Assembly: GCF_034008315.1 (NCBI RefSeq)
Contig: NZ_CP125377.1
Span: 1,438,001 to 1,502,000 of the forward strand
DNA: 64,000 bases
From: Pseudomonas sp. P8_241
GTDB taxonomy: Bacteria > Pseudomonadota > Gammaproteobacteria > Pseudomonadales > Pseudomonadaceae
Reading direction: 5' to 3'
In this document: one piece after another, positions 1 through 64,000 of the stretch
Position numbering within the stretch: position 1 is the first letter of the stretch
How the letters are laid out: each line of letters starts with the position of its first letter
Notes under the pieces: model-generated
Databases searched by the model: none
Told to the model about the DNA's origin: nothing
Seen by the model: only the letters and a program-made list of their open reading frames with translations
Made by a program: the position numbers and the translations under genes

Positions 1-912
1 TAGCACGATCTCGTCGCTGCGCTGGACCCCGGCGGTGAAGGCGCGGCACAGATCGAGGAACTCGCGCATCGCCGAGGTCTGGTATTTCTGTTTGTGCCAG
101 ATGAAGTAAAACTGCCGCGACAGGTCCAGATCCGGCGTTTCCACCGCGACGAGACTGCCGCGGCGGAATGCATCGCGTAATGCCAGCCGCGATATACAGC
201 CAATCCCCAGACCTGACTCCACCGCGCGCTTGATTGCCTCGGTGTGTTCCAGCTCCAGGCGGACATTCAACGAGCTGCGATGGTGGCGCATGGCCTGGTC
301 GAAGGTCAGCCGTGTGCCTGAACCTTGCTCACGCAGGATCCACGCTTCGTGGCTCAATTCGTCCATGGTCGCGGAGCCACGCTTGGCCAACGGATGCTGC
401 GGGGCGCAAAACACCACCAATTCGTCTTCAACCCAGCTCTGTACTTCGATGTCCGGGTGGCTGCAATCGCCTTCGATTAGACCCAGGTCAATTTCGTAGT
501 GAGCCACTTGTTGCACGATATTGGCAGTGTTCTGTACGTGCAGCTTTACCTGGCTTTCCGGATGGCGCTGCATGAAGCTGCCGATCAGCAGGGTCGCCAG
601 GTAGTTGCCGATGGTCAGCGTCGCGCCCACCGCTAGCGAGCCGAAACCCGATTTGCCATTGAGCAGGTCCTCGATTTCCTTGGCCTGGTCCAGCAGGGCG
701 ACAGCTTGCGGCAGCAGTTGCTTGCCCAGCGCATTGAGGCTCAGTCGTTTGCCGGCACGGTCGAACAACTGGCAGCTGCATTGGCGCTCCAGTTCGGTGA
801 TCGAGGTGCTCGCCGCCGATTGCGAGAGGTTGAGCAAGCCCGCAGCACGGGATACGCTTTCCTGCTGGGCAACGGCGACGAAGACTTGTAGTTGACGAAG
901 AGTAAATCGCAT
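1..912 (-). CDS. finR: LysR-family regulator FinR (3' end off window)
   Basis: LysR-type transcriptional regulator. The N-terminus starts MRFTLRQLQVFVAVAQQES and continues into a typical winged HTH (SRAAGLLNLSQSAASTSITE), followed by the substrate-binding fold (VGATLTIGNYLATLL, CISRLALRDAF). The reading frame is open to base 1 (304 codons). The family is usually about 300-310 residues, so only the last few codons and the stop are missing. It is divergent from fpr across 139 bp, the arrangement in which Pseudomonas FinR activates fpr under oxidative stress. The ATG at 912 is the only start that keeps the HTH complete. The name rests on synteny plus family; the LysR call itself is firm. Confidence 0.85.
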   Translation of the reverse strand, partial: MRFTLRQLQVFVAVAQQESVSRAAGLLNLSQSAASTSITELERQCSCQLFDRAGKRLSLNALGKQLLPQAVALLDQAKEIEDLLNGKSGFGSLAVGATLTIGNYLATLLIGSFMQRHPESQVKLHVQNTANIVQQVAHYEIDLGLIEGDCSHPDIEVQSWVEDELVVFCAPQHPLAKRGSATMDELSHEAWILREQGSGTRLTFDQAMRHHRSSLNVRLELEHTEAIKRAVESGLGIGCISRLALRDAFRRGSLVAVETPDLDLSRQFYFIWHKQKYQTSAMREFLDLCRAFTAGVQRSDEIVL

Positions 913-1051
913 ATCGATATAACCGATAACCCTTATCTTAATAATCCAGTTAACAGATATTGTCGTCGCTATTAGAATGCGATGCAATTGCGCGCCGCAG
1001 CGCTCGTCCTAATGAGCTAGCGCAGACCTAATTTCCAGGAGTCCCACGTAC
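913..1051. promoter_or_regulatory. finR-fpr divergent control region
   Basis: AT-rich gap between two divergent genes, where a LysR regulator would be expected to bind. A perfect 10-bp palindrome, ATATCGATAT, lies at 911-920 beside the finR start, followed by a GATAAC/TTATC-rich stretch. The fpr ribosome site AGGAG is at 1037-1041. Binding by FinR is inferred from the arrangement, not seen. Confidence 0.45.
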
Positions 1052-1831
1052 ATGAGCAACATGAACCACGAGCGTGTCCTCAGTGTTCATCACTGGAACG
1101 ACACTCTGTTCAGCTTCAAGTGCACCCGCGATCCGGGCCTGCGCTTCGAGAACGGTCAGTTCGTGATGATCGGCCTGCAACAGCCCAATGGCCGCCCGCT
1201 TATGCGCGCTTACTCGATTGCCAGCCCGAACTGGGAAGAGCATCTCGAGTTCTTCAGCATCAAGGTGCCGGATGGTCCGCTGACTTCCCAGTTGCAGCAC
1301 CTGAAGGAAGGCGACGAGATCATCATCAGCAAGAAGCCTACCGGCACGCTGGTGCTGGATGACTTGAAACCTGGCAAACATTTGTACCTGCTCAGCACCG
1401 GTACCGGTCTGGCGCCGTTCATGAGCGTCATCCAGGACCCGGAAACCTACGAGCGTTTCGAAAAAGTGATCCTGTGCCACGGCGTGCGTTACGTCAACGA
1501 AGTCGCTTACCGCGAGTTCATCACCGAGCACCTGCCGCAGAACGAGTTCTTCGGTGATGCGCTGCGTGACAAGTTGATCTACTACCCGACCGTGACCCGC
1601 GAACCGTTCGAGAACGAAGGTCGCCTGACCGACCTGATGCGCAGTGGCAAGCTGTTCAGCGACATCGGTCTGCCGCCGATCAACCCGCAGGACGACCGCG
1701 CCATGCTGTGCGGCAGCCCAAGCATGCTCGATGAGACCAGCGAAGTGCTTAACAGCTTCGGCCTGAAAGTCTCGCCGCGGATGCGCGAGCCGGGTGATTA
1801 CCTGATCGAGCGTGCGTTCGTCGAGAAGTGA
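1052..1831 (+). CDS. fpr: Ferredoxin/flavodoxin-NADP(+) reductase
   Basis: 259-residue FAD-dependent ferredoxin-NADP reductase, moving electrons between NADPH and ferredoxin or flavodoxin in the cytoplasm. Visible motifs are the FAD-binding RAYSIASP near residue 53, the NADP-binding GTGLAPFMSV near residue 117, CHGVRYVNEVAY, and the pyridine-nucleotide motif MLCGSPSMLDE near residue 218. Length and motif order are those of bacterial (plant-type subclass I) Fpr. AGGAG precedes the ATG by about 10 bases. It is divergent from finR and probably induced by it; in Pseudomonas this enzyme supports redox balance and Fe-S cluster repair. It is monocistronic, ending at a strong hairpin after a REP pair. 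Confidence 0.95.
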   Translation: MSNMNHERVLSVHHWNDTLFSFKCTRDPGLRFENGQFVMIGLQQPNGRPLMRAYSIASPNWEEHLEFFSIKVPDGPLTSQLQHLKEGDEIIISKKPTGTLVLDDLKPGKHLYLLSTGTGLAPFMSVIQDPETYERFEKVILCHGVRYVNEVAYREFITEHLPQNEFFGDALRDKLIYYPTVTREPFENEGRLTDLMRSGKLFSDIGLPPINPQDDRAMLCGSPSMLDETSEVLNSFGLKVSPRMREPGDYLIERAFVEK

Positions 1832-1842
1832 CCGAAGGTCAC

Positions 1843-1945
1843 CTGTAGGAGCTGGCTTGCCAGCGAAGGGCTTGAGTGCACCGCATTCATTCAGTTAGTT
1901 CGCGTCATCGTTAACGACCATCGCGAGCGAGCTCGCTCCTACAGG
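1843..1945. repeat. REP inverted pair
   Basis: Two Pseudomonas REP units in inverted orientation: CTGTAGGAGCTGGCTTGCC at 1843 and a reversed copy ending GCTCGCTCCTACAGG at 1945. They lie between the fpr stop and the shared terminator. Confidence 0.8.
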
Positions 1946-1953
1946 ACTCAACA

Positions 1954-2002
1954 AAAAAGCCCGCGCAGCCTGAGAAGGCAGCGCGGGCTTTTTCGTTTTT
2001 GC
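1954..2002. terminator. Bidirectional terminator fpr/trmO
   Basis: Stem AAAAAGCCCGCGC / GCGCGGGCTTTTT with a 15-base loop. A T-run follows on both strands, so it can end fpr from the left and trmO from the right. Confidence 0.9.
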
Positions 2003-2005
2003 GGA

Positions 2006-2704
2006 TTATGCGTTTGCGGGGATGACCTCTAGCACCCGAATCATCTCTGGCGTCGGGTAATGCCAGCGCACATCCACGTCCCAGAACTGCGCACCGTATT
2101 CTCTCTGCGGTGCAGGCGTCTGGTACGCCGGGCGCGGGTCTTGCGCCAGGCACTGCTCAATCAGCTCAACCAACGGCTCACCAAGACGCAGGGCGTGTTC
2201 GTGAGCCTGTTGCAGCGCCGAGTCTGCCCAGTGCACGGCAATCAACTGTGGCGCCGCGCTGGCGATGCTGTTGGACGCCGAATCGATAATGTCGGCGTAC
2301 GGCACGTAGGGTTTGATGTCGAGCACCGGTGTGCCGTCCAACAGATCGATGCCGGAGACCCACAGACGATTGGCTTCGACCTTGTCCAGTTTGACCACGG
2401 ACTGCCCGATGCCATTGGGGCGATGCGTGGCGCGCGTGGCAAACACGCCCATGGACTTGTTGCCGCCGAGGCGAGGCGGGCGCACCTTCAGGCGTGGTTT
2501 TTCTTCCAGGGCCTGATGGAACAGGAACAACAGCCAGACATGGCTGACCTGCTCCAGTCCCTGCACCGCGTCACCCTGATCGAAGGGCGTTACCAGTTCC
2601 AGGACGCCGCGAGCGGCCGGTGCCAGTTGCGGCTGGCGCGGAATCGCAAATTTCTCCTTGAAGCAGGAGCGCACGAAGCCGATGGGGGAAACGCTGTAAG
2701 TCAT
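2006..2704 (-). CDS. trmO: tRNA (N6-threonylcarbamoyl-A37) methyltransferase TrmO
   Basis: 232-residue member of the TsaA/YaeB/VirR family. TrmO uses S-adenosylmethionine to methylate the threonylcarbamoyl-A37 of tRNA-Thr, which sharpens decoding. The N-terminus MTYSVSPIGFVRSCFKEKF and the core FATRATHRPNGIGQSVVKL near residues 89-107, then DLLDGTPVLDIKPYVPYAD near residue 120, are the family signature. The C-terminal part (DPRPAYQ, EYGAQFWDVDVRW) matches the proteobacterial type. It is convergent with fpr and shares its terminator. Length is normal for the proteobacterial proteins. Confidence 0.93.
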   Translation of the reverse strand: MTYSVSPIGFVRSCFKEKFAIPRQPQLAPAARGVLELVTPFDQGDAVQGLEQVSHVWLLFLFHQALEEKPRLKVRPPRLGGNKSMGVFATRATHRPNGIGQSVVKLDKVEANRLWVSGIDLLDGTPVLDIKPYVPYADIIDSASNSIASAAPQLIAVHWADSALQQAHEHALRLGEPLVELIEQCLAQDPRPAYQTPAPQREYGAQFWDVDVRWHYPTPEMIRVLEVIPANA

Positions 2705-2761
2705 GGTCTGGATTCGAGGCAGGACGGAGTCGCGTATGATAACCCGCGATGGGTCGCCCCG

Positions 2762-3616
2762 TTATTCCAGCATCCTGCCGAGCAGCCAACTCCCCGCCGG
2801 TCCAGGCGGGTTCAGACGCGACCACAGAGCATCCACCGACACCGTTTTCGGCCAGCCACGTACCTCCAGTTCCTGCAATGTACCCGGCCCGAAACGCTCT
2901 ACCAGCCAGCGGGGCAATGGCGCCCAGCCGAAACCGCCCTGGGCCATTTCCAGCAGCATCAGATAACTCGGCGCCGACCAGACGCGGCCCTTCGCCCGAC
3001 TTTCATACGGATTGACGATGGTCGCCAGGCGCAACTCGCGGTGCTGATAGAGCTGGTCCTGATGAATGGTTTTCTGCGCCGCCAGCGGGTGCTGGGGCGA
3101 CACGAACAAGGCGATCTCGGTGCGCTCATCCACGGTCGAACTGACAAGGTCCGGCGGGTAGCTTTCCTGCATTTCGGCGAAGGCCACATTCGCGCGGCCG
3201 CTCTGTACCAGCGCCACCAAGTCATCGCATTCGGCGATCAGGCATTCGAGCTCGAGGTCAGGGTAGCGCTGCTCGAACGCACTGAGTGCGCCCTCGAAAC
3301 GGTCCGACTGATAGGTGTCGGAAAGCGCCACGGTCAGCTTGGCTTCGACCCCTTGGGACAGTTGGCTGGCAGTCATTTCCAGACGGCTGGTGGCCGCGAG
3401 AATCTCTTCGGCCCGTTGCAACATGACGTGACCGGCCGGCGTCAGGCTCGGCTTGCGGCTGCTGCGGTCGAACAGGGTCAGGTTCAGATCGATCTCCAGG
3501 CTTGCAACTGCCGCGCTGATGGTCGACTGACTGCGGCCGAGCTTGCGCGCCGCAGCGGAAAACGAACCTTGGGTAGCGGCTTCGACAAACGCCAGCAGCA
3601 CTTCGTGAGAGGCCAT
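2762..3616 (-). CDS. LysR-family transcriptional regulator
   Basis: 284 residues. The N-terminal winged HTH (LLAFVEAATQGSFSAAARKLGRSQSTISAAVASLE) is textbook LysR and is followed by a periplasmic-binding-like effector domain (KLTVALSDTYQSDRF...). It is divergent from the PACE efflux gene at 3718 across about 100 bp. LysR regulators commonly control the divergent neighbour, and LysR-PACE pairs are a known arrangement, so efflux control is the likely role. The inducer is unknown. The gap holds several ATCGAT repeats (around 3650-3660) that could belong to the binding site. Confidence 0.85.
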   Translation of the reverse strand: MASHEVLLAFVEAATQGSFSAAARKLGRSQSTISAAVASLEIDLNLTLFDRSSRKPSLTPAGHVMLQRAEEILAATSRLEMTASQLSQGVEAKLTVALSDTYQSDRFEGALSAFEQRYPDLELECLIAECDDLVALVQSGRANVAFAEMQESYPPDLVSSTVDERTEIALFVSPQHPLAAQKTIHQDQLYQHRELRLATIVNPYESRAKGRVWSAPSYLMLLEMAQGGFGWAPLPRWLVERFGPGTLQELEVRGWPKTVSVDALWSRLNPPGPAGSWLLGRMLE

Positions 3617-3717
3617 GAACTATCGCCTTGATCGATGGTTATTGATTATGAAGTATCGATGTGATGACGGATCATGGCAACCACAGTCAGTCATCAAGTT
3701 CCTCAAGGAGTCAGGCC

Positions 3718-4155
3718 ATGAGCGCCAACAAATCCATCACCGAACGAATTTTCCAGGCCATGGGCTTTGAACTGCTGGCCATCGTCATTTGTACCCCGTT
3801 GCTGGCGTGGATCATGGACAAGCCGATGCTGGAAATGGGTATGGTGACCGTCCTCATTGCCGCCCTGGCTCTGGCCTGGAACGTAGTATTCAACGGGATG
3901 TTCGACCGTGCGCTCAAGCGCTTTGCCATTGCGCACACGGCCTGGACCCGCGTCGTGCATGCGTTGCTGTTTGAAGGCGGTCTGGTGGCGATGGGCGTGC
4001 CGCTGATTGCCTGGTGGCTGAGTGTCAGCCTGTGGCAGGCGTTTTTGCTGGACATCGGCGTGTTGCTGTTCTTCCTGCCGTACACCTACATCTATCACTG
4101 GGTGTATGACGTGGTGCGGGAACGGATGGTCATGCAGCGCGCTTGTGTGGAATAA
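3718..4155 (+). CDS. PACE-family efflux transporter
   Basis: 145-residue inner-membrane protein with four predicted helices (residues about 15-32, 40-58, 82-105, 110-130). It forms the duplicated bacterial-transmembrane-pair fold of PACE (proteobacterial antimicrobial compound efflux) proteins such as AceI. Family features are ERIFQAMGFELLAI near the start, NVVFNGMFDRA and R-VVHALLFEGGL in the middle, and LPYTYIYHWVYD near the end. The frame is open further upstream, but the ATG at 3718 is preceded by AAGGAG at 3704-3709 and gives the family's usual N-terminus. Biguanide or diamine export is known for some relatives; the substrate here is not known. Confidence 0.88.
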   Translation: MSANKSITERIFQAMGFELLAIVICTPLLAWIMDKPMLEMGMVTVLIAALALAWNVVFNGMFDRALKRFAIAHTAWTRVVHALLFEGGLVAMGVPLIAWWLSVSLWQAFLLDIGVLLFFLPYTYIYHWVYDVVRERMVMQRACVE

Positions 4156-4160
4156 AGCAA

Positions 4161-4208
4161 AGATCGCAACCTCGGTAGGAGCTGCCGCAGGCTGCGATCT
4201 CTTTTTTT
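4161..4208 (+). terminator. Rho-independent terminator built on a REP unit
   Basis: AGATCGCA at 4161-4168 pairs perfectly with TGCGATCT at 4193-4200 and is followed by a run of seven T. The loop contains a REP-type GTAGGAGCTGCCGCAGGC. It lies six bases after the PACE stop codon. Confidence 0.85.
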
Positions 4209-4211
4209 GCC

Positions 4212-4430
4212 TGACAAAAACATCCCGTCTGACGCTTCCACTCGCTGACCATTGATCCACTGACTCCCCTGCGTCAAAAGCAGCGCAATTGCAGCGCCAA
4301 TGTCATCCGGCAAACCGGCGCGGCCCTGCGCGGTGTTGTTCGCCGTGATGTTGCAGGCACCCCGTTCCTTGGCCTGATAATGCGTCAGCAATTCCATCGC
4401 ACCCTTCATCGCCGGCGCTCTGACCATGCG
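4212..4430 (-). pseudogene. Short-chain dehydrogenase remnant (C-terminal part)
   Basis: The minus-strand translation KGAMELLTHYQAKERGA...NITANNTAQGRAG, then PDDIGAAIALLLTQGSQWINGQ and ASDGMFL, matches the last ~70 residues of classical SDR oxidoreductases (catalytic-Lys helix region, NTVAPG turn, WINGQ-ie-SGGM end). The N-terminal Rossmann half and Ser/Tyr catalytic region are absent. The fragment is bounded by a REP unit upstream and runs into the terminator of the PACE gene. Several family-invariant residues have changed, so this is a decayed relic rather than a gene. Confidence 0.7.
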
Positions 4431-4466
4431 GTCTTTCAGCCACTGGATACGGATCCTGCCAGGCCG

Positions 4467-4494
4467 TCTTCGCTGGCAAGCCAGCTCCTACAGG
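4467..4494. repeat. Single REP unit
   Basis: One REP sequence ending AGCCAGCTCCTACAG, between the SDR remnant and the pit gene. Confidence 0.7.
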
Positions 4495-4501
4495 GGGCCA
4501 T

Positions 4502-6124
4502 TTAGAACAACTGGGTGAACAACCAATACAAACTGCCCGACAGCACAATCGCCGCCGGCAAGGTCAGCACCCAGGCCATCAGCAGATTGCGGATAGTCTT
4601 CATCTGCAAGCCACCGCCATTGGCAACCATGGTCCCGGCCACGCCTGAGGACAAGACATGAGTGGTCGACACCGGCAGGCCGAACATGTCGGCAGCGCCG
4701 ATGGTCAGCATGGCCACGGTTTCCGCCGAGGCGCCCTGTGCGTAGGTCAGGTGGGTCTTGCCGATCTTCTCGCCGACGGTCACCACGATGCGTTTCCAGC
4801 CGACCATGGTGCCCAGGCCCAGAGCAATGGCCACCGCGATCTTCACCCACAACGGAATGAATCGCGTGGAGTTGTCGATCTGTTGTTTGAACAGTTGCAG
4901 CTTGTCGCTGGTGTCGGCGTCGAAGTTGACGACTTTGTTCTTGTCCATCAGGCGAATGGTTTCGCTGGCCAGGTACATGTCGTTACGCACGTTGCTCACG
5001 GCTTCAGCCGGGACTTTCGACAGCGACCCGTAACCTTTTACTTCGGCGCCAATGCTACCGGTCAATGCGGCGAGCGCAGGCACCAGTTGCGGTGTCGCGT
5101 CTTTGCTTCGTACGTATTCGGACAGCACTGAGCGCGGGTCGGCGGGTGCCGGTTGCGGTGCCGCTTTCACCAGCGCTTGTTGGGTAACTTGCGCGACGGC
5201 AGCGAATTGCAACGCTTGATCGGCGGGCATGGCGCGGTTCAGTGCGTAAGCCATTGGCAGGGTGCCGACCAGAATCAACATGATCAGGCCCATGCCTTTT
5301 TGGCCGTCGTTGGAACCATGGGCGAAGGACACACCGGTGCACGTCAGGATCAGCAGGCCGCGAATCCACCACGGTGGCGGGGTATCGCCTTTGGGTTCTT
5401 TGTACAGCGCACGGTTCTTGACGAAAGCGCGCAGGGCCAACAACAACAGGGCAGCAAAGCCGAAACCGACCAAAGGCGAAAGCAGCAGTGCATAACCAAT
5501 CTTGGTCGCCTGTGCCCAATCCACGCCGCTGGTGCCGTCGCGTCCATGCATCAGCGCGTTGGCAACACCGACACCGATGATCGAACCGATCAACGTGTGC
5601 GATGAGGACGCCGGCAGCCCCAGCCACCAGGTGCCAAGGTTCCACAGGATGGCCGCGATGAGCAGGGCGAAGATCATGGCGAAACCAGCCGATGACCCAA
5701 CCTGCAGAATCAATTCCACCGGCAGCAGGGCGATGATGCCGAAGGCCACTGCACCGCTGGACAGTAACACCCCGAGGAAGTTGAAGAATCCGGACCAGAC
5801 CACGGCGAAGTTCGGCGGCAGCGAGTTGGTGTAAATCACCGTGGCCACTGCGTTGGCGGTGTCGTGGAAGCCGTTGACGAACTCGAAGCCCAGCGCAATC
5901 AGCAGCGCCACACCCAGCAGCAGAAACGGTGTCCATGTGGTCACCACGGTGCCCAGTTCGCGCATGTCGTGCATCAGGCTGTAAGCGGTGAATAGCAAGC
6001 CGATGCCCAGTACGGCAAAAAACACCACGATAGTCAGCAAGCCGGGTTTTTTATCGAGTTGCAGCTTGGCGCTGCCAGCTGGCGCCGGGGAGGCGGTGAA
6101 GGAGGGGGTGGCCATGCCTGACAT
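4502..6124 (-). CDS. Inorganic phosphate transporter, Pit family
   Basis: 540-residue low-affinity phosphate:cation symporter of the inner membrane. Both PD001131-type repeats are visible: GFVNGFHDTANAVATVIYT near residues 80-98 and LPVSTTHVLSSGVAGTM near residue 490. The intervening motifs ASSSHTLIGSIIGVG and SFAHGSNDGQKGMGL are also present. Around 10-12 hydrophobic segments flank a soluble loop (about residues 305-430). Two starts are possible: ATG at 6124, or ATG at 6115, which has AGGA at a better 9-base distance. No pho box was recognised. A monocistronic unit is likely. Confidence 0.93.
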   Translation of the reverse strand: MSGMATPSFTASPAPAGSAKLQLDKKPGLLTIVVFFAVLGIGLLFTAYSLMHDMRELGTVVTTWTPFLLLGVALLIALGFEFVNGFHDTANAVATVIYTNSLPPNFAVVWSGFFNFLGVLLSSGAVAFGIIALLPVELILQVGSSAGFAMIFALLIAAILWNLGTWWLGLPASSSHTLIGSIIGVGVANALMHGRDGTSGVDWAQATKIGYALLLSPLVGFGFAALLLLALRAFVKNRALYKEPKGDTPPPWWIRGLLILTCTGVSFAHGSNDGQKGMGLIMLILVGTLPMAYALNRAMPADQALQFAAVAQVTQQALVKAAPQPAPADPRSVLSEYVRSKDATPQLVPALAALTGSIGAEVKGYGSLSKVPAEAVSNVRNDMYLASETIRLMDKNKVVNFDADTSDKLQLFKQQIDNSTRFIPLWVKIAVAIALGLGTMVGWKRIVVTVGEKIGKTHLTYAQGASAETVAMLTIGAADMFGLPVSTTHVLSSGVAGTMVANGGGLQMKTIRNLLMAWVLTLPAAIVLSGSLYWLFTQLF

Positions 6125-6233
6125 TCCTGAGAAGGGAAGGAGTGTTGGTCATGATCATTGCGAAATGTTACAGGGAGACTGCTTTAGGTCAGTGTTTGGG
6201 TTGTTTGCAATTCCGTTAATCTGAAATGCATTC

Positions 6234-6336
6234 CTGTAGGAGCAAGCTTGCTCGCGATGGTCGTGAACGATAACGCTTGAAACCTGGCACCCAGCGGTGC
6301 CGTTTGGTTTTTCGCGAGCAAGCTCGCTCCTACAGG
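6234..6336. repeat. REP inverted pair
   Basis: CTGTAGGAGCAAGCTTGCTCGC at 6234 and its inverted partner ending GCTCGCTCCTACAG at 6336, between the pit and CorA-type genes. Confidence 0.8.
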
Positions 6337-6348
6337 TTTCACGGACGT

Positions 6349-7371
6349 TCAGTAATCCTGTCGCTTGCGAAATGCCCAGCGTCCGGCAATCACGGTGAAC
6401 GTTGCCACCAGTGCCACCAGAATCCAGAATCCCTCCGGATCCTGGGAGAGCGGCACACCACCGACGTTCATGCCGAAGAAACCGGCAATGATGTTGATTG
6501 GCAAGGCCAGCACCGTCACCACCGTCAAGGTGAACAGCGTGCGGTTACTTTGTTCGTTGAGGTTGGCGGCAATTTCTTCCTGCAACAGCTTGATCCGTTC
6601 ACCCAGCGCCGTGAGGTCATTGATGATCAGGGCAAACTCCTCGGTGGACTTGCGCAGCTCTTTCACGTCCTCCTTTTGCAGCCATTGCGGTGGACGGTTG
6701 AGCAGACGCAGCAATGACCCCGGCTCCAGCGCCAGCAACCGTTGCAGGCGCACCAGCACCCGACGGTTGGCCCCCAGCTCTGCCCGATTGGTCGACGGTC
6801 GCGAGGACAGCAATTGGTCTTCGACCTGATCCACGCTCAGGCTGGTCTTGCGCACGATCTGAGTCAGTACTTCGCCCTGGTCGCGCAGCAGATGCACCAG
6901 CAGTTCCAGAGGCGAACGAAAGCGTTCACCGGCCTTGACCGACGAGCGCAACTTATCCACCGAGTGCAGCGGTTGCAGACGCGCACTGATGATCAGACGG
7001 CTACGGGCGCATACCCATAACGTCGAGACATCGGAGGAGACCATGCTGCTGAGGTTGAACACTACATCGTTGACCACCGCCAGCAGCGCCGAGTCGACGT
7101 GCTCGATACGTGTCGAACGCGAGCCTTCGTGCAGTGCTTCGAAAAACTCATCGGGCAGCTCCAGATGACTTTTCATCCAGCGCTCGCACGCGGCGTGGGC
7201 GAGGTTCAGGTGTAGCCAGAGAAACTGCTCGTCGTCCTCCGGCTGTTGCAGACATCGCAACGCCTCGGCCGAGTCGATTTCCCGGCCGCGTTCACCTGGG
7301 CGAAAACTGAATCCATAAAGCAGGCCGAACAGATCGGGATCCCGATGGCTTTGATCGATGCTGTGATTCAT
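6349..7371 (-). CDS. ZntB-like zinc/CorA-family transporter
   Basis: 340-residue CorA/ZntB superfamily channel. It has a long cytoplasmic alpha/beta and helical N-terminal part, then two C-terminal membrane helices (about residues 278-300 and 314-333) with the family's GMN signature in FFGMNVGGVPL between them. The glycine-valine-proline context (GGVP rather than the CorA magnesium loop) favours the ZntB branch, which moves zinc with protons. The frame extends to a TTG at 7383, but the ATG at 7371 gives the better N-terminus (MNHSIDQSHRD). It stands alone between REP repeats and a divergent chemoreceptor gene. Confidence 0.88.
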   Translation of the reverse strand: MNHSIDQSHRDPDLFGLLYGFSFRPGERGREIDSAEALRCLQQPEDDEQFLWLHLNLAHAACERWMKSHLELPDEFFEALHEGSRSTRIEHVDSALLAVVNDVVFNLSSMVSSDVSTLWVCARSRLIISARLQPLHSVDKLRSSVKAGERFRSPLELLVHLLRDQGEVLTQIVRKTSLSVDQVEDQLLSSRPSTNRAELGANRRVLVRLQRLLALEPGSLLRLLNRPPQWLQKEDVKELRKSTEEFALIINDLTALGERIKLLQEEIAANLNEQSNRTLFTLTVVTVLALPINIIAGFFGMNVGGVPLSQDPEGFWILVALVATFTVIAGRWAFRKRQDY

Positions 7372-7643
7372 GAGTGCTCGCAAAGGAAAGCGCCTGTCGC
7401 AGGTTTTACAGGTTCACCTGAGCGGCATCATCGCAAGCGCAGATGACGTTTTCATGACAGTAAAAAGACCGCAGTCGCAACGCTACCGGCGGTCGGTATT
7501 TTCTCAAGAACCGCTCTGGCACGCCGATTACGTTTGGGTCAAGTTGCGCGCCGACGGCGACCCGCCGAGACCGTAGACAAAGAAGTCCGGACATTTTCAC
7601 GCCTTAACCGGGCGTGCCTCATTCCTGCCATGAGTACCCTTCG

Positions 7644-9269
7644 ATGCTTTTGCAAAAGTCCCTGAGAACGCAAATTCTCGCCCTGCTGAGCGGTAGTCTG
7701 ATCGCGACGCTGTTGATCGCACTGAGCTGCTTTCATTTTCTGTCCAGTGGTGTGCAGAACTACGCCAATTTGATCGAAGGTCCGCTGCATACCTCGCAAT
7801 TAATCGATGAAGCCAACCTGCAATTCAAGGTGCAGGTTCAGGAGTGGAAAAACGTCCTGCTGCGTGGCAAGCAGCCGGCAGACCTGAACAAGTACTGGGC
7901 GCAATTCGAAGACCGACAGCGCGACGTGCAGAACATCCTTGGCGAACTGGCCGGACAAAAGGGCATCGAGCCGCAACTCAAGACCCGTATCGAACGCTTG
8001 CGTGACGAGCACCGTTTGCTGGGGGCGGCCTATCAGAAGGGTCGTGATGCCTTTGTGGCAGCAGGCGGTGACCCGGCGGCCGGTGACGCAGCGCTGAAGG
8101 GCGTGGACCGTGCGGCCAGCGATCAGATGAGCGAACTGGTCAGCGCGTTACGCAAGCAGGGCGCGGAGCAATCGACGCTGATCAGTGCCAGTGCCGATCG
8201 CACGGTATGGCTGGGCATCGTTGTCATGCTGGCCTCGGGGTTGTTGATTGGCCTGCTGAGCCTGTGGCTGGTCAATCGCAACCTGGTCGAGCCGATTCGC
8301 CAGTTGATCGATTATGTTGCCCAGCTTAGTCAGGGCCGTATCGCTGAGCGCGTGTCCAGTCACCGTCAGGATGAACTGGGAAAACTGGCAATGGCTGCCA
8401 ACACACTGCGCGATTTTCTCGCTGAAACCTTCAGCCGTTTGCAGCGCAGTGCTTCGGACCTGGACAGCGCCAGCGGTGAGCTGAACTCGATTGCGACCGT
8501 GATGGCGGGTGGCACCAACGAGCAGTTCAATCGCACCGATCAGGTGGCCACGGCGATGAACGAAATGTCTGCCACCGCACAGGAAGTGGCGCGTCATGCG
8601 GCCGATGCAGCACGGGCAGCGGACGACGCCGACCAGAACGCGCAGCAGGGCGAAAAAGTCATGCAGGGCACGATTCACACCATCACCCAGATGCGCGGTG
8701 AAATCACCAACACTGCCAACGTGATCCGCCAATTGGAAACCGACAGCGGTCGCATCGGCAAAGTGCTGGAAGTGATCCGCGGCATTGCCGAACAGACCAA
8801 TCTGCTGGCGCTCAACGCTGCCATCGAAGCGGCCCGTGCCGGTGAAGCCGGGCGTGGTTTCGCGGTGGTGGCCGATGAAGTGCGCAGCCTGGCCCAGCGC
8901 ACGGCGGCATCGATCATCGAGATCAACCAGATCATTCAAACCGTGCAGACCGGCGCGATCGATGCGGCTCAGGCGATTGAAAGCGGACAGGCGCGCAGCG
9001 ATGAAAGCGTTGAGCAAGTGACCCAGGCCGGTGCCATGCTGGAGCGCATCACCCTGGCCGTGGAGGCGATCCGCGACATGAATCGCCAGATCGCCACCGC
9101 TGCCGAAGAGCAGACCTCGGTGGCCGAAGACATCTCGCGCAACCTCACCGAGATCACCAGCATCGCCAGCACCAATCTGGATAACGTGCAGCGCACCGAA
9201 GCGGCGAGTCACAACCTGCATGGTTTGTCGGGGCAGTTGAATGAGGTGACGGCACGTCTGAGGGCGTGA
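7644..9269 (+). CDS. Methyl-accepting chemotaxis protein
   Basis: 541-residue chemoreceptor. A first membrane helix spans residues 12-34 and a short periplasmic helical sensor of about 150 residues follows. The second membrane helix (about 186-208) leads to HAMP ([21 protein letters not shown]) and the long cytoplasmic coiled coil. The highly conserved hairpin tip [19 protein letters not shown] and [15 protein letters not shown] lie near residues 380-420. Methylation-helix glutamines and glutamates flank the tip. There is no C-terminal CheR-docking pentapeptide. A GTG at 7614 would add ten residues, but the ATG at 7644 fits the membrane anchor. Ligand unknown. Confidence 0.93.
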
Positions 9270-9289
9270 TGGCCTGAGTAGTCAAGACG

Positions 9290-9326
9290 AAAAAAGCCGC
9301 AAGATCGGAAGATCGTGCGGCTTTTT
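9290..9326 (+). terminator. Rho-independent terminator
   Basis: AAAAAGCCGCAAGATC / GATCGTGCGGCTTTTT hairpin with a T-run just after the chemoreceptor stop. Confidence 0.88.
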
Positions 9327-9360
9327 GTTGTGTGACAACATCACATTCTCACGGACCTTG

Positions 9361-9446
9361 CAGGAGCCGGCTTGCTGGCGATCCAGGCAACACGGACATC
9401 AAGTTTATCGCGTCATCGTTCATCGCCAGCAAGCCGGCTCCTACAA
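9361..9446. repeat. REP inverted pair
   Basis: CAGGAGCCGGCTTGCTGGCGAT at 9361 and the inverted ATCGCCAGCAAGCCGGCTCC ending near 9442. Confidence 0.8.
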
Positions 9447-9457
9447 GGCGTTATGCA

Positions 9458-9766
9458 TCAGTCGTCTTTTTTGTTCTTCAGGACTTCGCCGGTAGTAGCG
9501 TTCAGGTCCACGTCCCATTCAACATTCTGAGCGTCACGCAGTTCGACTTCGTATTCGTAAATGGTGGAGTGTTTGTCCAGGTCGCTGTCGGTAATGGTGG
9601 CGCCCGGGTGCAGCTTCATCACGATCTGATTCAGCTCTTCGAGCGGCTTGATCTTGCCGTCCTTGACCAGTTGAGGAATCTGATCGACGGGAACATCTTT
9701 GGCCTGGGCCAGGCCAGCAGTGAGCGTCATGGCTGCAGCGGTGAACAGGGCAGTCAGAGTCTTCAT
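9458..9766 (-). CDS. PepSY-domain periplasmic protein
   Basis: 102 residues. A clear signal peptide (MKTLTALFTAAAMTLTAGLA, cut near AQA) is followed by one PepSY-type domain. The C-terminal strands YEYEVELRDAQNVEWDVDLNA and TGEVLKNKKDD are characteristic of the family. PepSY modules are thought to inhibit peptidases or bind small ligands in the periplasm; no partner gene is adjacent. The upstream ribosome site AAGGAAAGAC is on the minus strand just before the ATG. Single-gene unit next to a REP pair. Confidence 0.85.
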   Translation of the reverse strand: MKTLTALFTAAAMTLTAGLAQAKDVPVDQIPQLVKDGKIKPLEELNQIVMKLHPGATITDSDLDKHSTIYEYEVELRDAQNVEWDVDLNATTGEVLKNKKDD

Positions 9767-9946
9767 GGTGTCTTTCCTTGTTGAGCTGTTTAAGTGAGAT
9801 CAGGTTAGCCGGTGTAACTTAATCCACCCTTAAATTTTCCTACATGTCTTGCATCAATAACTGTGGGAGCGTGGACATCAACGTTGATGTTGGAGCGGAT
9901 GGCCCCTTCGCGGGCACACCACGCTCTTACAGATTTTGCGTCAGTC

Positions 9947-11074
9947 CTAGTAACCGTTGTTCTGCAGTACCTGCGTCACGCTGGCGGCGGCCGGGCGTTT
10001 GTAGAACTTCAGCAGTTCGCTGGCGCGGTTGGTGAAGATACCGTCGACACCGGCGTCCATGACTTTCTGGTAATCCACCGCATCGTCGATGGTGTAGACG
10101 TGAACCAGCAAGCCCTGTTCGTGGGTGTACTGGTTCATCCACGGTTGTACCAGGTCCGAGTAACTCTGATCGCCACCGTGGGTGAGCGCTGCGGAAGGGC
10201 CGGTGCCGATGGCGCCCTGGGTTTTGGCGTAGTCGACCCAGCGCTGGAACTCGGCTTTGTCCTTGGGGTGCTGTTTGGCATAGTAAGCGGCTTTGTCATG
10301 CTCACCGGACTCGGCAAACGAGACTTTCGACTCCGGCTCGATGCTGCCTTCTGCGACCCACAGCAACAGAATCTTCGGTACCTGAGGCATTTCCTTTTGC
10401 AGCAGTTCGAGGCTGCTTTTCTCGAAGGTTTGCAGGATCACCTTGCCTTTGCCCTGACCCACGGCTAGCTCGCTTTTCGCCAGTTTCGAACCGGCCGGGC
10501 TTAGCCAGCCACGGTCCTGCAGTTTCTTTTTCAGGTCATGCTCGATGCCGGGAAACTGCTTGGGCTCCTTGGTTTCGATGTACAGGCCAGGCTTGTGCAG
10601 CGAGTTGCCTTGTGCGATGTCGATGATTTCATCGAGGGTCAGAATTTTCAGGCCCACGTAGGACGCACGCGCGCGATCCGGGTACGCGGAGTTGAACCAG
10701 CTGCCGGCATCCAGGGTTTTCAGCTCGGCCATGGTGAACGCGTTGGCTGGGCTGTCCTTGCGCTCGGGGAACTTGCTGGCAACGTCGGAGGTGCGTTGCA
10801 GGTCGTTATCGTGCAGGGCGAACAGCACGCCATCCTTACTGCGTTGCAGGTCCAGTTCCAGGTAATCGGCGCCCAGATCGCGGGCGAGTTTGTACGCGGC
10901 GGCGGTGGACTCCGGGGCATCGAAAGACGCGCCACGGTGGGCAATCACTGCCGGGTGCGGGATGCCTGAACGCGAGGCCAGCGCTGCCGGGCTTGGCTCG
11001 CTGGACGCCTGTGCCTGGCTGAGGCCAAGCAGCATGCTCAGCAGCAGGGCGCTTTTAGTGATGGTTGAAGGCAT
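9947..11074 (-). CDS. glpQ: Periplasmic glycerophosphodiester phosphodiesterase
   Basis: 375-residue GDPD enzyme that hydrolyses glycerophosphodiesters to glycerol-3-phosphate and an alcohol. Signal peptide MPSTITKSALLLSMLLGLSQ (cut at AQA). The catalytic entry VIAHRGASFDAPESTAAAY, metal ligands in YLELDLQRSKDG, and the second catalytic histidine in LFALHDNDLQRTSD are all present near residues 42-105. The TIM-barrel end VHVYTIDDAVDY and AGVDGIFTNRA completes it. Length fits the GlpQ type rather than the shorter cytoplasmic UgpQ. Its product would feed phosphate and carbon metabolism. The gap downstream (9767-9946) carries a degenerate REP-like inverted pair. Confidence 0.92.
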   Translation of the reverse strand: MPSTITKSALLLSMLLGLSQAQASSEPSPAALASRSGIPHPAVIAHRGASFDAPESTAAAYKLARDLGADYLELDLQRSKDGVLFALHDNDLQRTSDVASKFPERKDSPANAFTMAELKTLDAGSWFNSAYPDRARASYVGLKILTLDEIIDIAQGNSLHKPGLYIETKEPKQFPGIEHDLKKKLQDRGWLSPAGSKLAKSELAVGQGKGKVILQTFEKSSLELLQKEMPQVPKILLLWVAEGSIEPESKVSFAESGEHDKAAYYAKQHPKDKAEFQRWVDYAKTQGAIGTGPSAALTHGGDQSYSDLVQPWMNQYTHEQGLLVHVYTIDDAVDYQKVMDAGVDGIFTNRASELLKFYKRPAAASVTQVLQNNGY

Positions 11075-11291
11075 GGTCGAGATCCTTTCGCGATGATTTT
11101 CAAAGACGTCCCTTTTAACAACTGAGCGTTGCGGGCGCTATCGCGAGACCGACATAAACCTGCTTAAAGCTGATGTTCGTCAGCACTTTTATGCGCCTGT
11201 TTGCAGTACGCTTGCTCGCAACTTCCCCGGCAGAGGGAAATCACCATGCCTGCTCTGCGTGTAAACCAACGATCACCCTGTGAGGTTTACC

Positions 11292-11618
11292 ATGCGCATC
11301 ACTTCCCAGCTCATCTGCCAGGCTGCCGACCAACTCAAGGGTTTCGTCGGCCTCAACCGCAAGACCGGCCATTACATCGTGCGCTTCAGTGAAGATTCGT
11401 TCGGCATGGACGTGGCGGATGACGGCATTATCCCCACTAGCGAGTTTGTCTGGGCTGTGGGCCCCTCGCAATCGATGACCCTCAAGCGTGAGTTGATTCA
11501 GTTACTGCTGGACCAGAACATCGATGACCGGATCAACATTACCCAACCGTTGCGGGTGTATATGAACCGTCGGGATGTGCCGGAAATTTCGGCGGTGCGG
11601 AGTTTGGTGCGGGGTTGA
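11292..11618 (+). CDS. DUF2025 family protein
   Basis: 108-residue protein of the Pseudomonas-restricted DUF2025 family (P. aeruginosa PA1123 is the structurally known member). Conserved stretches are SQLICQAADQLKGFVGLN near the start, IVRFSEDSFGMDVADD in the middle, and LDQNIDDRINITQPLRVY towards the end. There is no signal peptide or membrane segment. The frame is open from a GTG at 11280, but the ATG at 11292 has TGAGGT at proper distance and gives the family N-terminus. Function unknown. Confidence 0.8.
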   Translation: MRITSQLICQAADQLKGFVGLNRKTGHYIVRFSEDSFGMDVADDGIIPTSEFVWAVGPSQSMTLKRELIQLLLDQNIDDRINITQPLRVYMNRRDVPEISAVRSLVRG

Positions 11619-11637
11619 GGTTTTGTGATGATTGGAC

Positions 11638-11729
11638 GGGCCTCATCGCTAGCAGGCTAGCTCCCACACTGGATCTGTGGCGCTCATAAATCCCCTGTGG
11701 AAGCTAGCCTGCTAGCGATGGCGGCCCGC
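11638..11729. repeat. REP inverted pair (GCTAGC type)
   Basis: CATCGCTAGCAGGCTAGCTCCC and, inverted, AAGCTAGCCTGCTAGCGATG, in the gap between convergent genes. Confidence 0.75.
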
Positions 11730-11799
11730 TCTGAAATACATTGCAACGGTAAACTTGAGAGTCACGGCCGCTTTATTCAGCAGCCGAACTTGTCATTTA

Positions 11800-12408
11800 T
11801 CACTGCTGGTAACAGGCCAGAAACATATCCAGCGCCGACTCCACCACCGTGCTTTGCATCTCAGCCGACAAGCTGGGCATGCCCATGGAAATCTGCGGCC
11901 AGAATGCAAAGGATTTGAGCAATCCATGAACCTGCTGCGCGGCAAACTCGGGAGCAACGGCTTTTAGCCGCCCATCGGCCTGAGCCGCACGAATCCACGC
12001 AGTCAGATTTTCTTCGCGTTCACCTATTCGGCAAACCATGCTTTGGGCGCGCTCGGGAGAATGGATGGTCGCAGCGATGGCGACTCGTGCCAGATCGAGA
12101 AAATTGTCATCGCTCAGCATTTGCAATTTCGCGATCAGCAATTGGCGTAATTGGTCGCGCAAGGGCTCATCAGGGCGGTAGGACGTTTCCTGTTCCGCCG
12201 TCACTCGTACCCATAACTGGTTGAGGATTTCGGCAAACAACTCTTCCTTGCTGGGGAAGTGGTTGTACACCGTGCGCTTCGACACGCCGGCAGTGGCGGC
12301 AATCCTGTCCATGCTGGTGATCTCGAAACCGTTGTCGCGAAACTCGGCAATCGCCGCCTGAATGATGGCTTCGCGTTTTCGGTCAGTGAGGCGCTGTGGA
12401 GCTGTCAT
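11800..12408 (-). CDS. TetR/AcrR-family repressor
   Basis: 202 residues. The N-terminal TetR HTH is textbook: IIQAAIAEFRDNGFEITSMD, then AGVSKRTVYNHFPSKEELF. An all-helical ligand-binding domain follows. It is divergent from the metallo-hydrolase gene at 12624 and separated by 215 bp that contain a perfect palindrome (12487-12502) plus degenerate copies. This suggests it represses both itself and the hydrolase. Ligand unknown. Confidence 0.9.
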   Translation of the reverse strand: MTAPQRLTDRKREAIIQAAIAEFRDNGFEITSMDRIAATAGVSKRTVYNHFPSKEELFAEILNQLWVRVTAEQETSYRPDEPLRDQLRQLLIAKLQMLSDDNFLDLARVAIAATIHSPERAQSMVCRIGEREENLTAWIRAAQADGRLKAVAPEFAAQQVHGLLKSFAFWPQISMGMPSLSAEMQSTVVESALDMFLACYQQ

Positions 12409-12486
12409 AAATACGCTTCGGCAGGATGGACAGTAAAATTACACTCACCAGTTTACTTGGCATCGGCTTTGATGCAACCTTGAAAC

Positions 12487-12502
12487 TACACTGTGCAGTG
12501 TA
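12487..12502. promoter_or_regulatory. Probable TetR operator palindrome
   Basis: TACACTGTGCAGTGTA has 7-bp perfect arms around a 2-bp spacer. Related half-sites TTACACT (12438-12444) and CACAGTAAAA (from 12520) flank it. It lies between the divergent TetR and hydrolase genes, where such a repressor would act on both. Confidence 0.65.
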
Positions 12503-12623
12503 ATGTTTTGTTAATCCTGCACAGTAAAAATAGAGTGTTCGGCTGATGCGTGCGTGCTTTGGCCATTTATCGTCCCAAAACGGAAAACCGCGTTGCATGC
12601 GTTTTTTCTGGAGTCATTCAGTC

Positions 12624-13682
12624 ATGGCCAATTCAATGTCCCCGGCGGATAACGCCTCCACACCAGAAGCGTCCCGAAAGGCTCAAGGGCAGTACCAGAA
12701 CCACACGCCAATTCAGCGTTTGAGCTTCGGTAAAACCATGGGCATCCTGTGGAACGCCATGTTTCACAAACCGCGCAACACTCGCCCGAGCGCACCTGTG
12801 CCGGTGCAACCCCTGACCCAAGAAGCGTTGATCGCCGCGCCGAACCACAGCGTCTACCGACTCGGCCATTCCACTGTATTACTCAAGCTGCGCGACAAAT
12901 TCTGGATTACCGACCCGGTCTTCGCCGAACGCGCGTCACCCATTCAATGGGCCGGGCCCAAGCGTTTTCACCAGCCACCGATCAGCCTGGAAGACTTACC
13001 ACCGATCGAAGCGGTGATCCTGTCCCACGACCACTATGATCACCTGGATCATGCGGCCGTGCTGAAACTGGCAGACAAGACCAAGCACTTCCTGACACCG
13101 CTGGGCGTAGGCGACACGCTGATCAAATGGGGCATCGATGCCAGCAAAGTCCGTCAATTCGATTGGTGGCAAGGCACAGAAATCGACGGCATCCAGTTCA
13201 TCGCCACCCCGTCGCAACACTTTTCCGGTCGTGGGTTGTTCGACAGCAACAGCACCCTTTGGGCCTCATGGGTGATGATCGACGGCGATACGCGAATCTT
13301 CTTCAGCGGCGACAGCGGCTATTTCGATGGCTTCAAACGCATCGGCGAACAGTACGGCCCGTTCGACCTGACCCTGATGGAAACCGGCGCCTACAACGTC
13401 GACTGGCCGCACGTGCACATGCAACCCGAACAAACCCTGCAAGCCCACCTCGACCTCAAGGGCCGCTGGCTGTTTCCGATCCACAATGGCACTTTCGACC
13501 TGTCGACCCACGCCTGGTACGAACCCTTCGATCGCATCCTGGCCCTGGCCTGGGAACGCAACGTATCGATCACCACGCCGCAGATGGGCGAGGCGTTCAA
13601 CCTGATGCATCCGAAGCGTGGTGAGGCTTGGTGGTTGGTGATGGAAGAGGAGAATGAACGGGTGGTGGTGCAGAACACGTGA
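12624..13682 (+). CDS. Metallo-beta-lactamase-fold hydrolase (NAPE-PLD/UlaG-like)
   Basis: 352-residue MBL-fold protein. The zinc motif SHDHYDHLDHAAV lies near residues 136-148, with further metal-ligand regions SGDSGYFDGF and PIHNGTFDLSTHAW. A hydrophobic glycine-rich GHSTVLLKLRDKFWITDPVF opens the fold. Relatives include N-acylethanolamine phospholipase D-like and L-ascorbate-6-phosphate lactonase-like hydrolases; the substrate cannot be fixed. The frame is open from 12546, but the ATG at 12624 is preceded by TGGAGT at good spacing. It probably forms a regulon with the divergent TetR gene through the palindrome between them. Confidence 0.87.
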   Translation: MANSMSPADNASTPEASRKAQGQYQNHTPIQRLSFGKTMGILWNAMFHKPRNTRPSAPVPVQPLTQEALIAAPNHSVYRLGHSTVLLKLRDKFWITDPVFAERASPIQWAGPKRFHQPPISLEDLPPIEAVILSHDHYDHLDHAAVLKLADKTKHFLTPLGVGDTLIKWGIDASKVRQFDWWQGTEIDGIQFIATPSQHFSGRGLFDSNSTLWASWVMIDGDTRIFFSGDSGYFDGFKRIGEQYGPFDLTLMETGAYNVDWPHVHMQPEQTLQAHLDLKGRWLFPIHNGTFDLSTHAWYEPFDRILALAWERNVSITTPQMGEAFNLMHPKRGEAWWLVMEEENERVVVQNT

Positions 13683-13728
13683 GGTACTGCATCGGGCCGC
13701 TTGCTGTTTAGCGGCCCGCGCCAAGCGC

Positions 13729-14046
13729 TCATTCGACCATCGCAAAATCCGCCCGCCCAACCGGGTTCGGCGTAGACCCTCTCACATTCATCCCGCGCCC
13801 CGGTGCAAACCCCGGGAAGAACACCAGTCCCTCAGATTCAAACCGATAGGCCAGCGCCAACCGTGTGACATCCAGCACGTCCTGACGCGCCTCGAAGCGT
13901 TCAATCGCATTTGCCGAAACACCGGCTTCACGGGACAACGTCTCCACACTCCAGCCCAGCATCGCTCGGGCCTGGGCGCAGTGGGCGGGGGTGAATTGGA
14001 AGAGGGCGATACGTTCCAGGGTGATTTTCATCGCTTGAGAGGCCAT
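13729..14046 (-). CDS. XRE-like helix-turn-helix protein
   Basis: 105 residues. A small HTH core (QARAMLGWSVETLSREAGVS then ANAIERFEARQDV) sits near residues 20-55. It is followed by LALAYRFESEGLVFFPGFAPG, the usual end of small Pseudomonas XRE-type regulators. The frame is open to 14085, but the ATG at 14046 has GGAG seven bases upstream. Targets are unknown. It is convergent with the hydrolase gene and lies downstream of the uncharacterised gene at 14167. Confidence 0.7.
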   Translation of the reverse strand: MASQAMKITLERIALFQFTPAHCAQARAMLGWSVETLSREAGVSANAIERFEARQDVLDVTRLALAYRFESEGLVFFPGFAPGRGMNVRGSTPNPVGRADFAMVE

Positions 14047-14166
14047 GGTGTTCTCCGGGCTCGAGAGAGTTGATTCAAAATGCACTGTGTTTTTGTACAG
14101 TTGTTTTGAGCCCGAATCAAATGCAATTTTTGATTTTTCATTTCAGCCAGACAAACGGCACGGCGC

Positions 14167-15129
14167 TTATTTGTCCGCCAACCCCGGCGCCTCCCGCACG
14201 ATAAAGTGATCCAGATTCTCAATGTTTGCGCTGAACACCCCGAACGTCTGCTCGGGGTTTTTCTTGCTTGGCACCTGCTTCAACTCCGGCGTCACGCCAT
14301 AGAAGAAGCAATACAACGCCTGCCCGCTCTCGATCGCATGCTTGATCTCCTCGAGGAACGCCTTGCGCTTGCGGTAGGTGTCGATCAGCTTCTTGCTCAG
14401 GTAAACATTGACCGAATATGGCTTCTTCTCGAACCAGACCTTCTTCTCGAAATCGATACGAAAGCTTTGGGTGTAGTCCTTGATCTGCTTGATCTTGCCC
14501 CAGTAAATCAGGCCCTTGTTGTCTTGCAGGTATTCGATTTTCTTGAAGAACGACGCATAAGGCGCCGTGTGCTCACCAATCTTCAGTGGCATGCGCTTGA
14601 GCAGTTCCTTGTCTTCGAAATTCGACACGAAACACTCTACCGGATGGACGAAGACGCTGGTCTTGTCGGGGGCGGAGTCGCGACTTGGCTGATCGGTGTT
14701 GCTGATCGCCGAAGGAACCACGGGCTCATCCCGTTGAACGTCTGCACTTCCTGCTGGGCGGGACGGCTTGCGCACATATTCGCGTCGAGTCAGTAACAAT
14801 TCCGACGGGAAATGTTCCTCACGGCTGTCATCCGTTTCCGCGTCCACACCCGACGCTGGCGCCTTCAGGCTGACATAAGGGCAGCCATCGGCATGCCGCG
14901 TTGTCGGCAGGTTCTTGAAGTGCGGCGTGCGTACGTAATTCACATTCTTGGCGTTGAGCGTCCCCAGCTCATTCGCCACATCGAAGGCTGCGCGACAGGC
15001 ATCGTTGGGGCACTGGAAGTGTTCCTTGGCCGAGTCGAACGCCACCGTTTCGTCAAAATTCAGATCACGTACGTCATAGATCGACAACTTGTCGTTGAGG
15101 CTGAGGCAGTAGGCGAGATCGAATTTCAT
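14167..15129 (-). CDS. Uncharacterised protein with a putative zinc site
   Basis: 320 residues, not recognised. The N-terminal third has a Cys/His cluster: FQCPNDACRAAFD near residues 38-50 and TPHFKNLPTTRHADGCPY near residues 67-84. This resembles the zinc-ribbon-like front of CoiA-type or nuclease-associated proteins. A polar, probably disordered stretch (about 90-160) follows. The C-terminal half is mixed alpha/beta, with YWGKIKQIKDYTQSFRIDF and NVYLSKKLIDTYRKRKAF. There is no signal or membrane segment. It is divergent from the SulP gene and sits at the edge of the accessory stretch starting near 17 kb. A nucleic-acid-related role is only a guess. Confidence 0.6.
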   Translation of the reverse strand: MKFDLAYCLSLNDKLSIYDVRDLNFDETVAFDSAKEHFQCPNDACRAAFDVANELGTLNAKNVNYVRTPHFKNLPTTRHADGCPYVSLKAPASGVDAETDDSREEHFPSELLLTRREYVRKPSRPAGSADVQRDEPVVPSAISNTDQPSRDSAPDKTSVFVHPVECFVSNFEDKELLKRMPLKIGEHTAPYASFFKKIEYLQDNKGLIYWGKIKQIKDYTQSFRIDFEKKVWFEKKPYSVNVYLSKKLIDTYRKRKAFLEEIKHAIESGQALYCFFYGVTPELKQVPSKKNPEQTFGVFSANIENLDHFIVREAPGLADK

Positions 15130-15254
15130 GGTGGGGTTCTTTGGCCTTTAAGTGATCAGCTTATGGCGCGTTCCGGGCAATAGCTACACTCAGGTCATTT
15201 CGCCGCCGCTGTGCACGGTTGCGGCATGACACACTGATTATTAAGGGCGAAACC

Positions 15255-17030
15255 ATGAGCCAGACAGATGATTCGCCTCCACTCCCGGAACCGGGCCGGA
15301 TAGCCCGCAGGGATGAACAGACCGGTTGGCGCCGTTGGCTGCCGGGGCTGATCATGCTGCGTGAGTATCAATTGAGTTGGTTGCGCTACGACATCGTGGC
15401 CGGCCTGGTGCTGACCACGATGCTGGTGCCGGTCGGCATTGCGTACGCAGTGGCCTCGGGCGTGCCCGGCATTTATGGCCTGTACGCGACCATCGTTCCG
15501 CTGCTGGCCTACGCCTTGTTCGGCCCCAGCCGCATTCTGGTGATGGGGCCGGATTCCTCACTCGTAGCGGTCATCCTGGCAGTCATCATTCCACTCTCCG
15601 GGGGCGACCCACAGCGCGCCGTCGCGTTGGCGGGCATGATGGCGCTGGTCTCGGGGGCGGTGTGCATCCTGGCCGGTCTGGCGCGCCTGGGATTCATCAC
15701 CGAGCTGCTCTCCAAACCGATTCGCTACGGCTACATGAACGGCATCGCGCTGACCGTATTGATCAGCCAAATGCCGAAAATGTTCGGTTTCTCGATTGAG
15801 TCCGACGGCCCATTGAGAAACATCTGGGCCATCGTTACAGCGGTGATGGACGGAAAAACCAACTGGACCACCTTTATTGTGGGCGCGCTCACCCTCGCGG
15901 TCATCCTGCTACTCAAACGCTGGCCGCGACTACCGGGCATCCTGATCGCCGTGGTTGGCGCCACCATCGCCGTGGGCGTCCTCGACCTGGCGACGCGCGC
16001 CGGTGTGTCGGTTCTCGGCTCACTTCCGCAAGGCTTGCCCGGGTTCGCCATCCCCTGGATCACCCGCGCCGACATCGTCCCTGTGTTGATCGGCGGTTGC
16101 GCCGTCGCCCTCGTCTCGTTCGCCGACACCAGCGTGCTCTCCCGTGTTTATGCGGCGCGCACCCGCACCTACGTCAACCCGAATCAGGAAATGGTGGGCC
16201 TCGGCGTCGCCAACCTCGCCGCCGGTTTGTTCCAGGGCTTCCCCATCAGCAGCAGCTCGTCCCGAACCCCCGTGGCCGAAGCCGCCGGAGCCAAAACCCA
16301 ACTGACCGGCGTGGTCGGCGCACTGGCGGTTGCCTTGCTGTTGGTGGTCGCACCGGACCTGCTGCAACACCTACCGTCCAGTGCACTGGCCGCCGTTGTG
16401 ATCGCCTCGGCCATCGGCCTGATCGAAATCAGCGACCTGCGCCGGATTTACCGCATCCAGCGCTGGGAATGCTGGCTGTCGATCGTCTGCACCGTCGGCG
16501 TGGCCGTGTTCGGCGCCATCGAAGGCATCGGCCTGGCCATCGTGATCGCGATCATCGAATTCCTCTGGGACGCCTGGCGCCCATACTCCGCCGTACTGGG
16601 CCGCGCCGATGGCGTAAAGGGCTACCACGACATCAAACGCTACCCCGACGCCCGCCGAATCCCCGGCCTGGTCCTGTTCCGCTGGGACGCCCCACTGTTT
16701 TTCGCCAACGCCGAACAATTCAACGACCGAGTCCTGGACGCCGTCGCCGCATCCCCCACACCCGTGCGCTGGCTGGTGGTCGCCGCCGAACCGGTCACCA
16801 GCGTCGACGTCACCTCCGCCGACATGCTGGCTGAGCTGGACGACACGTTGCATGCGGCGGGTATCGAGTTGTGCATTGCCGAGATGAAAGACCCGGTGAA
16901 GGACAAGCTGAAGCGGTTCGGGTTGTTTGCACGGTTGGGGGAGACGGCGTTTTTTCCAACGATTGGGACGGCTGTGGATAGTTATGTGGCGAATTATGGG
17001 GTGGGTTATGAGGAGGGGGATGGGCGTTGA
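15255..17030 (+). CDS. SulP-family inorganic anion transporter
   Basis: 591 residues. The SulP/SLC26 membrane domain (about 10-14 helices, residues 35-430) opens with the signature YDIVAGLVLTTMLVPVGIAY and GVPGIYGLYATIVPLLAYAL. The PISSSSSRTPVAEAAGAKTQ region is near residue 340. A C-terminal STAS domain runs from about residue 450 to the end (FRWDAPLFFANAEQF, AEPVTSVDVTSADMLAEL). It imports sulfate, bicarbonate or another small anion; which one is not decided by sequence. The ATG at 15255 follows AAGGGCGAAACC and is preferred to the GTG at 15219. The last 100 bases become G-rich with unusual codon choice. Confidence 0.9.
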   Translation: MSQTDDSPPLPEPGRIARRDEQTGWRRWLPGLIMLREYQLSWLRYDIVAGLVLTTMLVPVGIAYAVASGVPGIYGLYATIVPLLAYALFGPSRILVMGPDSSLVAVILAVIIPLSGGDPQRAVALAGMMALVSGAVCILAGLARLGFITELLSKPIRYGYMNGIALTVLISQMPKMFGFSIESDGPLRNIWAIVTAVMDGKTNWTTFIVGALTLAVILLLKRWPRLPGILIAVVGATIAVGVLDLATRAGVSVLGSLPQGLPGFAIPWITRADIVPVLIGGCAVALVSFADTSVLSRVYAARTRTYVNPNQEMVGLGVANLAAGLFQGFPISSSSSRTPVAEAAGAKTQLTGVVGALAVALLLVVAPDLLQHLPSSALAAVVIASAIGLIEISDLRRIYRIQRWECWLSIVCTVGVAVFGAIEGIGLAIVIAIIEFLWDAWRPYSAVLGRADGVKGYHDIKRYPDARRIPGLVLFRWDAPLFFANAEQFNDRVLDAVAASPTPVRWLVVAAEPVTSVDVTSADMLAELDDTLHAAGIELCIAEMKDPVKDKLKRFGLFARLGETAFFPTIGTAVDSYVANYGVGYEEGDGR

Positions 17031-17094
17031 GATATGGTTAGCTAGTGGTACGCTTTCAGCGTTTACTCGGGTTGCTAATTCATGGAGGTGTCAG

Positions 17095-17364
17095 GTGACT
17101 GAACGGGTTCAAGTAGACATGCGCGAAGCCAAATCCCAGCTTACTCAACTTGCTGAGCGGGCATGGCATGGCGACGAGGTTGTGATCTTAAAAGACGGCA
17201 AGCCTTACGTGGACCTGCTCCCTCACGTCGATACCACTCGGCTGCGCAAACCGGGGCGGTTGAAAGGGAAAATTCGGATGACGACGGATTTTGACAAAAC
17301 TTCCGAGGATATCGTTGAGGAATTTGAGTGCATTTGTGAAGGGACAGAACACTATAGTTTCTAA
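17095..17364 (+). CDS. Phd/YefM-type antitoxin without a toxin partner
   Basis: 89 residues starting with GTG at 17095, five bases after a strong GGAGGT. The core (VQVDMREAKSQLTQLAERAW then GDEVVILKDGKPYVDLLPH) is a typical prevent-host-death antitoxin DNA-binding fold, and the C-terminal toxin-neutralising tail (MTTDFDKTSEDIVEEFE) is present. Usually a VapC-like PIN toxin gene follows within a few bases; here only REP-like sequence and a convergent gene follow. It is therefore an orphan, either a solitary repressor or a remnant. The frame is open upstream into the end of the SulP gene, but the ribosome site favours the GTG. Confidence 0.8.
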   Translation: MTERVQVDMREAKSQLTQLAERAWHGDEVVILKDGKPYVDLLPHVDTTRLRKPGRLKGKIRMTTDFDKTSEDIVEEFECICEGTEHYSF

Positions 17365-17380
17365 CCCACCACAGATCCCT

Positions 17381-17503
17381 TGTGGGAGAGCGCTTGCTCG
17401 CGACTCCCAACGTCAACTCAGTACCCAAGCCAAGCACCCCACCTGTGGCGAGGGGGCTTGCCCCCGTTGGGCTGCGAAGCGGCCCCAAAGCCAGCCAACG
17501 CGG
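17381..17503. repeat. REP-like repeats
   Basis: Two divergent REP-type units, TGTGGGAGAGCGCTTGCTCGCG near 17381 and CTGTGGCGAGGGGGCTTGCCCC near 17440. They fill the gap where an antitoxin's toxin gene would be expected. Confidence 0.6.
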
Positions 17504-17548
17504 AGCATCAGACAAACCGAATGGTGCGGATGACGATATGAGCGCAAA

Positions 17549-17584
17549 ACAAAAAATCCACTGCCTGCAATTCAGGCAGTGGAT
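17549..17584 (-). terminator. Rho-independent terminator of the Bro-N gene
   Basis: Perfect 12-bp stem ATCCACTGCCTG / CAGGCAGTGGAT with a five-base loop. On the minus strand a T-rich tail follows. It lies 12 bases after the stop of the gene at 17596. Confidence 0.92.
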
Positions 17585-17595
17585 GGGGCAAACAA

Positions 17596-18105
17596 TCAGT
17601 ATCCACGCATTACCCGTGATGCCTTCCGCCACCAGGATTCACGTCGATTGAAAGGATCATCTGCCAGCACGCACGGCATATCCCGCAATCGAATCCACGG
17701 CTCATCCTGCCAATGCAACATACAGAGCGACATCTTCGGCCAATCGAGCACACTCAACGTCGGACGCTCCACCATACGCGACGGCTGCGCATCACGCAGC
17801 GCAGGCACCACCTGATGAGTCAGCCACTCCCGCAGCAATCGATTCTCAGGGCAATAGTGATAAATCAACAACGCATACGCACCTGACTCGCTCACCATCA
17901 AACGCTCTTTGTCGGTGCCATAGACCTCGACGAGCATCATCTGCCTCTGGTCTGCATCCAGCTTGCGCGTCATGCGTTCATCAAGGTGCTTACCCATCAG
18001 TCGTCCTAGATCATGCGCGCAGAACCAAGCCTGGTTCTCTACAAGAACGGCATGCATATGGACGTTGTGACGGGTGAAAAGGTTAGGTTTGAGTGATTCA
18101 GCCAT
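17596..18105 (-). CDS. Bro-N phage antirepressor-like protein
   Basis: 169 residues. The N-terminal two thirds match the Bro-N domain of phage antirepressors and baculovirus BRO proteins (VLVENQAWFCAHDLGRLMGK, the RMTRKLDADQRQM region, YGTDKERLMVSESGAYALLI then HQVVPALRDAQ). The C-terminal 55 residues are not a recognised domain. AGGAGG sits seven bases before the ATG. Upstream on the same strand lie a structured leader (18183-18449) and a LexA-like box. That is the layout of phage immunity operons in which an antirepressor is held off by a small RNA and released by SOS. No other phage genes are in the window, so it is a domesticated or isolated module. Confidence 0.8.
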   Translation of the reverse strand: MAESLKPNLFTRHNVHMHAVLVENQAWFCAHDLGRLMGKHLDERMTRKLDADQRQMMLVEVYGTDKERLMVSESGAYALLIYHYCPENRLLREWLTHQVVPALRDAQPSRMVERPTLSVLDWPKMSLCMLHWQDEPWIRLRDMPCVLADDPFNRRESWWRKASRVMRGY

Positions 18106-18182
18106 GGTGTGCCTCCTGGAGCGGAAGCGCGTGGTTGGATCTGTGGGCAGGGTGATTCACCTTCATCGTGAAGGTCGGATAG

Positions 18183-18449
18183 TCAGGCATTTCCTTTACC
18201 TCTGGCTGCTTTCTTAGGGCATTCGTTAAGGGTGTCGGGAGCTAAGAAACCCACCAGAGACGGGCCGGACATATTCCCCTTTCGGGTCTTGTATTCGCCC
18301 ACTCCCGACATAACGGGGATTTTCTCGCAGGCGTAGAGAAACCGCAGACGAAAAAAAGCCGCATGACTGTCGGGTGCGGAGGACCGCTCTGGTTTGTAGA
18401 GTTTCTTAGGCTCGGAGCTGAGGGTAGGAGGATCACGGGCAGTCGTCAA
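18183..18449 (-). other. Structured leader of the Bro-N gene, possibly C4/ash-like
   Basis: Two overlapping short frames run here: 88 codons from a TTG at 18449, and 64 codons in another frame (18242-18436) ending CGFSTPARKSPLCREWANT. Neither has a good start. The RNA shows competing complementary segments: CTAAGAAAC (18409-18401) and CCTAAGAAA (18218-18210) can each pair with GTTTCTTAG (18250-18242), while TGTCGGGAG (18310-18302) pairs with CTCCCGACA (18241-18233). Alternating pairings before an antirepressor gene recall the C4 antisense RNA/icd/ash leaders of P1- and P4-type phages. Function is inferred from layout only. Confidence 0.4.
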
Positions 18450-18513
18450 CCAGCGACTTTTCCTAACGCATGTGAAACAAAACGAAATCTGGACAACGGC
18501 GTGGAGTAAATTA

Positions 18514-18533
18514 TGCTGTGTTTATATCCAGTA
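18514..18533 (-). promoter_or_regulatory. LexA-like (SOS) box
   Basis: On the minus strand the site reads TACTGGATATAAACACAGCA, matching 16 of 20 positions of the TACTGTATATATATACAGTA consensus and keeping the required CTG-N10-CAG. A CATAAT -10-like hexamer overlaps its end, so LexA would cover the promoter of the Bro-N unit. It is 150 bp upstream of the divergent methyltransferase gene and might affect that too. Confidence 0.6.
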
Positions 18534-18680
18534 CTCGGTTGCCATTGATCTTTGCCGTTACCCACAATCCCTGTCCCTAGGATTCAACTCGGATTCTAGG
18601 AAATTTCATTTACTTTGAAATTTGCGGGGCTAGAATGGTGACCATTCGTCACAGTTTTGACCCAGAGGAATTTCGGGCTC

Positions 18681-20117
18681 ATGAATCTTTTTGAAACACC
18701 ATCTTTTGAATCCTTGAGCGAAACGACCTCGGCTTCCCATGACCTTGACTCTCATCCTGTGACTGACCTTGCGCTGCTGCACAAGCTGTTGGAGATCTAC
18801 GATCAGGGGCAGTTGGCCGAAACTCTCAATGATGTAAGCCCGAGCCACTGGTGCCGTGAAACTATTAATCGTTGGATAAAAGGAAAGGCCTCGCCGAAGC
18901 TGTCCCATATCGAGTTCACTCGTTTGAAAGATTTGTTGCCCAAGCGCTTGAACCATAAACCTTCCTTCACCTTTATCGATCTCTTCGCGGGTATCGGCGG
19001 TATCAGAAAAGGGTTTGAAGCCATCGGCGGTGAATGCCTATTCACGTCCGAATGGAATAAGTACGCGGTCAAAACCTACAAGGCGAACCACTTCTGTGAT
19101 CCGGCTCGTCACCGCTTCAATCTTGATATCCGTTCGGTAACGCTTTCAGACCAGCCTGAAATCAGTGACGAGGAAGCCTACAAGAACATTGATCGAGAAA
19201 TTCCTGATCACGATGTCCTGTTGGCGGGTTTCCCATGCCAACCGTTCTCGCTTGCAGGTGTTTCCAAGAAGAACTCATTAGGGCGAAAACACGGTTTCGA
19301 ATGCGAGACCCAAGGAACTCTGTTTTTCGATGTAGCGCGGATTATTGCCGCGAAACGGCCGGCCGCATTCTTGCTTGAGAACGTGAAAAACCTGAAAAGC
19401 CATGACAAGGGCAACACGTTCCGAATCATTTGCGAAGCGCTGGACGAGCTGGGTTATGAGGTGGCAGATGTAAACGCGCCGAAGGGCTCTGATCCCAAGG
19501 TCATCGATGCCAGGCACTTTGTTCCACAACACCGCGAGCGAATCGTGTTGGTCGGTTTTCGTCGTGACTTGAACGTCCACCAAGGATTCACACTGCGTGA
19601 CATCAGCAAGCACATACCGAAGCAGCGACCTAGTTTTGGTGATCTGCTTGATAAGGATGTGGATGAAAAATACATCCTCACGCCAAAGCTTTGGGATTAT
19701 CTCTATCGCTACGCTGCTAAGCATCGCGAGAAGGGCAACGGCTTTGGCTTTGGTTTGACCGGGCCAAACGATGTGGCTCGCACCCTCTCGGCGAGATATC
19801 ACAAAGACGGTTCGGAAATCTTGGTTGACCGTGGGTTCGTGGAAACTTTGGACTTCAACAGTGAGTTGAATCAGCTTAATCGTCCACGCCGGCTCACTCC
19901 TCATGAGTGTTCGCGTCTGATGGGCTTCGACAAGCCGGGGGAAAGCGAATTTGTGATTCCTGTGTCCGATACCCAAGCGTATCGTCAGTTCGGAAACTCG
20001 GTTGCCGTCCCTGTTTTTGAGGCTGTGGCTCGGCTGATGAAGGACCGAATTTTAGCTGCGAAAGAAAAAACTGCTGATAAGGAGCAACCTCAATTGGAGT
20101 TTGCTCTTCCTGAGTGA
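18681..20117 (+). CDS. DNA (cytosine-5-)-methyltransferase, Dcm/EcoRII type
   Basis: 478 residues. An N-terminal helical extension with an HTH-like segment ([15 protein letters not shown], residues about 55-70) precedes the catalytic core, as in Dcm and M.EcoRII. Motif [17 protein letters not shown] is at 98-113. Motif [13 protein letters not shown], with the catalytic Cys, is near 185. Motif [10 protein letters not shown] is near 231, motif [15 protein letters not shown] near 405, and motif [12 protein letters not shown] near 435. It should methylate the inner cytosine of CCWGG, judging from the paired nuclease. The ATG at 18681 follows AGAGGAA. It heads the island's three-gene restriction set, which is visibly more AT-rich than the flanking genes. 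Confidence 0.93.
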
Positions 20118-20284
20118 TGAGTCGTACATCTCTATTTGGATACTTTTGAATTAAGGCTCGTTTGGTGACTCAGGCCTTTAAGTCGTGACAGAATTTCTGA
20201 GTCGGAACATCTCGCAGAAGCAATTCTGCGAAGCTTCCTGACATACTTTCATTTCGACTCCCAAATTGTTCAGCGACCTTACCC

Positions 20285-21496
20285 ATGACAACCTTTTCGC
20301 AGTGGATTGAAGACAAGAATCAAGATGAATGGTGGATATTCATCAAGCGACTTTCGGCCAACGACACGGGACTCACGGGGGGCAACGGGGTAGGTATTTA
20401 TGTGCCCAAAGCGGTTATAGACATAGCGTTACCGTCCATTTCTAGCACTTGTTGTATGAATCCTGACTGCAGTCTGACGGCGCAGATCACCTCTCATGGT
20501 TTTCCAGAGCAGACGCTGAGAGGTATTTACTACAATAACCGCCATTTTGATGGTCCAGGGTCACGAAACGAACACCGTTTGACGAGATGGAATACAGACG
20601 TTAAAAACAGTCCCGCCCAAGATCCCGAGAACACGGGGGCATTAGCGATTTTTGCATTTCATTTACCTCATTTCGGTCGAGACTCCGAGTTTTTGGATAT
20701 CTGGATATGCAAAAGCTTGGAAGAGGAAGAGTTTGTCGAAAACAAGATCGGTGAAGTAATTCCCGGCAGTTCGCTTTTTGACAGAGGTGACAGGCTGTTT
20801 GCTGGCTTTGCTCCGAGTCCGGATAAAAAGCCTAGCAATGTTGTGATTCCGATTGCTTGGGAGGATAAATTCCCTAGTGGCGAAGAGATTATTACCTATT
20901 TACTTGCAGTGTTTCGTTCTGCGAAGACAACACCTGATGAGCTCATTCTCGAACGGCGAGACAACGAATACAAACTGTTCCGTCAGATTGAAGAATTTCA
21001 CATACTGCATCAAGTCCAGAAGGGATTTGGTTCGGTCGAGGAGTTCATGCAGATGGCGAACTCGGTCAGCAATCGCCGCAAATCAAGGTCGGGAAAGTCA
21101 CTTGAAATACATCTTGAGCATCTCTTTCAACAATTCGGGCTTGTGGCGTTCAGCACTCAGTGCAAAACAGAGGGCAACAAGCGGCCTGATTTCATCTTCC
21201 CTTCATGCGCCGATTATCATGACCCTGCGTTCCCCGATCAGAATTTGCGTATGCTGGCTGTCAAGACAACCTGCAAGGACCGCTGGCGCCAGGTTCTAAA
21301 TGAAGCCAACAGGGTGGACAGAATTCATCTGTTTACTCTTCAAGAGGGCGTTTCTCCTCACCAATTCGCCGAGATGAAGGCTGCGAACGTCAAGTTGGTG
21401 GTGCCTAAGCCATTGCACACGAAGTACCCGGATGAAGTTCGTGACAAGCTTATGACGTTGAGCGATTTTATTGTGGAAACCAAAGATCTACGCTAG
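20285..21496 (+). CDS. EcoRII-type restriction endonuclease
   Basis: 403 residues, nearly the length of EcoRII (404). The N-terminal effector domain starts IKRLSANDTGLTGGNGVGIY. The C-terminal catalytic domain contains SRSGKSLEIHLEHLF, TEGNKRPDFIFPS with the PD Asp at 302, and LAVKTTCKDRWRQ with Lys 327 and Lys 331. These are the active-site residues of the EcoRII fold. EcoRII cuts 5' of CCWGG and is a type IIE enzyme that needs a second site for activation. Between this gene and the methyltransferase lie 167 bp without a clear ribosome site, perhaps holding a control element that delays nuclease expression. Confidence 0.93.
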   Translation: MTTFSQWIEDKNQDEWWIFIKRLSANDTGLTGGNGVGIYVPKAVIDIALPSISSTCCMNPDCSLTAQITSHGFPEQTLRGIYYNNRHFDGPGSRNEHRLTRWNTDVKNSPAQDPENTGALAIFAFHLPHFGRDSEFLDIWICKSLEEEEFVENKIGEVIPGSSLFDRGDRLFAGFAPSPDKKPSNVVIPIAWEDKFPSGEEIITYLLAVFRSAKTTPDELILERRDNEYKLFRQIEEFHILHQVQKGFGSVEEFMQMANSVSNRRKSRSGKSLEIHLEHLFQQFGLVAFSTQCKTEGNKRPDFIFPSCADYHDPAFPDQNLRMLAVKTTCKDRWRQVLNEANRVDRIHLFTLQEGVSPHQFAEMKAANVKLVVPKPLHTKYPDEVRDKLMTLSDFIVETKDLR

Positions 21497-21655
21497 GGCA
21501 CCTAGACTTTGAAGTCTTCAGAGGATGCTAGGGATGCTAGTTTCAGGTCGCTAATCATCCGTAACCAAGGAGGGGCGTCCATTTCACGAGCCCTAATCTG
21601 ATGAGGTTGGCAGCTAAATCTAGGTTGGCAATGAGGTTCTCCAGGTAGAGCTGAA

Positions 21656-22087
21656 ATGGACATAGTTGATTCTGCAACTCGCTCTAGGATGATGTCCGGC
21701 ATTCGCGGTAAGAATACGGTCCCGGAAATGGTGGTCAGAAAATTCCTGCATGCTCGAGGCTATCGGTACCGAGTCCATCGGAGAGATCTTCCGGGTAAAC
21801 CTGATATTGTACTTTCTGGTTTGAAAGTCTGTATTTTTGTCCATGGTTGCTTCTGGCATCGCCATCCGGGTTGCGTCTATTCAACGACTCCGAAGACGCG
21901 CCCCGAATTCTGGAACGAAAAATTTCAGAAGAATGTAGTGAGAGATTCAGCCAACATCGATGTTCTTGAAGCTGCTGGCTGGAATGTTTTGATTGTCTGG
22001 GAATGCCATCTTAAGAATGATCCCGACACTTTGGAGAGGCTGGCGGAGAAATTGCGTGTTATTGCCTCTGGTCATTCAGCAAGCTGA
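21656..22087 (+). CDS. vsr: Very short patch repair endonuclease
   Basis: 143 residues. Vsr nicks DNA 5' of the T in T:G mismatches that arise when 5-methylcytosine in the Dcm/EcoRII site deaminates. Family signatures: RSRMMSGIRGKNTVPEMVVR at the start, the catalytic RDLPGKPDIVL (Asp), FVHGCFWHRHPGC with metal and catalytic histidines, then FWNEKFQKNVVRD and LIVWECHL. It follows the endonuclease by 160 bp on the same strand. Its presence supports a CCWGG specificity for the methyltransferase. Confidence 0.95.
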   Translation: MDIVDSATRSRMMSGIRGKNTVPEMVVRKFLHARGYRYRVHRRDLPGKPDIVLSGLKVCIFVHGCFWHRHPGCVYSTTPKTRPEFWNEKFQKNVVRDSANIDVLEAAGWNVLIVWECHLKNDPDTLERLAEKLRVIASGHSAS

Positions 22088-22231
22088 TTACGTAGGCAGC
22101 GCACACTCAAAGGTTGGAACCGGGCCAGCACTGATGGTGGGCGCGAATAGCGCTATTCTAGGTAGGTGGGATAATTCGAGAGCGTTGTCTGTTCAGCTAG
22201 CAAGGTGTCGGCTCTTCCTTGAGCCGATCGA

Positions 22232-22456
22232 TTAGCCCTTGGGAGGAAACGGATCATCTCCGTAGGTGTTACGTTCTCTAATTTGCCCATTCTGTCCATG
22301 AATGAACATTTCGCTTCCTTGGTTTTTTGCGATCTCGCGCGCGAGCTCAATAGCTTCCGCTTGCGTGTTCACAACCTTTGTTGCCCTTGAGTTGCCCGCG
22401 CCTTTGACGGCCCATTCGTCTCCATGTGGAACGACATGCTGATTTTTCTTGGACAT
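22232..22456 (-). CDS. DUF2188 domain protein
   Basis: 74 residues: MSKKNQHVVPHGDEWAVKGA and AIELAREIAKNQGSEMFIHG, then GQIRERNTYGDDPFPP. This is the typical short DUF2188 fold. Members are frequent on mobile and accessory segments; the role is unknown. No partner gene is next to it. It is convergent with vsr and is the last coding sequence of the island before nrdB. Confidence 0.82.
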   Translation of the reverse strand: MSKKNQHVVPHGDEWAVKGAGNSRATKVVNTQAEAIELAREIAKNQGSEMFIHGQNGQIRERNTYGDDPFPPKG

Positions 22457-22936
22457 GATTAAAACTCTCTCAATGTGGATGTCTGAGCATTGGCAAAACT
22501 GCCTAGCCTTTTGGAAACAAGATTTCGTGCGAAACCCTGTCTCCGACGATCAGCCGTTGACACCGCTCAAAGGTCGTCCATAATCACGCCCCGCATTTCC
22601 CAAATGCTTTCGTGATTGTGGGTTCCCCCCGATTACGGCCCGTACGGGTGGGCTTTTTTCACCTGTACGGTCAAGACCCACAGCATCCGCTCGAACGGTT
22701 GCTGTGGGTTTCTTGCTTTTGTCCCCCAAATCTTTTTCGCCATCTCTCGATAGCAGACGTTGAGGCTCTACTCTTAGCGACTTCTGTGCTAGATGCTTAG
22801 TGGTTAACAGTCGTGCGCCAGAAACATTGAGCCGCCGCTATCGCAATGACTGCGGCTCCGCTCTGACTTATTTCTCATTCAAAAAAGTACGATGGGCTAA
22901 AAAAACACGTCGTTTCTTTAGGCAATGCACTCGGAA
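22457..22936. other. 480-bp gap with two terminator-like hairpins
   Basis: No convincing gene. On the plus strand there are two consecutive factor-independent terminator shapes. The first is CCCGTACGGG (22639-22648) followed by GTGGGC and six T. The second is ACCCACAGCA / TGCTGTGGGT (22676-22709). No coding gene reads into them after vsr ends 550 bp earlier, which leaves room for a small RNA of about 100-150 nt from around 22560. The rest shows nothing recognisable. Confidence 0.4.
22676..22720 (+). terminator. Rho-independent terminator
   Basis: Perfect 10-bp stem ACCCACAGCA / TGCTGTGGGT with a 14-base loop, followed by TTCTTGCTTTT. Confidence 0.75.
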
Positions 22937-24184
22937 TCAATCCCAGCTAAGCGCCCCACCAGTCTGATACTCAATAACTCTTGTCTCAAAGAAATTCTTC
23001 TCTTTCTTCAAGTCCATGATCTCGCTCATCCAAGGGAACGGATTCGTAGTCCCCGGATACTCTTCCTTCAAACCAATCTGGCTCAAACGACGGTTAGCGA
23101 TGAACTTGAGGTAGTCCTCCATCATCGCCGCGTTCATGCCCAGTACGCCGCGAGGCATGGTGTCACGAGCGTATTCGATTTCCAGTTGAGTGCCCTGCAG
23201 GATCATCTGCGAAGCTTCTTCCTTCATTTCGGCATCCCACAGGTGTGGGTTTTCGATTTTGATCTGGTTGATCACGTCGATGCCGAAGTTCAGGTGCATG
23301 GATTCGTCGCGCAGGATGTACTGGAACTGCTCGGCGACGCCGGTCATTTTGTTGCGGCGGCCCATGGAGAGGATCTGGGTGAAGCCGCAGTAGAAGAAGA
23401 TGCCTTCCAGAACGCAGTAGTAGGCGATCAGGTTGCGCAGCAGTTCTTTGTCGGTTTCGACGGTGCCGGTTTCGAACTTCGGATCGGAGATCGAGCGGGT
23501 GTACTTCAGGCCCCAGGTGGCTTTTTTCGCGACCGATGGGATCTCGTGGTACATGTTGAAGATTTCGCCTTCATCCATGGCCAGCGATTCGATGCAGTAC
23601 TGGTAGGCGTGGGTGTGGATCGCCTCTTCGAAGGCCTGGCGCAGGATGTACTGGCGGCATTCCGGGTTGGTGATCAGGCGGTACACGGCCAGGACCAGGT
23701 TGTTGGCAACCAGGGAGTCGGCGGTGGAGAAGAAGCCGAGGTTGCGCATTACGATGCGGCGCTCGTCGTCGGTCAGGCCTTCCGGGTTTTTCCAGAGGGC
23801 AATGTCGGCGGTCATGTTGACTTCTTGCGGCATCCAGTGGTTTGCGCAGCCGTCCAGGTATTTCTGCCAGGCCCAGTCGTACTTGAACGGCACGAGTTGG
23901 TTGAGGTCGGCGCGGCAGTTGATCATGCGCTTTTCGTCAACGGCGACACGGGCGGAGGCGCCTTCGAGTTCGGCCAGACCTTCGGCGACGTCGAGCGAGT
24001 CCAGTGCAGCTTTGGCGCGGGCCACGGCGGCGGAGTCGGCAGCGGTTACGGCGCGGGCTTCCAGGGCGGCGGCACCGCCGGCGCTGTCGAGACGGTCCAT
24101 GTTGGCTTCGGTGGCGTGGCCAGCGTTAGCGCTCTTGACTGCTACTTCCGTGTCTTCTTTGTCGAATTCGTCCCAGCTCAGCAT
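22937..24184 (-). CDS. nrdB: Class Ia ribonucleotide reductase, beta subunit
   Basis: 415 residues. The R2 subunit holds the diiron-tyrosyl radical that starts reduction of ribonucleoside diphosphates. Diiron-ligand regions are visible: [15 protein letters not shown] and the [10 protein letters not shown] helix. The C-terminal tail contains [19 protein letters not shown], which contacts NrdA. An N-terminal Ala-rich extension (residues about 15-70) is usual in Pseudomonas NrdB. The frame extends to 24247, but the ATG at 24184 has GGAG ten bases upstream and gives MLSWDEFD. The alpha subunit gene nrdA, usually the upstream neighbour, is not in the window. Confidence 0.95.
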
Positions 24185-24710
24185 GACGTGTCGTCTCCTG
24201 CGTGAGGGCCAGTGTGCCCGTGTGAAAATGGATGGTTGGTTTTTCACACAGCCGTACTGGCCGCGTTGGATCTAAAGGAATCGTTTTTTGCAGCAGCTAT
24301 ACGCAGGCATCAAACAGAATTTTGTACGGGGTTCCGAGAGCCTCTGATGGGCGCAGCAAGCTTTGATCGCTTGTGCGGGGCTTCAGACTGGCTTTTCATC
24401 CCTGTAAGGGGATATTGCAGGCCCGTTTAAGGCCGCATTATAAGGAAGTTTTGCCGGCTGTGGTGCGGCGAAATGGCTTACAAATCGGTTGACGGGGACG
24501 GTTTTTCGATCGGAGTGAGGGTTTACAGGGCTTTGCACGAGGTTGGCGGGGGAAGATTTTTTTTCTTAATTTTTTGCCGCCGATTATTTTTGTTCAAGAA
24601 ATAACCAAAAAAGGCTTTTTTCACTACATCTTGTGTTTAGGTGGGGTTTTCTCAGGCTCCAGACACAACTAAGCCCGACCGAAGTCGGGCTGTGAAGTCA
24701 CGCTGGCGGA
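24185..24710 (-). promoter_or_regulatory. Long nrdB upstream region with an NrdR-like box
   Basis: 525 bp without a gene. At 24621-24636 TCACTACATCTTGTGT matches 13 of 16 positions of the NrdR-box pattern acaCwAtATaTwGtgt. NrdR normally binds two such boxes about 31-32 bp apart; a second one was not found. If the promoter is there, nrdB has a leader of some 430 nt. The AAGGGGA / CCCTG segments around 24400 may form a hairpin. Nothing else was recognised. Confidence 0.4.
24672..24691 (-). terminator. Terminator of the repeat-protein gene
   Basis: AGCCCGAC / GTCGGGCT hairpin closed by a TTCG tetraloop on the minus strand, 20 bases after the stop codon. The T tail is weak. Confidence 0.7.
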
Positions 24711-24986
24711 TCAGCTCAGGCGAGCGGCACCGACGTGATCAGCACCATCGGCGGCGAGGCGGGCAGCGCCAGTGTGGTCGGCGCCGTCGGCGGCGAGTTT
24801 GCCTGCACCGACGTGATCGGCACCATCGGCAGCGAGGCGGGCGGTGCCGGTATGGTCAGAACCGTCGGAGGCGACAGCTGCTTCAGTGGTGTAAGCCGCT
24901 GAGCCGGTGCGGTCATAACCATCGGCAGCGAAGGTGTTGGCAGCCAGGACGGAGAGGGTCAGGGCGAGGATCAGTTGGGTTTTCAT
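24711..24986 (-). CDS. Small exported protein of 13-residue tandem repeats
   Basis: 91 residues. Signal peptide MKTQLILALTLSVLAANTFA, then four 13-residue repeats filling residues 38-89: VASDGSDHTGTAR, LAADGADHVGAGK, LAADGADHTGAAR, LAADGADHVGAAR. The spacing DGxDH(V/T)G recurs exactly, so Asp/His pairs repeat on one face, which could bind divalent metal or polymerise as a beta-solenoid. The gene is a single unit with its own hairpin terminator. The 39-base DNA repeat units are nearly identical, so copy number may vary between strains. Not a recognised family; function unknown. Confidence 0.75.
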   Translation of the reverse strand: MKTQLILALTLSVLAANTFAADGYDRTGSAAYTTEAAVASDGSDHTGTARLAADGADHVGAGKLAADGADHTGAARLAADGADHVGAARLS

Positions 24987-25182
24987 GGTCGTTGCTCCAG
25001 TTTCGTAAGCGTTGTTTGTGTTGGGTTGCAGTTGATAATACGCCGACTCATTCGATTAAAAAGCGCAAATAAATGCTTAAAGTAATCGAATTAATCGATC
25101 ATTAAGGTTCGGCACTGCATCTGTCTGATTGCGGCAGGTGGGTCGAACCTTTTGGAGGGGAGGGGAGGGGTGAAGCGGGAGA

Positions 25183-25446
25183 TCAGCCGTTGGAGCAACC
25201 GTTGCCCATCATGCTGTATCGCAGGATGTGCCGTTGGCCTTGGGAGTCTTCGTATTCCATTTTCATCGGCACTACTTCACACACGTTAGGCGCTTCGCTC
25301 ATGGAGATCACTTTGGCGATGTCCAGGTGGGTGGAGTAGGTGTATTCCTCTATGGCCGGTTGTTGCTGCGCGACATCAGTCGGGACCTCGTTGGCCATGG
25401 CGGTTGCGCACAGGCTGCTGAGGGCCAGAACTAATAAAGCTTTCAT
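25183..25446 (-). CDS. DUF2790 family periplasmic protein
   Basis: 87 residues. Signal peptide MKALLVLALSSLCATAMA, then the DUF2790 core (IEEYTYSTHLDIAKVISMSE, CEVVPMKMEYEDSQGQRHIL and the ending YSMMGNGCSNG). This family is almost confined to Pseudomonas, where many small paralogues occur; some are metal- or stress-responsive. Two cysteines (one in EAPNVCEV, one in GNGCSNG) may form a disulfide. The frame is open to 25554, but the signal-peptide ATG at 25446 has AAGGT upstream. Confidence 0.85.
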   Translation of the reverse strand: MKALLVLALSSLCATAMANEVPTDVAQQQPAIEEYTYSTHLDIAKVISMSEAPNVCEVVPMKMEYEDSQGQRHILRYSMMGNGCSNG

Positions 25447-25920
25447 TTCGGATTTACCTTTTGGAGGTCGAAAGGGGGCACGCAATCTTTTTGGGATTGC
25501 GTGTGGAGCTTCGGTATCAGGGGTTTTGATTAACTGCCTTCGTGGGGGCTGCAACGTGGTTAATCAGGTTGCCTTGTTGGCGAAGTGGATTTTAGGGGTG
25601 AGTGCTTCAGGCATATAGCCGTGGTTTTGATAAACACTTTTGACAGATCCTGTAACAATCCCTGAATAGCCTCTTCTTTTGTAGGAGCGAGCGTGCTCGC
25701 GATGAGCCAGAGAGAACTGTGGGGTGTCAGATTGGGCGCGTTATCGTTGATGACCATCGCGAGCAGGCTCGCTCCTACAGGTACCGCGGTGTTAGAGGGT
25801 TTGAGGGCTTATCAGGGCAATTTGTAGGGACTTGTTACTACCATCGTCGAATGGTTCTATAGGGCTGGCCCGGCTACAACTGGGCCATACAAAAACAACT
25901 ATTCCACCGAGGTAAGAAAG
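25447..25920. other. Gap between DUF2790 gene and acsA
   Basis: No gene. It contains the promoter side of the DUF2790 gene, a REP pair (25679-25780) and the acsA leader. The GAGGTAAGAAAG ribosome site for acsA lies directly before 25921. No operator was recognised. Confidence 0.5.
25679..25780. repeat. REP inverted pair
   Basis: TGTAGGAGCGAGCGTGCTCGC at 25680 and the inverted GCGAGCAGGCTCGCTCCTACA at 25759-25779. Confidence 0.8.
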
Positions 25921-27876
<1,956 letters not shown>

Positions 27877-27897
27877 GCGCTGATTCTGAGTCACTGA

Positions 27898-27934
27898 AAG
27901 CCCCGTCAGGTGATGAGCCTGGCGGGGCTTTTTT
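27898..27934 (+). terminator. Rho-independent terminator of acsA
   Basis: AAGCCCCGTCAGG / CCTGGCGGGGCTT stem followed by six T. Confidence 0.92.
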
Positions 27935-27962
27935 GTGCCTGAGGGTTTTGTGTTGCTGGGCT

Positions 27963-28066
27963 GGCCTCATCGCTAGCAAGCTAGCTCCTACAGGGGATTT
28001 TTTTGGGGGGGAGGTTTTTGGCGCGACACAAAACCATTGTGGGCGCTAGCCTGCTAGCGATGGCGA
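27963..28066. repeat. REP inverted pair (GCTAGC type)
   Basis: CATCGCTAGCAAGCTAGCTCC at 27968 and the inverted GGGCGCTAGCCTGCTAGCGATG ending near 28062. Confidence 0.78.
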
Positions 28067-28393
28067 GCTTTTCGACACCACATCAACAACAGCCAATAAT
28101 TATCGGCATCGCTCGTGGGAACATTCCTGCTGTTACCTGCGTTCTTTCAAGTTACTTAATGTGTAACCGCATCGACCCAGCACGGGGCATTGGGAAACGC
28201 CAAGCCCCGTTTCAGGGCCTCAAAACCACCGGAAAAAAATAAGACTCTACGCTGCGCTTGCCGGATTAGAAGGGTTTGCCAATAATAGGCCCGCAACTTG
28301 CTATATAGATCGGTTCACTGTCTTTTGCTCTCGCATGATTTTGCAGGGCTGTCAACGCGCTCAAACGGCTTTCTCGGTGCTTCTGTAATTAGT

Positions 28394-28409
28394 TGTCGCA
28401 TTGAAGAAA
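28394..28409 (+). promoter_or_regulatory. Putative ArgR half-site before aotJ
   Basis: TGTCGC, eight bases, AA: an exact fit to the Pseudomonas ArgR half-site TGTCGC-N8-AA, about 170 bp before aotJ. A weaker TGTCGT copy starts at 28425, 31 bp later. Autoregulated induction of aotJQMP-argR by arginine is known in P. aeruginosa. Confidence 0.6.
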
Positions 28410-28579
28410 TATCGGCTTACGGCCTGTCGTTAGAATGCCGATCACTCGCTCGTCGTTGCCCGTGTTGAAATTCAACGCCCGCTTCCCAGGACGCAGCACT
28501 GTTTTGCGGTTCCACTCATTCGCATATTGGGCTGTCGCTCACTCTGCCGTTTTAGCCCTTTACCGATGGAGTTCCCAAG

Positions 28580-29353
28580 ATGAAGAAACTCGTGCTGCTT
28601 GGCGCCCTGGCACTGTCCGTGCTGTCCCTGCCAACCTTCGCCGATGAAAAGCCTCTGAAAATCGGTATCGAAGCGGCTTACCCTCCATTCGCTTCCAAAG
28701 CACCGGACGGCAGCATCGTCGGCTTCGACTACGACATCGGCAACGCCCTGTGCGAAGAGATGAAGGTCAAGTGCGTGTGGGTCGAGCAAGAGTTCGACGG
28801 TCTGATCCCGGCGCTCAAAGTGCGCAAGATCGACGCGATCCTGTCGTCCATGTCGATCACTGAAGACCGCAAGAAGTCCGTGGACTTCACCAACAAGTAC
28901 TACAACACTCCGGCACGTCTGGTCATGAAGGCCGGCACCCAGGTCAGCGATGGCCTGACCGAGCTCAAGGGCAAGAACATCGGTGTGCAGCGCGGTTCGA
29001 TCCACGAGCGTTTCGCCCGCGAAGTCCTGGCCCCGCTGGGTGCCGAGATCAAGCCATACGGTTCGCAGAACGAAATTTACCTCGATGTGGCCGCCGGCCG
29101 CCTCGACGGCACCGTGGCAGACGCTACGCTTCTGGATGACGGCTTCCTGAAGACCGACGCCGGTAAAGGCTTCGCGTTCGTCGGCCCGGCATTCACCGAC
29201 GTCAAATACTTCGGCGACGGCGTAGGTATCGCGGTTCGCAAGGGTGACGCGCTGAAGGACAAGATCAACACCGCGATCGTGGCCATTCGCGAGAACGGCA
29301 AGTACAAGCAAATCCAGGACAAGTACTTCGCCTTCGATATCTACGGCAAGTAA
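28580..29353 (+). CDS. aotJ: Arginine/ornithine ABC transporter, binding protein
   Basis: 257-residue periplasmic solute-binding protein, family 3. Signal peptide [21 protein letters not shown]. The mature start [22 protein letters not shown] and [14 protein letters not shown] are the family signature for basic or polar amino acids, followed by [22 protein letters not shown]. It delivers arginine and ornithine to AotQ/AotM. First gene of aotJ-Q-M-orf-P, with argR beyond, and preceded by an ArgR site. A terminator-like hairpin after it probably makes it more abundant than the membrane components. Confidence 0.95.
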
Positions 29354-29366
29354 CACGACACGTCCG

Positions 29367-29410
29367 AAATGGCGCAAGCAGCAGGATTTCTGAGGTTTGC
29401 GCCATTTTTT
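29367..29410 (+). terminator. Intra-operon attenuating hairpin aotJ/aotQ
   Basis: AAATGGCGCAA (29367-29377) pairs with TTTGCGCCATTT (29396-29407), and the T-run runs to 29410. It lies between the binding-protein gene and the permease genes of one operon, where partial termination or 3'-end protection would raise binding-protein mRNA over the rest. Confidence 0.8.
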
Positions 29411-29436
29411 CATCCGAACTTTCGAGGACCTGAATC

Positions 29437-30126
29437 ATGTTGAAAGGCTACGGGGCTGTCATCCTCGATGGCGCTTGGCTGACGCTTCAGCTCGCCTTGT
29501 CGTCCATGGTCCTGGCCATTGTTCTGGGCCTGATCGGCGTGGCTCTGCGTCTGTCGCCAGTGCGTTGGCTGGCGTGGCTGGGCGACCTCTACTCCACGGT
29601 GATCCGCGGTATTCCCGACCTGGTGTTGATCCTGCTGATTTTCTACGGTGGTCAGGACCTGTTGAACCGCGTCGCACCACTGCTGGGTTTTGACGAGTAC
29701 ATCGACCTGAACCCGTTGGCCGCCGGCATCGGCACCCTGGGTTTCATCTTCGGTGCGTACCTGTCGGAAACCTTCCGTGGCGCGTTCATGGCGATCCCCA
29801 AGGGGCAGGCCGAAGCCGGCATGGCGTACGGCATGAGCAGTTTTCAGGTGTTCTTCCGGGTGTTGGTGCCGCAGATGATTCGCCTGGCGATTCCGGGCTT
29901 CACCAATAACTGGCTGGTACTGACCAAGGCTACCGCGCTGATTTCGGTAGTAGGCCTGCAAGACATGATGTTCAAGGCCAAGCAGGCGGCAGACGCCACC
30001 CGCGAACCTTTCACCTTCTTCCTCGCAGTGGCGGCGATGTACCTGGTGATCACCAGTGTCTCGTTGCTGGCGTTGCGTCACCTTGAGAAGCGCTACTCGG
30101 TAGGCGTAAGGGCGGCTGATCTATGA
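29437..30126 (+). CDS. aotQ: Arginine/ornithine ABC transporter, permease
   Basis: 229-residue inner-membrane permease of the HisQ/HisM class with about five membrane helices. VIRGIPDLVLILLIFYGGQD (residues 49-68) and the ATPase-contacting EAA loop (SETFRGAFMAIPKGQAEAG then AYGMS near residues 109-132) are clear. It pairs with AotM as a heterodimer. Its last codons overlap the ATG of aotM by four bases (ATGA), indicating translational coupling. Confidence 0.95.
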   Translation: MLKGYGAVILDGAWLTLQLALSSMVLAIVLGLIGVALRLSPVRWLAWLGDLYSTVIRGIPDLVLILLIFYGGQDLLNRVAPLLGFDEYIDLNPLAAGIGTLGFIFGAYLSETFRGAFMAIPKGQAEAGMAYGMSSFQVFFRVLVPQMIRLAIPGFTNNWLVLTKATALISVVGLQDMMFKAKQAADATREPFTFFLAVAAMYLVITSVSLLALRHLEKRYSVGVRAADL

Positions 30127-30821
30127 TCTTCGACTACAACGTCATTTGGGAGGCTTTGCCGCTGTACCTCGGCGGCCTGGTGACTACCCTCAAGTTGCTC
30201 GCACTGTCGCTGTTTTTCGGCCTGCTGTGCGCGTTGCCTTTGGGCTTGATGCGCGTCTCGAAAAACGCCGTCGTCAACATATCGGCCTGGCTCTACACCT
30301 ACGTGATTCGCGGCACGCCGATGCTGGTGCAACTGTTCCTGATCTACTACGGTCTGGCGCAATTCGAAGCGGTACGTGAGAGCTTCCTCTGGCCGTGGCT
30401 GTCCAGCGCCACGTTCTGTGCGTGCCTGGCCTTCGCGATCAACACCAGTGCCTACACCGCCGAAATCATCGCCGGCAGCCTGCGGGCCACGCCGAACGGC
30501 GAGATCGAAGCGGCCAAGGCCATGGGCATGTCGCGCTTCAAGATGTACAAGCGCATCCTGCTGCCGTCGGCCCTGCGCCGGGCGCTGCCGCAGTACAGCA
30601 ACGAAGTGATCATGATGTTGCAGACCACCAGTCTGGCGTCCATCGTGACCCTGATCGACATCACCGGTGCGGCGCGCACGGTCAACGCGCAGTACTACCT
30701 GCCGTTCGAGGCGTACATCACCGCCGGCGTTTTCTACCTGTGCCTGACCTTCACTCTGGTGAAGCTGTTCAAGCTGGCCGAGCGTCGCTGGCTGGGCTAC
30801 CTGGCCCCGCGGAAGCACTGA
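30123..30821 (+). CDS. aotM: Arginine/ornithine ABC transporter, permease
   Basis: 232-residue HisM-class permease. The ...VIRGTPMLVQLFLIYYGLAQ segment (residues 60-79) and the EAA loop (IIAGSLRATPNGEIEAAKAM then GMSRFKMYKRI near residues 116-146) are present. It starts inside the end of aotQ. The following gene begins one base after its stop, so the operon is tightly packed. Confidence 0.95.
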   Translation: MIFDYNVIWEALPLYLGGLVTTLKLLALSLFFGLLCALPLGLMRVSKNAVVNISAWLYTYVIRGTPMLVQLFLIYYGLAQFEAVRESFLWPWLSSATFCACLAFAINTSAYTAEIIAGSLRATPNGEIEAAKAMGMSRFKMYKRILLPSALRRALPQYSNEVIMMLQTTSLASIVTLIDITGAARTVNAQYYLPFEAYITAGVFYLCLTFTLVKLFKLAERRWLGYLAPRKH

Positions 30822-30822
30822 T

Positions 30823-31935
30823 ATGGAACGCATCGATCATGCTTTGCCGTGGAGCCACCTTGGCAGCGAGCGCCAGATTTCGGTGTTCCGTTTCGGTAAT
30901 GGCGAGCGCAAGGCTTATATCCAGGCGAGCCTCCACGCCGATGAACTGCCGGGCATGCGCACGGCGTTCGAGCTGAAAAAGCGTCTGGCCGAACTTGAAG
31001 CCCAAGGCTTGCTCAACGGTGTGATCGAACTGGTGCCGGTGGCAAACCCACTGGGCCTTGGTCAATTGCTTCAGGGTAATCATCAAGGGCGTTTCGAGGC
31101 GGGCAGCGGCAAGAACTTCAACCGTGATTTCGTTGAGTTGAGCGCGCCAGTGGCCGCACAACTCGATGGGCATCTGGGCGATGACCCGCACGCCAATATC
31201 CAGTTGATCCGCCAGACCATGAGCGATCATCTGGCCGCGTTGCCACCGGCGAGCAGCCAGTTGCAGGGCATGCAGCGCGTCCTGCTCAGTCACGCCTGCA
31301 CCGCTGATGTCGTGCTGGATCTGCATTGCGATGCCGAGGCGGCGCTGCACATGTACGCCTTGCCGCAGCATTGGCCGCAGTGGCGCTCGCTGGCCGCGCA
31401 CCTGAACGTGCGGGTCGGTTTGCTGGCGGAAGATTCTGGCGGCAGTTCGTTTGACGAAGCCTGTTCGCTGCCGTGGTTGCGTCTGTCGCGTCTGTTCCCC
31501 GATGCGCAGATTCCACTGGCGTGCCTGGCGACTACCATTGAATTAGGTGGTCAGGCCGATACCGGTCGCGCCGAGGCCCAAGCCTACGCCGAGGGCATTC
31601 TGGCGTTCCTCGCCGAGCAAGGCTTGATCAGCGGCCAATGGCCGAAACCTGCGCAAGACCCTTGCGAAGGCCTGCCGTTCGAGGGCACCGAATTGCTGTT
31701 CGCGCCGCACCCCGGTGTGGTGAGTTTCCTGCGTAAACCCGGCGAATGGGTTGAGGCGGGCGATGAGATTTTTGAAGTGATCGATCCGTTGGCGGATCGG
31801 GTCAGCACGGTGTGTGCTGGTACGTCCGGGGTGCTGTTTGCCATTGAACGGCTGCGTTATGCCCAACCCGGTTTCTGGCTGGCCAAGGTGGCGGGGCGCG
31901 AAGCGCTGCGTCACGGGCGCTTGCTCAACGACTGA
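30823..31935 (+). CDS. AstE/aspartoacylase-family zinc hydrolase of the aot operon
   Basis: 370 residues of the succinylglutamate desuccinylase/aspartoacylase family. Zinc and active-site features: IQASLHADELPGMRTAFEL near residue 30 (His and Glu ligands), GKNFNRDFVEL near residue 96, LDLHCDAEAALHMY near 166, and a glutamate in CLATTIELGGQAD near 245. The C-terminal part (LLFAPHPGVVSFL onwards) forms the beta-barrel typical of the family. It corresponds to the uncharacterised PA0891 located between aotM and aotP in P. aeruginosa. It probably deacylates an N-acyl amino acid, perhaps an arginine or ornithine derivative brought in by Aot; this has not been shown. Confidence 0.88.
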   Translation: MERIDHALPWSHLGSERQISVFRFGNGERKAYIQASLHADELPGMRTAFELKKRLAELEAQGLLNGVIELVPVANPLGLGQLLQGNHQGRFEAGSGKNFNRDFVELSAPVAAQLDGHLGDDPHANIQLIRQTMSDHLAALPPASSQLQGMQRVLLSHACTADVVLDLHCDAEAALHMYALPQHWPQWRSLAAHLNVRVGLLAEDSGGSSFDEACSLPWLRLSRLFPDAQIPLACLATTIELGGQADTGRAEAQAYAEGILAFLAEQGLISGQWPKPAQDPCEGLPFEGTELLFAPHPGVVSFLRKPGEWVEAGDEIFEVIDPLADRVSTVCAGTSGVLFAIERLRYAQPGFWLAKVAGREALRHGRLLND

Positions 31936-31962
31936 CTGACTGTTTTTGTGAGAACCGACCGC

Positions 31963-32727
31963 ATGTACAAGCTTGAAGTCCAAGACCTGCATAAACGCTA
32001 CGGCAGTCACGAAGTGCTCAAGGGCGTGTCCCTGAAAGCGGCGGCTGGCGATGTGATCAGCATCATCGGCTCCAGTGGCTCTGGCAAAAGTACTTTCCTG
32101 CGCTGCATCAACCTGCTGGAGCAGCCGCACGCGGGCAAGATCCTGCTCAACAACGAAGAGTTGAAGCTGGTGGCGAACAAGGACGGCGCGCTGAAGGCTG
32201 CCGACCCGAAACAGTTGCAACGCATGCGTTCGCGCCTGTCGATGGTGTTCCAGCATTTCAACCTGTGGTCGCACATGACCGCGCTGGAAAACATCATGGA
32301 AGCGCCGGTTCACGTGCTCGGTATATCGAAAGCTGAAGCGCGTGAGAAAGCCGAGCACTACCTGAACAAGGTCGGCGTGGCCCATCGCAAAGACGCTTAC
32401 CCGGGCCATATGTCCGGTGGCGAACAACAGCGTGTGGCGATTGCCCGTGCGCTGGCGATGGAGCCTGAAGTGATGCTGTTCGATGAGCCGACCTCGGCCC
32501 TCGACCCGGAGCTGGTCGGCGACGTGCTGAAAGTCATGCAGGCCCTGGCTCAGGAAGGCCGGACCATGGTCGTGGTGACCCACGAAATGGGCTTCGCCCG
32601 TGAAGTGTCGAACCAGTTGGTGTTCCTGCACAAAGGTATCGTCGAAGAAAGTGGCAACCCGCGTGAAGTGCTGGTCAATCCGCAGTCCGAGCGGTTGCAG
32701 CAATTCCTGTCCGGCAGCTTGAAGTAA
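31963..32727 (+). CDS. aotP: Arginine/ornithine ABC transporter, ATPase
   Basis: 254-residue HisP-type ATPase. Walker [10 protein letters not shown] near residue 37, signature [20 protein letters not shown] near residue 149-168, Walker [18 protein letters not shown], and the H-loop [16 protein letters not shown] at 31948 would add five residues; the ATG at 31963 gives the usual [14 protein letters not shown] start. It completes the importer with AotJ, Q and M. Confidence 0.95.
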
Positions 32728-32791
32728 TCAAGACTGCCGTTGCGCACCGCGATAGTGCATGCTTCGCGATTTAGAGGCCGACCCCAATCCC

Positions 32792-32882
32792 CTGTAGGAG
32801 CCGGCTTGCCGGCGATGGCGGTATGTCTGTGCCAGATATGCAGCCTGGCCCATCGCTATCGCCAGCAAGCCGGCACCTACAG
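32792..32882. repeat. REP inverted pair
   Basis: CTGTAGGAGCCGGCTTGCC at 32792 and the inverted GCCAGCAAGCCGGCACCTACAG ending near 32882, separating aotP from argR. Confidence 0.8.
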
Positions 32883-32975
32883 GTTTGATCGTTGCTGGTT
32901 TTGAGATTTGCGTTCATTTACGGGCTAGCATTGGCCCATGCCTTCATCACTGTTTTTCGCTTCGGATTGCCCACA

Positions 32976-33956
32976 ATGACTGCCCATCGAATTGGTTTCC
33001 TGATTTGGCCCAGCACCAAAGCACTGACGCTTGCGCTGGCTGAGGAGGCCTTGCGTGTTGCCCAGCGTGTGCATCCGGACGTGGTCTACGAACTGACGTT
33101 CCTGCAGGCCGAACCGCCGACCGAAGGCGCCTGGCAATTGCCCGGTGAAGCGTGGACCGGCAAGCTCGAAAACTTTCAGAAACTGTTCCTGCTCGCTGAC
33201 GAGCCGCCGACCACAATGGCGCCTGCGCTCAGCAGCGCGCTCAAGCAACTGGTGCGCGCCGGTTGCGTGATTGGCGGCCTGTCGGCCGGTGTCTATCCGC
33301 TGGCGCAACTGGGTTTGCTCGATGGCTATCGTGCTGCCGTGCACTGGCGCTGGCAGGACGATTTCGCCGAGCGCTTCCCGAAAGTCATCGCCACCAGCCA
33401 TCTGTTCGACTGGGACCGCGATCGCCTGACCGCGTGCGGCGGCATGTCGGTACTCGACCTGTTGCTGGCGGTGCTGGCCCGAGATCACGGCGCTGAACTG
33501 GCCGGTGCCGTGTCGGAAGAACTGGTGGTCGAGCGCATCCGCGAGGGCGGCGAACGCCAGCGCATTCCACTGCAAAACCGCCTCGGCTCCAGCCATCCGA
33601 AACTCACCCAGGCGGTGTTGCTGATGGAAGCCAATATCGAAGAGCCACTGACCACTGACGAAATCGCCCAGCACGTGTGCGTGTCCCGTCGGCAGCTGGA
33701 GCGCATCTTCAAGCAGTACCTCAACCGCGTGCCGAGCCAGTATTACCTGGAGCTGCGCCTGAACAAGGCCCGGCAAATGTTGATGCAAACCAGCAAGTCG
33801 ATCATCCAGATCGGCCTGTCGTGTGGCTTCTCCTCGGGGCCGCATTTCTCCAGTGCCTACCGCAATTTCTTCGGCGCCACGCCGCGGGAAGATCGCAACC
33901 AGCGGCGCAGCAGCAGCCCGTTTGAATTGTCGTCGGTGCCTTCCGAGCGCGGCTAG
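32976..33956 (+). CDS. argR: Arginine-responsive AraC-family regulator ArgR
   Basis: 326 residues. The N-terminal DJ-1/PfpI-like (GATase1-like) sensor domain (MTAHRIGFLIWPSTKALTLA, GCVIGGLSAGVYPLAQLGLL) is followed by a C-terminal AraC double HTH (DEIAQHVCVSRRQLERIFKQ, then IIQIGLSCGFSSGPHFSSAY). This is the Pseudomonas ArgR, unrelated to E. coli ArgR. With arginine it activates aot and aru and represses biosynthesis. The frame is open from 32892; the ATG at 32976 gives the known N-terminus. A REP pair separates it from aotP, but in P. aeruginosa it is transcribed with the aot operon. Confidence 0.94.
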   Translation: MTAHRIGFLIWPSTKALTLALAEEALRVAQRVHPDVVYELTFLQAEPPTEGAWQLPGEAWTGKLENFQKLFLLADEPPTTMAPALSSALKQLVRAGCVIGGLSAGVYPLAQLGLLDGYRAAVHWRWQDDFAERFPKVIATSHLFDWDRDRLTACGGMSVLDLLLAVLARDHGAELAGAVSEELVVERIREGGERQRIPLQNRLGSSHPKLTQAVLLMEANIEEPLTTDEIAQHVCVSRRQLERIFKQYLNRVPSQYYLELRLNKARQMLMQTSKSIIQIGLSCGFSSGPHFSSAYRNFFGATPREDRNQRRSSSPFELSSVPSERG

Positions 33957-33981
33957 CTCCAGCGCCCGTCGATCATGTGCC

Positions 33982-34069
33982 CTGTAGGAGACGGCTTGCC
34001 GGCGAAGGCGTCCTCAAGGGCAGTGTATGGCTCTGGGCCGCCTTCGCTGGCAAGCCAGCTCCTACAAGG
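33982..34069. repeat. REP inverted pair
   Basis: CTGTAGGAGACGGCTTGCCGG at 33982 and the inverted CTGGCAAGCCAGCTCCTACAAG ending near 34068. Confidence 0.8.
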
Positions 34070-34116
34070 GCGTCGGTTTCCCGCGGAACTGCCTATAAGC
34101 GCTCGCGACAGTTTAA

Positions 34117-35505
<1,389 letters not shown>

Positions 35506-35580
35506 TAGACCCTTCGACGCCTGAGCTTTCAGGCGTCGAACCGAATTTTTTATGCCGGACCAGTCCTGACGCACCACCCC

Positions 35581-35667
35581 TGTAGGAGCCGGCTTGCTGG
35601 CGATGAGGCCCTTAAGCCTTGCGACGATCAACCTGCCGCCATCGCCACCAAGCCGGCTCCTGCAAAG
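35581..35667. repeat. REP inverted pair
   Basis: TGTAGGAGCCGGCTTGCTGGCGATG at 35581 (first 20 bases most conserved) and the inverted CACCAAGCCGGCTCCTGCA near 35646-35664, inside the aru operon between aruC and aruF. Confidence 0.78.
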
Positions 35668-35728
35668 GGTGTTTCAAGTTGAACCCGGTGTTTTTTCCTA
35701 TAAGAGTTTTACGATAAGGAGTGACACC

Positions 35729-36748
35729 ATGCTGGTGATGCGCCCCGCGCAAATGGCTGATCTGGGCGAGGTACAGCGTCTGGCTGCGGACAGCCCGATT
35801 GGTGTCACTTCCTTGCCGGATGACGTTGAACGCCTGAGCGACAAGATCGCCGCGAGCGAAGCTTCGTTTGCCGCCGAAGTGAGCTTCAACGGTGAAGAGA
35901 GCTATTTCTTCGTTCTTGAAGACTCGACCACCGGCAAACTGGTGGGCTGTTCGGCCATCGTGGCCTCGGCCGGTTATTCCGAGCCGTTCTACAGTTTCCG
36001 CAACGAAACCTTCGTGCACGCCTCCCGCGAGCTGAAGATTCACAACAAGATCCACGTGCTCTCGCAGTGCCACGACCTGACCGGCAACAGCTTGTTGACC
36101 AGTTTCTACGTGCAGCGTGAGCTGGTGGGTTCGCCTTGGGCTGAACTCAATTCCCGTGGCCGCTTGCTGTTCGTCGCCAGCCATCCAGAGCGCTTTGCCG
36201 ATTCGGTGGTGACCGAGATCGTCGGCTACAGCGATGAAAACGGTGACTCGCCATTCTGGGATGCCATCGGCCGCAACTTCTTCGACCTCAACTATGCCGA
36301 AGCCGAGCGTCTGTGCGGGCTCAAAAGCCGCACGTTCCTCGCCGAACTGATGCCGCATTACCCGATCTACGTGCCGTTGCTGCCGGACTCCGCGCAAGAA
36401 GCCATGGGCCAGGTACATCCGCGGGCACAGATCACCTTCGACATCCTGATGCGCGAAGGCTTCGAGACCGATCACTACATCGACATCTTCGACGGCGGCC
36501 CAACGCTGCATGCCCGCGTTTCGGGGATTCGTTCGATTGCCCAGAGCCGCGTGGTGCCGGTAAAGATCGGCGAGCCGGCCAAAGGTGTCGGCCGACAGTA
36601 CCTGGTGGCCAATGCCCAGTTGCAGGATTACCGTGCGGTCATGCTCGAGCTCGACTACGCGCCGGGCAAACCCGTGATCCTGGATCTGGAAGCGGCCGAA
36701 GCCCTGGGCGTCGGCGAGGGTGCGAGCGTGCGCCTGGTAGCGGTTTAA
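35729..36748 (+). CDS. aruF: Arginine N-succinyltransferase, subunit alpha
   Basis: 339 residues. AstA-family acyltransferase that moves a succinyl group from succinyl-CoA to arginine (and ornithine), the first AST step. The start MLVMRPAQMADLGEVQRLA and the core HDLTGNSLLTSFYVQREL, RLLFVASHPERFAD, SPFWDAIGRNFFDL and LMPHYPIYVPLLP match the family. It is paralogous over its whole length to the next gene; Pseudomonas enzymes work as AruF-AruG heterodimers, whereas enterobacteria have a single AstA. AAGGAG sits before the ATG. Confidence 0.95.
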   Translation: MLVMRPAQMADLGEVQRLAADSPIGVTSLPDDVERLSDKIAASEASFAAEVSFNGEESYFFVLEDSTTGKLVGCSAIVASAGYSEPFYSFRNETFVHASRELKIHNKIHVLSQCHDLTGNSLLTSFYVQRELVGSPWAELNSRGRLLFVASHPERFADSVVTEIVGYSDENGDSPFWDAIGRNFFDLNYAEAERLCGLKSRTFLAELMPHYPIYVPLLPDSAQEAMGQVHPRAQITFDILMREGFETDHYIDIFDGGPTLHARVSGIRSIAQSRVVPVKIGEPAKGVGRQYLVANAQLQDYRAVMLELDYAPGKPVILDLEAAEALGVGEGASVRLVAV

Positions 36749-36818
36749 CGTCGCAATTGATGCCTAGAAAGCAGCGAAGTTTCACGGGGGGCGCAAGCGA
36801 CCCGTCTGAGGAGATAGC

Positions 36819-39310
<2,492 letters not shown>

Positions 39311-39312
39311 TG

Positions 39313-39408
39313 CCCATCGCTGGCAAGCCAGCTCCCACAGGTCCTGCGTCGAACACAAGATTTGTGAACACCGCTGAACCTGTAGGAGCTGGCTTGCCAG
39401 CGATCGGC
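39313..39408. repeat. REP inverted pair
   Basis: CCATCGCTGGCAAGCCAGCTCC at 39314 and the inverted GTAGGAGCTGGCTTGCCAGCGATC ending near 39405, with outward/inward order opposite to most pairs in the window, inside the aru operon. Confidence 0.78.
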
Positions 39409-39473
39409 CGCGAAGCGGCCGCCAATCCTTTGTTACTGATGCCTATAAAAAACAGATTCGTGGAGCCTCGCTG

Positions 39474-40820
39474 ATGAAATCCTATGAAGTCAATTTTGAC
39501 GGTCTAGTGGGGCCGACCCATAACTACGGCGGTCTGTCCTACGGCAACGTCGCCTCCCAGAGCAACAGCCAGCAGTCTTCCAACCCGAAGGAAGCCGCGC
39601 TGCAAGGCCTGGCGAAGATGAAAGCGCTGATGGAAATGGGCTTCCAGCAAGGCGTGCTGGCACCGCAAGAACGTCCGGACGTGGCAGCCCTGCGTCGCCT
39701 GGGCTTTGGCGGCACCGACGCTCAAGTCATCGAGCGCGCCGCCAAGGAAGCGATGCCGCTACTGGTCGCCAGTTGCTCGGCGTCGAGCATGTGGGTGGCC
39801 AACGCCGCCACTGTCAGCCCCAGCGCCGACACCGCGGACGGCCGCGTGCATTTCACCGCCGCCAACCTCAACTGCAAATATCACCGCAGCATCGAGCATC
39901 CGACCACCAGTCGTGTGCTGGGCGCGATGTTCGCTGATCAACAACACTTCGCGCACCACGCCGCGTTGCCGGCCGTGGCGCAGTTCGGTGATGAAGGCGC
40001 GGCCAACCACACGCGTTTCTGCCGTGAGTACGGCGAAGCCGGCGTCGAGTTCTTCGTGTTCGGTCGCAGCGCGTTCGACACCCGCTACCCGGCACCGCAG
40101 AAGTACCCGGCGCGCCAGACCCTCGAAGCGTCCCAGGCCGTTGCCCGTCTGCATGGTTTGAGCGATGACGGCGTGGTCTATGCCCAGCAGAACCCGTCGG
40201 TGATCGATCAGGGCGTGTTCCACAACGACGTGATCGCCGTGGGCAACGGTGAAGTGCTGTTCTATCACGAGGACGCGTTTCTCGAGACCGAGAAGATGCT
40301 CGCAGAATTGCAGAGTAAACTTGCCAAGGTCGGTGGGAAATTTCAGTCGGTTTGCGTACCGCGTTCCGCGGTAACCGTAGAAGACGCGGTTCGGTCCTAC
40401 CTGTTCAATAGCCAGCTTCTGTCGCGTTCTGACGGCTCCATGCTGTTGATCGTGCCGGAAGAATGCCGTGGCAACGAGCGTGTCTGGCAATACTTGCAGG
40501 GTTTGACCAGCTCCGGCGGCCTTATCCGCGAAGTGAAAGTCTTCGATCTCAAGCAGAGCATGCAGAACGGTGGTGGCCCGGCTTGCTTGCGACTGCGCGT
40601 CGCACTCAACGAAACCGAACTGGCGGCGGTCAATCAAGGGGTTATCATGACCGCACCGTTGTACGGCTCGCTGACCGAATGGGTCGACAAGCACTACCGC
40701 GACCGCATGACCGAAAACGATCTGGCGGACCCGCAGTTGCTGCTTGAGTGCCGGACGGCACTGGATGAACTGACGCAAATCCTTAAACTGGGCGCGGTTT
40801 ATCCATTCCAGATCAATTGA
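39474..40820 (+). CDS. aruB: N-succinylarginine dihydrolase
   Basis: 448 residues. AstB hydrolyses N2-succinylarginine to succinylornithine, CO2 and ammonia (second AST step). Family features: [19 protein letters not shown] at the start, [19 protein letters not shown] near residue 108, [19 protein letters not shown] near 130, the catalytic His in [20 protein letters not shown] near 248, and the late [15 protein letters not shown] near residue 364 with the active-site Cys. Length equals AstB. Confidence 0.96.
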
Positions 40821-40880
40821 TCGACGGTGCGTTGTCCGATACGACAGCGCACCGCTTCATCTCAAACGAGAGCGTAAAAC

Positions 40881-41171
40881 ATGAGCGATTCCCTGCAGCT
40901 GATCCTTGAAGACACCGACGGTACGCAACTGGAGACTTCCTGCACCCGCGTCGCGGTCCTGTGGCAAGGCAAAGAGCTGTGGATCCAGCAGGACGGCCGC
41001 GGCCAACTGTTGATCGGCGTGGACGTCGAAGAAGGCGACGCCGAATACGCAAACCTGCTGTTGCGCCCATTGGCGACTAATCTGGTAAGTCTGCAGCTGG
41101 AGATGGAACCGGCTGAACTCGGCGACGACGAGGATCACGTTCACGGCCCGGATTGCAATCACGACCACTAA
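40881..41171 (+). CDS. Small conserved protein of the aru operon, His-rich tail
   Basis: 96 residues located between aruB and aruE, where P. aeruginosa has the uncharacterised PA0900. A predicted beta-rich body (LEDTDGTQLETSCTRVAVLW, QDGRGQLLIGVDVEEGDAEY) ends in an acidic, histidine-rich tail DEDHVHGPDCNHDH that looks like a metal-binding patch. AruE downstream is a zinc enzyme, so a metal-supply role is conceivable, but nothing in the sequence proves it. The gap to aruE is 12 bp. Confidence 0.82.
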   Translation: MSDSLQLILEDTDGTQLETSCTRVAVLWQGKELWIQQDGRGQLLIGVDVEEGDAEYANLLLRPLATNLVSLQLEMEPAELGDDEDHVHGPDCNHDH

Positions 41172-41183
41172 GGAAGCCGCTCT

Positions 41184-42194
41184 ATGCTCGCCCTCGGCAA
41201 ACTGCTTGAACTGACCCTCGCCGGCCGCGAACCGGCGGAGAAGACTCAACTGACTGTCGAAGGCGTGCGTATGCGCTGGTTGAGCGAAGGTGCGCTGGAA
41301 GTCCGGCCACCTGAAGCTCGCGACAATGGCCTGGACCTGCTGCTGTCGGCGGGTATCCATGGCAACGAAACAGCGCCGATCGAGTTGCTTGATCGCCTGT
41401 TGCATGACATAGCCCGCGGCGACCTGAAGCCGCGCGCCCGTATTCTGTTCCTGTTTGGCAACCCGGAAGCGATTCGCAAGGGCGAGCGTTTCGTCGAGCA
41501 GGACGTCAATCGGCTGTTCAACGGCCGTCACGAACAAAGCAGCGGTTGCGAAGCCCTGCGTGCTTGTGAGCTGGAGCGGTTGGCGGCGAGTTTCTTCAGC
41601 CTGCCGGATCGCCAGCGCTTGCATTACGACCTGCACACCGCCATCCGTGGCTCAAAAATCGAGCAGTTCGCCTTGTATCCATGGAAGGAAGACCGCCAAC
41701 ACTCGCGCCAGGAGCTGGCTCGCCTGCGTGCTGCCGGCATGGAAGCGGTGCTGCTGCAAAACAAACCGTCCATCGTGTTCAGTTCCTACACCTACGACAA
41801 GCTCGGGGCCGAGGCATTCACCCTCGAGCTGGGCAAGGCGCGGCCGTTCGGGCAGAACGACGGGGTCAATGTGTCTCTGCTGGAAAAACGCCTCAAGCAG
41901 ATCATTGAAGGTACCGAGCCGGAATTGACCGACACGGCGCTGGACGGTTTGCAGCTCTACAGCGTGGCACGGGAAATCATCAAGCACAGCGACAGCTTCC
42001 GCCTGAACCTGCCAGTGGACATCGAGAATTTTTCGGAGCTGGAAGTGGGTTATCTGTTGGCGGAAGACATCGCCAATACCCGCTGGATCATCGAGGAGGA
42101 GGGCGCCCGGATCATCTTTCCGAACCCCAAGGTGAAGAACGGCCTGCGCGCCGGCATCCTGGTCGTGCCGACCACCGACGAAAACCTGGCCTGA
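41184..42194 (+). CDS. aruE: Succinylglutamate desuccinylase
   Basis: 336 residues. AstE cleaves succinylglutamate to succinate and glutamate, the last AST step. Zinc site: [19 protein letters not shown] near residue 53 (His, Glu) and a later His in [18 protein letters not shown] near 152. [13 protein letters not shown] near residue 103 binds substrate, and the catalytic Glu lies in [14 protein letters not shown] near 215. The family is the same as the hydrolase at 30823, but this is the true AstE by length and context. Ends the aru operon before a REP pair. Confidence 0.95.
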
Positions 42195-42210
42195 AACAAC
42201 ACGATTCACT

Positions 42211-42313
42211 CTGTAGGAGCGAGCATGCTCGCGATGGTCGTCAACGATAACGCTGGGAGTCTGACACCCCGTGGCGCTCTTGGGCCCATCGCGACCATGC
42301 TCGCTCCTACAGG
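42211..42313. repeat. REP inverted pair
   Basis: CTGTAGGAGCGAGCATGCTCGC at 42211 and the inverted GCGACCATGCTCGCTCCTACAG ending near 42313, between convergent aruE and ribH. Confidence 0.82.
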
Positions 42314-42320
42314 GTTGTGT

Positions 42321-42833
42321 TTAGACCGCTAGTGCACGCGGCTCGATGCGGCGCAGGCTGCGAATCTTGCGCAGCGTATCCGCACAGGTCTTCGCCGCTT
42401 CCTGGCCTTTGTGCACGAAGTGATCGAAGAAGAACTTGTGATGCAGTTCTTCGCCTGCATGGAAGTGGTGCGGGGTCAGGGACACCGAGAACACAGGCAC
42501 TTCGGTTTCCAGTTGCACTTGCATCAGGCCGCTGACCACCGACTGGGCGACAAACTCGTGACGGTAGATGCCGCCGTCCACCACCAGGGCTGCGGCGACG
42601 ATGCCGGCATAACGACCGGTCCTGGCCAGTAGCTTGGCGTGCAATGGCATTTCAAATGCACCGCCGACTTCGAAGAAGTCGATGTCGGATTCCTGATAAC
42701 CCTGGGCAATCATTTCGGCGACGAAGCCTTTGCGGCTCTGGTCAACAATATCCTTGTGCCAGCAGGCCTGGATGAACGCTACGCGCTCGCCCTGATGGTG
42801 TTTGCTTTTGCTGTCGATTGCGGTGGGTTGCAT
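42321..42833 (-). CDS. ribH: 6,7-dimethyl-8-ribityllumazine synthase, RibH2 type
   Basis: 170 residues. Condenses 3,4-dihydroxybutanone phosphate with the pyrimidine diamine to give the riboflavin precursor. Fold features: RVAFIQACWHKDIVDQSRKG near residue 18, FFEVGGAFEMPLHAKLL near 53, ALVVDGGIYRHEFVAQSVV near 82, and the catalytic His segment LTPHHFHAGEELHHKFF near 118. The histidine-rich, longer C-terminus is of the RibH2 (decameric) kind rather than the housekeeping RibH found with nusB. An FMN riboswitch lies directly upstream, so expression falls when flavin is plentiful. Confidence 0.9.
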   Translation of the reverse strand: MQPTAIDSKSKHHQGERVAFIQACWHKDIVDQSRKGFVAEMIAQGYQESDIDFFEVGGAFEMPLHAKLLARTGRYAGIVAAALVVDGGIYRHEFVAQSVVSGLMQVQLETEVPVFSVSLTPHHFHAGEELHHKFFFDHFVHKGQEAAKTCADTLRKIRSLRRIEPRALAV

Positions 42834-42938
42834 GTTCTGACTCCTGTTTGTGTGAAAAACAGGGCTTTATGAATCGAAGGGGATTTGAGGGTACGCGCAT
42901 GCATGAATGCCTGCGGACGGCCCTATGGTGCCAATCCC

Positions 42939-43105
42939 GTTCTCTCTTCATCCGGACTATGACCGTCGGCCCCGGGATCACACCGGGTCTGCTGACCTTG
43001 TCGCCAGTCACCGCCGAAGCCATGCTGCCGCCAAGCGCTCGCGGGCTATGCGCGTTGCGCGCAATTACCGCCGGTGGGGAGTTGCGCCCCGCCCTGAGAA
43101 CGTTT
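42939..43105 (-). ncRNA. FMN riboswitch (RFN element) before ribH
   Basis: On the minus strand the RNA begins ACGTTCTCAGGGCGGGG. It continues through CCCCACCGGCGGTAAT, GCCCGCGAGCGC, the GACCCGGTGTGATCCCGGGG helix and GCCGACGGTCATAGTCCGG, and closes with GAAGAGAGAACG pairing to the start. All six helices of the RFN aptamer can be recognised. About 105 nt separate it from the ribH start, enough for a translation- or transcription-control platform. Confidence 0.95.
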
Positions 43106-43301
43106 TTGCCGCCGAAAAGTGTGGCGGCGCAGCGTTTTTAACACATATTTCCTTTATTCGCATCGGTGCTTTTGGATGATTGTTATCGAGTATTGCGATG
43201 TATTAGCGGGCATTATCCTTATCCAAGGGTTGAATATTCATGGGGATGCCCGCAGTAATTCCTCCTGAAAGGGATTTCCCCTGCTTACCGAGGCCAGTTT
43301 C

Positions 43302-44306
43302 ATGAGCGTTATCGATCTTCGCAGCGACACCGTTACCCAACCTTGCGCCGGCATGCTCGACGCGATGGCCAAAGCCGCCACAGGTGACGATGTGTATGGG
43401 GAGGATCCGACGGTCAATCATCTGGAGGCCGATCTGGCCCGGCGCCTGGGCTTTGCCGCCGCGTTGTTCGTGCCGACCGGCACCATGAGCAATCTGCTGG
43501 GGCTGATGGCTCATTGCGAGCGCGGTGACGAGTACATCGTCGGTCAGCAGGCTCACACCTATAAATACGAAGGTGGTGGCGCAGCGGTGCTCGGTTCGAT
43601 CCAGCCGCAACCACTGGACGTGCAGGCCGACGGTTCGCTGGACCTGACGCAAGTCGCGGCCGCGATCAAACCGGATGACTTCCATTTCGCCCGCACTCGT
43701 TTACTGGCGCTGGAAAACACGATGCAGGGCAAGATTCTGCCGCTGGAGTACCTGGCCCAGGCCCGCAGGTTTACCCGCGAACATGGCCTGCAACTGCATC
43801 TGGACGGCGCGCGGCTGTATAACGCAGCAGTCGGACTGGGCGTCGATGCCCGAGAAATTACCCGGTATTTCGATTCCGTCTCGGTGTGCCTGTCCAAAGG
43901 CCTGGGCGCGCCGATCGGCTCGGTGCTCTGCGGCTCCGAGGCGTTGATCGGCAAGGCGCGCCGTTTGCGCAAAATGGTCGGTGGTGGCATGCGTCAGGCC
44001 GGGATTCTGGCGGCAGCCGGCCTGTACGCGCTGGATAATAACGTCCAGCGCCTGGCCGACGATCATGCCAATGCACAATTGCTGGCAGAAGGCCTGCGCA
44101 CGGCGGGTTTCGAGGTCGAGCCGGTGCAGACGAACATGGTTTACGTGGCGATGGGCACCAAGGCCGAGGCGATCAAGGCATTTGCCGGCGAGCGCGGCAT
44201 CAAGCTCAGTGCTGCCGCTCGTCTGCGCATGGTCACCCACATGGACGTCAGCCGTGAGCAAATCGAGCAGGTCGTCGCGACATTCGTCGACTTTTCCTGC
44301 AAGTGA
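43302..44306 (+). CDS. ltaE: Low-specificity L-threonine aldolase
   Basis: 334-residue PLP enzyme that cleaves threonine/allo-threonine and other beta-hydroxy amino acids to glycine and an aldehyde. [20 protein letters not shown] at the start, [15 protein letters not shown] near 28, [13 protein letters not shown] near 56, [14 protein letters not shown] near 167, and the PLP-lysine in [17 protein letters not shown] near 196 fit the family. It precedes alaS by about 150 bp, as PA0902 does in P. aeruginosa, but a promoter lies between them. Confidence 0.93.
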
Positions 44307-44349
44307 TAGGGTTAGCGGTCCAATTGACCGTTTCTATCGTATAAACACG

Positions 44350-44378
44350 CTGTACCGCGCGCGCAGGGCCGATATAAT
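44350..44378 (+). promoter_or_regulatory. Probable alaS promoter
   Basis: A perfect -10 hexamer TATAAT lies at 44373-44378, 75 bp before alaS. The -35 side (CTGTAC near 44350) is weak. Confidence 0.5.
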
Positions 44379-44452
44379 GCGGCCCTTTGCCGTCGTTTCG
44401 TCTGATGACGTTTCGAACAGGCCTTTGGCCGCAGCCTCCGTGGAAGAACCTA

Positions 44453-47071
44453 ATGAAAAGCGCAGAAATCCGTGAAGCCTTCCTTCGCTTCTTCGAAGAG
44501 CAAGGCCACACCCGTGTCGCCTCCAGCTCTTTGATTCCGGGCAACGACCCAACCCTGCTGTTCACTAACGCGGGGATGAACCAGTTCAAGGACTGCTTCC
44601 TGGGCCAGGAAAAGCGCGCGTACACCCGCGCCACCAGCAGCCAGAAGTGCGTACGCGCCGGCGGCAAGAACAGCGACCTGGAAAACGTCGGTTATACCGC
44701 TCGTCACCACACCTTTTTCGAGATGCTGGGTAACTTCAGCTTCGGCGATTACTTCAAGCGTGATGCCATCACCTACGCCTGGACCTTCCTGACCGGCGTG
44801 CTGGAGCTGCCAAAGGAAAAGCTCTGGGTGACCGTCTACGCCTCCGACGACGAAGCCTATGACATCTGGACCCAGGACATCGGCGTCCCGGTCGAGCGCA
44901 TGATCCGCATCGGCGACAACAAAGGCGCGCCTTACGCGTCCGACAACTTCTGGACCATGGGCGATACCGGCCCGTGCGGCCCATGCACCGAAATTTTCTA
45001 CGATCACGGCGACCACATCTGGGGCGGCCCGCCGGGCTCGCCGGAAGAAGACGGCGACCGCTACATCGAGATCTGGAACAACGTGTTCATGCAGTTCAAC
45101 CGCACCGCCGATGGCGTGTTGCATCCGTTGCCAGCGCCGTCGGTCGACACCGGCATGGGCCTGGAGCGAATCAGCGCGGTGATGCAGCACGTCAATTCCA
45201 ACTACGAAATCGACCTGTTCAAGAACCTGCTGAGCGCGTCGGCCGAAGCGATCGGCTGTGAAAATGGCGATCAGTCTTCGCTGAAAGTGGTTTCCGACCA
45301 CATCCGTTCGTGCGGCTTCCTGATCGCCGACGGCGTGCTGCCGTCCAACGAAGGTCGTGGTTACGTGCTGCGCCGGATCATCCGTCGCGCTTGCCGTCAC
45401 GGTAACAAGCTGGGTGCCACCGGCAGCTTCTTCTACAAGATCGTCGCGGCGCTGGTCGCCGAGATGGGCGAAGCCTTCCCGGAACTGAAAGCGCAGCAGA
45501 GCAACATCGAGCGCGTCCTCAAGGCTGAAGAAGAGCAGTTTTCCAAGACTCTGGAGCACGGCCTGAAGATTCTCGAGCAGGATCTGCTGGAGCTCAAAGG
45601 CACCGTGGTACCGGGCGACGTGGTGTTCAAGCTGTATGACACCTACGGTTTCCCGATGGACCTGACCGCCGACATCGCCCGTGAGCGCGAGCTGACCATC
45701 GACGAAGCCGGTTTCGAGCGCGAGATGGAAGCCCAGCGCGTGCGAGCGCGTTCGGCCAGCTCGTTCGGCCTGGACTACAACACCCTGGTCAAGGTTGACG
45801 TGGCCACCGAGTTCACTGGCTATACCGATACCAGTGGTTCGGCAAAAATCGTCGCCCTGTACAAAAACGGCCAGTCGGTCGATGTACTGAGTGAAGGTGA
45901 CGAGGGCGTAATCGTTCTCAACAAGACGCCGTTCTACGCCGAGTCCGGTGGCCAGGTGGGCGACTGCGGTTACCTGCAGGCCGGCAATGCTCGTTTCGAC
46001 GTGCGCGACACCACCAAGACCGGTGGCGCATTCCTGCACCACGGCGTGCTGGCTTCGGGCAGCCTGATCGTTGGCGCGCCAGTGGAAACCCACGTCGATT
46101 CTGACGTGCGTCACGCCACTTCGCTGAACCACTCGGCCACGCATTTGCTGCACGCAGCATTGCGCAAAGTACTGGGCGATCACGTGCAGCAGAAAGGTTC
46201 GTTGGTCGACAGTCAGCGCCTGCGCTTCGACTTCAGCCACTTCGAAGCGATCAAGCCTGAACAGATCAAAGCGCTGGAAGACATCGTCAACGCCGAGATT
46301 CGCAAGAACTCCGCCGTTGAAACCGAAGAAACCGATATCGAAACCGCCAAGCAAAAAGGCGCCATGGCGCTGTTCGGCGAGAAGTACGGCGACAACGTGC
46401 GCGTGTTGAGCATGGGCGGTGATTTCTCCGTCGAGCTGTGTGGCGGCATCCACGCCAACCGTACCGGCGACATCGGCCTGCTGAAAATCATCAGCGAAGG
46501 TGGTGTGGCTTCGGGCGTGCGTCGTATCGAAGCGGTCACCGGCGCAGCTGCGCTGGCGTACTTGAACGCGGCCGAAGAACAACTCAAGGAAGCGGCCAGC
46601 CTGGTCAAGGGCAGCCGCGACAACCTGATCGACAAGTTGTCGGCTGTGCTGGAGCGCAACCGTCTGCTGGAAAAGCAACTCGAGCAGTTGCAAGCCAAGG
46701 CAGCCAGCGCGGCGGGCGACGATCTGTCGGCGCAGGCACAGGACGTCAAAGGCGTGAAAGTGCTGGCCGTGCGTCTGGACGGTCAGGATGGCAAGGCGCT
46801 GCTGGCGCTGGTCGATCAACTGAAAAACAAACTCGGTCGCGCAGTGATCCTGCTCGGCAGTGTCCATGAGGAAAAGGTCGTTCTGGTTGCAGGCGTAACC
46901 AAAGACCTGACTGGCCAACTCAAAGCCGGTGATTTGATGAAGCAAGCCGCTGCGGCAGTGGGCGGGAAGGGCGGTGGTCGTCCAGACATGGCGCAAGGCG
47001 GCGGTACCGACGCTGGCGCACTGGATGGGGCACTGGCTCTGACTGTTCCGTTTGTAGAGCAGGGTTTATAA
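44453..47071 (+). CDS. alaS: Alanyl-tRNA synthetase
   Basis: 872 residues. Class II aminoacylation core from the start ([40 protein letters not shown]), with the motif-2 region [20 protein letters not shown] then [15 protein letters not shown], and motif 3 near [10 protein letters not shown]. The editing domain carries the zinc motif [11 protein letters not shown] (residue about 562) with the matching [10 protein letters not shown] near 663. The C-Ala domain ends in [15 protein letters not shown]. The ATG at 44453 is chosen over the GTG-like opening at 44387 because it gives the universal N-terminus. Full length for the family. Confidence 0.97.
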
Positions 47072-47163
47072 GGCAATGCCTCCGGTCTGCAGTCTAGTGG
47101 CGGGCCGGAACGCTGTTTTGAGTGATTATTTGGGCGCCCTTCATGGGCAGAGGCGGCTTTGAA

Positions 47164-48405
47164 ATGGCTTTGATCGTACAGAAATTTGGAGGCACCTCGG
47201 TCGGTACTGTCGAGAGAATCGAGCAGGTCGCCGACAAGGTTAAGAAATTCCGCGATGCCGGCGATGACCTGGTGGTTGTGCTGTCTGCAATGAGCGGCGA
47301 AACCAACCGTCTGATCGATCTGGCCAAGCAAATCAGTGGCGAAGATCAACCGGTTCCCCGTGAACTGGACGTGATCGTTTCCACCGGTGAGCAGGTGACG
47401 ATTGCCCTGTTGGCCATGGCGCTGATCAAGCGTGGTGTGCCGGCGGTTTCCTACACCGGCAACCAGGTGCGGATCCTGACGGACAGCGCGCACAATAAAG
47501 CGCGTATCTTGCAGATTGATGACCAGAAGATTCGTGGTGACCTGAAGGCCGGTCGCGTGGTGGTTGTCGCCGGTTTCCAGGGCGTCGATGAGCACGGCAA
47601 CATCACCACTCTCGGTCGTGGTGGTTCCGACACCACCGGCGTAGCGCTGGCGGCAGCCCTGAAGGCTGACGAGTGCCAGATCTACACCGACGTCGACGGT
47701 GTCTACACCACTGACCCGCGTGTGGTCTCCGTGGCGCAGCGTCTGGACAAGATCACCTTCGAAGAGATGCTGGAAATGGCCAGCCTCGGTTCCAAGGTGT
47801 TGCAGATCCGCGCGGTCGAGTTCGCCGGCAAGTACAACGTTCCGCTGCGCGTATTGCACAGCTTCAAGGAGGGTCCGGGCACCCTCATTACTATTGATGA
47901 AGAGGAAACCATGGAACAGCCGATCATTTCCGGTATCGCTTTCAACCGCGATGAAGCCAAGCTGACCATCCGTGGCGTGCCAGACATCCCGGGCGTTGCC
48001 TTCAAGATTCTCGGCCCGATCAGTGCCGCGAACATCGAAGTCGACATGATCGTGCAGAACGTTGCGCACGATAACACCACCGACTTCACCTTCACTGTGC
48101 ACCGCAACGACTACCAGGCCGCGCAAGCGGTGCTGGAAAAGACCGCTGCCGAGCTGGGTGCCCGCGAAGTGGTTGGTGACACCAAGATCGCCAAGGTGTC
48201 GATCGTCGGCGTTGGCATGCGCTCTCACGCAGGCGTGGCCAGCCGCATGTTCGAATCCCTGGCCAAGGAAAGCATCAATATCCAGATGATCTCGACTTCG
48301 GAAATCAAGGTTTCCGTAGTGATCGAAGAGAAGTACCTGGAACTGGCTGTGCGCGCTCTGCACACGGCTTTCGAACTGGACGCACCGGCCCGACAGGGCG
48401 AGTAA
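47164..48405 (+). CDS. lysC: Aspartate kinase
   Basis: 413 residues. First step from aspartate to lysine, threonine and methionine. Kinase domain: MALIVQKFGGTSVGTVERIE, VVLSAMSGETNRLIDLA, ISTGEQ-type VSTGEQVTIALL, and GRGGSDTTGVALAAALKADE near residue 156. Two ACT domains follow, starting near residue 265 and 345, for feedback inhibition. AGAGG precedes the ATG at 47164. An internal ATG at 47911 (codon 250) has GAGGAAA just before it and could start a separate regulatory (beta) chain, as in other class with alpha2beta2 aspartate kinases. A strong terminator follows. Confidence 0.96.
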   Translation: MALIVQKFGGTSVGTVERIEQVADKVKKFRDAGDDLVVVLSAMSGETNRLIDLAKQISGEDQPVPRELDVIVSTGEQVTIALLAMALIKRGVPAVSYTGNQVRILTDSAHNKARILQIDDQKIRGDLKAGRVVVVAGFQGVDEHGNITTLGRGGSDTTGVALAAALKADECQIYTDVDGVYTTDPRVVSVAQRLDKITFEEMLEMASLGSKVLQIRAVEFAGKYNVPLRVLHSFKEGPGTLITIDEEETMEQPIISGIAFNRDEAKLTIRGVPDIPGVAFKILGPISAANIEVDMIVQNVAHDNTTDFTFTVHRNDYQAAQAVLEKTAAELGAREVVGDTKIAKVSIVGVGMRSHAGVASRMFESLAKESINIQMISTSEIKVSVVIEEKYLELAVRALHTAFELDAPARQGE

Positions 48406-48415
48406 TGCGTTTGCC

Positions 48416-48450
48416 AGAGGGCGCGGTCTGACCGCGCCCTTTGTTTTTTG
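48416..48450 (+). terminator. Rho-independent terminator of lysC
   Basis: GGGCGCGGT / ACCGCGCCC stem with a three-base loop, followed by TTTGTTTTTT. Confidence 0.92.
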
Positions 48451-48591
48451 AATGGCGTGACCCCGAGCCTGTTCTTTTGCTCGCGCTGGTCAATACTCAG
48501 GCATGTAGGGCTGCGACCGCTCCGGTTGTGGGTCGAGTGCCTTTTTTTTGCAGACTGTTGTCCCTGAAATGAATTGCGTGAGGAGAAAGGT

Positions 48592-48780
48592 ATGCTGATT
48601 CTGACTCGTCGGTGCGCAGAAAGCCTGATTATCGGTGATGGCGAAATCACCGTGACCGTGCTCGGCGTCAAAGGAAATCAAGTGCGCATCGGCGTCAACG
48701 CCCCTAAAGAGGTGGCGGTTCACCGGGAAGAAATTTACCTGCGTATCAAGAAAGAGAAGGACGAAGAACCAAGCCATTAA
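48592..48780 (+). CDS. rsmA: RNA-binding global regulator CsrA/RsmA
   Basis: 62 residues beginning [20 protein letters not shown], then [19 protein letters not shown] and [11 protein letters not shown]: the full CsrA fold with its RNA-contact residues (Leu4, Arg6/7, Arg44 in AVHREE). It represses translation by binding GGA motifs and is titrated by Gac-controlled small RNAs. Its own ribosome site AGGAGAAAGG contains a GGA, so autoregulation is possible. Follows lysC as in other pseudomonads. Confidence 0.96.
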
Positions 48781-48842
48781 TTTTTATCGTTTTTTATGTT
48801 TGCAAACGGGGAAGAAGCTGGTTAATATACGCCCCGTGTTGC

Positions 48843-48933
48843 GGAGAGCTGGCCGAGTGGCCGAAGGCGCTCCCCTGCTAAGGGAGTACACCTCAAAAGG
48901 GTGTCGGGGGTTCGAATCCCCCGTTCTCCGCCA
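48843..48933 (+). tRNA. tRNA-Ser (GCT)
   Basis: 91 nt including an encoded CCA. Acceptor GGAGAGC pairs with GTTCTCC. The anticodon loop CTGCTAA gives GCT (codons AGC/AGU). A long class-II variable arm (TACACCTCAAAAGGGTGTC) and the T loop TTCGAAT are present. Confidence 0.97.
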
Positions 48934-48998
48934 TTATTTGCGTAGTACGTTGTAATCTGGCTTTTTCGGTAAGTTGTTGAAATTACTAGAAAAAGTGT

Positions 48999-49026
48999 TT
49001 GACATAGAGATTAGACGGCCTATAAT
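48999..49026 (+). promoter_or_regulatory. Strong sigma-70 promoter for tRNA-Arg
   Basis: Consensus TTGACA (48999-49004) and TATAAT (49021-49026) spaced by 16 bp, 14 bp before the first tRNA-Arg. Confidence 0.9.
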
Positions 49027-49040
49027 GCGCGGCAACAAAT

Positions 49041-49117
49041 GCACTCGTAGCTCAGCTGGATAGAGTACTCGGCTACGAACCGAGCGGTCACAGGTTCGAA
49101 TCCTGTCGAGTGCACCA
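49041..49117 (+). tRNA. tRNA-Arg (ACG), copy 1
   Basis: 77 nt with CCA. Acceptor GCACTCG / CGAGTGC; anticodon loop CTACGAA gives ACG (edited to ICG, reading CGU/CGC/CGA). Just downstream of a consensus promoter. Confidence 0.97.
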
Positions 49118-49189
49118 TTTAAGAGTTATTTATAGTAATGTAAGTAACTTGGCTTCAACCAGTTGTGATCTGGTCTAAAAACACAAACT

Positions 49190-49266
49190 GCACTCGTAGC
49201 TCAGCTGGATAGAGTACTCGGCTACGAACCGAGCGGTCACAGGTTCGAATCCTGTCGAGTGCACCA
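49190..49266 (+). tRNA. tRNA-Arg (ACG), copy 2
   Basis: Identical in sequence to the copy at 49041, 72 bp further on, with no promoter of its own visible, so the two are likely one transcript ending at the hairpin at 49274. Confidence 0.97.
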
Positions 49267-49273
49267 TACAACA

Positions 49274-49303
49274 GAAAGCCCGCTTTTAAAGCGGGCTTTT
49301 TGC
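49274..49303 (+). terminator. Rho-independent terminator of the tRNA operon
   Basis: AAAGCCCGC / GCGGGCTTT stem and T-run, seven bases after the second tRNA-Arg. It overlaps the last codons of the convergent gene at 49286. Confidence 0.92.
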
Positions 49304-49804
49304 CGTCTGGGATTTGGCTTTTCCCTTTGTGCATCCCCTCTCGTCAAACTCAATGTGTGCGCTGCGGCCTCGCTGTGTGTCGTAGCGGTAACTCGTGGCC
49401 GAATTTCGAATACTGATCCTATCCGGCTTGCCGAGTGCGCTTTCGACATCCTGGCGGCTCATGCCGGCGACCACGCGCTGATTGATGATTGCCTCGCGGC
49501 GCTGCCTGGCATTGAGCAAGTTTCCACATTTGTCCTCCTGCTGGCCGACCACGACCGGTTCTCTCCTCGTGGATTTCATACCTGGTGTGTCGCGCATTTC
49601 GGATTCCGGCATGAGAGTCATGATGCTTCCAGGTTGAAAGGTACGAATGTGGTGTATCGAAACGCGTTCTCCCGCCTCGCAACTCAATGTCGTGAAGGTG
49701 ATCCGGCCATCGCCTGCCTCGCAGCGGTTAACGGTGGCAGCGAGCACCGGGGGCGGCAGGTTGAGCAGGGCGAGCAGTAAAAAGTACGGCGCATTCGATC
49801 GCAT
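49286..49804 (-). CDS. Exported DUF4124-like/SmpA-like envelope protein
   Basis: 172 residues. Signal peptide MRSNAPYFLLLALLNLPPPVLA. A short DUF4124-type module follows (ATVNRCEAGDGRITFTTLSC, CEAGE) with paired cysteines. The C-terminal half is like the SmpA/BamE small fold (INQRVVAGMSRQDVESALGK, PDRISIRNSATSYRYD, HIEFDERGCTKG). Such two-part proteins are common, unnamed periplasmic proteins of pseudomonads. The stop lies within the tRNA-operon terminator, so the two units overlap tail to tail. Confidence 0.78.
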   Translation of the reverse strand: MRSNAPYFLLLALLNLPPPVLAATVNRCEAGDGRITFTTLSCEAGERVSIHHIRTFQPGSIMTLMPESEMRDTPGMKSTRREPVVVGQQEDKCGNLLNARQRREAIINQRVVAGMSRQDVESALGKPDRISIRNSATSYRYDTQRGRSAHIEFDERGCTKGKAKSQTAKSPL

Positions 49805-50124
49805 TGATCGTCCTCCTGGACGTGCTGTCAGAAGGGTAGCCGGAACAAATTTCGAGGGCGGTGTGTTTTCTTTTCAGAATGAGTCGTCGCACTTTCATGG
49901 GTCAGGACAGTGCTCAAGTTTGTTTCGCAAGCGCTTGTTTCAGCCGCGATTTTTTAACGTTTTAAACCGTCAGGCGGTGTATCATTGCGCCCGTCAGCCC
50001 CGCCGGGGCTTTTGGATTTTTTCCATGGACTTACCCAGTAGTTACTCAGCACCCCGTTTTTCCAATCATGAATTGACTGATTGATCCTTCCGGCGCGCCC
50101 CGCTGCTGGGAGTGGAGTTCGCCT
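49805..50124. other. Gap before mgtE
   Basis: 320 bp with no gene. It contains a small AGCCCC / GGGGCT hairpin (49996-50010) followed by a T-rich TTTGGATTTTTT. This may be a terminator or, in an mgtE leader, part of a magnesium- or transcription-responsive structure; no known M-box could be recognised. Confidence 0.4.
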
Positions 50125-51567
50125 ATGTCTGAAGTTGAAGTAAAGAAAACGCAGGAAAGCTTGCAGGACCGCCTGGCTCAGGTGGTTGAATTGCTGCAGC
50201 GCCAGCGAGTTGTCGAAGACCTGACTCATCGCCAGGAAGGTCCGCATCACGATCGGATCGAGAACCTGGTTCATCGGCAAAACCTCGTCGAGTTACAACG
50301 CAAGCTCGATGATTTGCACTCCGCCGACGTCGCTTACATCCTTGAAGCCTTGCCTCTGGACGACCGTCTGACGCTTTGGCAACTGGTCAAGGCTGATCGC
50401 GACGGCGACATCCTTCTTGAAGTATCAGATTCGGTTCGTGAAACCCTGATCGCCGACATGGACGATCACGAGCTCCTGGCTGCAGCCAAGGACATGGATG
50501 CCGACGAACTCGCTGACCTGGCCTCCGAGCTGCCGCGAGACGTCGTCCATGAACTGATGGAGACTCTGGACCTGCAGCAACGCGAGCGGGTGCGCTCAGC
50601 GCTGTCCTATGACGAGGAGCAAGTCGGCGCACTGATGGACTTCGAGATGGTGACGATTCGCGAGGATGTCAGCCTTGAAGTGGTCCTGCGTTACCTTCGC
50701 CGTCTCAAGGAGCTTCCGGGGCATACCGACAAGCTGTTTGTGGTCGATTACGACGGCGTCCTCAAGGGTGTGTTGCCGATCAAGCGTTTGCTGGTCAACG
50801 ACCCGGACAAACAGGTTTCCGAAGTGATGGCGAGCGATCCGGTGAGTTTCCACCCGGACGAAGACGCTTACGATGCTGCGCAGGCGTTCGAGCGTTATGA
50901 CTTGATTTCCGCTCCCGTGGTCGACAAGAACGGCAAGCTGATCGGCCGTCTGACCATTGACGAAATGGTCGACCTTATCCGTGAAGAGAGTGAAAACGAA
51001 GTCCTCAACATGGCGGGTCTGCGCGAAGAGGAAGATATCTTCGCATCGGTCTGGAAGTCTTTGCGTAACCGCTGGGCCTGGCTGGCGATCAACCTGATTA
51101 CCGCGTTTGTGGCGTCCCGAGTGATTGGGTTGTTCGAGGGCTCGATCGAAAAACTCGTGGCGCTCGCGGCATTGATGCCTATCGTGGCGGGCATTGGTGG
51201 CAACTCGGGCAACCAGACCATCACCATGATTGTTCGGGCCATGGCGCTGGATCAGGTCAGCACTGGCAATACGACACGGCTGATGCGCAAAGAGTTGGCG
51301 GTTGCCTTGATCAACGGCGTGATCTGGGGTGGGGTGATCGGGGTCGTCGCCTACCTGTTGTACGGCAGTTGGTCGCTGGGTGTGGTGATGACCGCGGCGA
51401 TGATCCTCAACCTGTTGCTGGCGGCTTTGATGGGGGTCTTGATCCCGATGACGCTGGCGCGGCTTGGGCGAGATCCTGCGATGGGCGCCAGTGTGATGAT
51501 TACCGCGATGACCGACAGCGGTGGTTTTTTCATCTTTTTGGGGTTGGCAACGATCTTCCTGCTCTGA
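50125..51567 (+). CDS. mgtE: Magnesium transporter MgtE
   Basis: 480 residues. The cytoplasmic MgtE-N superhelical domain (residues about 55-160: SADVAYILEALPLDDRLTLW, LADLASELPRDVVHELMETL) is followed by tandem CBS domains (about 165-285: MDFEMVTIREDVSLEVVLRY, ASDPVSFHPDEDAYDAAQAF) that sense magnesium. The five-helix channel domain runs from about 315 to the end. It contains the signature MPIVAGIGGNSGNQT with the pore-lining residues. GGAG lies eight bases before the ATG. Confidence 0.95.
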   Translation: MSEVEVKKTQESLQDRLAQVVELLQRQRVVEDLTHRQEGPHHDRIENLVHRQNLVELQRKLDDLHSADVAYILEALPLDDRLTLWQLVKADRDGDILLEVSDSVRETLIADMDDHELLAAAKDMDADELADLASELPRDVVHELMETLDLQQRERVRSALSYDEEQVGALMDFEMVTIREDVSLEVVLRYLRRLKELPGHTDKLFVVDYDGVLKGVLPIKRLLVNDPDKQVSEVMASDPVSFHPDEDAYDAAQAFERYDLISAPVVDKNGKLIGRLTIDEMVDLIREESENEVLNMAGLREEEDIFASVWKSLRNRWAWLAINLITAFVASRVIGLFEGSIEKLVALAALMPIVAGIGGNSGNQTITMIVRAMALDQVSTGNTTRLMRKELAVALINGVIWGGVIGVVAYLLYGSWSLGVVMTAAMILNLLLAALMGVLIPMTLARLGRDPAMGASVMITAMTDSGGFFIFLGLATIFLL

Positions 51568-51581
51568 GTTACCGCTCACCA

Positions 51582-51606
51582 AAACCCGCCGCTCGGCGGG
51601 TTTTTT
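51582..51606 (+). terminator. Rho-independent terminator of mgtE
   Basis: AAACCCGCC / GGCGGGTTT stem with a GCTC loop and T-run. Confidence 0.92.
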
Positions 51607-51623
51607 GTGTGCGAATTTCAGGC

Positions 51624-51654
51624 AAAAAAAAGCCAGCGATCAGGCTGGCTTGGG
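51624..51654 (-). terminator. Rho-independent terminator of amrZ
   Basis: On the minus strand AAGCCAGCC / GCTGGCTT closes a short loop and is followed by seven or more T, 13 bases after the amrZ stop. Confidence 0.85.
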
Positions 51655-51667
51655 CTTTCGGGTTGAA

Positions 51668-51994
51668 TCAGGACGCGTCGGCGGCCATTTCGGCATCATG
51701 AGCGATCAGCGAAACAAGGGCGTTCTGCTGACGGTGTGAGAGTTGGCGAAAGCGTTGCAGCAACTCGCGCTCGTGCAGCGAGAGCTCTGGGCTGTCCAGG
51801 CGCATGCTCAGCTCTTCTCCCAAGGCGCCTTCCTGAATAAGACTCTGCTCAAGGCGTGCGATGATTTCGGAGTTCATGCTGCGATGATGATTGCGAGCCA
51901 CCTCGGCAATGCGTTCACGCATTCCGTCTGGCAGACGTACGACGAACTTGTCAGCCGTACGGCTGGAATAAATTGCCTGTTTCAATGGGCGCAT
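51668..51994 (-). CDS. amrZ: Ribbon-helix-helix regulator AmrZ
   Basis: 108 residues. The N-terminus [20 protein letters not shown] has the flexible arm and the DNA-contacting beta strand of Amr[21 protein letters not shown] and [18 protein letters not shown] form the RHH helices, and [20 protein letters not shown], then [16 protein letters not shown], form the tetramerisation domain. AmrZ controls alginate, motility, c-di-GMP and virulence genes in pseudomonads and represses itself. The start is followed upstream by an AT-rich stretch with an AACCGGTT palindrome (52001-52008). Confidence 0.95.
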
Positions 51995-52404
51995 ATATTT
52001 AACCGGTTAGTTCAGGGGAGCGGTTTTCGGGATTGGCCGCAGGATGTCTGATAAGACAAGCGCTCTGGCCAAATGTTCAACCTGAATTGATGGAGGCGTG
52101 CATCATGCCTCAAGCAAGCCGGATCCTTGGCGTCAATTCTGTGACAAATATTGAACTGGATAAAGGCGTTCTGCCAGCACCATTTGTCAAAAATGCGGAC
52201 TGGTTTGAAAACTTGGACAAGCGCCTATAGCCGACCGTGCTTTTTGACCGACAAACGGCGTTTGAAGGCGTGAACAGGCAGATGCGATCACTGTTTCTTA
52301 ATTATACAGAGTAGTGGCAAATGGCCGATTTACTAGGTGGCATGCAGTGAGCGAGGAAATTCAGGATGGATGGCAGTCGGTTCAGCCATCCGATAGCGGG
52401 GGGA
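51995..52404. other. Gap between amrZ and small membrane genes
   Basis: 410 bp. It contains the amrZ promoter side with an AACCGGTT palindrome at 52001 and one possible 41-codon frame (52105-52230). The stretch 52231-52404 is AT-rich with no recognised element. Confidence 0.45.
52105..52230 (+). CDS. Possible 41-residue small protein
   Basis: MPQASRILGVNSVTNIELDK then GVLPAPFVKNADWFENLDKR and a final Leu. GGAGG lies eight bases before the ATG, an excellent ribosome site. Composition is that of an ordinary soluble peptide. No family is recognised and no terminator follows, so this rests on the ribosome site alone. Confidence 0.35.
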   Translation: MPQASRILGVNSVTNIELDKGVLPAPFVKNADWFENLDKRL

Positions 52405-52584
52405 TTAACGCAAGACCGGGTCAAATTTGATCTTGCGCCCGACTATCAATGCCAGCACGAACAGCGTGGTGAAAATCCCGCAGGCCAGCAGCGGCAGGGT
52501 GAAGGACATGTCCTGGGCCATCATCAAATGGAAAAGGCCGCTCAGTAAGGCGAGGATAAAAAATCCTGCGGCTGATTTGGACAT
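52405..52584 (-). CDS. Small two-helix membrane protein
   Basis: 59 residues, MSKSAAGFFILALLSGLFHL, MMAQDMSFTLPLLACGIFTT, then LFVLALIVGRKIKFDPVLR. Two hydrophobic helices (about 6-22 and 28-48) are followed by a short basic tail that would be cytoplasmic. GAGGAGC precedes the ATG. It lies 21 bp after the gene at 52606 on the same strand, so the two are probably one transcript. No family name is recognised. Confidence 0.65.
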   Translation of the reverse strand: MSKSAAGFFILALLSGLFHLMMAQDMSFTLPLLACGIFTTLFVLALIVGRKIKFDPVLR

Positions 52585-52605
52585 GCTGTGCTCCTCGAGG
52601 GTAGA

Positions 52606-52839
52606 TTAAAAAACCAGACGTTCGGCAGAAGGTGCTGGCAACACGACGTTTTCCTGGCTTACGTCCTGACCGACAAACCCACGCTGATCGCTCATCACTG
52701 CCAGTTGTGGAGATTCCTGCAGTTGAAGGTAGTGCGGCATGCGTTGGGCCACCTGCGTATCAATGTGATCGGCAAAAAAATGACCACCCAGCAGTATTGT
52801 CAGCGTGATCGCATTCGATATTAAAAGGACACGGTTCAT
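52606..52839 (-). CDS. Small membrane-anchored protein
   Basis: 77 residues. MNRVLLISNAITLTILLGGH is an uncleaved-looking N-terminal anchor. A soluble tail follows (FFADHIDTQVAQRMPHYLQL, SPQLAVMSDQRGFVGQDVSQ). The frame is open to 52923, but the ATG at 52839 with GAGG upstream starts the hydrophobic segment. It heads a two-gene unit with the protein at 52405. Role unknown. Confidence 0.6.
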   Translation of the reverse strand: MNRVLLISNAITLTILLGGHFFADHIDTQVAQRMPHYLQLQESPQLAVMSDQRGFVGQDVSQENVVLPAPSAERLVF

Positions 52840-52955
52840 GACGCTGGCCTCATTTGTTCTGTGAGAACAGCTAAAGCAGCTCGCATGCCAGACTCTGTAT
52901 GTATTTTTTTCCTTTAAAAACAATTAGATAGGTCGAGTTTTCGAAAGGCTGATGT

Positions 52956-52997
52956 TGCATTTTGCAATGGTGGCTTTTTGCGGTGATGCATTTTGCA
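52956..52997. promoter_or_regulatory. Duplicated 11-bp palindromic site
   Basis: TGCATTTTGCA occurs twice (52956-52966 and 52987-52997), start to start 31 bp, about three helical turns. Each copy is itself an interrupted palindrome (TGCA-TTT-TGCA). They lie 120-160 bp upstream of the small membrane-protein pair, fitting a two-dimer operator. The regulator is not known. Confidence 0.45.
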
Positions 52998-53129
52998 CGG
53001 TAGGTAACTCTTCGCTCGAAAGAGGCGCTTGCCTACACTTAAAAAGCCCTACGGACGACATGACAAAATCGTGCCTGCCCGTTAACATGCACGCCGTCCA
53101 TCGCACTGTGAATCATGCGGGGGATTTGT

Positions 53130-53186
53130 GTCTCAGTAGCTCAATTGGATAGAGCATCCCCCTCCTAAGGGGAAGGTTGGCAGTTC
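53130..53186 (+). pseudogene. Interrupted tRNA-Arg (CCT)
   Basis: From GTCTCAGTAGCTCAATTGGA through the anticodon loop CTCCTAA (anticodon CCT) and up to the T loop GGCAGTTC, this is a normal Pseudomonas tRNA-Arg. At 53187 the sequence changes: TTATCTGGGGTACTCC replaces the expected GAATC, T stem and acceptor strand. T-loop A58 is lost, the T stem cannot close fully and the acceptor stem (GTCTCAG) has no partner. The 3' end was most likely replaced when a mobile element integrated here. Confidence 0.8.
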
Positions 53187-53385
53187 TTATCTGGGGTACT
53201 CCCTAGACTCCTATTGAGATCATCTCCTTTGACTGGGAGTGGTGTAAGGAGATTGAGCTGACTCAACTCGGTTTAAGGGGGCCGGGGGCGAAATGGAAAA
53301 TCGGTGAGCACTGAGCATTAAAGCTTTGTTTTTCTTGCTCTTTGCTTGAAACTGACTGAGAAAGAACCGAAGATACATGTGTTGA
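53187..53385 (+). other. Junction sequence with a possible coding relic
   Basis: No intact gene. A short open stretch (53208-53314) translates as PIEIISFDWEWCKEIELTQL then GLRGPGAKWKIGEH and stops; it has no start and could be the tail of a lost gene on the integrated element. AT-rich sequence with TTTGTTTTTC follows before the second tRNA. Confidence 0.3.
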
Positions 53386-53457
53386 GTCCTCTTAGTTCAA
53401 CGGATAGAACGAGCCCCTCCTAAGGGCTAGATGCAGGTTCGATTCCTGCAGGGGACA
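53386..53457 (+). tRNA. Second tRNA-Arg (CCT), diverged
   Basis: 72 nt, CCA not encoded. Acceptor GTCCTCT / AGGGGAC; D arm TTAGTTCAACGGATAGAAC; anticodon loop CTCCTAA giving CCT (codon AGG); variable TAGAT; T arm GCAGGTTCGATTCCTGC. It folds completely, unlike the copy at 53130. Outside the anticodon stem (CCCTCCTAAGGG in both) it differs throughout from the host-type tRNA, so it is not a simple duplication but a foreign tRNA, probably carried by the element. Confidence 0.9.
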
Positions 53458-53831
53458 TATCCTCCCGCTTTGCTTTTTCCTCTAGATTCTTTGTTGCTAA
53501 GCCCTCAAGCAATACCCCTTCCAAGACGATCGCGAAACGGTTTCGATAAGCTATCTGCTAACAGGCTTTAGCCCGATCGACTCTGCCCTTTCCAGTCTCC
53601 TTAGCTAGCAATTCTAGTGCCGTGGCTTAGCGGTGAGCACGAATACACGTTGGGGCGGAATCACAGTCATAGCTCATCACTAGGCGTTTCGAATGCTAGG
53701 TGTAAGAAAGCCCCTACGACTGCCGGTACCGATTCACCTTCGACTTAGCCCGCCCTAGCTGCTCCAGCACTTTCGCCACTCCAAAGTCAGCCCCGGATTC
53801 ATCGTCCGTGGCCGGCACTTGAAGACAAAAA
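53458..53831. other. Gap after second tRNA-Arg
   Basis: 374 bp. No convincing gene. A 52-codon minus-strand frame (53714-53872, TTG start) overlaps the end of the ATPase gene and translates into plausible sequence ending GVAKVLEQLGRAKSKVNRYR, but lacks a ribosome site. No integrase is present. Confidence 0.35.
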
Positions 53832-56180
53832 TCAGGCAACCCGTTTTGAGTATTCTCCCATCCAATCGGCAAGCGACTTCATGTCTGTTTCGAGGTCTGC
53901 AAGCTCAGGTGGAACAGCGGGCAGATCATCTGCCTGGGAGTGCTCGTAAACTGAATATCGAGTCATCAGATCGTCGATCAGATCGCAATCCTCCTGGGTG
54001 ATATTGCTCAGCTGTCTGAGGAGCCCTTTAGTCATCACCTCTCTTCTGAATCGCAGTACGACGCTGTTCAGCAGTACCACCTCTACCGCACGCTCTACGA
54101 TTATCCGGAAGTCGCTGCAGACACTCTTAGCCATGAGGTCATAGCTTTCGGCGTCGCCTTCGGCTTGGTGCTTTTTGAGCTTAGGCAGAAATTCGTTCAA
54201 GAGCTTGTTAATGGCCGTTTTGGGTTTCGAGTCTCTGGCACTTTGTCCTGTCAAGATTCCGGATATCTTCTCTAAGCGTCGAAGGGTTTGAACCTCATGG
54301 ACAATATTTGGGAGATCCGGGTGCTCTGCCACCTTCTTCACGGCGGCGTCCAGAAGTGTGATCAGTGACAATCTGTGAGTGAAGATTATGACTTGGCGTG
54401 TTTGTGCAAGGTCAACAAGGCGTGCGACAACTCGCTCTTCAAAATCCTGATCGAGTGATGAGATCGGGTCATCGAAGATAAAAGGGGCTACCTGGTTTGA
54501 ACCGGTTATGTCCGCAAAAAAAGCTGCGAGCGCAACTATACGCGTCTCACCTTCACTGAGAATTTGCTCTGGCGGACGACTTCCTTTCGCACCTATCAGC
54601 GTCAATCCAAAAGTAGTCCGCCCTTTGCCAATGGTCTTGCTTTGGGGAGCTACAGGTAGCCGCGAACCGCCTAGTAGTTTCAGTTCTGCAGCGAAGCGAG
54701 TTTGATAACCAGCGTCTAATTCGGATTTTGCCAGCTCGTTGTTCTTTGTTGTGAGCGAGTTGGTGGCCGCGAGCTTTATTGCTTTCCCATACTGTTCAAC
54801 GGCTATCAGTCGATCCCGCTCCGTCAGTACTGATTGTTTATTCTGAGCCAGCCACTGTATCCCCTTCAGCTTCCGTACTCGTTCTTCCATTTGCTGCCTT
54901 TTACCGTCTTGCAGCAGTTCGTTCAGCGATTTCTCTTCCGTCTCAAGCGTCTGTGACTGATCAGTTAGTGCCTGATTCACAGGCGCCCAATCAAAAGCTG
55001 CAACCTTTTCAATCTGATCTGCCTTATCTAAGTCTGCACGTCTTTTAACTAATGCCGTGTGTAAATCAATGGCGTGCTGCTGGTCTATTTTGAGCAGCGA
55101 CATGTGAGCTAGCCAGTCCTGCTCTGTCGGTGAGTGGGGGAGTGCGCGGAGCAATCCTTTTAATTTGTCTTCTGCATCTTTGGCCGCACGTTCGAGGCCT
55201 TCGGTGACAAAACTTTCGAAATGTCGCAATCGATCAGCCGAATCGTCCTTGAGTTCCTGTTGGCAGAGCACGCATCGCGACTCGTGACCAACTACGGGGA
55301 ATTCGTTTCCAGGATAGGCATGGCTTTGGGAAAAAAGCCGGGCCTGTGCCCAAAGTTGCTGCCATATGGGTTCACCCACGCCGTCGAGAGGAGCTTCTGC
55401 GAACAGTTGCTGAGCTGACTGTTGGGCAGCCTGACGTTTGAGTTTTGCATCTGAGTGGGCATTAACGATGGCTTGGGCAGCACCATCGGAAAGCTTCTCC
55501 TTGAGCGAACTCATCGCCAATTGCACGTTAGCCAGGCCCTGCTTCTCCTTGGTGATCTCGCCCAGTCGTCCAACGACGTCTTTTTGAGCTAAAGCGCCTT
55601 CGAGGCCGATTCGTTCTGCATCATTTTCCTCTGTGTACAGACATGCTTTGTCGATGGTTGTTGTGATTGTTGCCGGCTTCAGCGCAGCAAGCCATTTGCT
55701 TTCTTCGGTAATTCCCAAATCCAATGGAAATTGAGGTAACGAACTCAATAAGGCGTTCTTCGCCGATCCTAGGTGCTGGCTAACCCTATCTGATATTGCG
55801 ATCAATGCCGCAACGAACTTCATCTGGCTAGGTTCGTAGCTTGCCTCGTTTTTGCCCATGTACTGTGTGGCTGTTCTTGAGTCAAAGATCTGAGCATGGC
55901 GAAGCTTTGGATGAGCGCCGTCGGCGAGTGTCCATTCGATTTTTCCAGCTTGGCCACCAATAGAAAGCTGGAATTGAGCCCGGCAAGGCACCGGCTCTTC
56001 GACGAACACGTTGGGGTGAATTTCGTCTTTCGATCTGGAGCCGCAAGCTTGTTTTAGAAGTCGTGCGTAGCCGCTCTTGCCTGAGCCATTCTGGCCATAG
56101 AACACCGTTATGTTCCCGGCCCCGAATGAAAGCGCGGCTCCTGCTTTGACGGCATGAATCGCCCCGGGTTTCGTAGACAC
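53832..56180 (-). pseudogene. 5'-truncated zinc-hook AAA ATPase (RloC/AAA_13-like)
   Basis: The open frame gives 782 residues but begins with a GTG inside the IS end (first ~9 codons are IS sequence). Relatives have an extra N-terminal domain of perhaps 70-100 residues, lost here. Visible are Walker A GQNGSGKS (29-36), the conserved FDSRTATQYMGKNEASY, long coiled coils around a zinc-hook CVLC near residue 303, signature ILSEGETRIVALAAFFAD, Walker B FIFDDPISSLD near 566, and H-loop IFTHRLSL. The C-terminal domain has RIIVE near 690 and YSVYEHSQ near 745, spaced somewhat like the Arg-Glu-His site of the PrrC/RloC anticodon nucleases. It was probably a phage-defence protein; whether the short form is still made is uncertain. 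Confidence 0.7.
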
Positions 56181-56216
56181 CTCTTTGCCTTAAACTGAGG
56201 CCAATTAGGAGGTGCC

Positions 56217-56495
56217 ATGAGCAACCCGCGTTACCCCGAAGAATTCAAAATCCAAGCGGTCAATCAAGTGACCGAAAAGAAGCTGCCTGTCGCTGATGTA
56301 GCGGCCCGTCTTGGCGTGTCGACGCATAGCCTCTACGCCTGGATAAAGCGCTACAGCAAACCTCAAGAAGAACGGCAGCAGGACGATGATCAGCACGCTG
56401 AACTGCGTCGTCTGCGAGCAGAACTCAAGCGGGTTACTGAAGAGCGAGACATCTTAAAAAAGGCCGCCGCGTACTTTGCCAAGGAGTGCGGTTGA
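56217..56495 (+). CDS. IS3-family transposase OrfA
   Basis: 92 residues. HTH of the IS3/IS911 type (MSNPRYPEEFKIQAVNQVTE, VAARLGVSTHSLYAWIKRYS) is followed by a leucine-zipper-like coiled coil (ELRRLRAELKRVTEERDILK). Near its end lies the slippery heptamer A_AAA_AAG at 56456-56462, in the right frame for a -1 shift into OrfB to make the OrfAB transposase. AGGAGG precedes the ATG. Confidence 0.95.
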   Translation: MSNPRYPEEFKIQAVNQVTEKKLPVADVAARLGVSTHSLYAWIKRYSKPQEERQQDDDQHAELRRLRAELKRVTEERDILKKAAAYFAKECG

Positions 56496-57367
56496 AGTAC
56501 GCCTTTATCAAGCAGCGAGCAGATGACTATTCCATACGACGGCTTTGCCTGACGCTGAAAGTCCACCCCAGTGGGTATTACGCCTGGTTGTCTGAGCCGC
56601 AATCTGCACGCGCCAAAGACGACCAACGACTGCTGGGTTTGATCAAGCATTCATGGCTGGAAAGTGGCGGCGTTTATGGCTATCGCAAAATCCATGACGA
56701 TCTGCGCGAGGTCGGTGAAGACTGTGGTCGCCATCGTGTAGCGAGGCTGATGCGTCTTGAAGGTCTGCGCTCTCAGACAGGGTATCGACGTCGCCCTGGA
56801 AAGTACGGCGGTAAGCCAGCGGTCGCCTCACCCAATTTGCTGAAGCGCCAGTTCGATGTCGTGGAACCCAACAAGGTTTGGGTCACCGACATCACCTACA
56901 TTCGTACATATGAAGGCTGGTTGTACTTGGCTGTGGTGCTGGATCTGTTTTCTCGTCAGGTTGTAGGCTGGTCAATGAAGTCTCAGATGACCAGTGATTT
57001 GGCTATTGATGCGTTATTGATGGCGGTTTGGAGGCGTAAACCGAAACAAGAGGTAATGGTTCATAGCGACCAAGGTAGCCAGTACAGCAGCTCCGATTGG
57101 CGCAGCTTTTTGAAGGCGAACAATTTGGTTGCCAGCATGAGTCGCCGAGGCAACTGTCATGATAATGCCGTGGCCGAGAGCTTTTTCCAGCTTCTGAAAC
57201 GGGAACGGATCAAGCGGAAAATTTACACCACGCGGGAAGATGCTCGTAGTGATGTGTTCGATTACATCGAGATGTTCTACAACGCAAAACGTCGTCATGG
57301 TTTCAACAATCAGCTGTCGCCGGTAGAGTTTGAAAAGCGTTACGCAATGAGCTTGCAAGGTGTCTAG
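56486..57367 (+). CDS. IS3-family transposase OrfB (DDE integrase)
   Basis: 293 residues in the -1 frame relative to OrfA, overlapping it by ten bases. The catalytic triad is intact: Asp in WVTDITYI near residue 135, Asp in VHSDQGSQYSS near 193, Glu in DNAVAESFFQLLK near 231. The HTH_21 start (YSIRRLCLTLKVHPSGYYAW) is normal. The element looks able to transpose. Confidence 0.95.
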   Translation: MRLKYAFIKQRADDYSIRRLCLTLKVHPSGYYAWLSEPQSARAKDDQRLLGLIKHSWLESGGVYGYRKIHDDLREVGEDCGRHRVARLMRLEGLRSQTGYRRRPGKYGGKPAVASPNLLKRQFDVVEPNKVWVTDITYIRTYEGWLYLAVVLDLFSRQVVGWSMKSQMTSDLAIDALLMAVWRRKPKQEVMVHSDQGSQYSSSDWRSFLKANNLVASMSRRGNCHDNAVAESFFQLLKRERIKRKIYTTREDARSDVFDYIEMFYNAKRRHGFNNQLSPVEFEKRYAMSLQGV

Positions 57368-57687
57368 AGAATCCGGGGCGATTCAGTCCAGTTCCGGAGT
57401 CCATCCTCAGAAGGCACCACCCAGGTCACCGTAAAAAATTCGGCATGCTGTTCCCATTTCAATGGGTGGCCACCCAGTCGCGAGATGCCTTGAACAGATA
57501 GTGGGTCTATAGGTGAATGGCAGAGCTTTTCCACAAGCGATTTGCATTCAAACGGATCACCGATGAATGCCAAGTGATAAACATGCGCGGGTTCCTCAAA
57601 GTAGAGAGAAGGTCGAGCGTGCAATTCGTTATGGAGGGACTGTCTTTGACAATGCATGAAGGGCTCGGATTGTGAGTGATCTGACAC
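57364..57687 (-). pseudogene. DUF3422 protein, truncated by the IS
   Basis: Only the first ~100 codons remain: SLHNELHARPSLYFEEPAHV, YHLAFIGDPFECKSLVEKLC, HPLKWEQHAEFFTVTWVVP. This is the N-terminal part of DUF3422 membrane-associated proteins, which are usually over 400 residues. The last residues (SPRIL) come from the IS right end. The start may be the GTG at 57687 or, better, the ATG at 57657 (MHCQRQSLHNELH). The rest of the gene is gone. Confidence 0.82.
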
Positions 57688-57778
57688 GTTTTCATAGTGG
57701 GAGCGTTAGGGTGATTCGCCCTATACATAGGCATTGCTCAGCGGGATCCGTGCCGCTCAAGATGCCGCGCCGATAGAG

Positions 57779-58402
57779 TTAAGGTGATCGAGAAGCCTCG
57801 GTTCTCGCTGACAGAAGCTGGTTCACCATGCCATTGATGAGACTCACAAGTGTTGGCTCTGGCAGATTGCGATGCTGCTTCAGCGTTACTGTGCAGCTAG
57901 TTAATCCGAGAATCCCGCAGGCAATGACTTCGGCATCAATGCGCTGAAAAATGCCTTCTTTCATCCCTCTCTTCAAAATGCATTCGAGCTCACGGGTATA
58001 CACCTGCTCCTGTTCCAAAACGCGCTTCTGCTGGACAGGATCTAGATGACAAGCTTCCATCTTGAGCAGGCGCTCCTCTGGTTCGCTGTGGAGATGTCTT
58101 TGCACGTTGAAGCGAATGAATGCTTCCAGCCTTGGACGCGTTGACCGGTGCTTCGATTTTTCCCTACGCCATGATGCCAGTCGCTTCTGGTGAAGATGCT
58201 CCATTACTTCCTCAAGCAAATCCTGTTTGCTTGGAAAGTGGTAGTAGAGACTCCCAGCGTGAAGCCCAACTGTTTTCGCAAGGCCGCGCATGGACATTCC
58301 AGAAAAGCCTTGATCGGTGATCAGTTGGCAAGCCGAGTCCACGATGTGCTGGCCGATGGTATCTGCGCAGGGCGCATGGGCGGTGCCAATAGCGGTATTC
58401 AT
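57779..58402 (-). CDS. TetR-family transcriptional regulator
   Basis: 207 residues. HTH: VDSACQLITDQGFSGMSMRG, LAKTVGLHAGSLYYHFPSKQ, DLLEEVMEHL. The rest is a helical ligand domain with a TetR_C-like end (VIACGILGLTSCTVTLK). The frame is open to 58480; the ATG at 58402 gives the normal distance to the HTH. It is divergent from the FAD oxidoreductase at 58650 (gap about 250 bp), so it may control it, or the truncated DUF3422 gene that follows it. Confidence 0.85.
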   Translation of the reverse strand: MNTAIGTAHAPCADTIGQHIVDSACQLITDQGFSGMSMRGLAKTVGLHAGSLYYHFPSKQDLLEEVMEHLHQKRLASWRREKSKHRSTRPRLEAFIRFNVQRHLHSEPEERLLKMEACHLDPVQQKRVLEQEQVYTRELECILKRGMKEGIFQRIDAEVIACGILGLTSCTVTLKQHRNLPEPTLVSLINGMVNQLLSARTEASRSP

Positions 58403-58591
58403 GTTCAAGTCGATCCATGTTGCTGGGGCGATTCGTGTTTGGCGCAGTTTGGATCTCGGACAAGAGCCAGTGCGACGCAATTTTGTGCTGAAATCCGTTT
58501 TTAATTAGTGCATTGCTGCACAGTTTTTTATGCGTCCCTAAATGTGCTGAGATGAATATAGAATTTTATCTTATGCCAAGTAAATAGGGGG

Positions 58592-58621
58592 TTTACAGTG
58601 GATCCACGAAAGGATACAAAG
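58592..58621 (+). repeat. 30-bp direct repeat, copy A (upstream of oxidoreductase)
   Basis: TTTACAGTGGATCCACGAAA followed by GGATACAAAG. Copy B at 60219 differs at only three of 30 positions. It lies 29 bp before the oxidoreductase ATG and contains GTGGATCCAC, a palindrome. Possible operator or transcription start region. Confidence 0.8.
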
Positions 58622-58649
58622 TCACCATCAATCCAGCAGGTGGCTACAA

Positions 58650-59831
58650 ATGACTCAGCAAAATGTGCAGAAATTCGATGTTGCTATCATCGGTGGCGGC
58701 ATCATCGGCTCCAGTGTTGCGTACCATATCCTCAAGGCTTCGCCTGGTACGTCGGTGTGCGTGATCGAGCCAGATTCAACCTATGAGTTCGCAAGTGCAC
58801 TGCGTTCCTCGGGTGGTTGCCGAGTTCAATTCACCGGTACTGAGAACATCGAGATGTCGCTCTACAGCATTGAGCGCATCAAAAATTTCGAGCACGAGAT
58901 GGAGTCGAAGGGGCGTCCGGCTCCTGTAGATTGGGTTGAGGGCGGATATCTTTTTGTTGTCGAGCCCGAACACGTCGCCGCGATCGAGCGCAATGTGCGC
59001 AAGCAGCAAGAGCACGGATGCGTGGTGGAGCTCCTTGACGCAGCGGGACTCAAGAATCGCTTCCCATCTATCAACAGTGATGACTTAGGCGTAGGCGCAT
59101 TTACGCCCCATGATGGCTGGTGCGATCCGAACGGCCTGCTCTGGGGTTATCGCCGCAAGGCTGTAGAGCTGGGAGCGGTCTACATAAAGGATAAATTCGT
59201 CGATGCGGTGGTGAGCACCCACAAGGCGCAGACAGCTGTTCTGGAGTCTGGGTTGCGCATCGATGCTGAGGCCTTCATCAACGCCGGCGGAGCCTGGTCA
59301 GGACTGATTGCCGAGAAATTTGGCATGCAACTGCCGATTGTCCCCATGCGTCGATTCGAGCACTACTTCACGCCTGCTACCCCGATGGAGCGGCTGCCGT
59401 ACGTCAAAGACCTTTCGCGTTTGGCATTCCGCTCCGAAGGGGAGGGTTTTTCTGGTGGGCTGGTCAACGGTGCAGAGCCACGTGGTTTCAATTTCGAAGT
59501 TGATCACGATTACTGGGAGCAGGTGGTTTGGCCGGCCGTCGCGCACCGCTTCCCTGCATTGGAAGCTGCTAAATGCCATCGCACTTGGTCGGGCCTGTAT
59601 GAGGTCAACGAGCTGGATGGCAACGCGGTAATTGGTCGCTGGAACTCCAAACTACCTAACCTCTACACAGTTGCAGGTTTCTCTGGGCACGGAATGATGC
59701 ATGCACCCGCAGCGGGCCGAGCGATCGCCGAGCTACTACTCCAAGGTTCGTACCAGTCCTTGGATCTGACTCGCCTGGGTTATGAGCGAGTGGAGGCAAA
59801 TGCGCCTTACGCTGAAGAAGGTATTCTCTGA
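58650..59831 (+). CDS. DAO-type FAD-dependent oxidoreductase
   Basis: 393 residues. Dinucleotide-binding motif VAIIGGGIIGSSVAYHI at residues 11-27, glutamate EPD ending the second strand near 40, and the C-terminal FAD-contacting NLYTVAGFSGHGMMHAPAAG near 336. It belongs to the D-amino-acid oxidase/sarcosine oxidase/glycine oxidase superfamily (FAD-dependent amine or amino-acid oxidation, giving an imine/aldehyde plus ammonia). SALRSSGGCRVQF near residue 50 resembles the sarcosine/dimethylglycine group. With the aldehyde dehydrogenase and the GMC enzyme nearby it would feed a small amine catabolic route. Substrate unknown. Confidence 0.88.
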   Translation: MTQQNVQKFDVAIIGGGIIGSSVAYHILKASPGTSVCVIEPDSTYEFASALRSSGGCRVQFTGTENIEMSLYSIERIKNFEHEMESKGRPAPVDWVEGGYLFVVEPEHVAAIERNVRKQQEHGCVVELLDAAGLKNRFPSINSDDLGVGAFTPHDGWCDPNGLLWGYRRKAVELGAVYIKDKFVDAVVSTHKAQTAVLESGLRIDAEAFINAGGAWSGLIAEKFGMQLPIVPMRRFEHYFTPATPMERLPYVKDLSRLAFRSEGEGFSGGLVNGAEPRGFNFEVDHDYWEQVVWPAVAHRFPALEAAKCHRTWSGLYEVNELDGNAVIGRWNSKLPNLYTVAGFSGHGMMHAPAAGRAIAELLLQGSYQSLDLTRLGYERVEANAPYAEEGIL

Positions 59832-59976
59832 CTCTTCCGCAATAAACAGGATGCGGATGCTGCTGAGAGACATCACTAATTGAGTGCCGGCGTCTACCTG
59901 CCAGATGCCGGCCAGCGGCGAGGCTGATGCCGCCTCTCTGTACTACTGGGCATCTTGCCCGGGGTTGTTTCCTCAC

Positions 59977-60008
59977 TTGCCCAACTGTTGTAGTTGGGCA
60001 ATTTTTTG
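59977..60008 (+). terminator. Rho-independent terminator of the oxidoreductase gene
   Basis: TTGCCCAACT / AGTTGGGCAA perfect 10-bp stem with a five-base loop and six T. Confidence 0.93.
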
Positions 60009-60218
60009 AAGGTGCGCATTGACTTATCTGGTTGGTGTCGCTTCGATTCCCTGTCGTTGATATCCAGCCATCTCGGATGAGCACCGCTCAGTGATTCAAG
60101 TAGCGGGCAGGCTGCCGGTTTTGTGCGGAAATGCGGGACAAGGAAAACCTTCTCGTGTCGGTGGAAACAACCAAGACGTCCCACATAAGAAAGTACCAGC
60201 AGTCCATAAGGGCAGGTC

Positions 60219-60248
60219 TTTACAGTGGATCCATAAAAGGATACAACG
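60219..60248 (+). repeat. 30-bp direct repeat, copy B (upstream of GntR gene)
   Basis: TTTACAGTGGATCCATAAAA followed by GGATACAACG, 27 of 30 identical to copy A at 58592. It is about 165 bp before the GntR gene. Shared operator or duplication border. Confidence 0.8.
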
Positions 60249-60411
60249 TGGATATGCCGAATTTCGAAGAGTTTTTGTGCGCAGAAAATGTGCAAAAAAT
60301 CGTTATTGATCTAGCCCCATCAAGATCACCATTTTCCTGTCATTTGATAACCCAGCAAATCGTTACAGCTCTATTCAAGCGCAGAACAAGTATTCCTCAG
60401 GAGTTTCCGCC

Positions 60412-61158
60412 ATGCAGGGGGTCTTGGGATCTCCTGAGGCTAGGGTGTTGTTCTCAACCGTCCATCAAAAAGATCTTTATATGCCCGTGCAAAGTGCTCT
60501 CGAAGAAAACAAGATCGGCTTAAGCGCCGACGCCGTCACGAACCGCCTCCGGGAAATGATATTGAGCGGGACTATCGGTATAGGCGTACAGCTTAAGCAG
60601 GTTCATTTGGCCAAGCAGTTTGGAGTGAGTCGGCTGCCAGTTCGAGAGGCGCTAAAAAGACTGGAAGCTGAGGGGCTCATCCGCCACGTAGCGCGTCAAG
60701 GTTCAGTCGTGGCGAACAAGTCAGTTGCTGACCTGATTGAAACGCTGGACATCCGGATCGCCCTAGAGAGCAGAGCACTCCAGCTGTCGATCCCAAAGCT
60801 CCAGGATTCCGACTTTAGCGCCGCTCGGGATGTGCTGCATCGATACGAAGAAAGTACATCTCCACGAGAGTGGGGTGAGCTGAACCTTGAGTTCCATTCC
60901 ATTCTCTATCGTGCCTGTCAGCGTCCAACGCTGTTGAAAATGATCGCGGACACTGTCAAAGGTGTAGACCTACATCTCAAGGTGTTGCAGTCCAATTCAG
61001 TAGGGCAAAAATCCTCGCTTAGGGAGCACGCAGACATTTTGGAAGCGTGCGAAGCCCGCGATGTTGCAACCGCTATCCTCTTGTTGGAACAGCACATCGA
61101 GCACACTCAAAATGCTTTGTTGCAAATACCTGTGCTCCCAGAGCCGTTCGCATTTTGA
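60412..61158 (+). CDS. GntR-family (FadR/FCD type) regulator
   Basis: 248 residues. Winged HTH (VTNRLREMILSGTIGIGVQL, KQFGVSRLPVREALKRLEAE, GLIRHVARQGSVVA) and a C-terminal FCD helical ligand domain (ETLDIRIALESRALQLS, ELNLEFHSILYRACQRPTLL, REHADILEACEARDVATAIL) with its metal-ligand histidines. AGGAG eight bases before 60412 selects that ATG over the one at 60481. It is probably the local regulator of the amine cluster, with the 30-bp repeats as candidate sites. Confidence 0.9.
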   Translation: MQGVLGSPEARVLFSTVHQKDLYMPVQSALEENKIGLSADAVTNRLREMILSGTIGIGVQLKQVHLAKQFGVSRLPVREALKRLEAEGLIRHVARQGSVVANKSVADLIETLDIRIALESRALQLSIPKLQDSDFSAARDVLHRYEESTSPREWGELNLEFHSILYRACQRPTLLKMIADTVKGVDLHLKVLQSNSVGQKSSLREHADILEACEARDVATAILLLEQHIEHTQNALLQIPVLPEPFAF

Positions 61159-61197
61159 CTTAGATACATCACCACAGCTTAGAAACAGGATTACGAA

Positions 61198-61947
61198 ATG
61201 GTCGATCTTGATTTTTTAACGGATCTCTCCTGCTCCGGAACGAATTTGTCCTTTGTCGAACAGCTCTTCGATCTCTTGCCGGATGTCCAATTTTTTATCA
61301 AGGATCACGCTGCTCGATATTTGGTGGTGAACCAGGCCATTGTCGAACATGCTGGCCTATCAGACAAAAGGGACATGATCGGCCGCACATGCGAAGAGAT
61401 TTTCACCAACCCAGGCGGGAAGATTTCACAGCAGGATTTGCATGTCATCGAGACGGGAAAAGAAGTCCTGAACGCTTTGGAGATGTGCCTTTCCCTGAAT
61501 AAACAGCGCAAGTGGTGTCTGAGCTCAAAATTTAAAGTGCGAGGAGCAGTGCCAGGTGGCGCGGCGTTGGTGGGGATTTCCAGGGTGCTCCCTGCGACTG
61601 AGGAGCGGCATGACAACTATAGGACGTTGAATTCATTTTTGGCGTATCTGAAAGACAACTGCAACACACCTATCCTAATCAAGGATGCTGCCAAAACGTT
61701 TAATTTTTCTTCGGATGTGCTTGAGCGTCTGACACGAGAGCTGTTCAGTCTCACGCCTAAGCAGATTTTGACCCAGCTCCGCATGGAGAGAGCCTGCACG
61801 CTGCTGGAAACGACGACTCAGAGCGTAAATGAGATTGTCGGTGACTGCGGATATGTAGACCATAGTGCATTCACACGTCAGTTCAAGGCGAGTACCCACT
61901 ACACCCCTCTTCAGTATCGACATGCGGTTGCGGGTTTGCGTCGATAA
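61198..61947 (+). CDS. PAS-AraC transcriptional regulator
   Basis: 249 residues. The N-terminal PAS-like sensor (FVEQLFDLLPDVQFFIKDHA, RYLVVNQAIVEHAGLSDKRD, GRTCEEIF) is followed by a C-terminal AraC double HTH (ILIKDAAKTFNFSSDVLERL, then VNEIVGDCGYVDHSAFTRQF, and THYTPLQYRHAV). It follows the GntR gene by 39 bp on the same strand, probably co-transcribed. Two regulators in one unit suggest control of different genes of the cluster. Confidence 0.87.
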   Translation: MVDLDFLTDLSCSGTNLSFVEQLFDLLPDVQFFIKDHAARYLVVNQAIVEHAGLSDKRDMIGRTCEEIFTNPGGKISQQDLHVIETGKEVLNALEMCLSLNKQRKWCLSSKFKVRGAVPGGAALVGISRVLPATEERHDNYRTLNSFLAYLKDNCNTPILIKDAAKTFNFSSDVLERLTRELFSLTPKQILTQLRMERACTLLETTTQSVNEIVGDCGYVDHSAFTRQFKASTHYTPLQYRHAVAGLRR

Positions 61948-61950
61948 TGA

Positions 61951-61978
61951 GTGCTCCAACCTTACTAGGTTGGAGCAC
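61951..61978. terminator. Symmetric hairpin between convergent genes
   Basis: Perfect 11-bp inverted repeat GTGCTCCAACC / GGTTGGAGCAC with a six-base loop, directly after the AraC gene and just before the end of the aldehyde dehydrogenase gene. No clear T-run, so it may act as a two-way terminator or 3'-end stabiliser. Confidence 0.75.
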
Positions 61979-61985
61979 CTTCTAG

Positions 61986-63422
61986 TTAAACCTGCGCGTC
62001 AGCTACCATTTTGGTTCGCAGATAAGCGTCCAAGCCTTCCAGCCCGCTTTCATGGCCATATCCTGATTCATTGAATCCTCCGAAAGGGGTCTCTGCCTCA
62101 TGTACAGACATATGGTTGATGCCCACCACGCCCGCCTCAACCGCTTGGCTGGCTCGTGCAGCAGTCGTTCCATCGCGAGTAAAGATGTACGCGGCCAATG
62201 CATATGGCAGCGCGTTCGCTCGCTGAATCACCTCTTCGAAGGTGTCGAACACGGTCAGAGGAGCGAGCGGGCCAAACGGTTCATCAACCATGATTAATGC
62301 GTCATCTGGGACGTCACGCATTACCGTTGGAGCAAAGAAGAAACCTTCGCGCTCCAGTCGGCTTCCTCCGGTGAGTACTTTGGCGCCTTTCGCTACTGCA
62401 TCTGCCACCAAAGTATCCATGTTATCCAAGCGGCGTTCGGTGATCAGCGGGCCCATTACTACGCCTTGCTCCAAGCCGTTCCCAATAACCAGGCGTTTGG
62501 TACGCTCCAGAAAACCCGCTATGAATTGCTCATAGATTGAACGGTGGATAAAGAAGCGGGTAGGGGAGGTGCACACCTGCCCAGCGTTTTTGAATTTCGC
62601 TGCCACGAGTTGATCGAGAGCACGCTCCAGATTCGCGTCCTCAAATACCAATACAGGAGCGTGTCCGCCCAGTTCCATAGTGCAACGTTTCAGTGTGTCC
62701 GCAGCGAGCTTCTGCAGCGTTTTCCCTACTGGTGTGGAGCCGGTGAGTGACACTTTCTTGGGGATGGGTGAGCCAATCAGGTATTCCGAGATCGGGCCAG
62801 GGGGGCCAAATACCAGACCGATAACTCCTGCTGGAATGCCTGCGTCCTGGAAGCAACGAACGATACCCACTGCAGTACCAGGTGTTTCATTGCTTGGTTT
62901 CACGATGATGGAGCATCCCGCCGCTAGCGCGCCGGCGATCTTCAGTGCAACGTTCCCAGCGGGGAAGTTCCAAGCTGCAAACCCCAAAGCCGGCCCGACA
63001 GGTTCTTTAAGAACGCTCTGGCGAACAAGCGGGTTTCGTGCAGGAATGATTCGACCATATGCTCGTTTGCCTTCCTCGGCGTACCAGCGGATGGCATCAA
63101 CACAGAACTGAACTTCACCAGCAGCTTCTTGCAACGACTTTCCGTTCTCTTGGGTGAGTACGCGGGAAATTTCTGGTTTGCGCGCTTCCAAAAGATCAGC
63201 TGCTTTGCTGAGCAGCGTCCATCGTTGGGCTGCAGTCAGCTGTTTCCATTCTTCAAACGCTCGCTGGGTAGCATTGAGAGCCCGGTCGAGGTCTTCGATG
63301 CTCGCACATGGAATGGTGGCAATTTCTTCTCCAGTGGCTGGGTTGAGCAGAGGTAGAGTTTCACCCTCGCTGCCAAGGCACCATGCTCCATCAATCAGCA
63401 ATTCGATCTTTTCGTTAAACAT
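61986..63422 (-). CDS. Aldehyde dehydrogenase, succinate-semialdehyde dehydrogenase-like
   Basis: 478 residues, NAD(P)-dependent. FAAWNFPAGNVALKIAGALA near residue 146, NAD-contact LTGSTPVGKTLQKLAADTLK near 224, general-base Glu in MELGGHAPVLVFED near 247-260, and the catalytic Cys in NAGQVCTSPTRFFI near 280. GINHMSVHEAETPFGGFNES near the end is typical of the GabD/semialdehyde group. It would oxidise the aldehyde released by the oxidoreductases of the cluster. It is transcribed with the GMC gene (same strand, about 40 bp apart). Confidence 0.92.
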   Translation of the reverse strand: MFNEKIELLIDGAWCLGSEGETLPLLNPATGEEIATIPCASIEDLDRALNATQRAFEEWKQLTAAQRWTLLSKAADLLEARKPEISRVLTQENGKSLQEAAGEVQFCVDAIRWYAEEGKRAYGRIIPARNPLVRQSVLKEPVGPALGFAAWNFPAGNVALKIAGALAAGCSIIVKPSNETPGTAVGIVRCFQDAGIPAGVIGLVFGPPGPISEYLIGSPIPKKVSLTGSTPVGKTLQKLAADTLKRCTMELGGHAPVLVFEDANLERALDQLVAAKFKNAGQVCTSPTRFFIHRSIYEQFIAGFLERTKRLVIGNGLEQGVVMGPLITERRLDNMDTLVADAVAKGAKVLTGGSRLEREGFFFAPTVMRDVPDDALIMVDEPFGPLAPLTVFDTFEEVIQRANALPYALAAYIFTRDGTTAARASQAVEAGVVGINHMSVHEAETPFGGFNESGYGHESGLEGLDAYLRTKMVADAQV

Positions 63423-63461
63423 GTGAACTCCAATGAATTTGGGTATGACGCGATGCCCGGA

Positions 63462-64000
63462 TCAGCTTCGGTAAAACGACGCTGTTGATGGGGGAAGAGG
63501 AGTTTTGCCAGCGATGCGGTCGCTGATTTTTTCAGCAATCATCATGATCGAGGCACTGAGATTGGCTGTGACTACGCGTGGCATGATCGAGGCGTCTACA
63601 ACTCGCAACTTCTGAACACCGCGCACGCGACCTTCTGAGTCAACTACAGAGTCATCATCAGAACCCATCCGGCAAGTTCCAGCGGGGTGATACGAAGTGC
63701 CGGTATTCGCGCGTATGAATGCCTCCAGATCCTTATCGGTCTGGGCGTCAGCTCCGGGTGCAAGCTCCTCTCCTCGAATTCCATCCCAGACCGGCTGCGC
63801 GATCAGCTTGCGAGCGAGGCGGATCGAATCGATCATGTCGCGCATGTCCTGTTGAGTGCTCAAATGGTTGAACACAATCAGAGGAGCGTCAGTCGGGTCT
63901 TTGGAGCGAAGAGTCACCGAGCCACGGCTTTCGGGACGAGAAAGATCAACCCAGAATTGGAATCCCGGAACGGCTACGAGCTTTCCATTGCGGACAAAGC
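63462..64000 (-). CDS. GMC-family oxidoreductase, C-terminal part (5' end off window)
   Basis: About 179 codons of the C-terminal half of a glucose-methanol-choline FAD enzyme, choline-dehydrogenase-like: VPGFQFWVDLSRPESRGSVT, PLIVFNHLSTQQDMRDMIDS, and the catalytic region TGTSYHPAGTCRMGSDDDSV with the active-site His, then LRVVDASIMPRVVTANLSAS. The FAD-binding N-terminus lies beyond base 64000. It would oxidise an alcohol to the aldehyde used by the downstream dehydrogenase at 61986. The frame is open to the window end. Confidence 0.92.
   Translation of the reverse strand, partial: FVRNGKLVAVPGFQFWVDLSRPESRGSVTLRSKDPTDAPLIVFNHLSTQQDMRDMIDSIRLARKLIAQPVWDGIRGEELAPGADAQTDKDLEAFIRANTGTSYHPAGTCRMGSDDDSVVDSEGRVRGVQKLRVVDASIMPRVVTANLSASIMMIAEKISDRIAGKTPLPPSTASFYRS

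Follow-up and report, generated by a model that had tools for sequence, protein, structure and literature searches.

What happens to a tRNA gene when an integrative element inserts into it and does not rebuild it? According to the available text of PMC4383910 and PMC8371274, integration into a tRNA gene reconstitutes the tRNA. The window analysed here (the whole stretch of 64,000 nucleotides, C1:1438001-1502000 of G000, a complete Pseudomonas-type genome of 6.39 Mb) contains a truncated tRNA-Arg(CCT) gene followed at a short distance by a complete one with a different body. The initial annotation proposed that an element had integrated in the first tRNA, destroyed the gene and brought its own tRNA, and this reading is supported by the displaced 3' half of the gene, the absence of any other CCT tRNA and relatives with an empty site. 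Together with the anatomy of the locus, its recurrence at four tRNAs and the agreement between recombinase clades and targets, these observations make us confident that these integrative elements form a family whose members break a tRNA gene and, rather than mend it, bring along a substitute with the same anticodon.

The broken copy is, as originally described, a standard host-type tRNA-Arg up to the T loop that switches to other sequence at 53187. It retains 57 of 77 bases, ending in ...GGCAGTTC in the T loop after GTTC, and is directly followed by the foreign sequence TTATCTGGGG. Its Rfam score is 34 bits, versus 66 bits for the complete copy at 53386-53457. The missing 3' part, GTTCGAACCTGCCCTGGGACACCA, lies on the same strand 51 kb downstream (C1:1542206-1542229), followed by a terminator-like hairpin. 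This was the sole site in the whole 6.39-Mb genome for a 24-base form of the 3' end allowing up to three mismatches; because the reversed control pattern gave no site under the same limit, the match is beyond chance. The positions of the 5' part at 53130 and of the 3' half at C1:1542206 therefore indicate that the tRNA is split by a 51-kb element (Table 1). Upstream of the break, a consensus scan predicted one promoter (0.4 expected from shuffles, which is weak taken alone), and the promoter block GACATGACAAA...TTAACATGC also precedes the tRNA-Arg(CCT) locus in related genomes. No terminator was predicted between the break and the replacement tRNA at 53386.

Table 1. Coordinates of the features discussed (plain numbers are window positions; C1 is the G000 contig and L numbers are loci in other genomes)
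Feature	Position	Strand	Basis or remark
Predicted host tRNA promoter (ATGACA-17-TAACAT)	53060..53088	+	Consensus scan; intact upstream of the break
Host tRNA-Arg(CCT), 5' part (positions 1-57)	53130..53186	+	57/57 identity to the intact tRNA of many relatives
6-base junction CAGTTC (host version)	53181..53186	+	Far end is AGGTTC; GTTC common
Integrated element, ~51 kb	C1:1491187-1542205; in-window part 53187..64000	+	Junctions at both tRNA halves
Left terminal repeat TTATCTGGGGTACTCCC	53187..53203	+	Compared with the far end
Replacement tRNA-Arg(CCT), complete, element-borne	53386..53457	+	ARAGORN; Rfam 66 bits
782-aa AAA ATPase, cargo	53832..56180	-	AAA_13; candidate anti-phage defence family PDC-S06, 1035 bits
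Two ORFs, IS3-type transposase look-alikes, cargo	56217..57367	+	By protein appearance
Recombinase trio, unannotated	C1:1535150-1540529 (outside the window)	-	IntA, ~1100-aa protein, 199-aa protein
Intron-bearing CAT replacement tRNAs	L386:9691-10004, L390, L395		Group I-like intron
T-loop break, P. capeferrum 20A1	L197		Break pattern
T-loop break, P. graminis PDD-13b-3	L203		Break pattern
T-loop break, P. poae DSM 14936	L272		Break pattern
T-loop break, P. ullengensis UL070	L273		Break pattern
T-loop break, P. saxonica DSM 108989	L282		Break pattern

The ends of the element form an imperfect inverted repeat: the far-end copy read inverted, TTATCTGTGGTACCCCC, agrees with the left one at 15 of 17 bases. 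A joined element site would read CCACAGATAA-AGGTTC-TTATCTGGGG, and its spacer shares GTTC alone with the host site, which is too little to rebuild the tRNA. Near the far end lies an unannotated trio of genes. IntA is a tyrosine recombinase (PF00589 above cut-off in G000 and G094), and the ~1100-aa protein contains a second tyrosine-recombinase-like domain; no fourth gene was found in the G000 trio operon. The gamma-mobile-trio (GMT) is a three-gene recombination module of similar layout. The G000 trio had no GMT match at the curated cut-offs of NCBIfam GmtX/GmtY/GmtZ, and the G094 IntA scored 22.3 bits against GmtY, whose cut-off is 340. Ten cargo proteins at C1:1496650-1521579 were assigned by Pfam, with FAD oxidoreductases, an aldehyde dehydrogenase, a GMC oxidoreductase, ABC transporter parts, a histidine kinase and a Rieske oxygenase among the assignments. 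Elsewhere in the window there are matches to the FMN riboswitch (42935-43105) and to the sRNA-Xcc1 family (18226-18309).

The second tRNA copy was confirmed by ARAGORN and Rfam to be complete, with anticodon CCT, another body and no encoded CCA, and it does share CCCTCCTAAGGG with the first (53160-53171 and 53415-53426). Lack of CCA does not distinguish the element, as some native replacement-type genes also lack it and the replacements of other elements encode it. A check for another intact tRNA-Arg(CCT) had been suggested; ARAGORN, applied to stretches that include every one of the 68 Rfam tRNA sites in G000, found no CCT tRNA beyond that at 53386. It is plausible that the replacement keeps AGG decoding going. 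A tRNA-Arg(TCT) is also present in G000, and under the wobble rule such a tRNA may read AGG too. The need for a replacement at the Arg(CCT) locus is thus uncertain, as tRNA-Arg(TCT) might cover this codon. The description of the replacement as foreign holds for the G000 lineage but not for the genus, since the same sequence is the native CCT tRNA of other members: the tRNAs of G020, G026, G149, G181, G182 and G184 are identical to it. In those of the six where the tRNA and alaS are both among the matches listed, ~6-7 kb separate the two, a distance also seen for the host tRNA. Matches to the replacement tRNA (E ≤ 0.001) occur in 87 of 199 genomes.

The empty site is seen in G029, G084 and G162, which are close to G000 (AlaS 97% identity among the matches listed). 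Comparison with uninserted relatives had been proposed, and these three have the host form alone rather than both forms: one intact host-type tRNA stands at this site, the flanks are collinear on both sides, and all three are absent from the 87 genomes matching the replacement-type tRNA at E ≤ 0.001. Immediately beyond the displaced 3' half, G000 has ~1.6 kb of transposase-like sequence. G192, the sister of the broken G094, likewise has an intact tRNA, with a 95%-identical upstream flank and a downstream flank matched over the tRNA 3' end only.

To trace the history of the locus, we used an AlaS tree built from 47 genomes hand-picked among the matches listed (~150 of the 199 genomes) and omitting the anticodon-cut G180 and most species with a native, more distant replacement-type tRNA. 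On this tree, the six broken genomes (G000, G094, G116 and G136, cut in the T loop; G010 and G052, cut at the anticodon) require six independent changes, scattered among intact species; well-supported branches force no fewer than five of them. Nine genomes in which the only tRNA seen is of the replacement type or similar require five changes. In G093 (L084), a decayed-looking host tRNA-Arg 5' half precedes an intact replacement-type tRNA directly, with an alignment score of 19 versus a maximum of 3 in 1000 shuffles, and is likely a fossil of the same replacement process.

Within the genus, 199 genomes were searched with three queries (the replacement tRNA, the host tRNA and the host 3' end), which revealed T-loop breaks with a replacement in G000, G094, G116 and G136. 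The last three were first found by the replacement-tRNA query and are biased towards having a replacement, a bias from which the IntA set (below) and the break-pattern set are free. The break-pattern scan, which covered one genome for each of 84,980 species, returned 95 stretches, all of which were examined. Five are T-loop breaks, each with a complete CCT tRNA downstream; we infer that two of them coincide with cases named above, L272 being the G136 contig and L282 the G116 contig. L276 is a 3' piece, and the remainder look by eye like intact tRNAs with A after GTTC.

Among the other Arg elements, the trio has 23-35% identity to G000 in G400 (P. ullengensis) and 25-33% in G094. No trio relative was found in four Arg elements with similar ends (G116, G136, G199 and G200; the G136 and G199 elements are partly visible). 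G199 and G200 have their own promoter-like block before the tRNA, resembling by eye that of G149 and G181. The G094 element also carries a tRNA-Arg(TCT) (L178:11635-11709) with no broken counterpart seen, and the P. saxonica element (L179) carries CBASS-type defence genes encoding an oligonucleotide cyclase and an E1-E2 protein.

A search of the 199 genomes with IntA only gave 21 matches in 20 genomes, 17 of them at tRNA genes cut after the T-loop GTTC. The initial annotation had called replacement by a non-identical tRNA unusual; this understated the matter, as it is a repeated feature of one recombinase family, with four different tRNA genes as targets. The targets are tRNA-Arg(CCT) in two cases (G000 and G094), tRNA-Gly(CCC) in six, a CAT tRNA in six and tRNA-Ser(TGA) in three. 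Two of the Ser cases are seen by the right end only: G126, where it equals tRNA-Ser(TGA) exactly over 26 bases, and G015, which is tentative. Four IntA relatives were placed at no tRNA (G112, G167, G074 and G152, whose IntA is cut short by a stop).

Inside the element, 41-309 bp from each of the 15 visible left ends found through IntA, stands a complete, different tRNA on the same strand with a matching anticodon. With five further Arg cases (G116, G136, G199, G200 and G400), a same-anticodon tRNA is present at 20 of 20 left ends. The gap between break and replacement is 41-65 bp in 14 of these 20, and in 13 of the 15 found through IntA. The bases after GTTC are TTAT at 17 left ends, TTAC at two and TTGT at one, with no trace of a tRNA half after GTTC at any of the 20. 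Right ends mostly read (A/T)TAA-NN-GTTC, the inverted counterpart of the left; G400 and G116 deviate. For 13 of the 20 elements, a displaced host 3' half was located on the contig and strand of the break, and for one more (G136) on another contig; it was not found for the other six, with about 5 to 79 kb examined. Those 13, all with the 3' half downstream, comprise five of seven Arg elements (G000, G094, G116, G200 and G400), four of six Gly elements (28.9-50.1 kb), four of six CAT elements (8.8-53.6 kb; that of G032 has four mismatches to the G000 tRNA) and none of one Ser left-end element. Several Gly and CAT spacers mismatch their own host tRNA, which led us to abandon the idea that the far-end 6-bp spacer records the host tRNA occupied previously.

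Judged by comparison with E. coli, the CAT target resembles tRNA-Ile2 and not elongator Met, and it is probably tRNA-Ile2. Its replacements in G033, G168 and the second G094 element contain a 236-244-nt intron in the anticodon loop. The G033 intron scored 27.8 bits (E 2.7e-5) against the group I family, below the gathering score of 50. Azoarcus has a group I intron in its tRNA-Ile(CAU). At the Gly locus of G026 (L392), the broken tRNA-Gly(CCC) is itself of a replacement type seen in G183, and this gene was probably swapped once before.

The IntA clades largely follow the target tRNA. A 22-protein IntA tree requires five changes of target label (minimum four; shuffled mean 13.5), a value that none of 200 label shuffles reached. 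The CAT group is one clade (100/100), and the unplaced proteins nest within the Gly clade (three) and the Ser clade (one). Some rows have long branches and G000 and G094 may join falsely, so the Arg grouping is weak (58/75). The order IntA, a protein of ~1058-1149 aa and one of ~163-255 aa is kept in 19 of 22 loci; the small gene was unseen in G004 and G167, where the contig or stretch ends, and the large gene was not found in G168.

Another kind of element cuts tRNA-Arg(CCT) in the anticodon arm (G010, G052 and G180; L170-L176 and L183-L184), with a complete tRNA-Arg(CCT) lying ~105 bp into the element. No Pfam family matched the gene at its end (473-488 aa). The host tRNA broken in G180 belongs to a replacement-like type. 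Elements of this kind may once have restored their target and come to use a spare tRNA afterwards.

Explanations other than a destroying and replacing element were also weighed. The tRNA at 53386 might be cargo for translating AGG-rich genes of the element, its closeness to the broken tRNA being incidental. AGG makes up 63 of 790 Arg codons in element ORFs versus 2 of 308 in 12 host ORFs of the window (ORFs chosen mechanically), and the extra tRNA-Arg(TCT) of the G094 element would suit such a role; the element tRNA may indeed also serve these genes. Cargo selected for codon usage would not track the target, however, and the tRNAs inside all 20 left ends match the anticodon of the broken tRNA, at four tRNAs, on the same strand and within 309 bp, so we consider incidental closeness unlikely. 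It is also conceivable that an ordinary restoring integrase was at work, whose matching tRNA 3' half once rebuilt the gene but decayed, with a spare tRNA taking over. Restoring insertions do look common at tRNA-Arg(CCT), where at least two matches to the 3' half (up to three mismatches) occur in 23 of 199 genomes, probably ordinary islands at the same gene, and the anticodon-cut left junctions of G010 and G052 run by eye into a decayed-looking tRNA 3' half. At the T-loop left ends, by contrast, GTTC is followed in 20 of 20 by the end sequence (TTAT, TTAC or TTGT) and not by a tRNA half, and most right ends have the inverted counterpart before GTTC. We consequently rejected decay for the T-loop family, for which it is very improbable.

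Two native tandem tRNA-Arg(CCT) genes, one of them decayed, would account for the anticodon and the 12 bases that both forms share, but the 3' half is intact 51 kb away and close relatives have the host form alone at the site; this explanation was rejected as having hardly any likelihood. An assembly error was rejected because the anatomy recurs in many genomes.

In our preferred reading, replacement by an element-borne tRNA, the trio would carry out recombination between the GTTC in a host tRNA T loop and an element site patterned as ...ATAA-NNGTTC-TTAT..., a role that we assume by analogy with strand-biased circularizing integrative elements (SE) and Tn554-like systems. To our knowledge, neither Tn554 nor GMT replaces a tRNA. 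Because element and target share little more than GTTC, the host tRNA is not rebuilt: its 5' half remains behind the host promoter and its 3' half ends up at the far end. The loss would be offset by the complete, different tRNA of the same anticodon just inside the promoter-side end, on the same strand, which may be transcribed from the host promoter, processed and charged, and so supply the lost function. Transcription from the host promoter is suggested because 14 of 20 gaps are only 41-65 bp, which would leave little room for a separate promoter.

More speculatively, trio lineages might each be tuned to one single-copy tRNA, destroyed via the near-universal T-loop GTTC. The element's tRNA would then become the only copy, including that of the probably essential Ile2, and the element would be hard to lose. 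The replacement allele would no longer be a target for the same element and could later be attacked by a divergent one, as G026 suggests. Serial tRNA turnover across the genus, with replacements left at the native locus after element loss, would complete this scenario, which we regard as possible and put forward only tentatively.

The closest familiar class is that of Islander islands and prophages, which, as described in the available text of PMC4383910, likewise have a tyrosine recombinase, insertion in a tRNA gene and a displaced fragment at one end. Integration restores the tRNA there, because the island brings part of it; here nothing mends the gene, and the element provides another tRNA in full. 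A restoring fragment of the Islander type is absent at 20 of 20 T-loop left ends. Searches that pair a tRNA with a fragment of itself would probably overlook these elements or place them wrongly.

In recombination machinery, the elements resemble SE (Tn6283 and kin), which according to the accessible parts of PMC10214605 have two tyrosine recombinases with a small partner, are frequent in Pseudomonas and end in imperfect inverted repeats of 13-19 bp with a 6-bp spacer; here the repeats agree at 15 of 17 bases in G000, where the length was measured, and most others show ATAA-NNGTTC-TTAT. SE are set apart by gene count, with four core genes (intA, tfp, intB and srap) against three here, and the word 'tRNA' is absent from the text (PMC10214605). 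Circularization of an SE leaves no empty site behind (PMC10214605). By their rule the host 6 bp lie at the intA-proximal end (PMC10214605), whereas in G000 they are intA-distal; in G094 the host and element 6 bp agree, which makes the placement there ambiguous. Tn554, as treated in the same partial text (PMC10214605), has a three-gene recombination module and is likened to the trio by layout alone. GInts, in the available text of PMC5385486, are also large Pseudomonas islands with several recombinases, short imperfect att sites and 6-nt staggered cuts. Their description sets them apart: they have four genes, ginABCD, three of recombinase type, compared with three genes here, two with tyrosine-recombinase evidence; their targets are an ABC transporter gene and ssb, and the word 'tRNA' does not occur in that text (PMC5385486).

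The tRNA-Thr locus of Caldiarchaeum (PMC3293823, available text) is similar in that a 5' tRNA fragment is accompanied by an insert encoding a recombinase, with another tRNA of that identity at a distance of 1.8 kb. It is a single archaeal locus with an intron-bearing tRNA-Thr, where the interpretation was that an intron had been gained and fragments scattered through a mobile element, and not that an element family habitually replaces its target (PMC3293823). Among tyrosine recombinase elements, tycheposons have a tRNA gene bordering one side, and the accessible text of PMC10872708 is silent on whether the bordering tRNA restores or replaces the target. No description of replacement by a different tRNA was found in the literature searched, a scope outside which most subscription journals and all bioRxiv preprints fall.

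A recurrent family that destroys and replaces tRNA genes would probably escape island finders relying on tRNA restoration, and it could explain non-orthologous tRNA alleles at native loci. If replacement is true, it would be a new form of element maintenance, in which the host depends on the element's tRNA. The findings point to an unannotated two-recombinase system whose clearest core shared with the target is GTTC, part of the T arm in nearly every tRNA gene. They also make tRNA gene turnover directly testable in tractable soil pseudomonads.

Element-like right ends were seen in two further genomes. One, with a tRNA-Arg 3' half, lies at G359:C2:5250-5282 (L286 and L314), and no 5' half was found in the G359 genome. 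At the other (L287, in G299), CAGATAACGGTTC and the host 3' half come 1.3 kb downstream of an intact tRNA-Arg(CCT) whose own 3' half differs, a layout possibly produced by a restoring element stacked on a replacing one.
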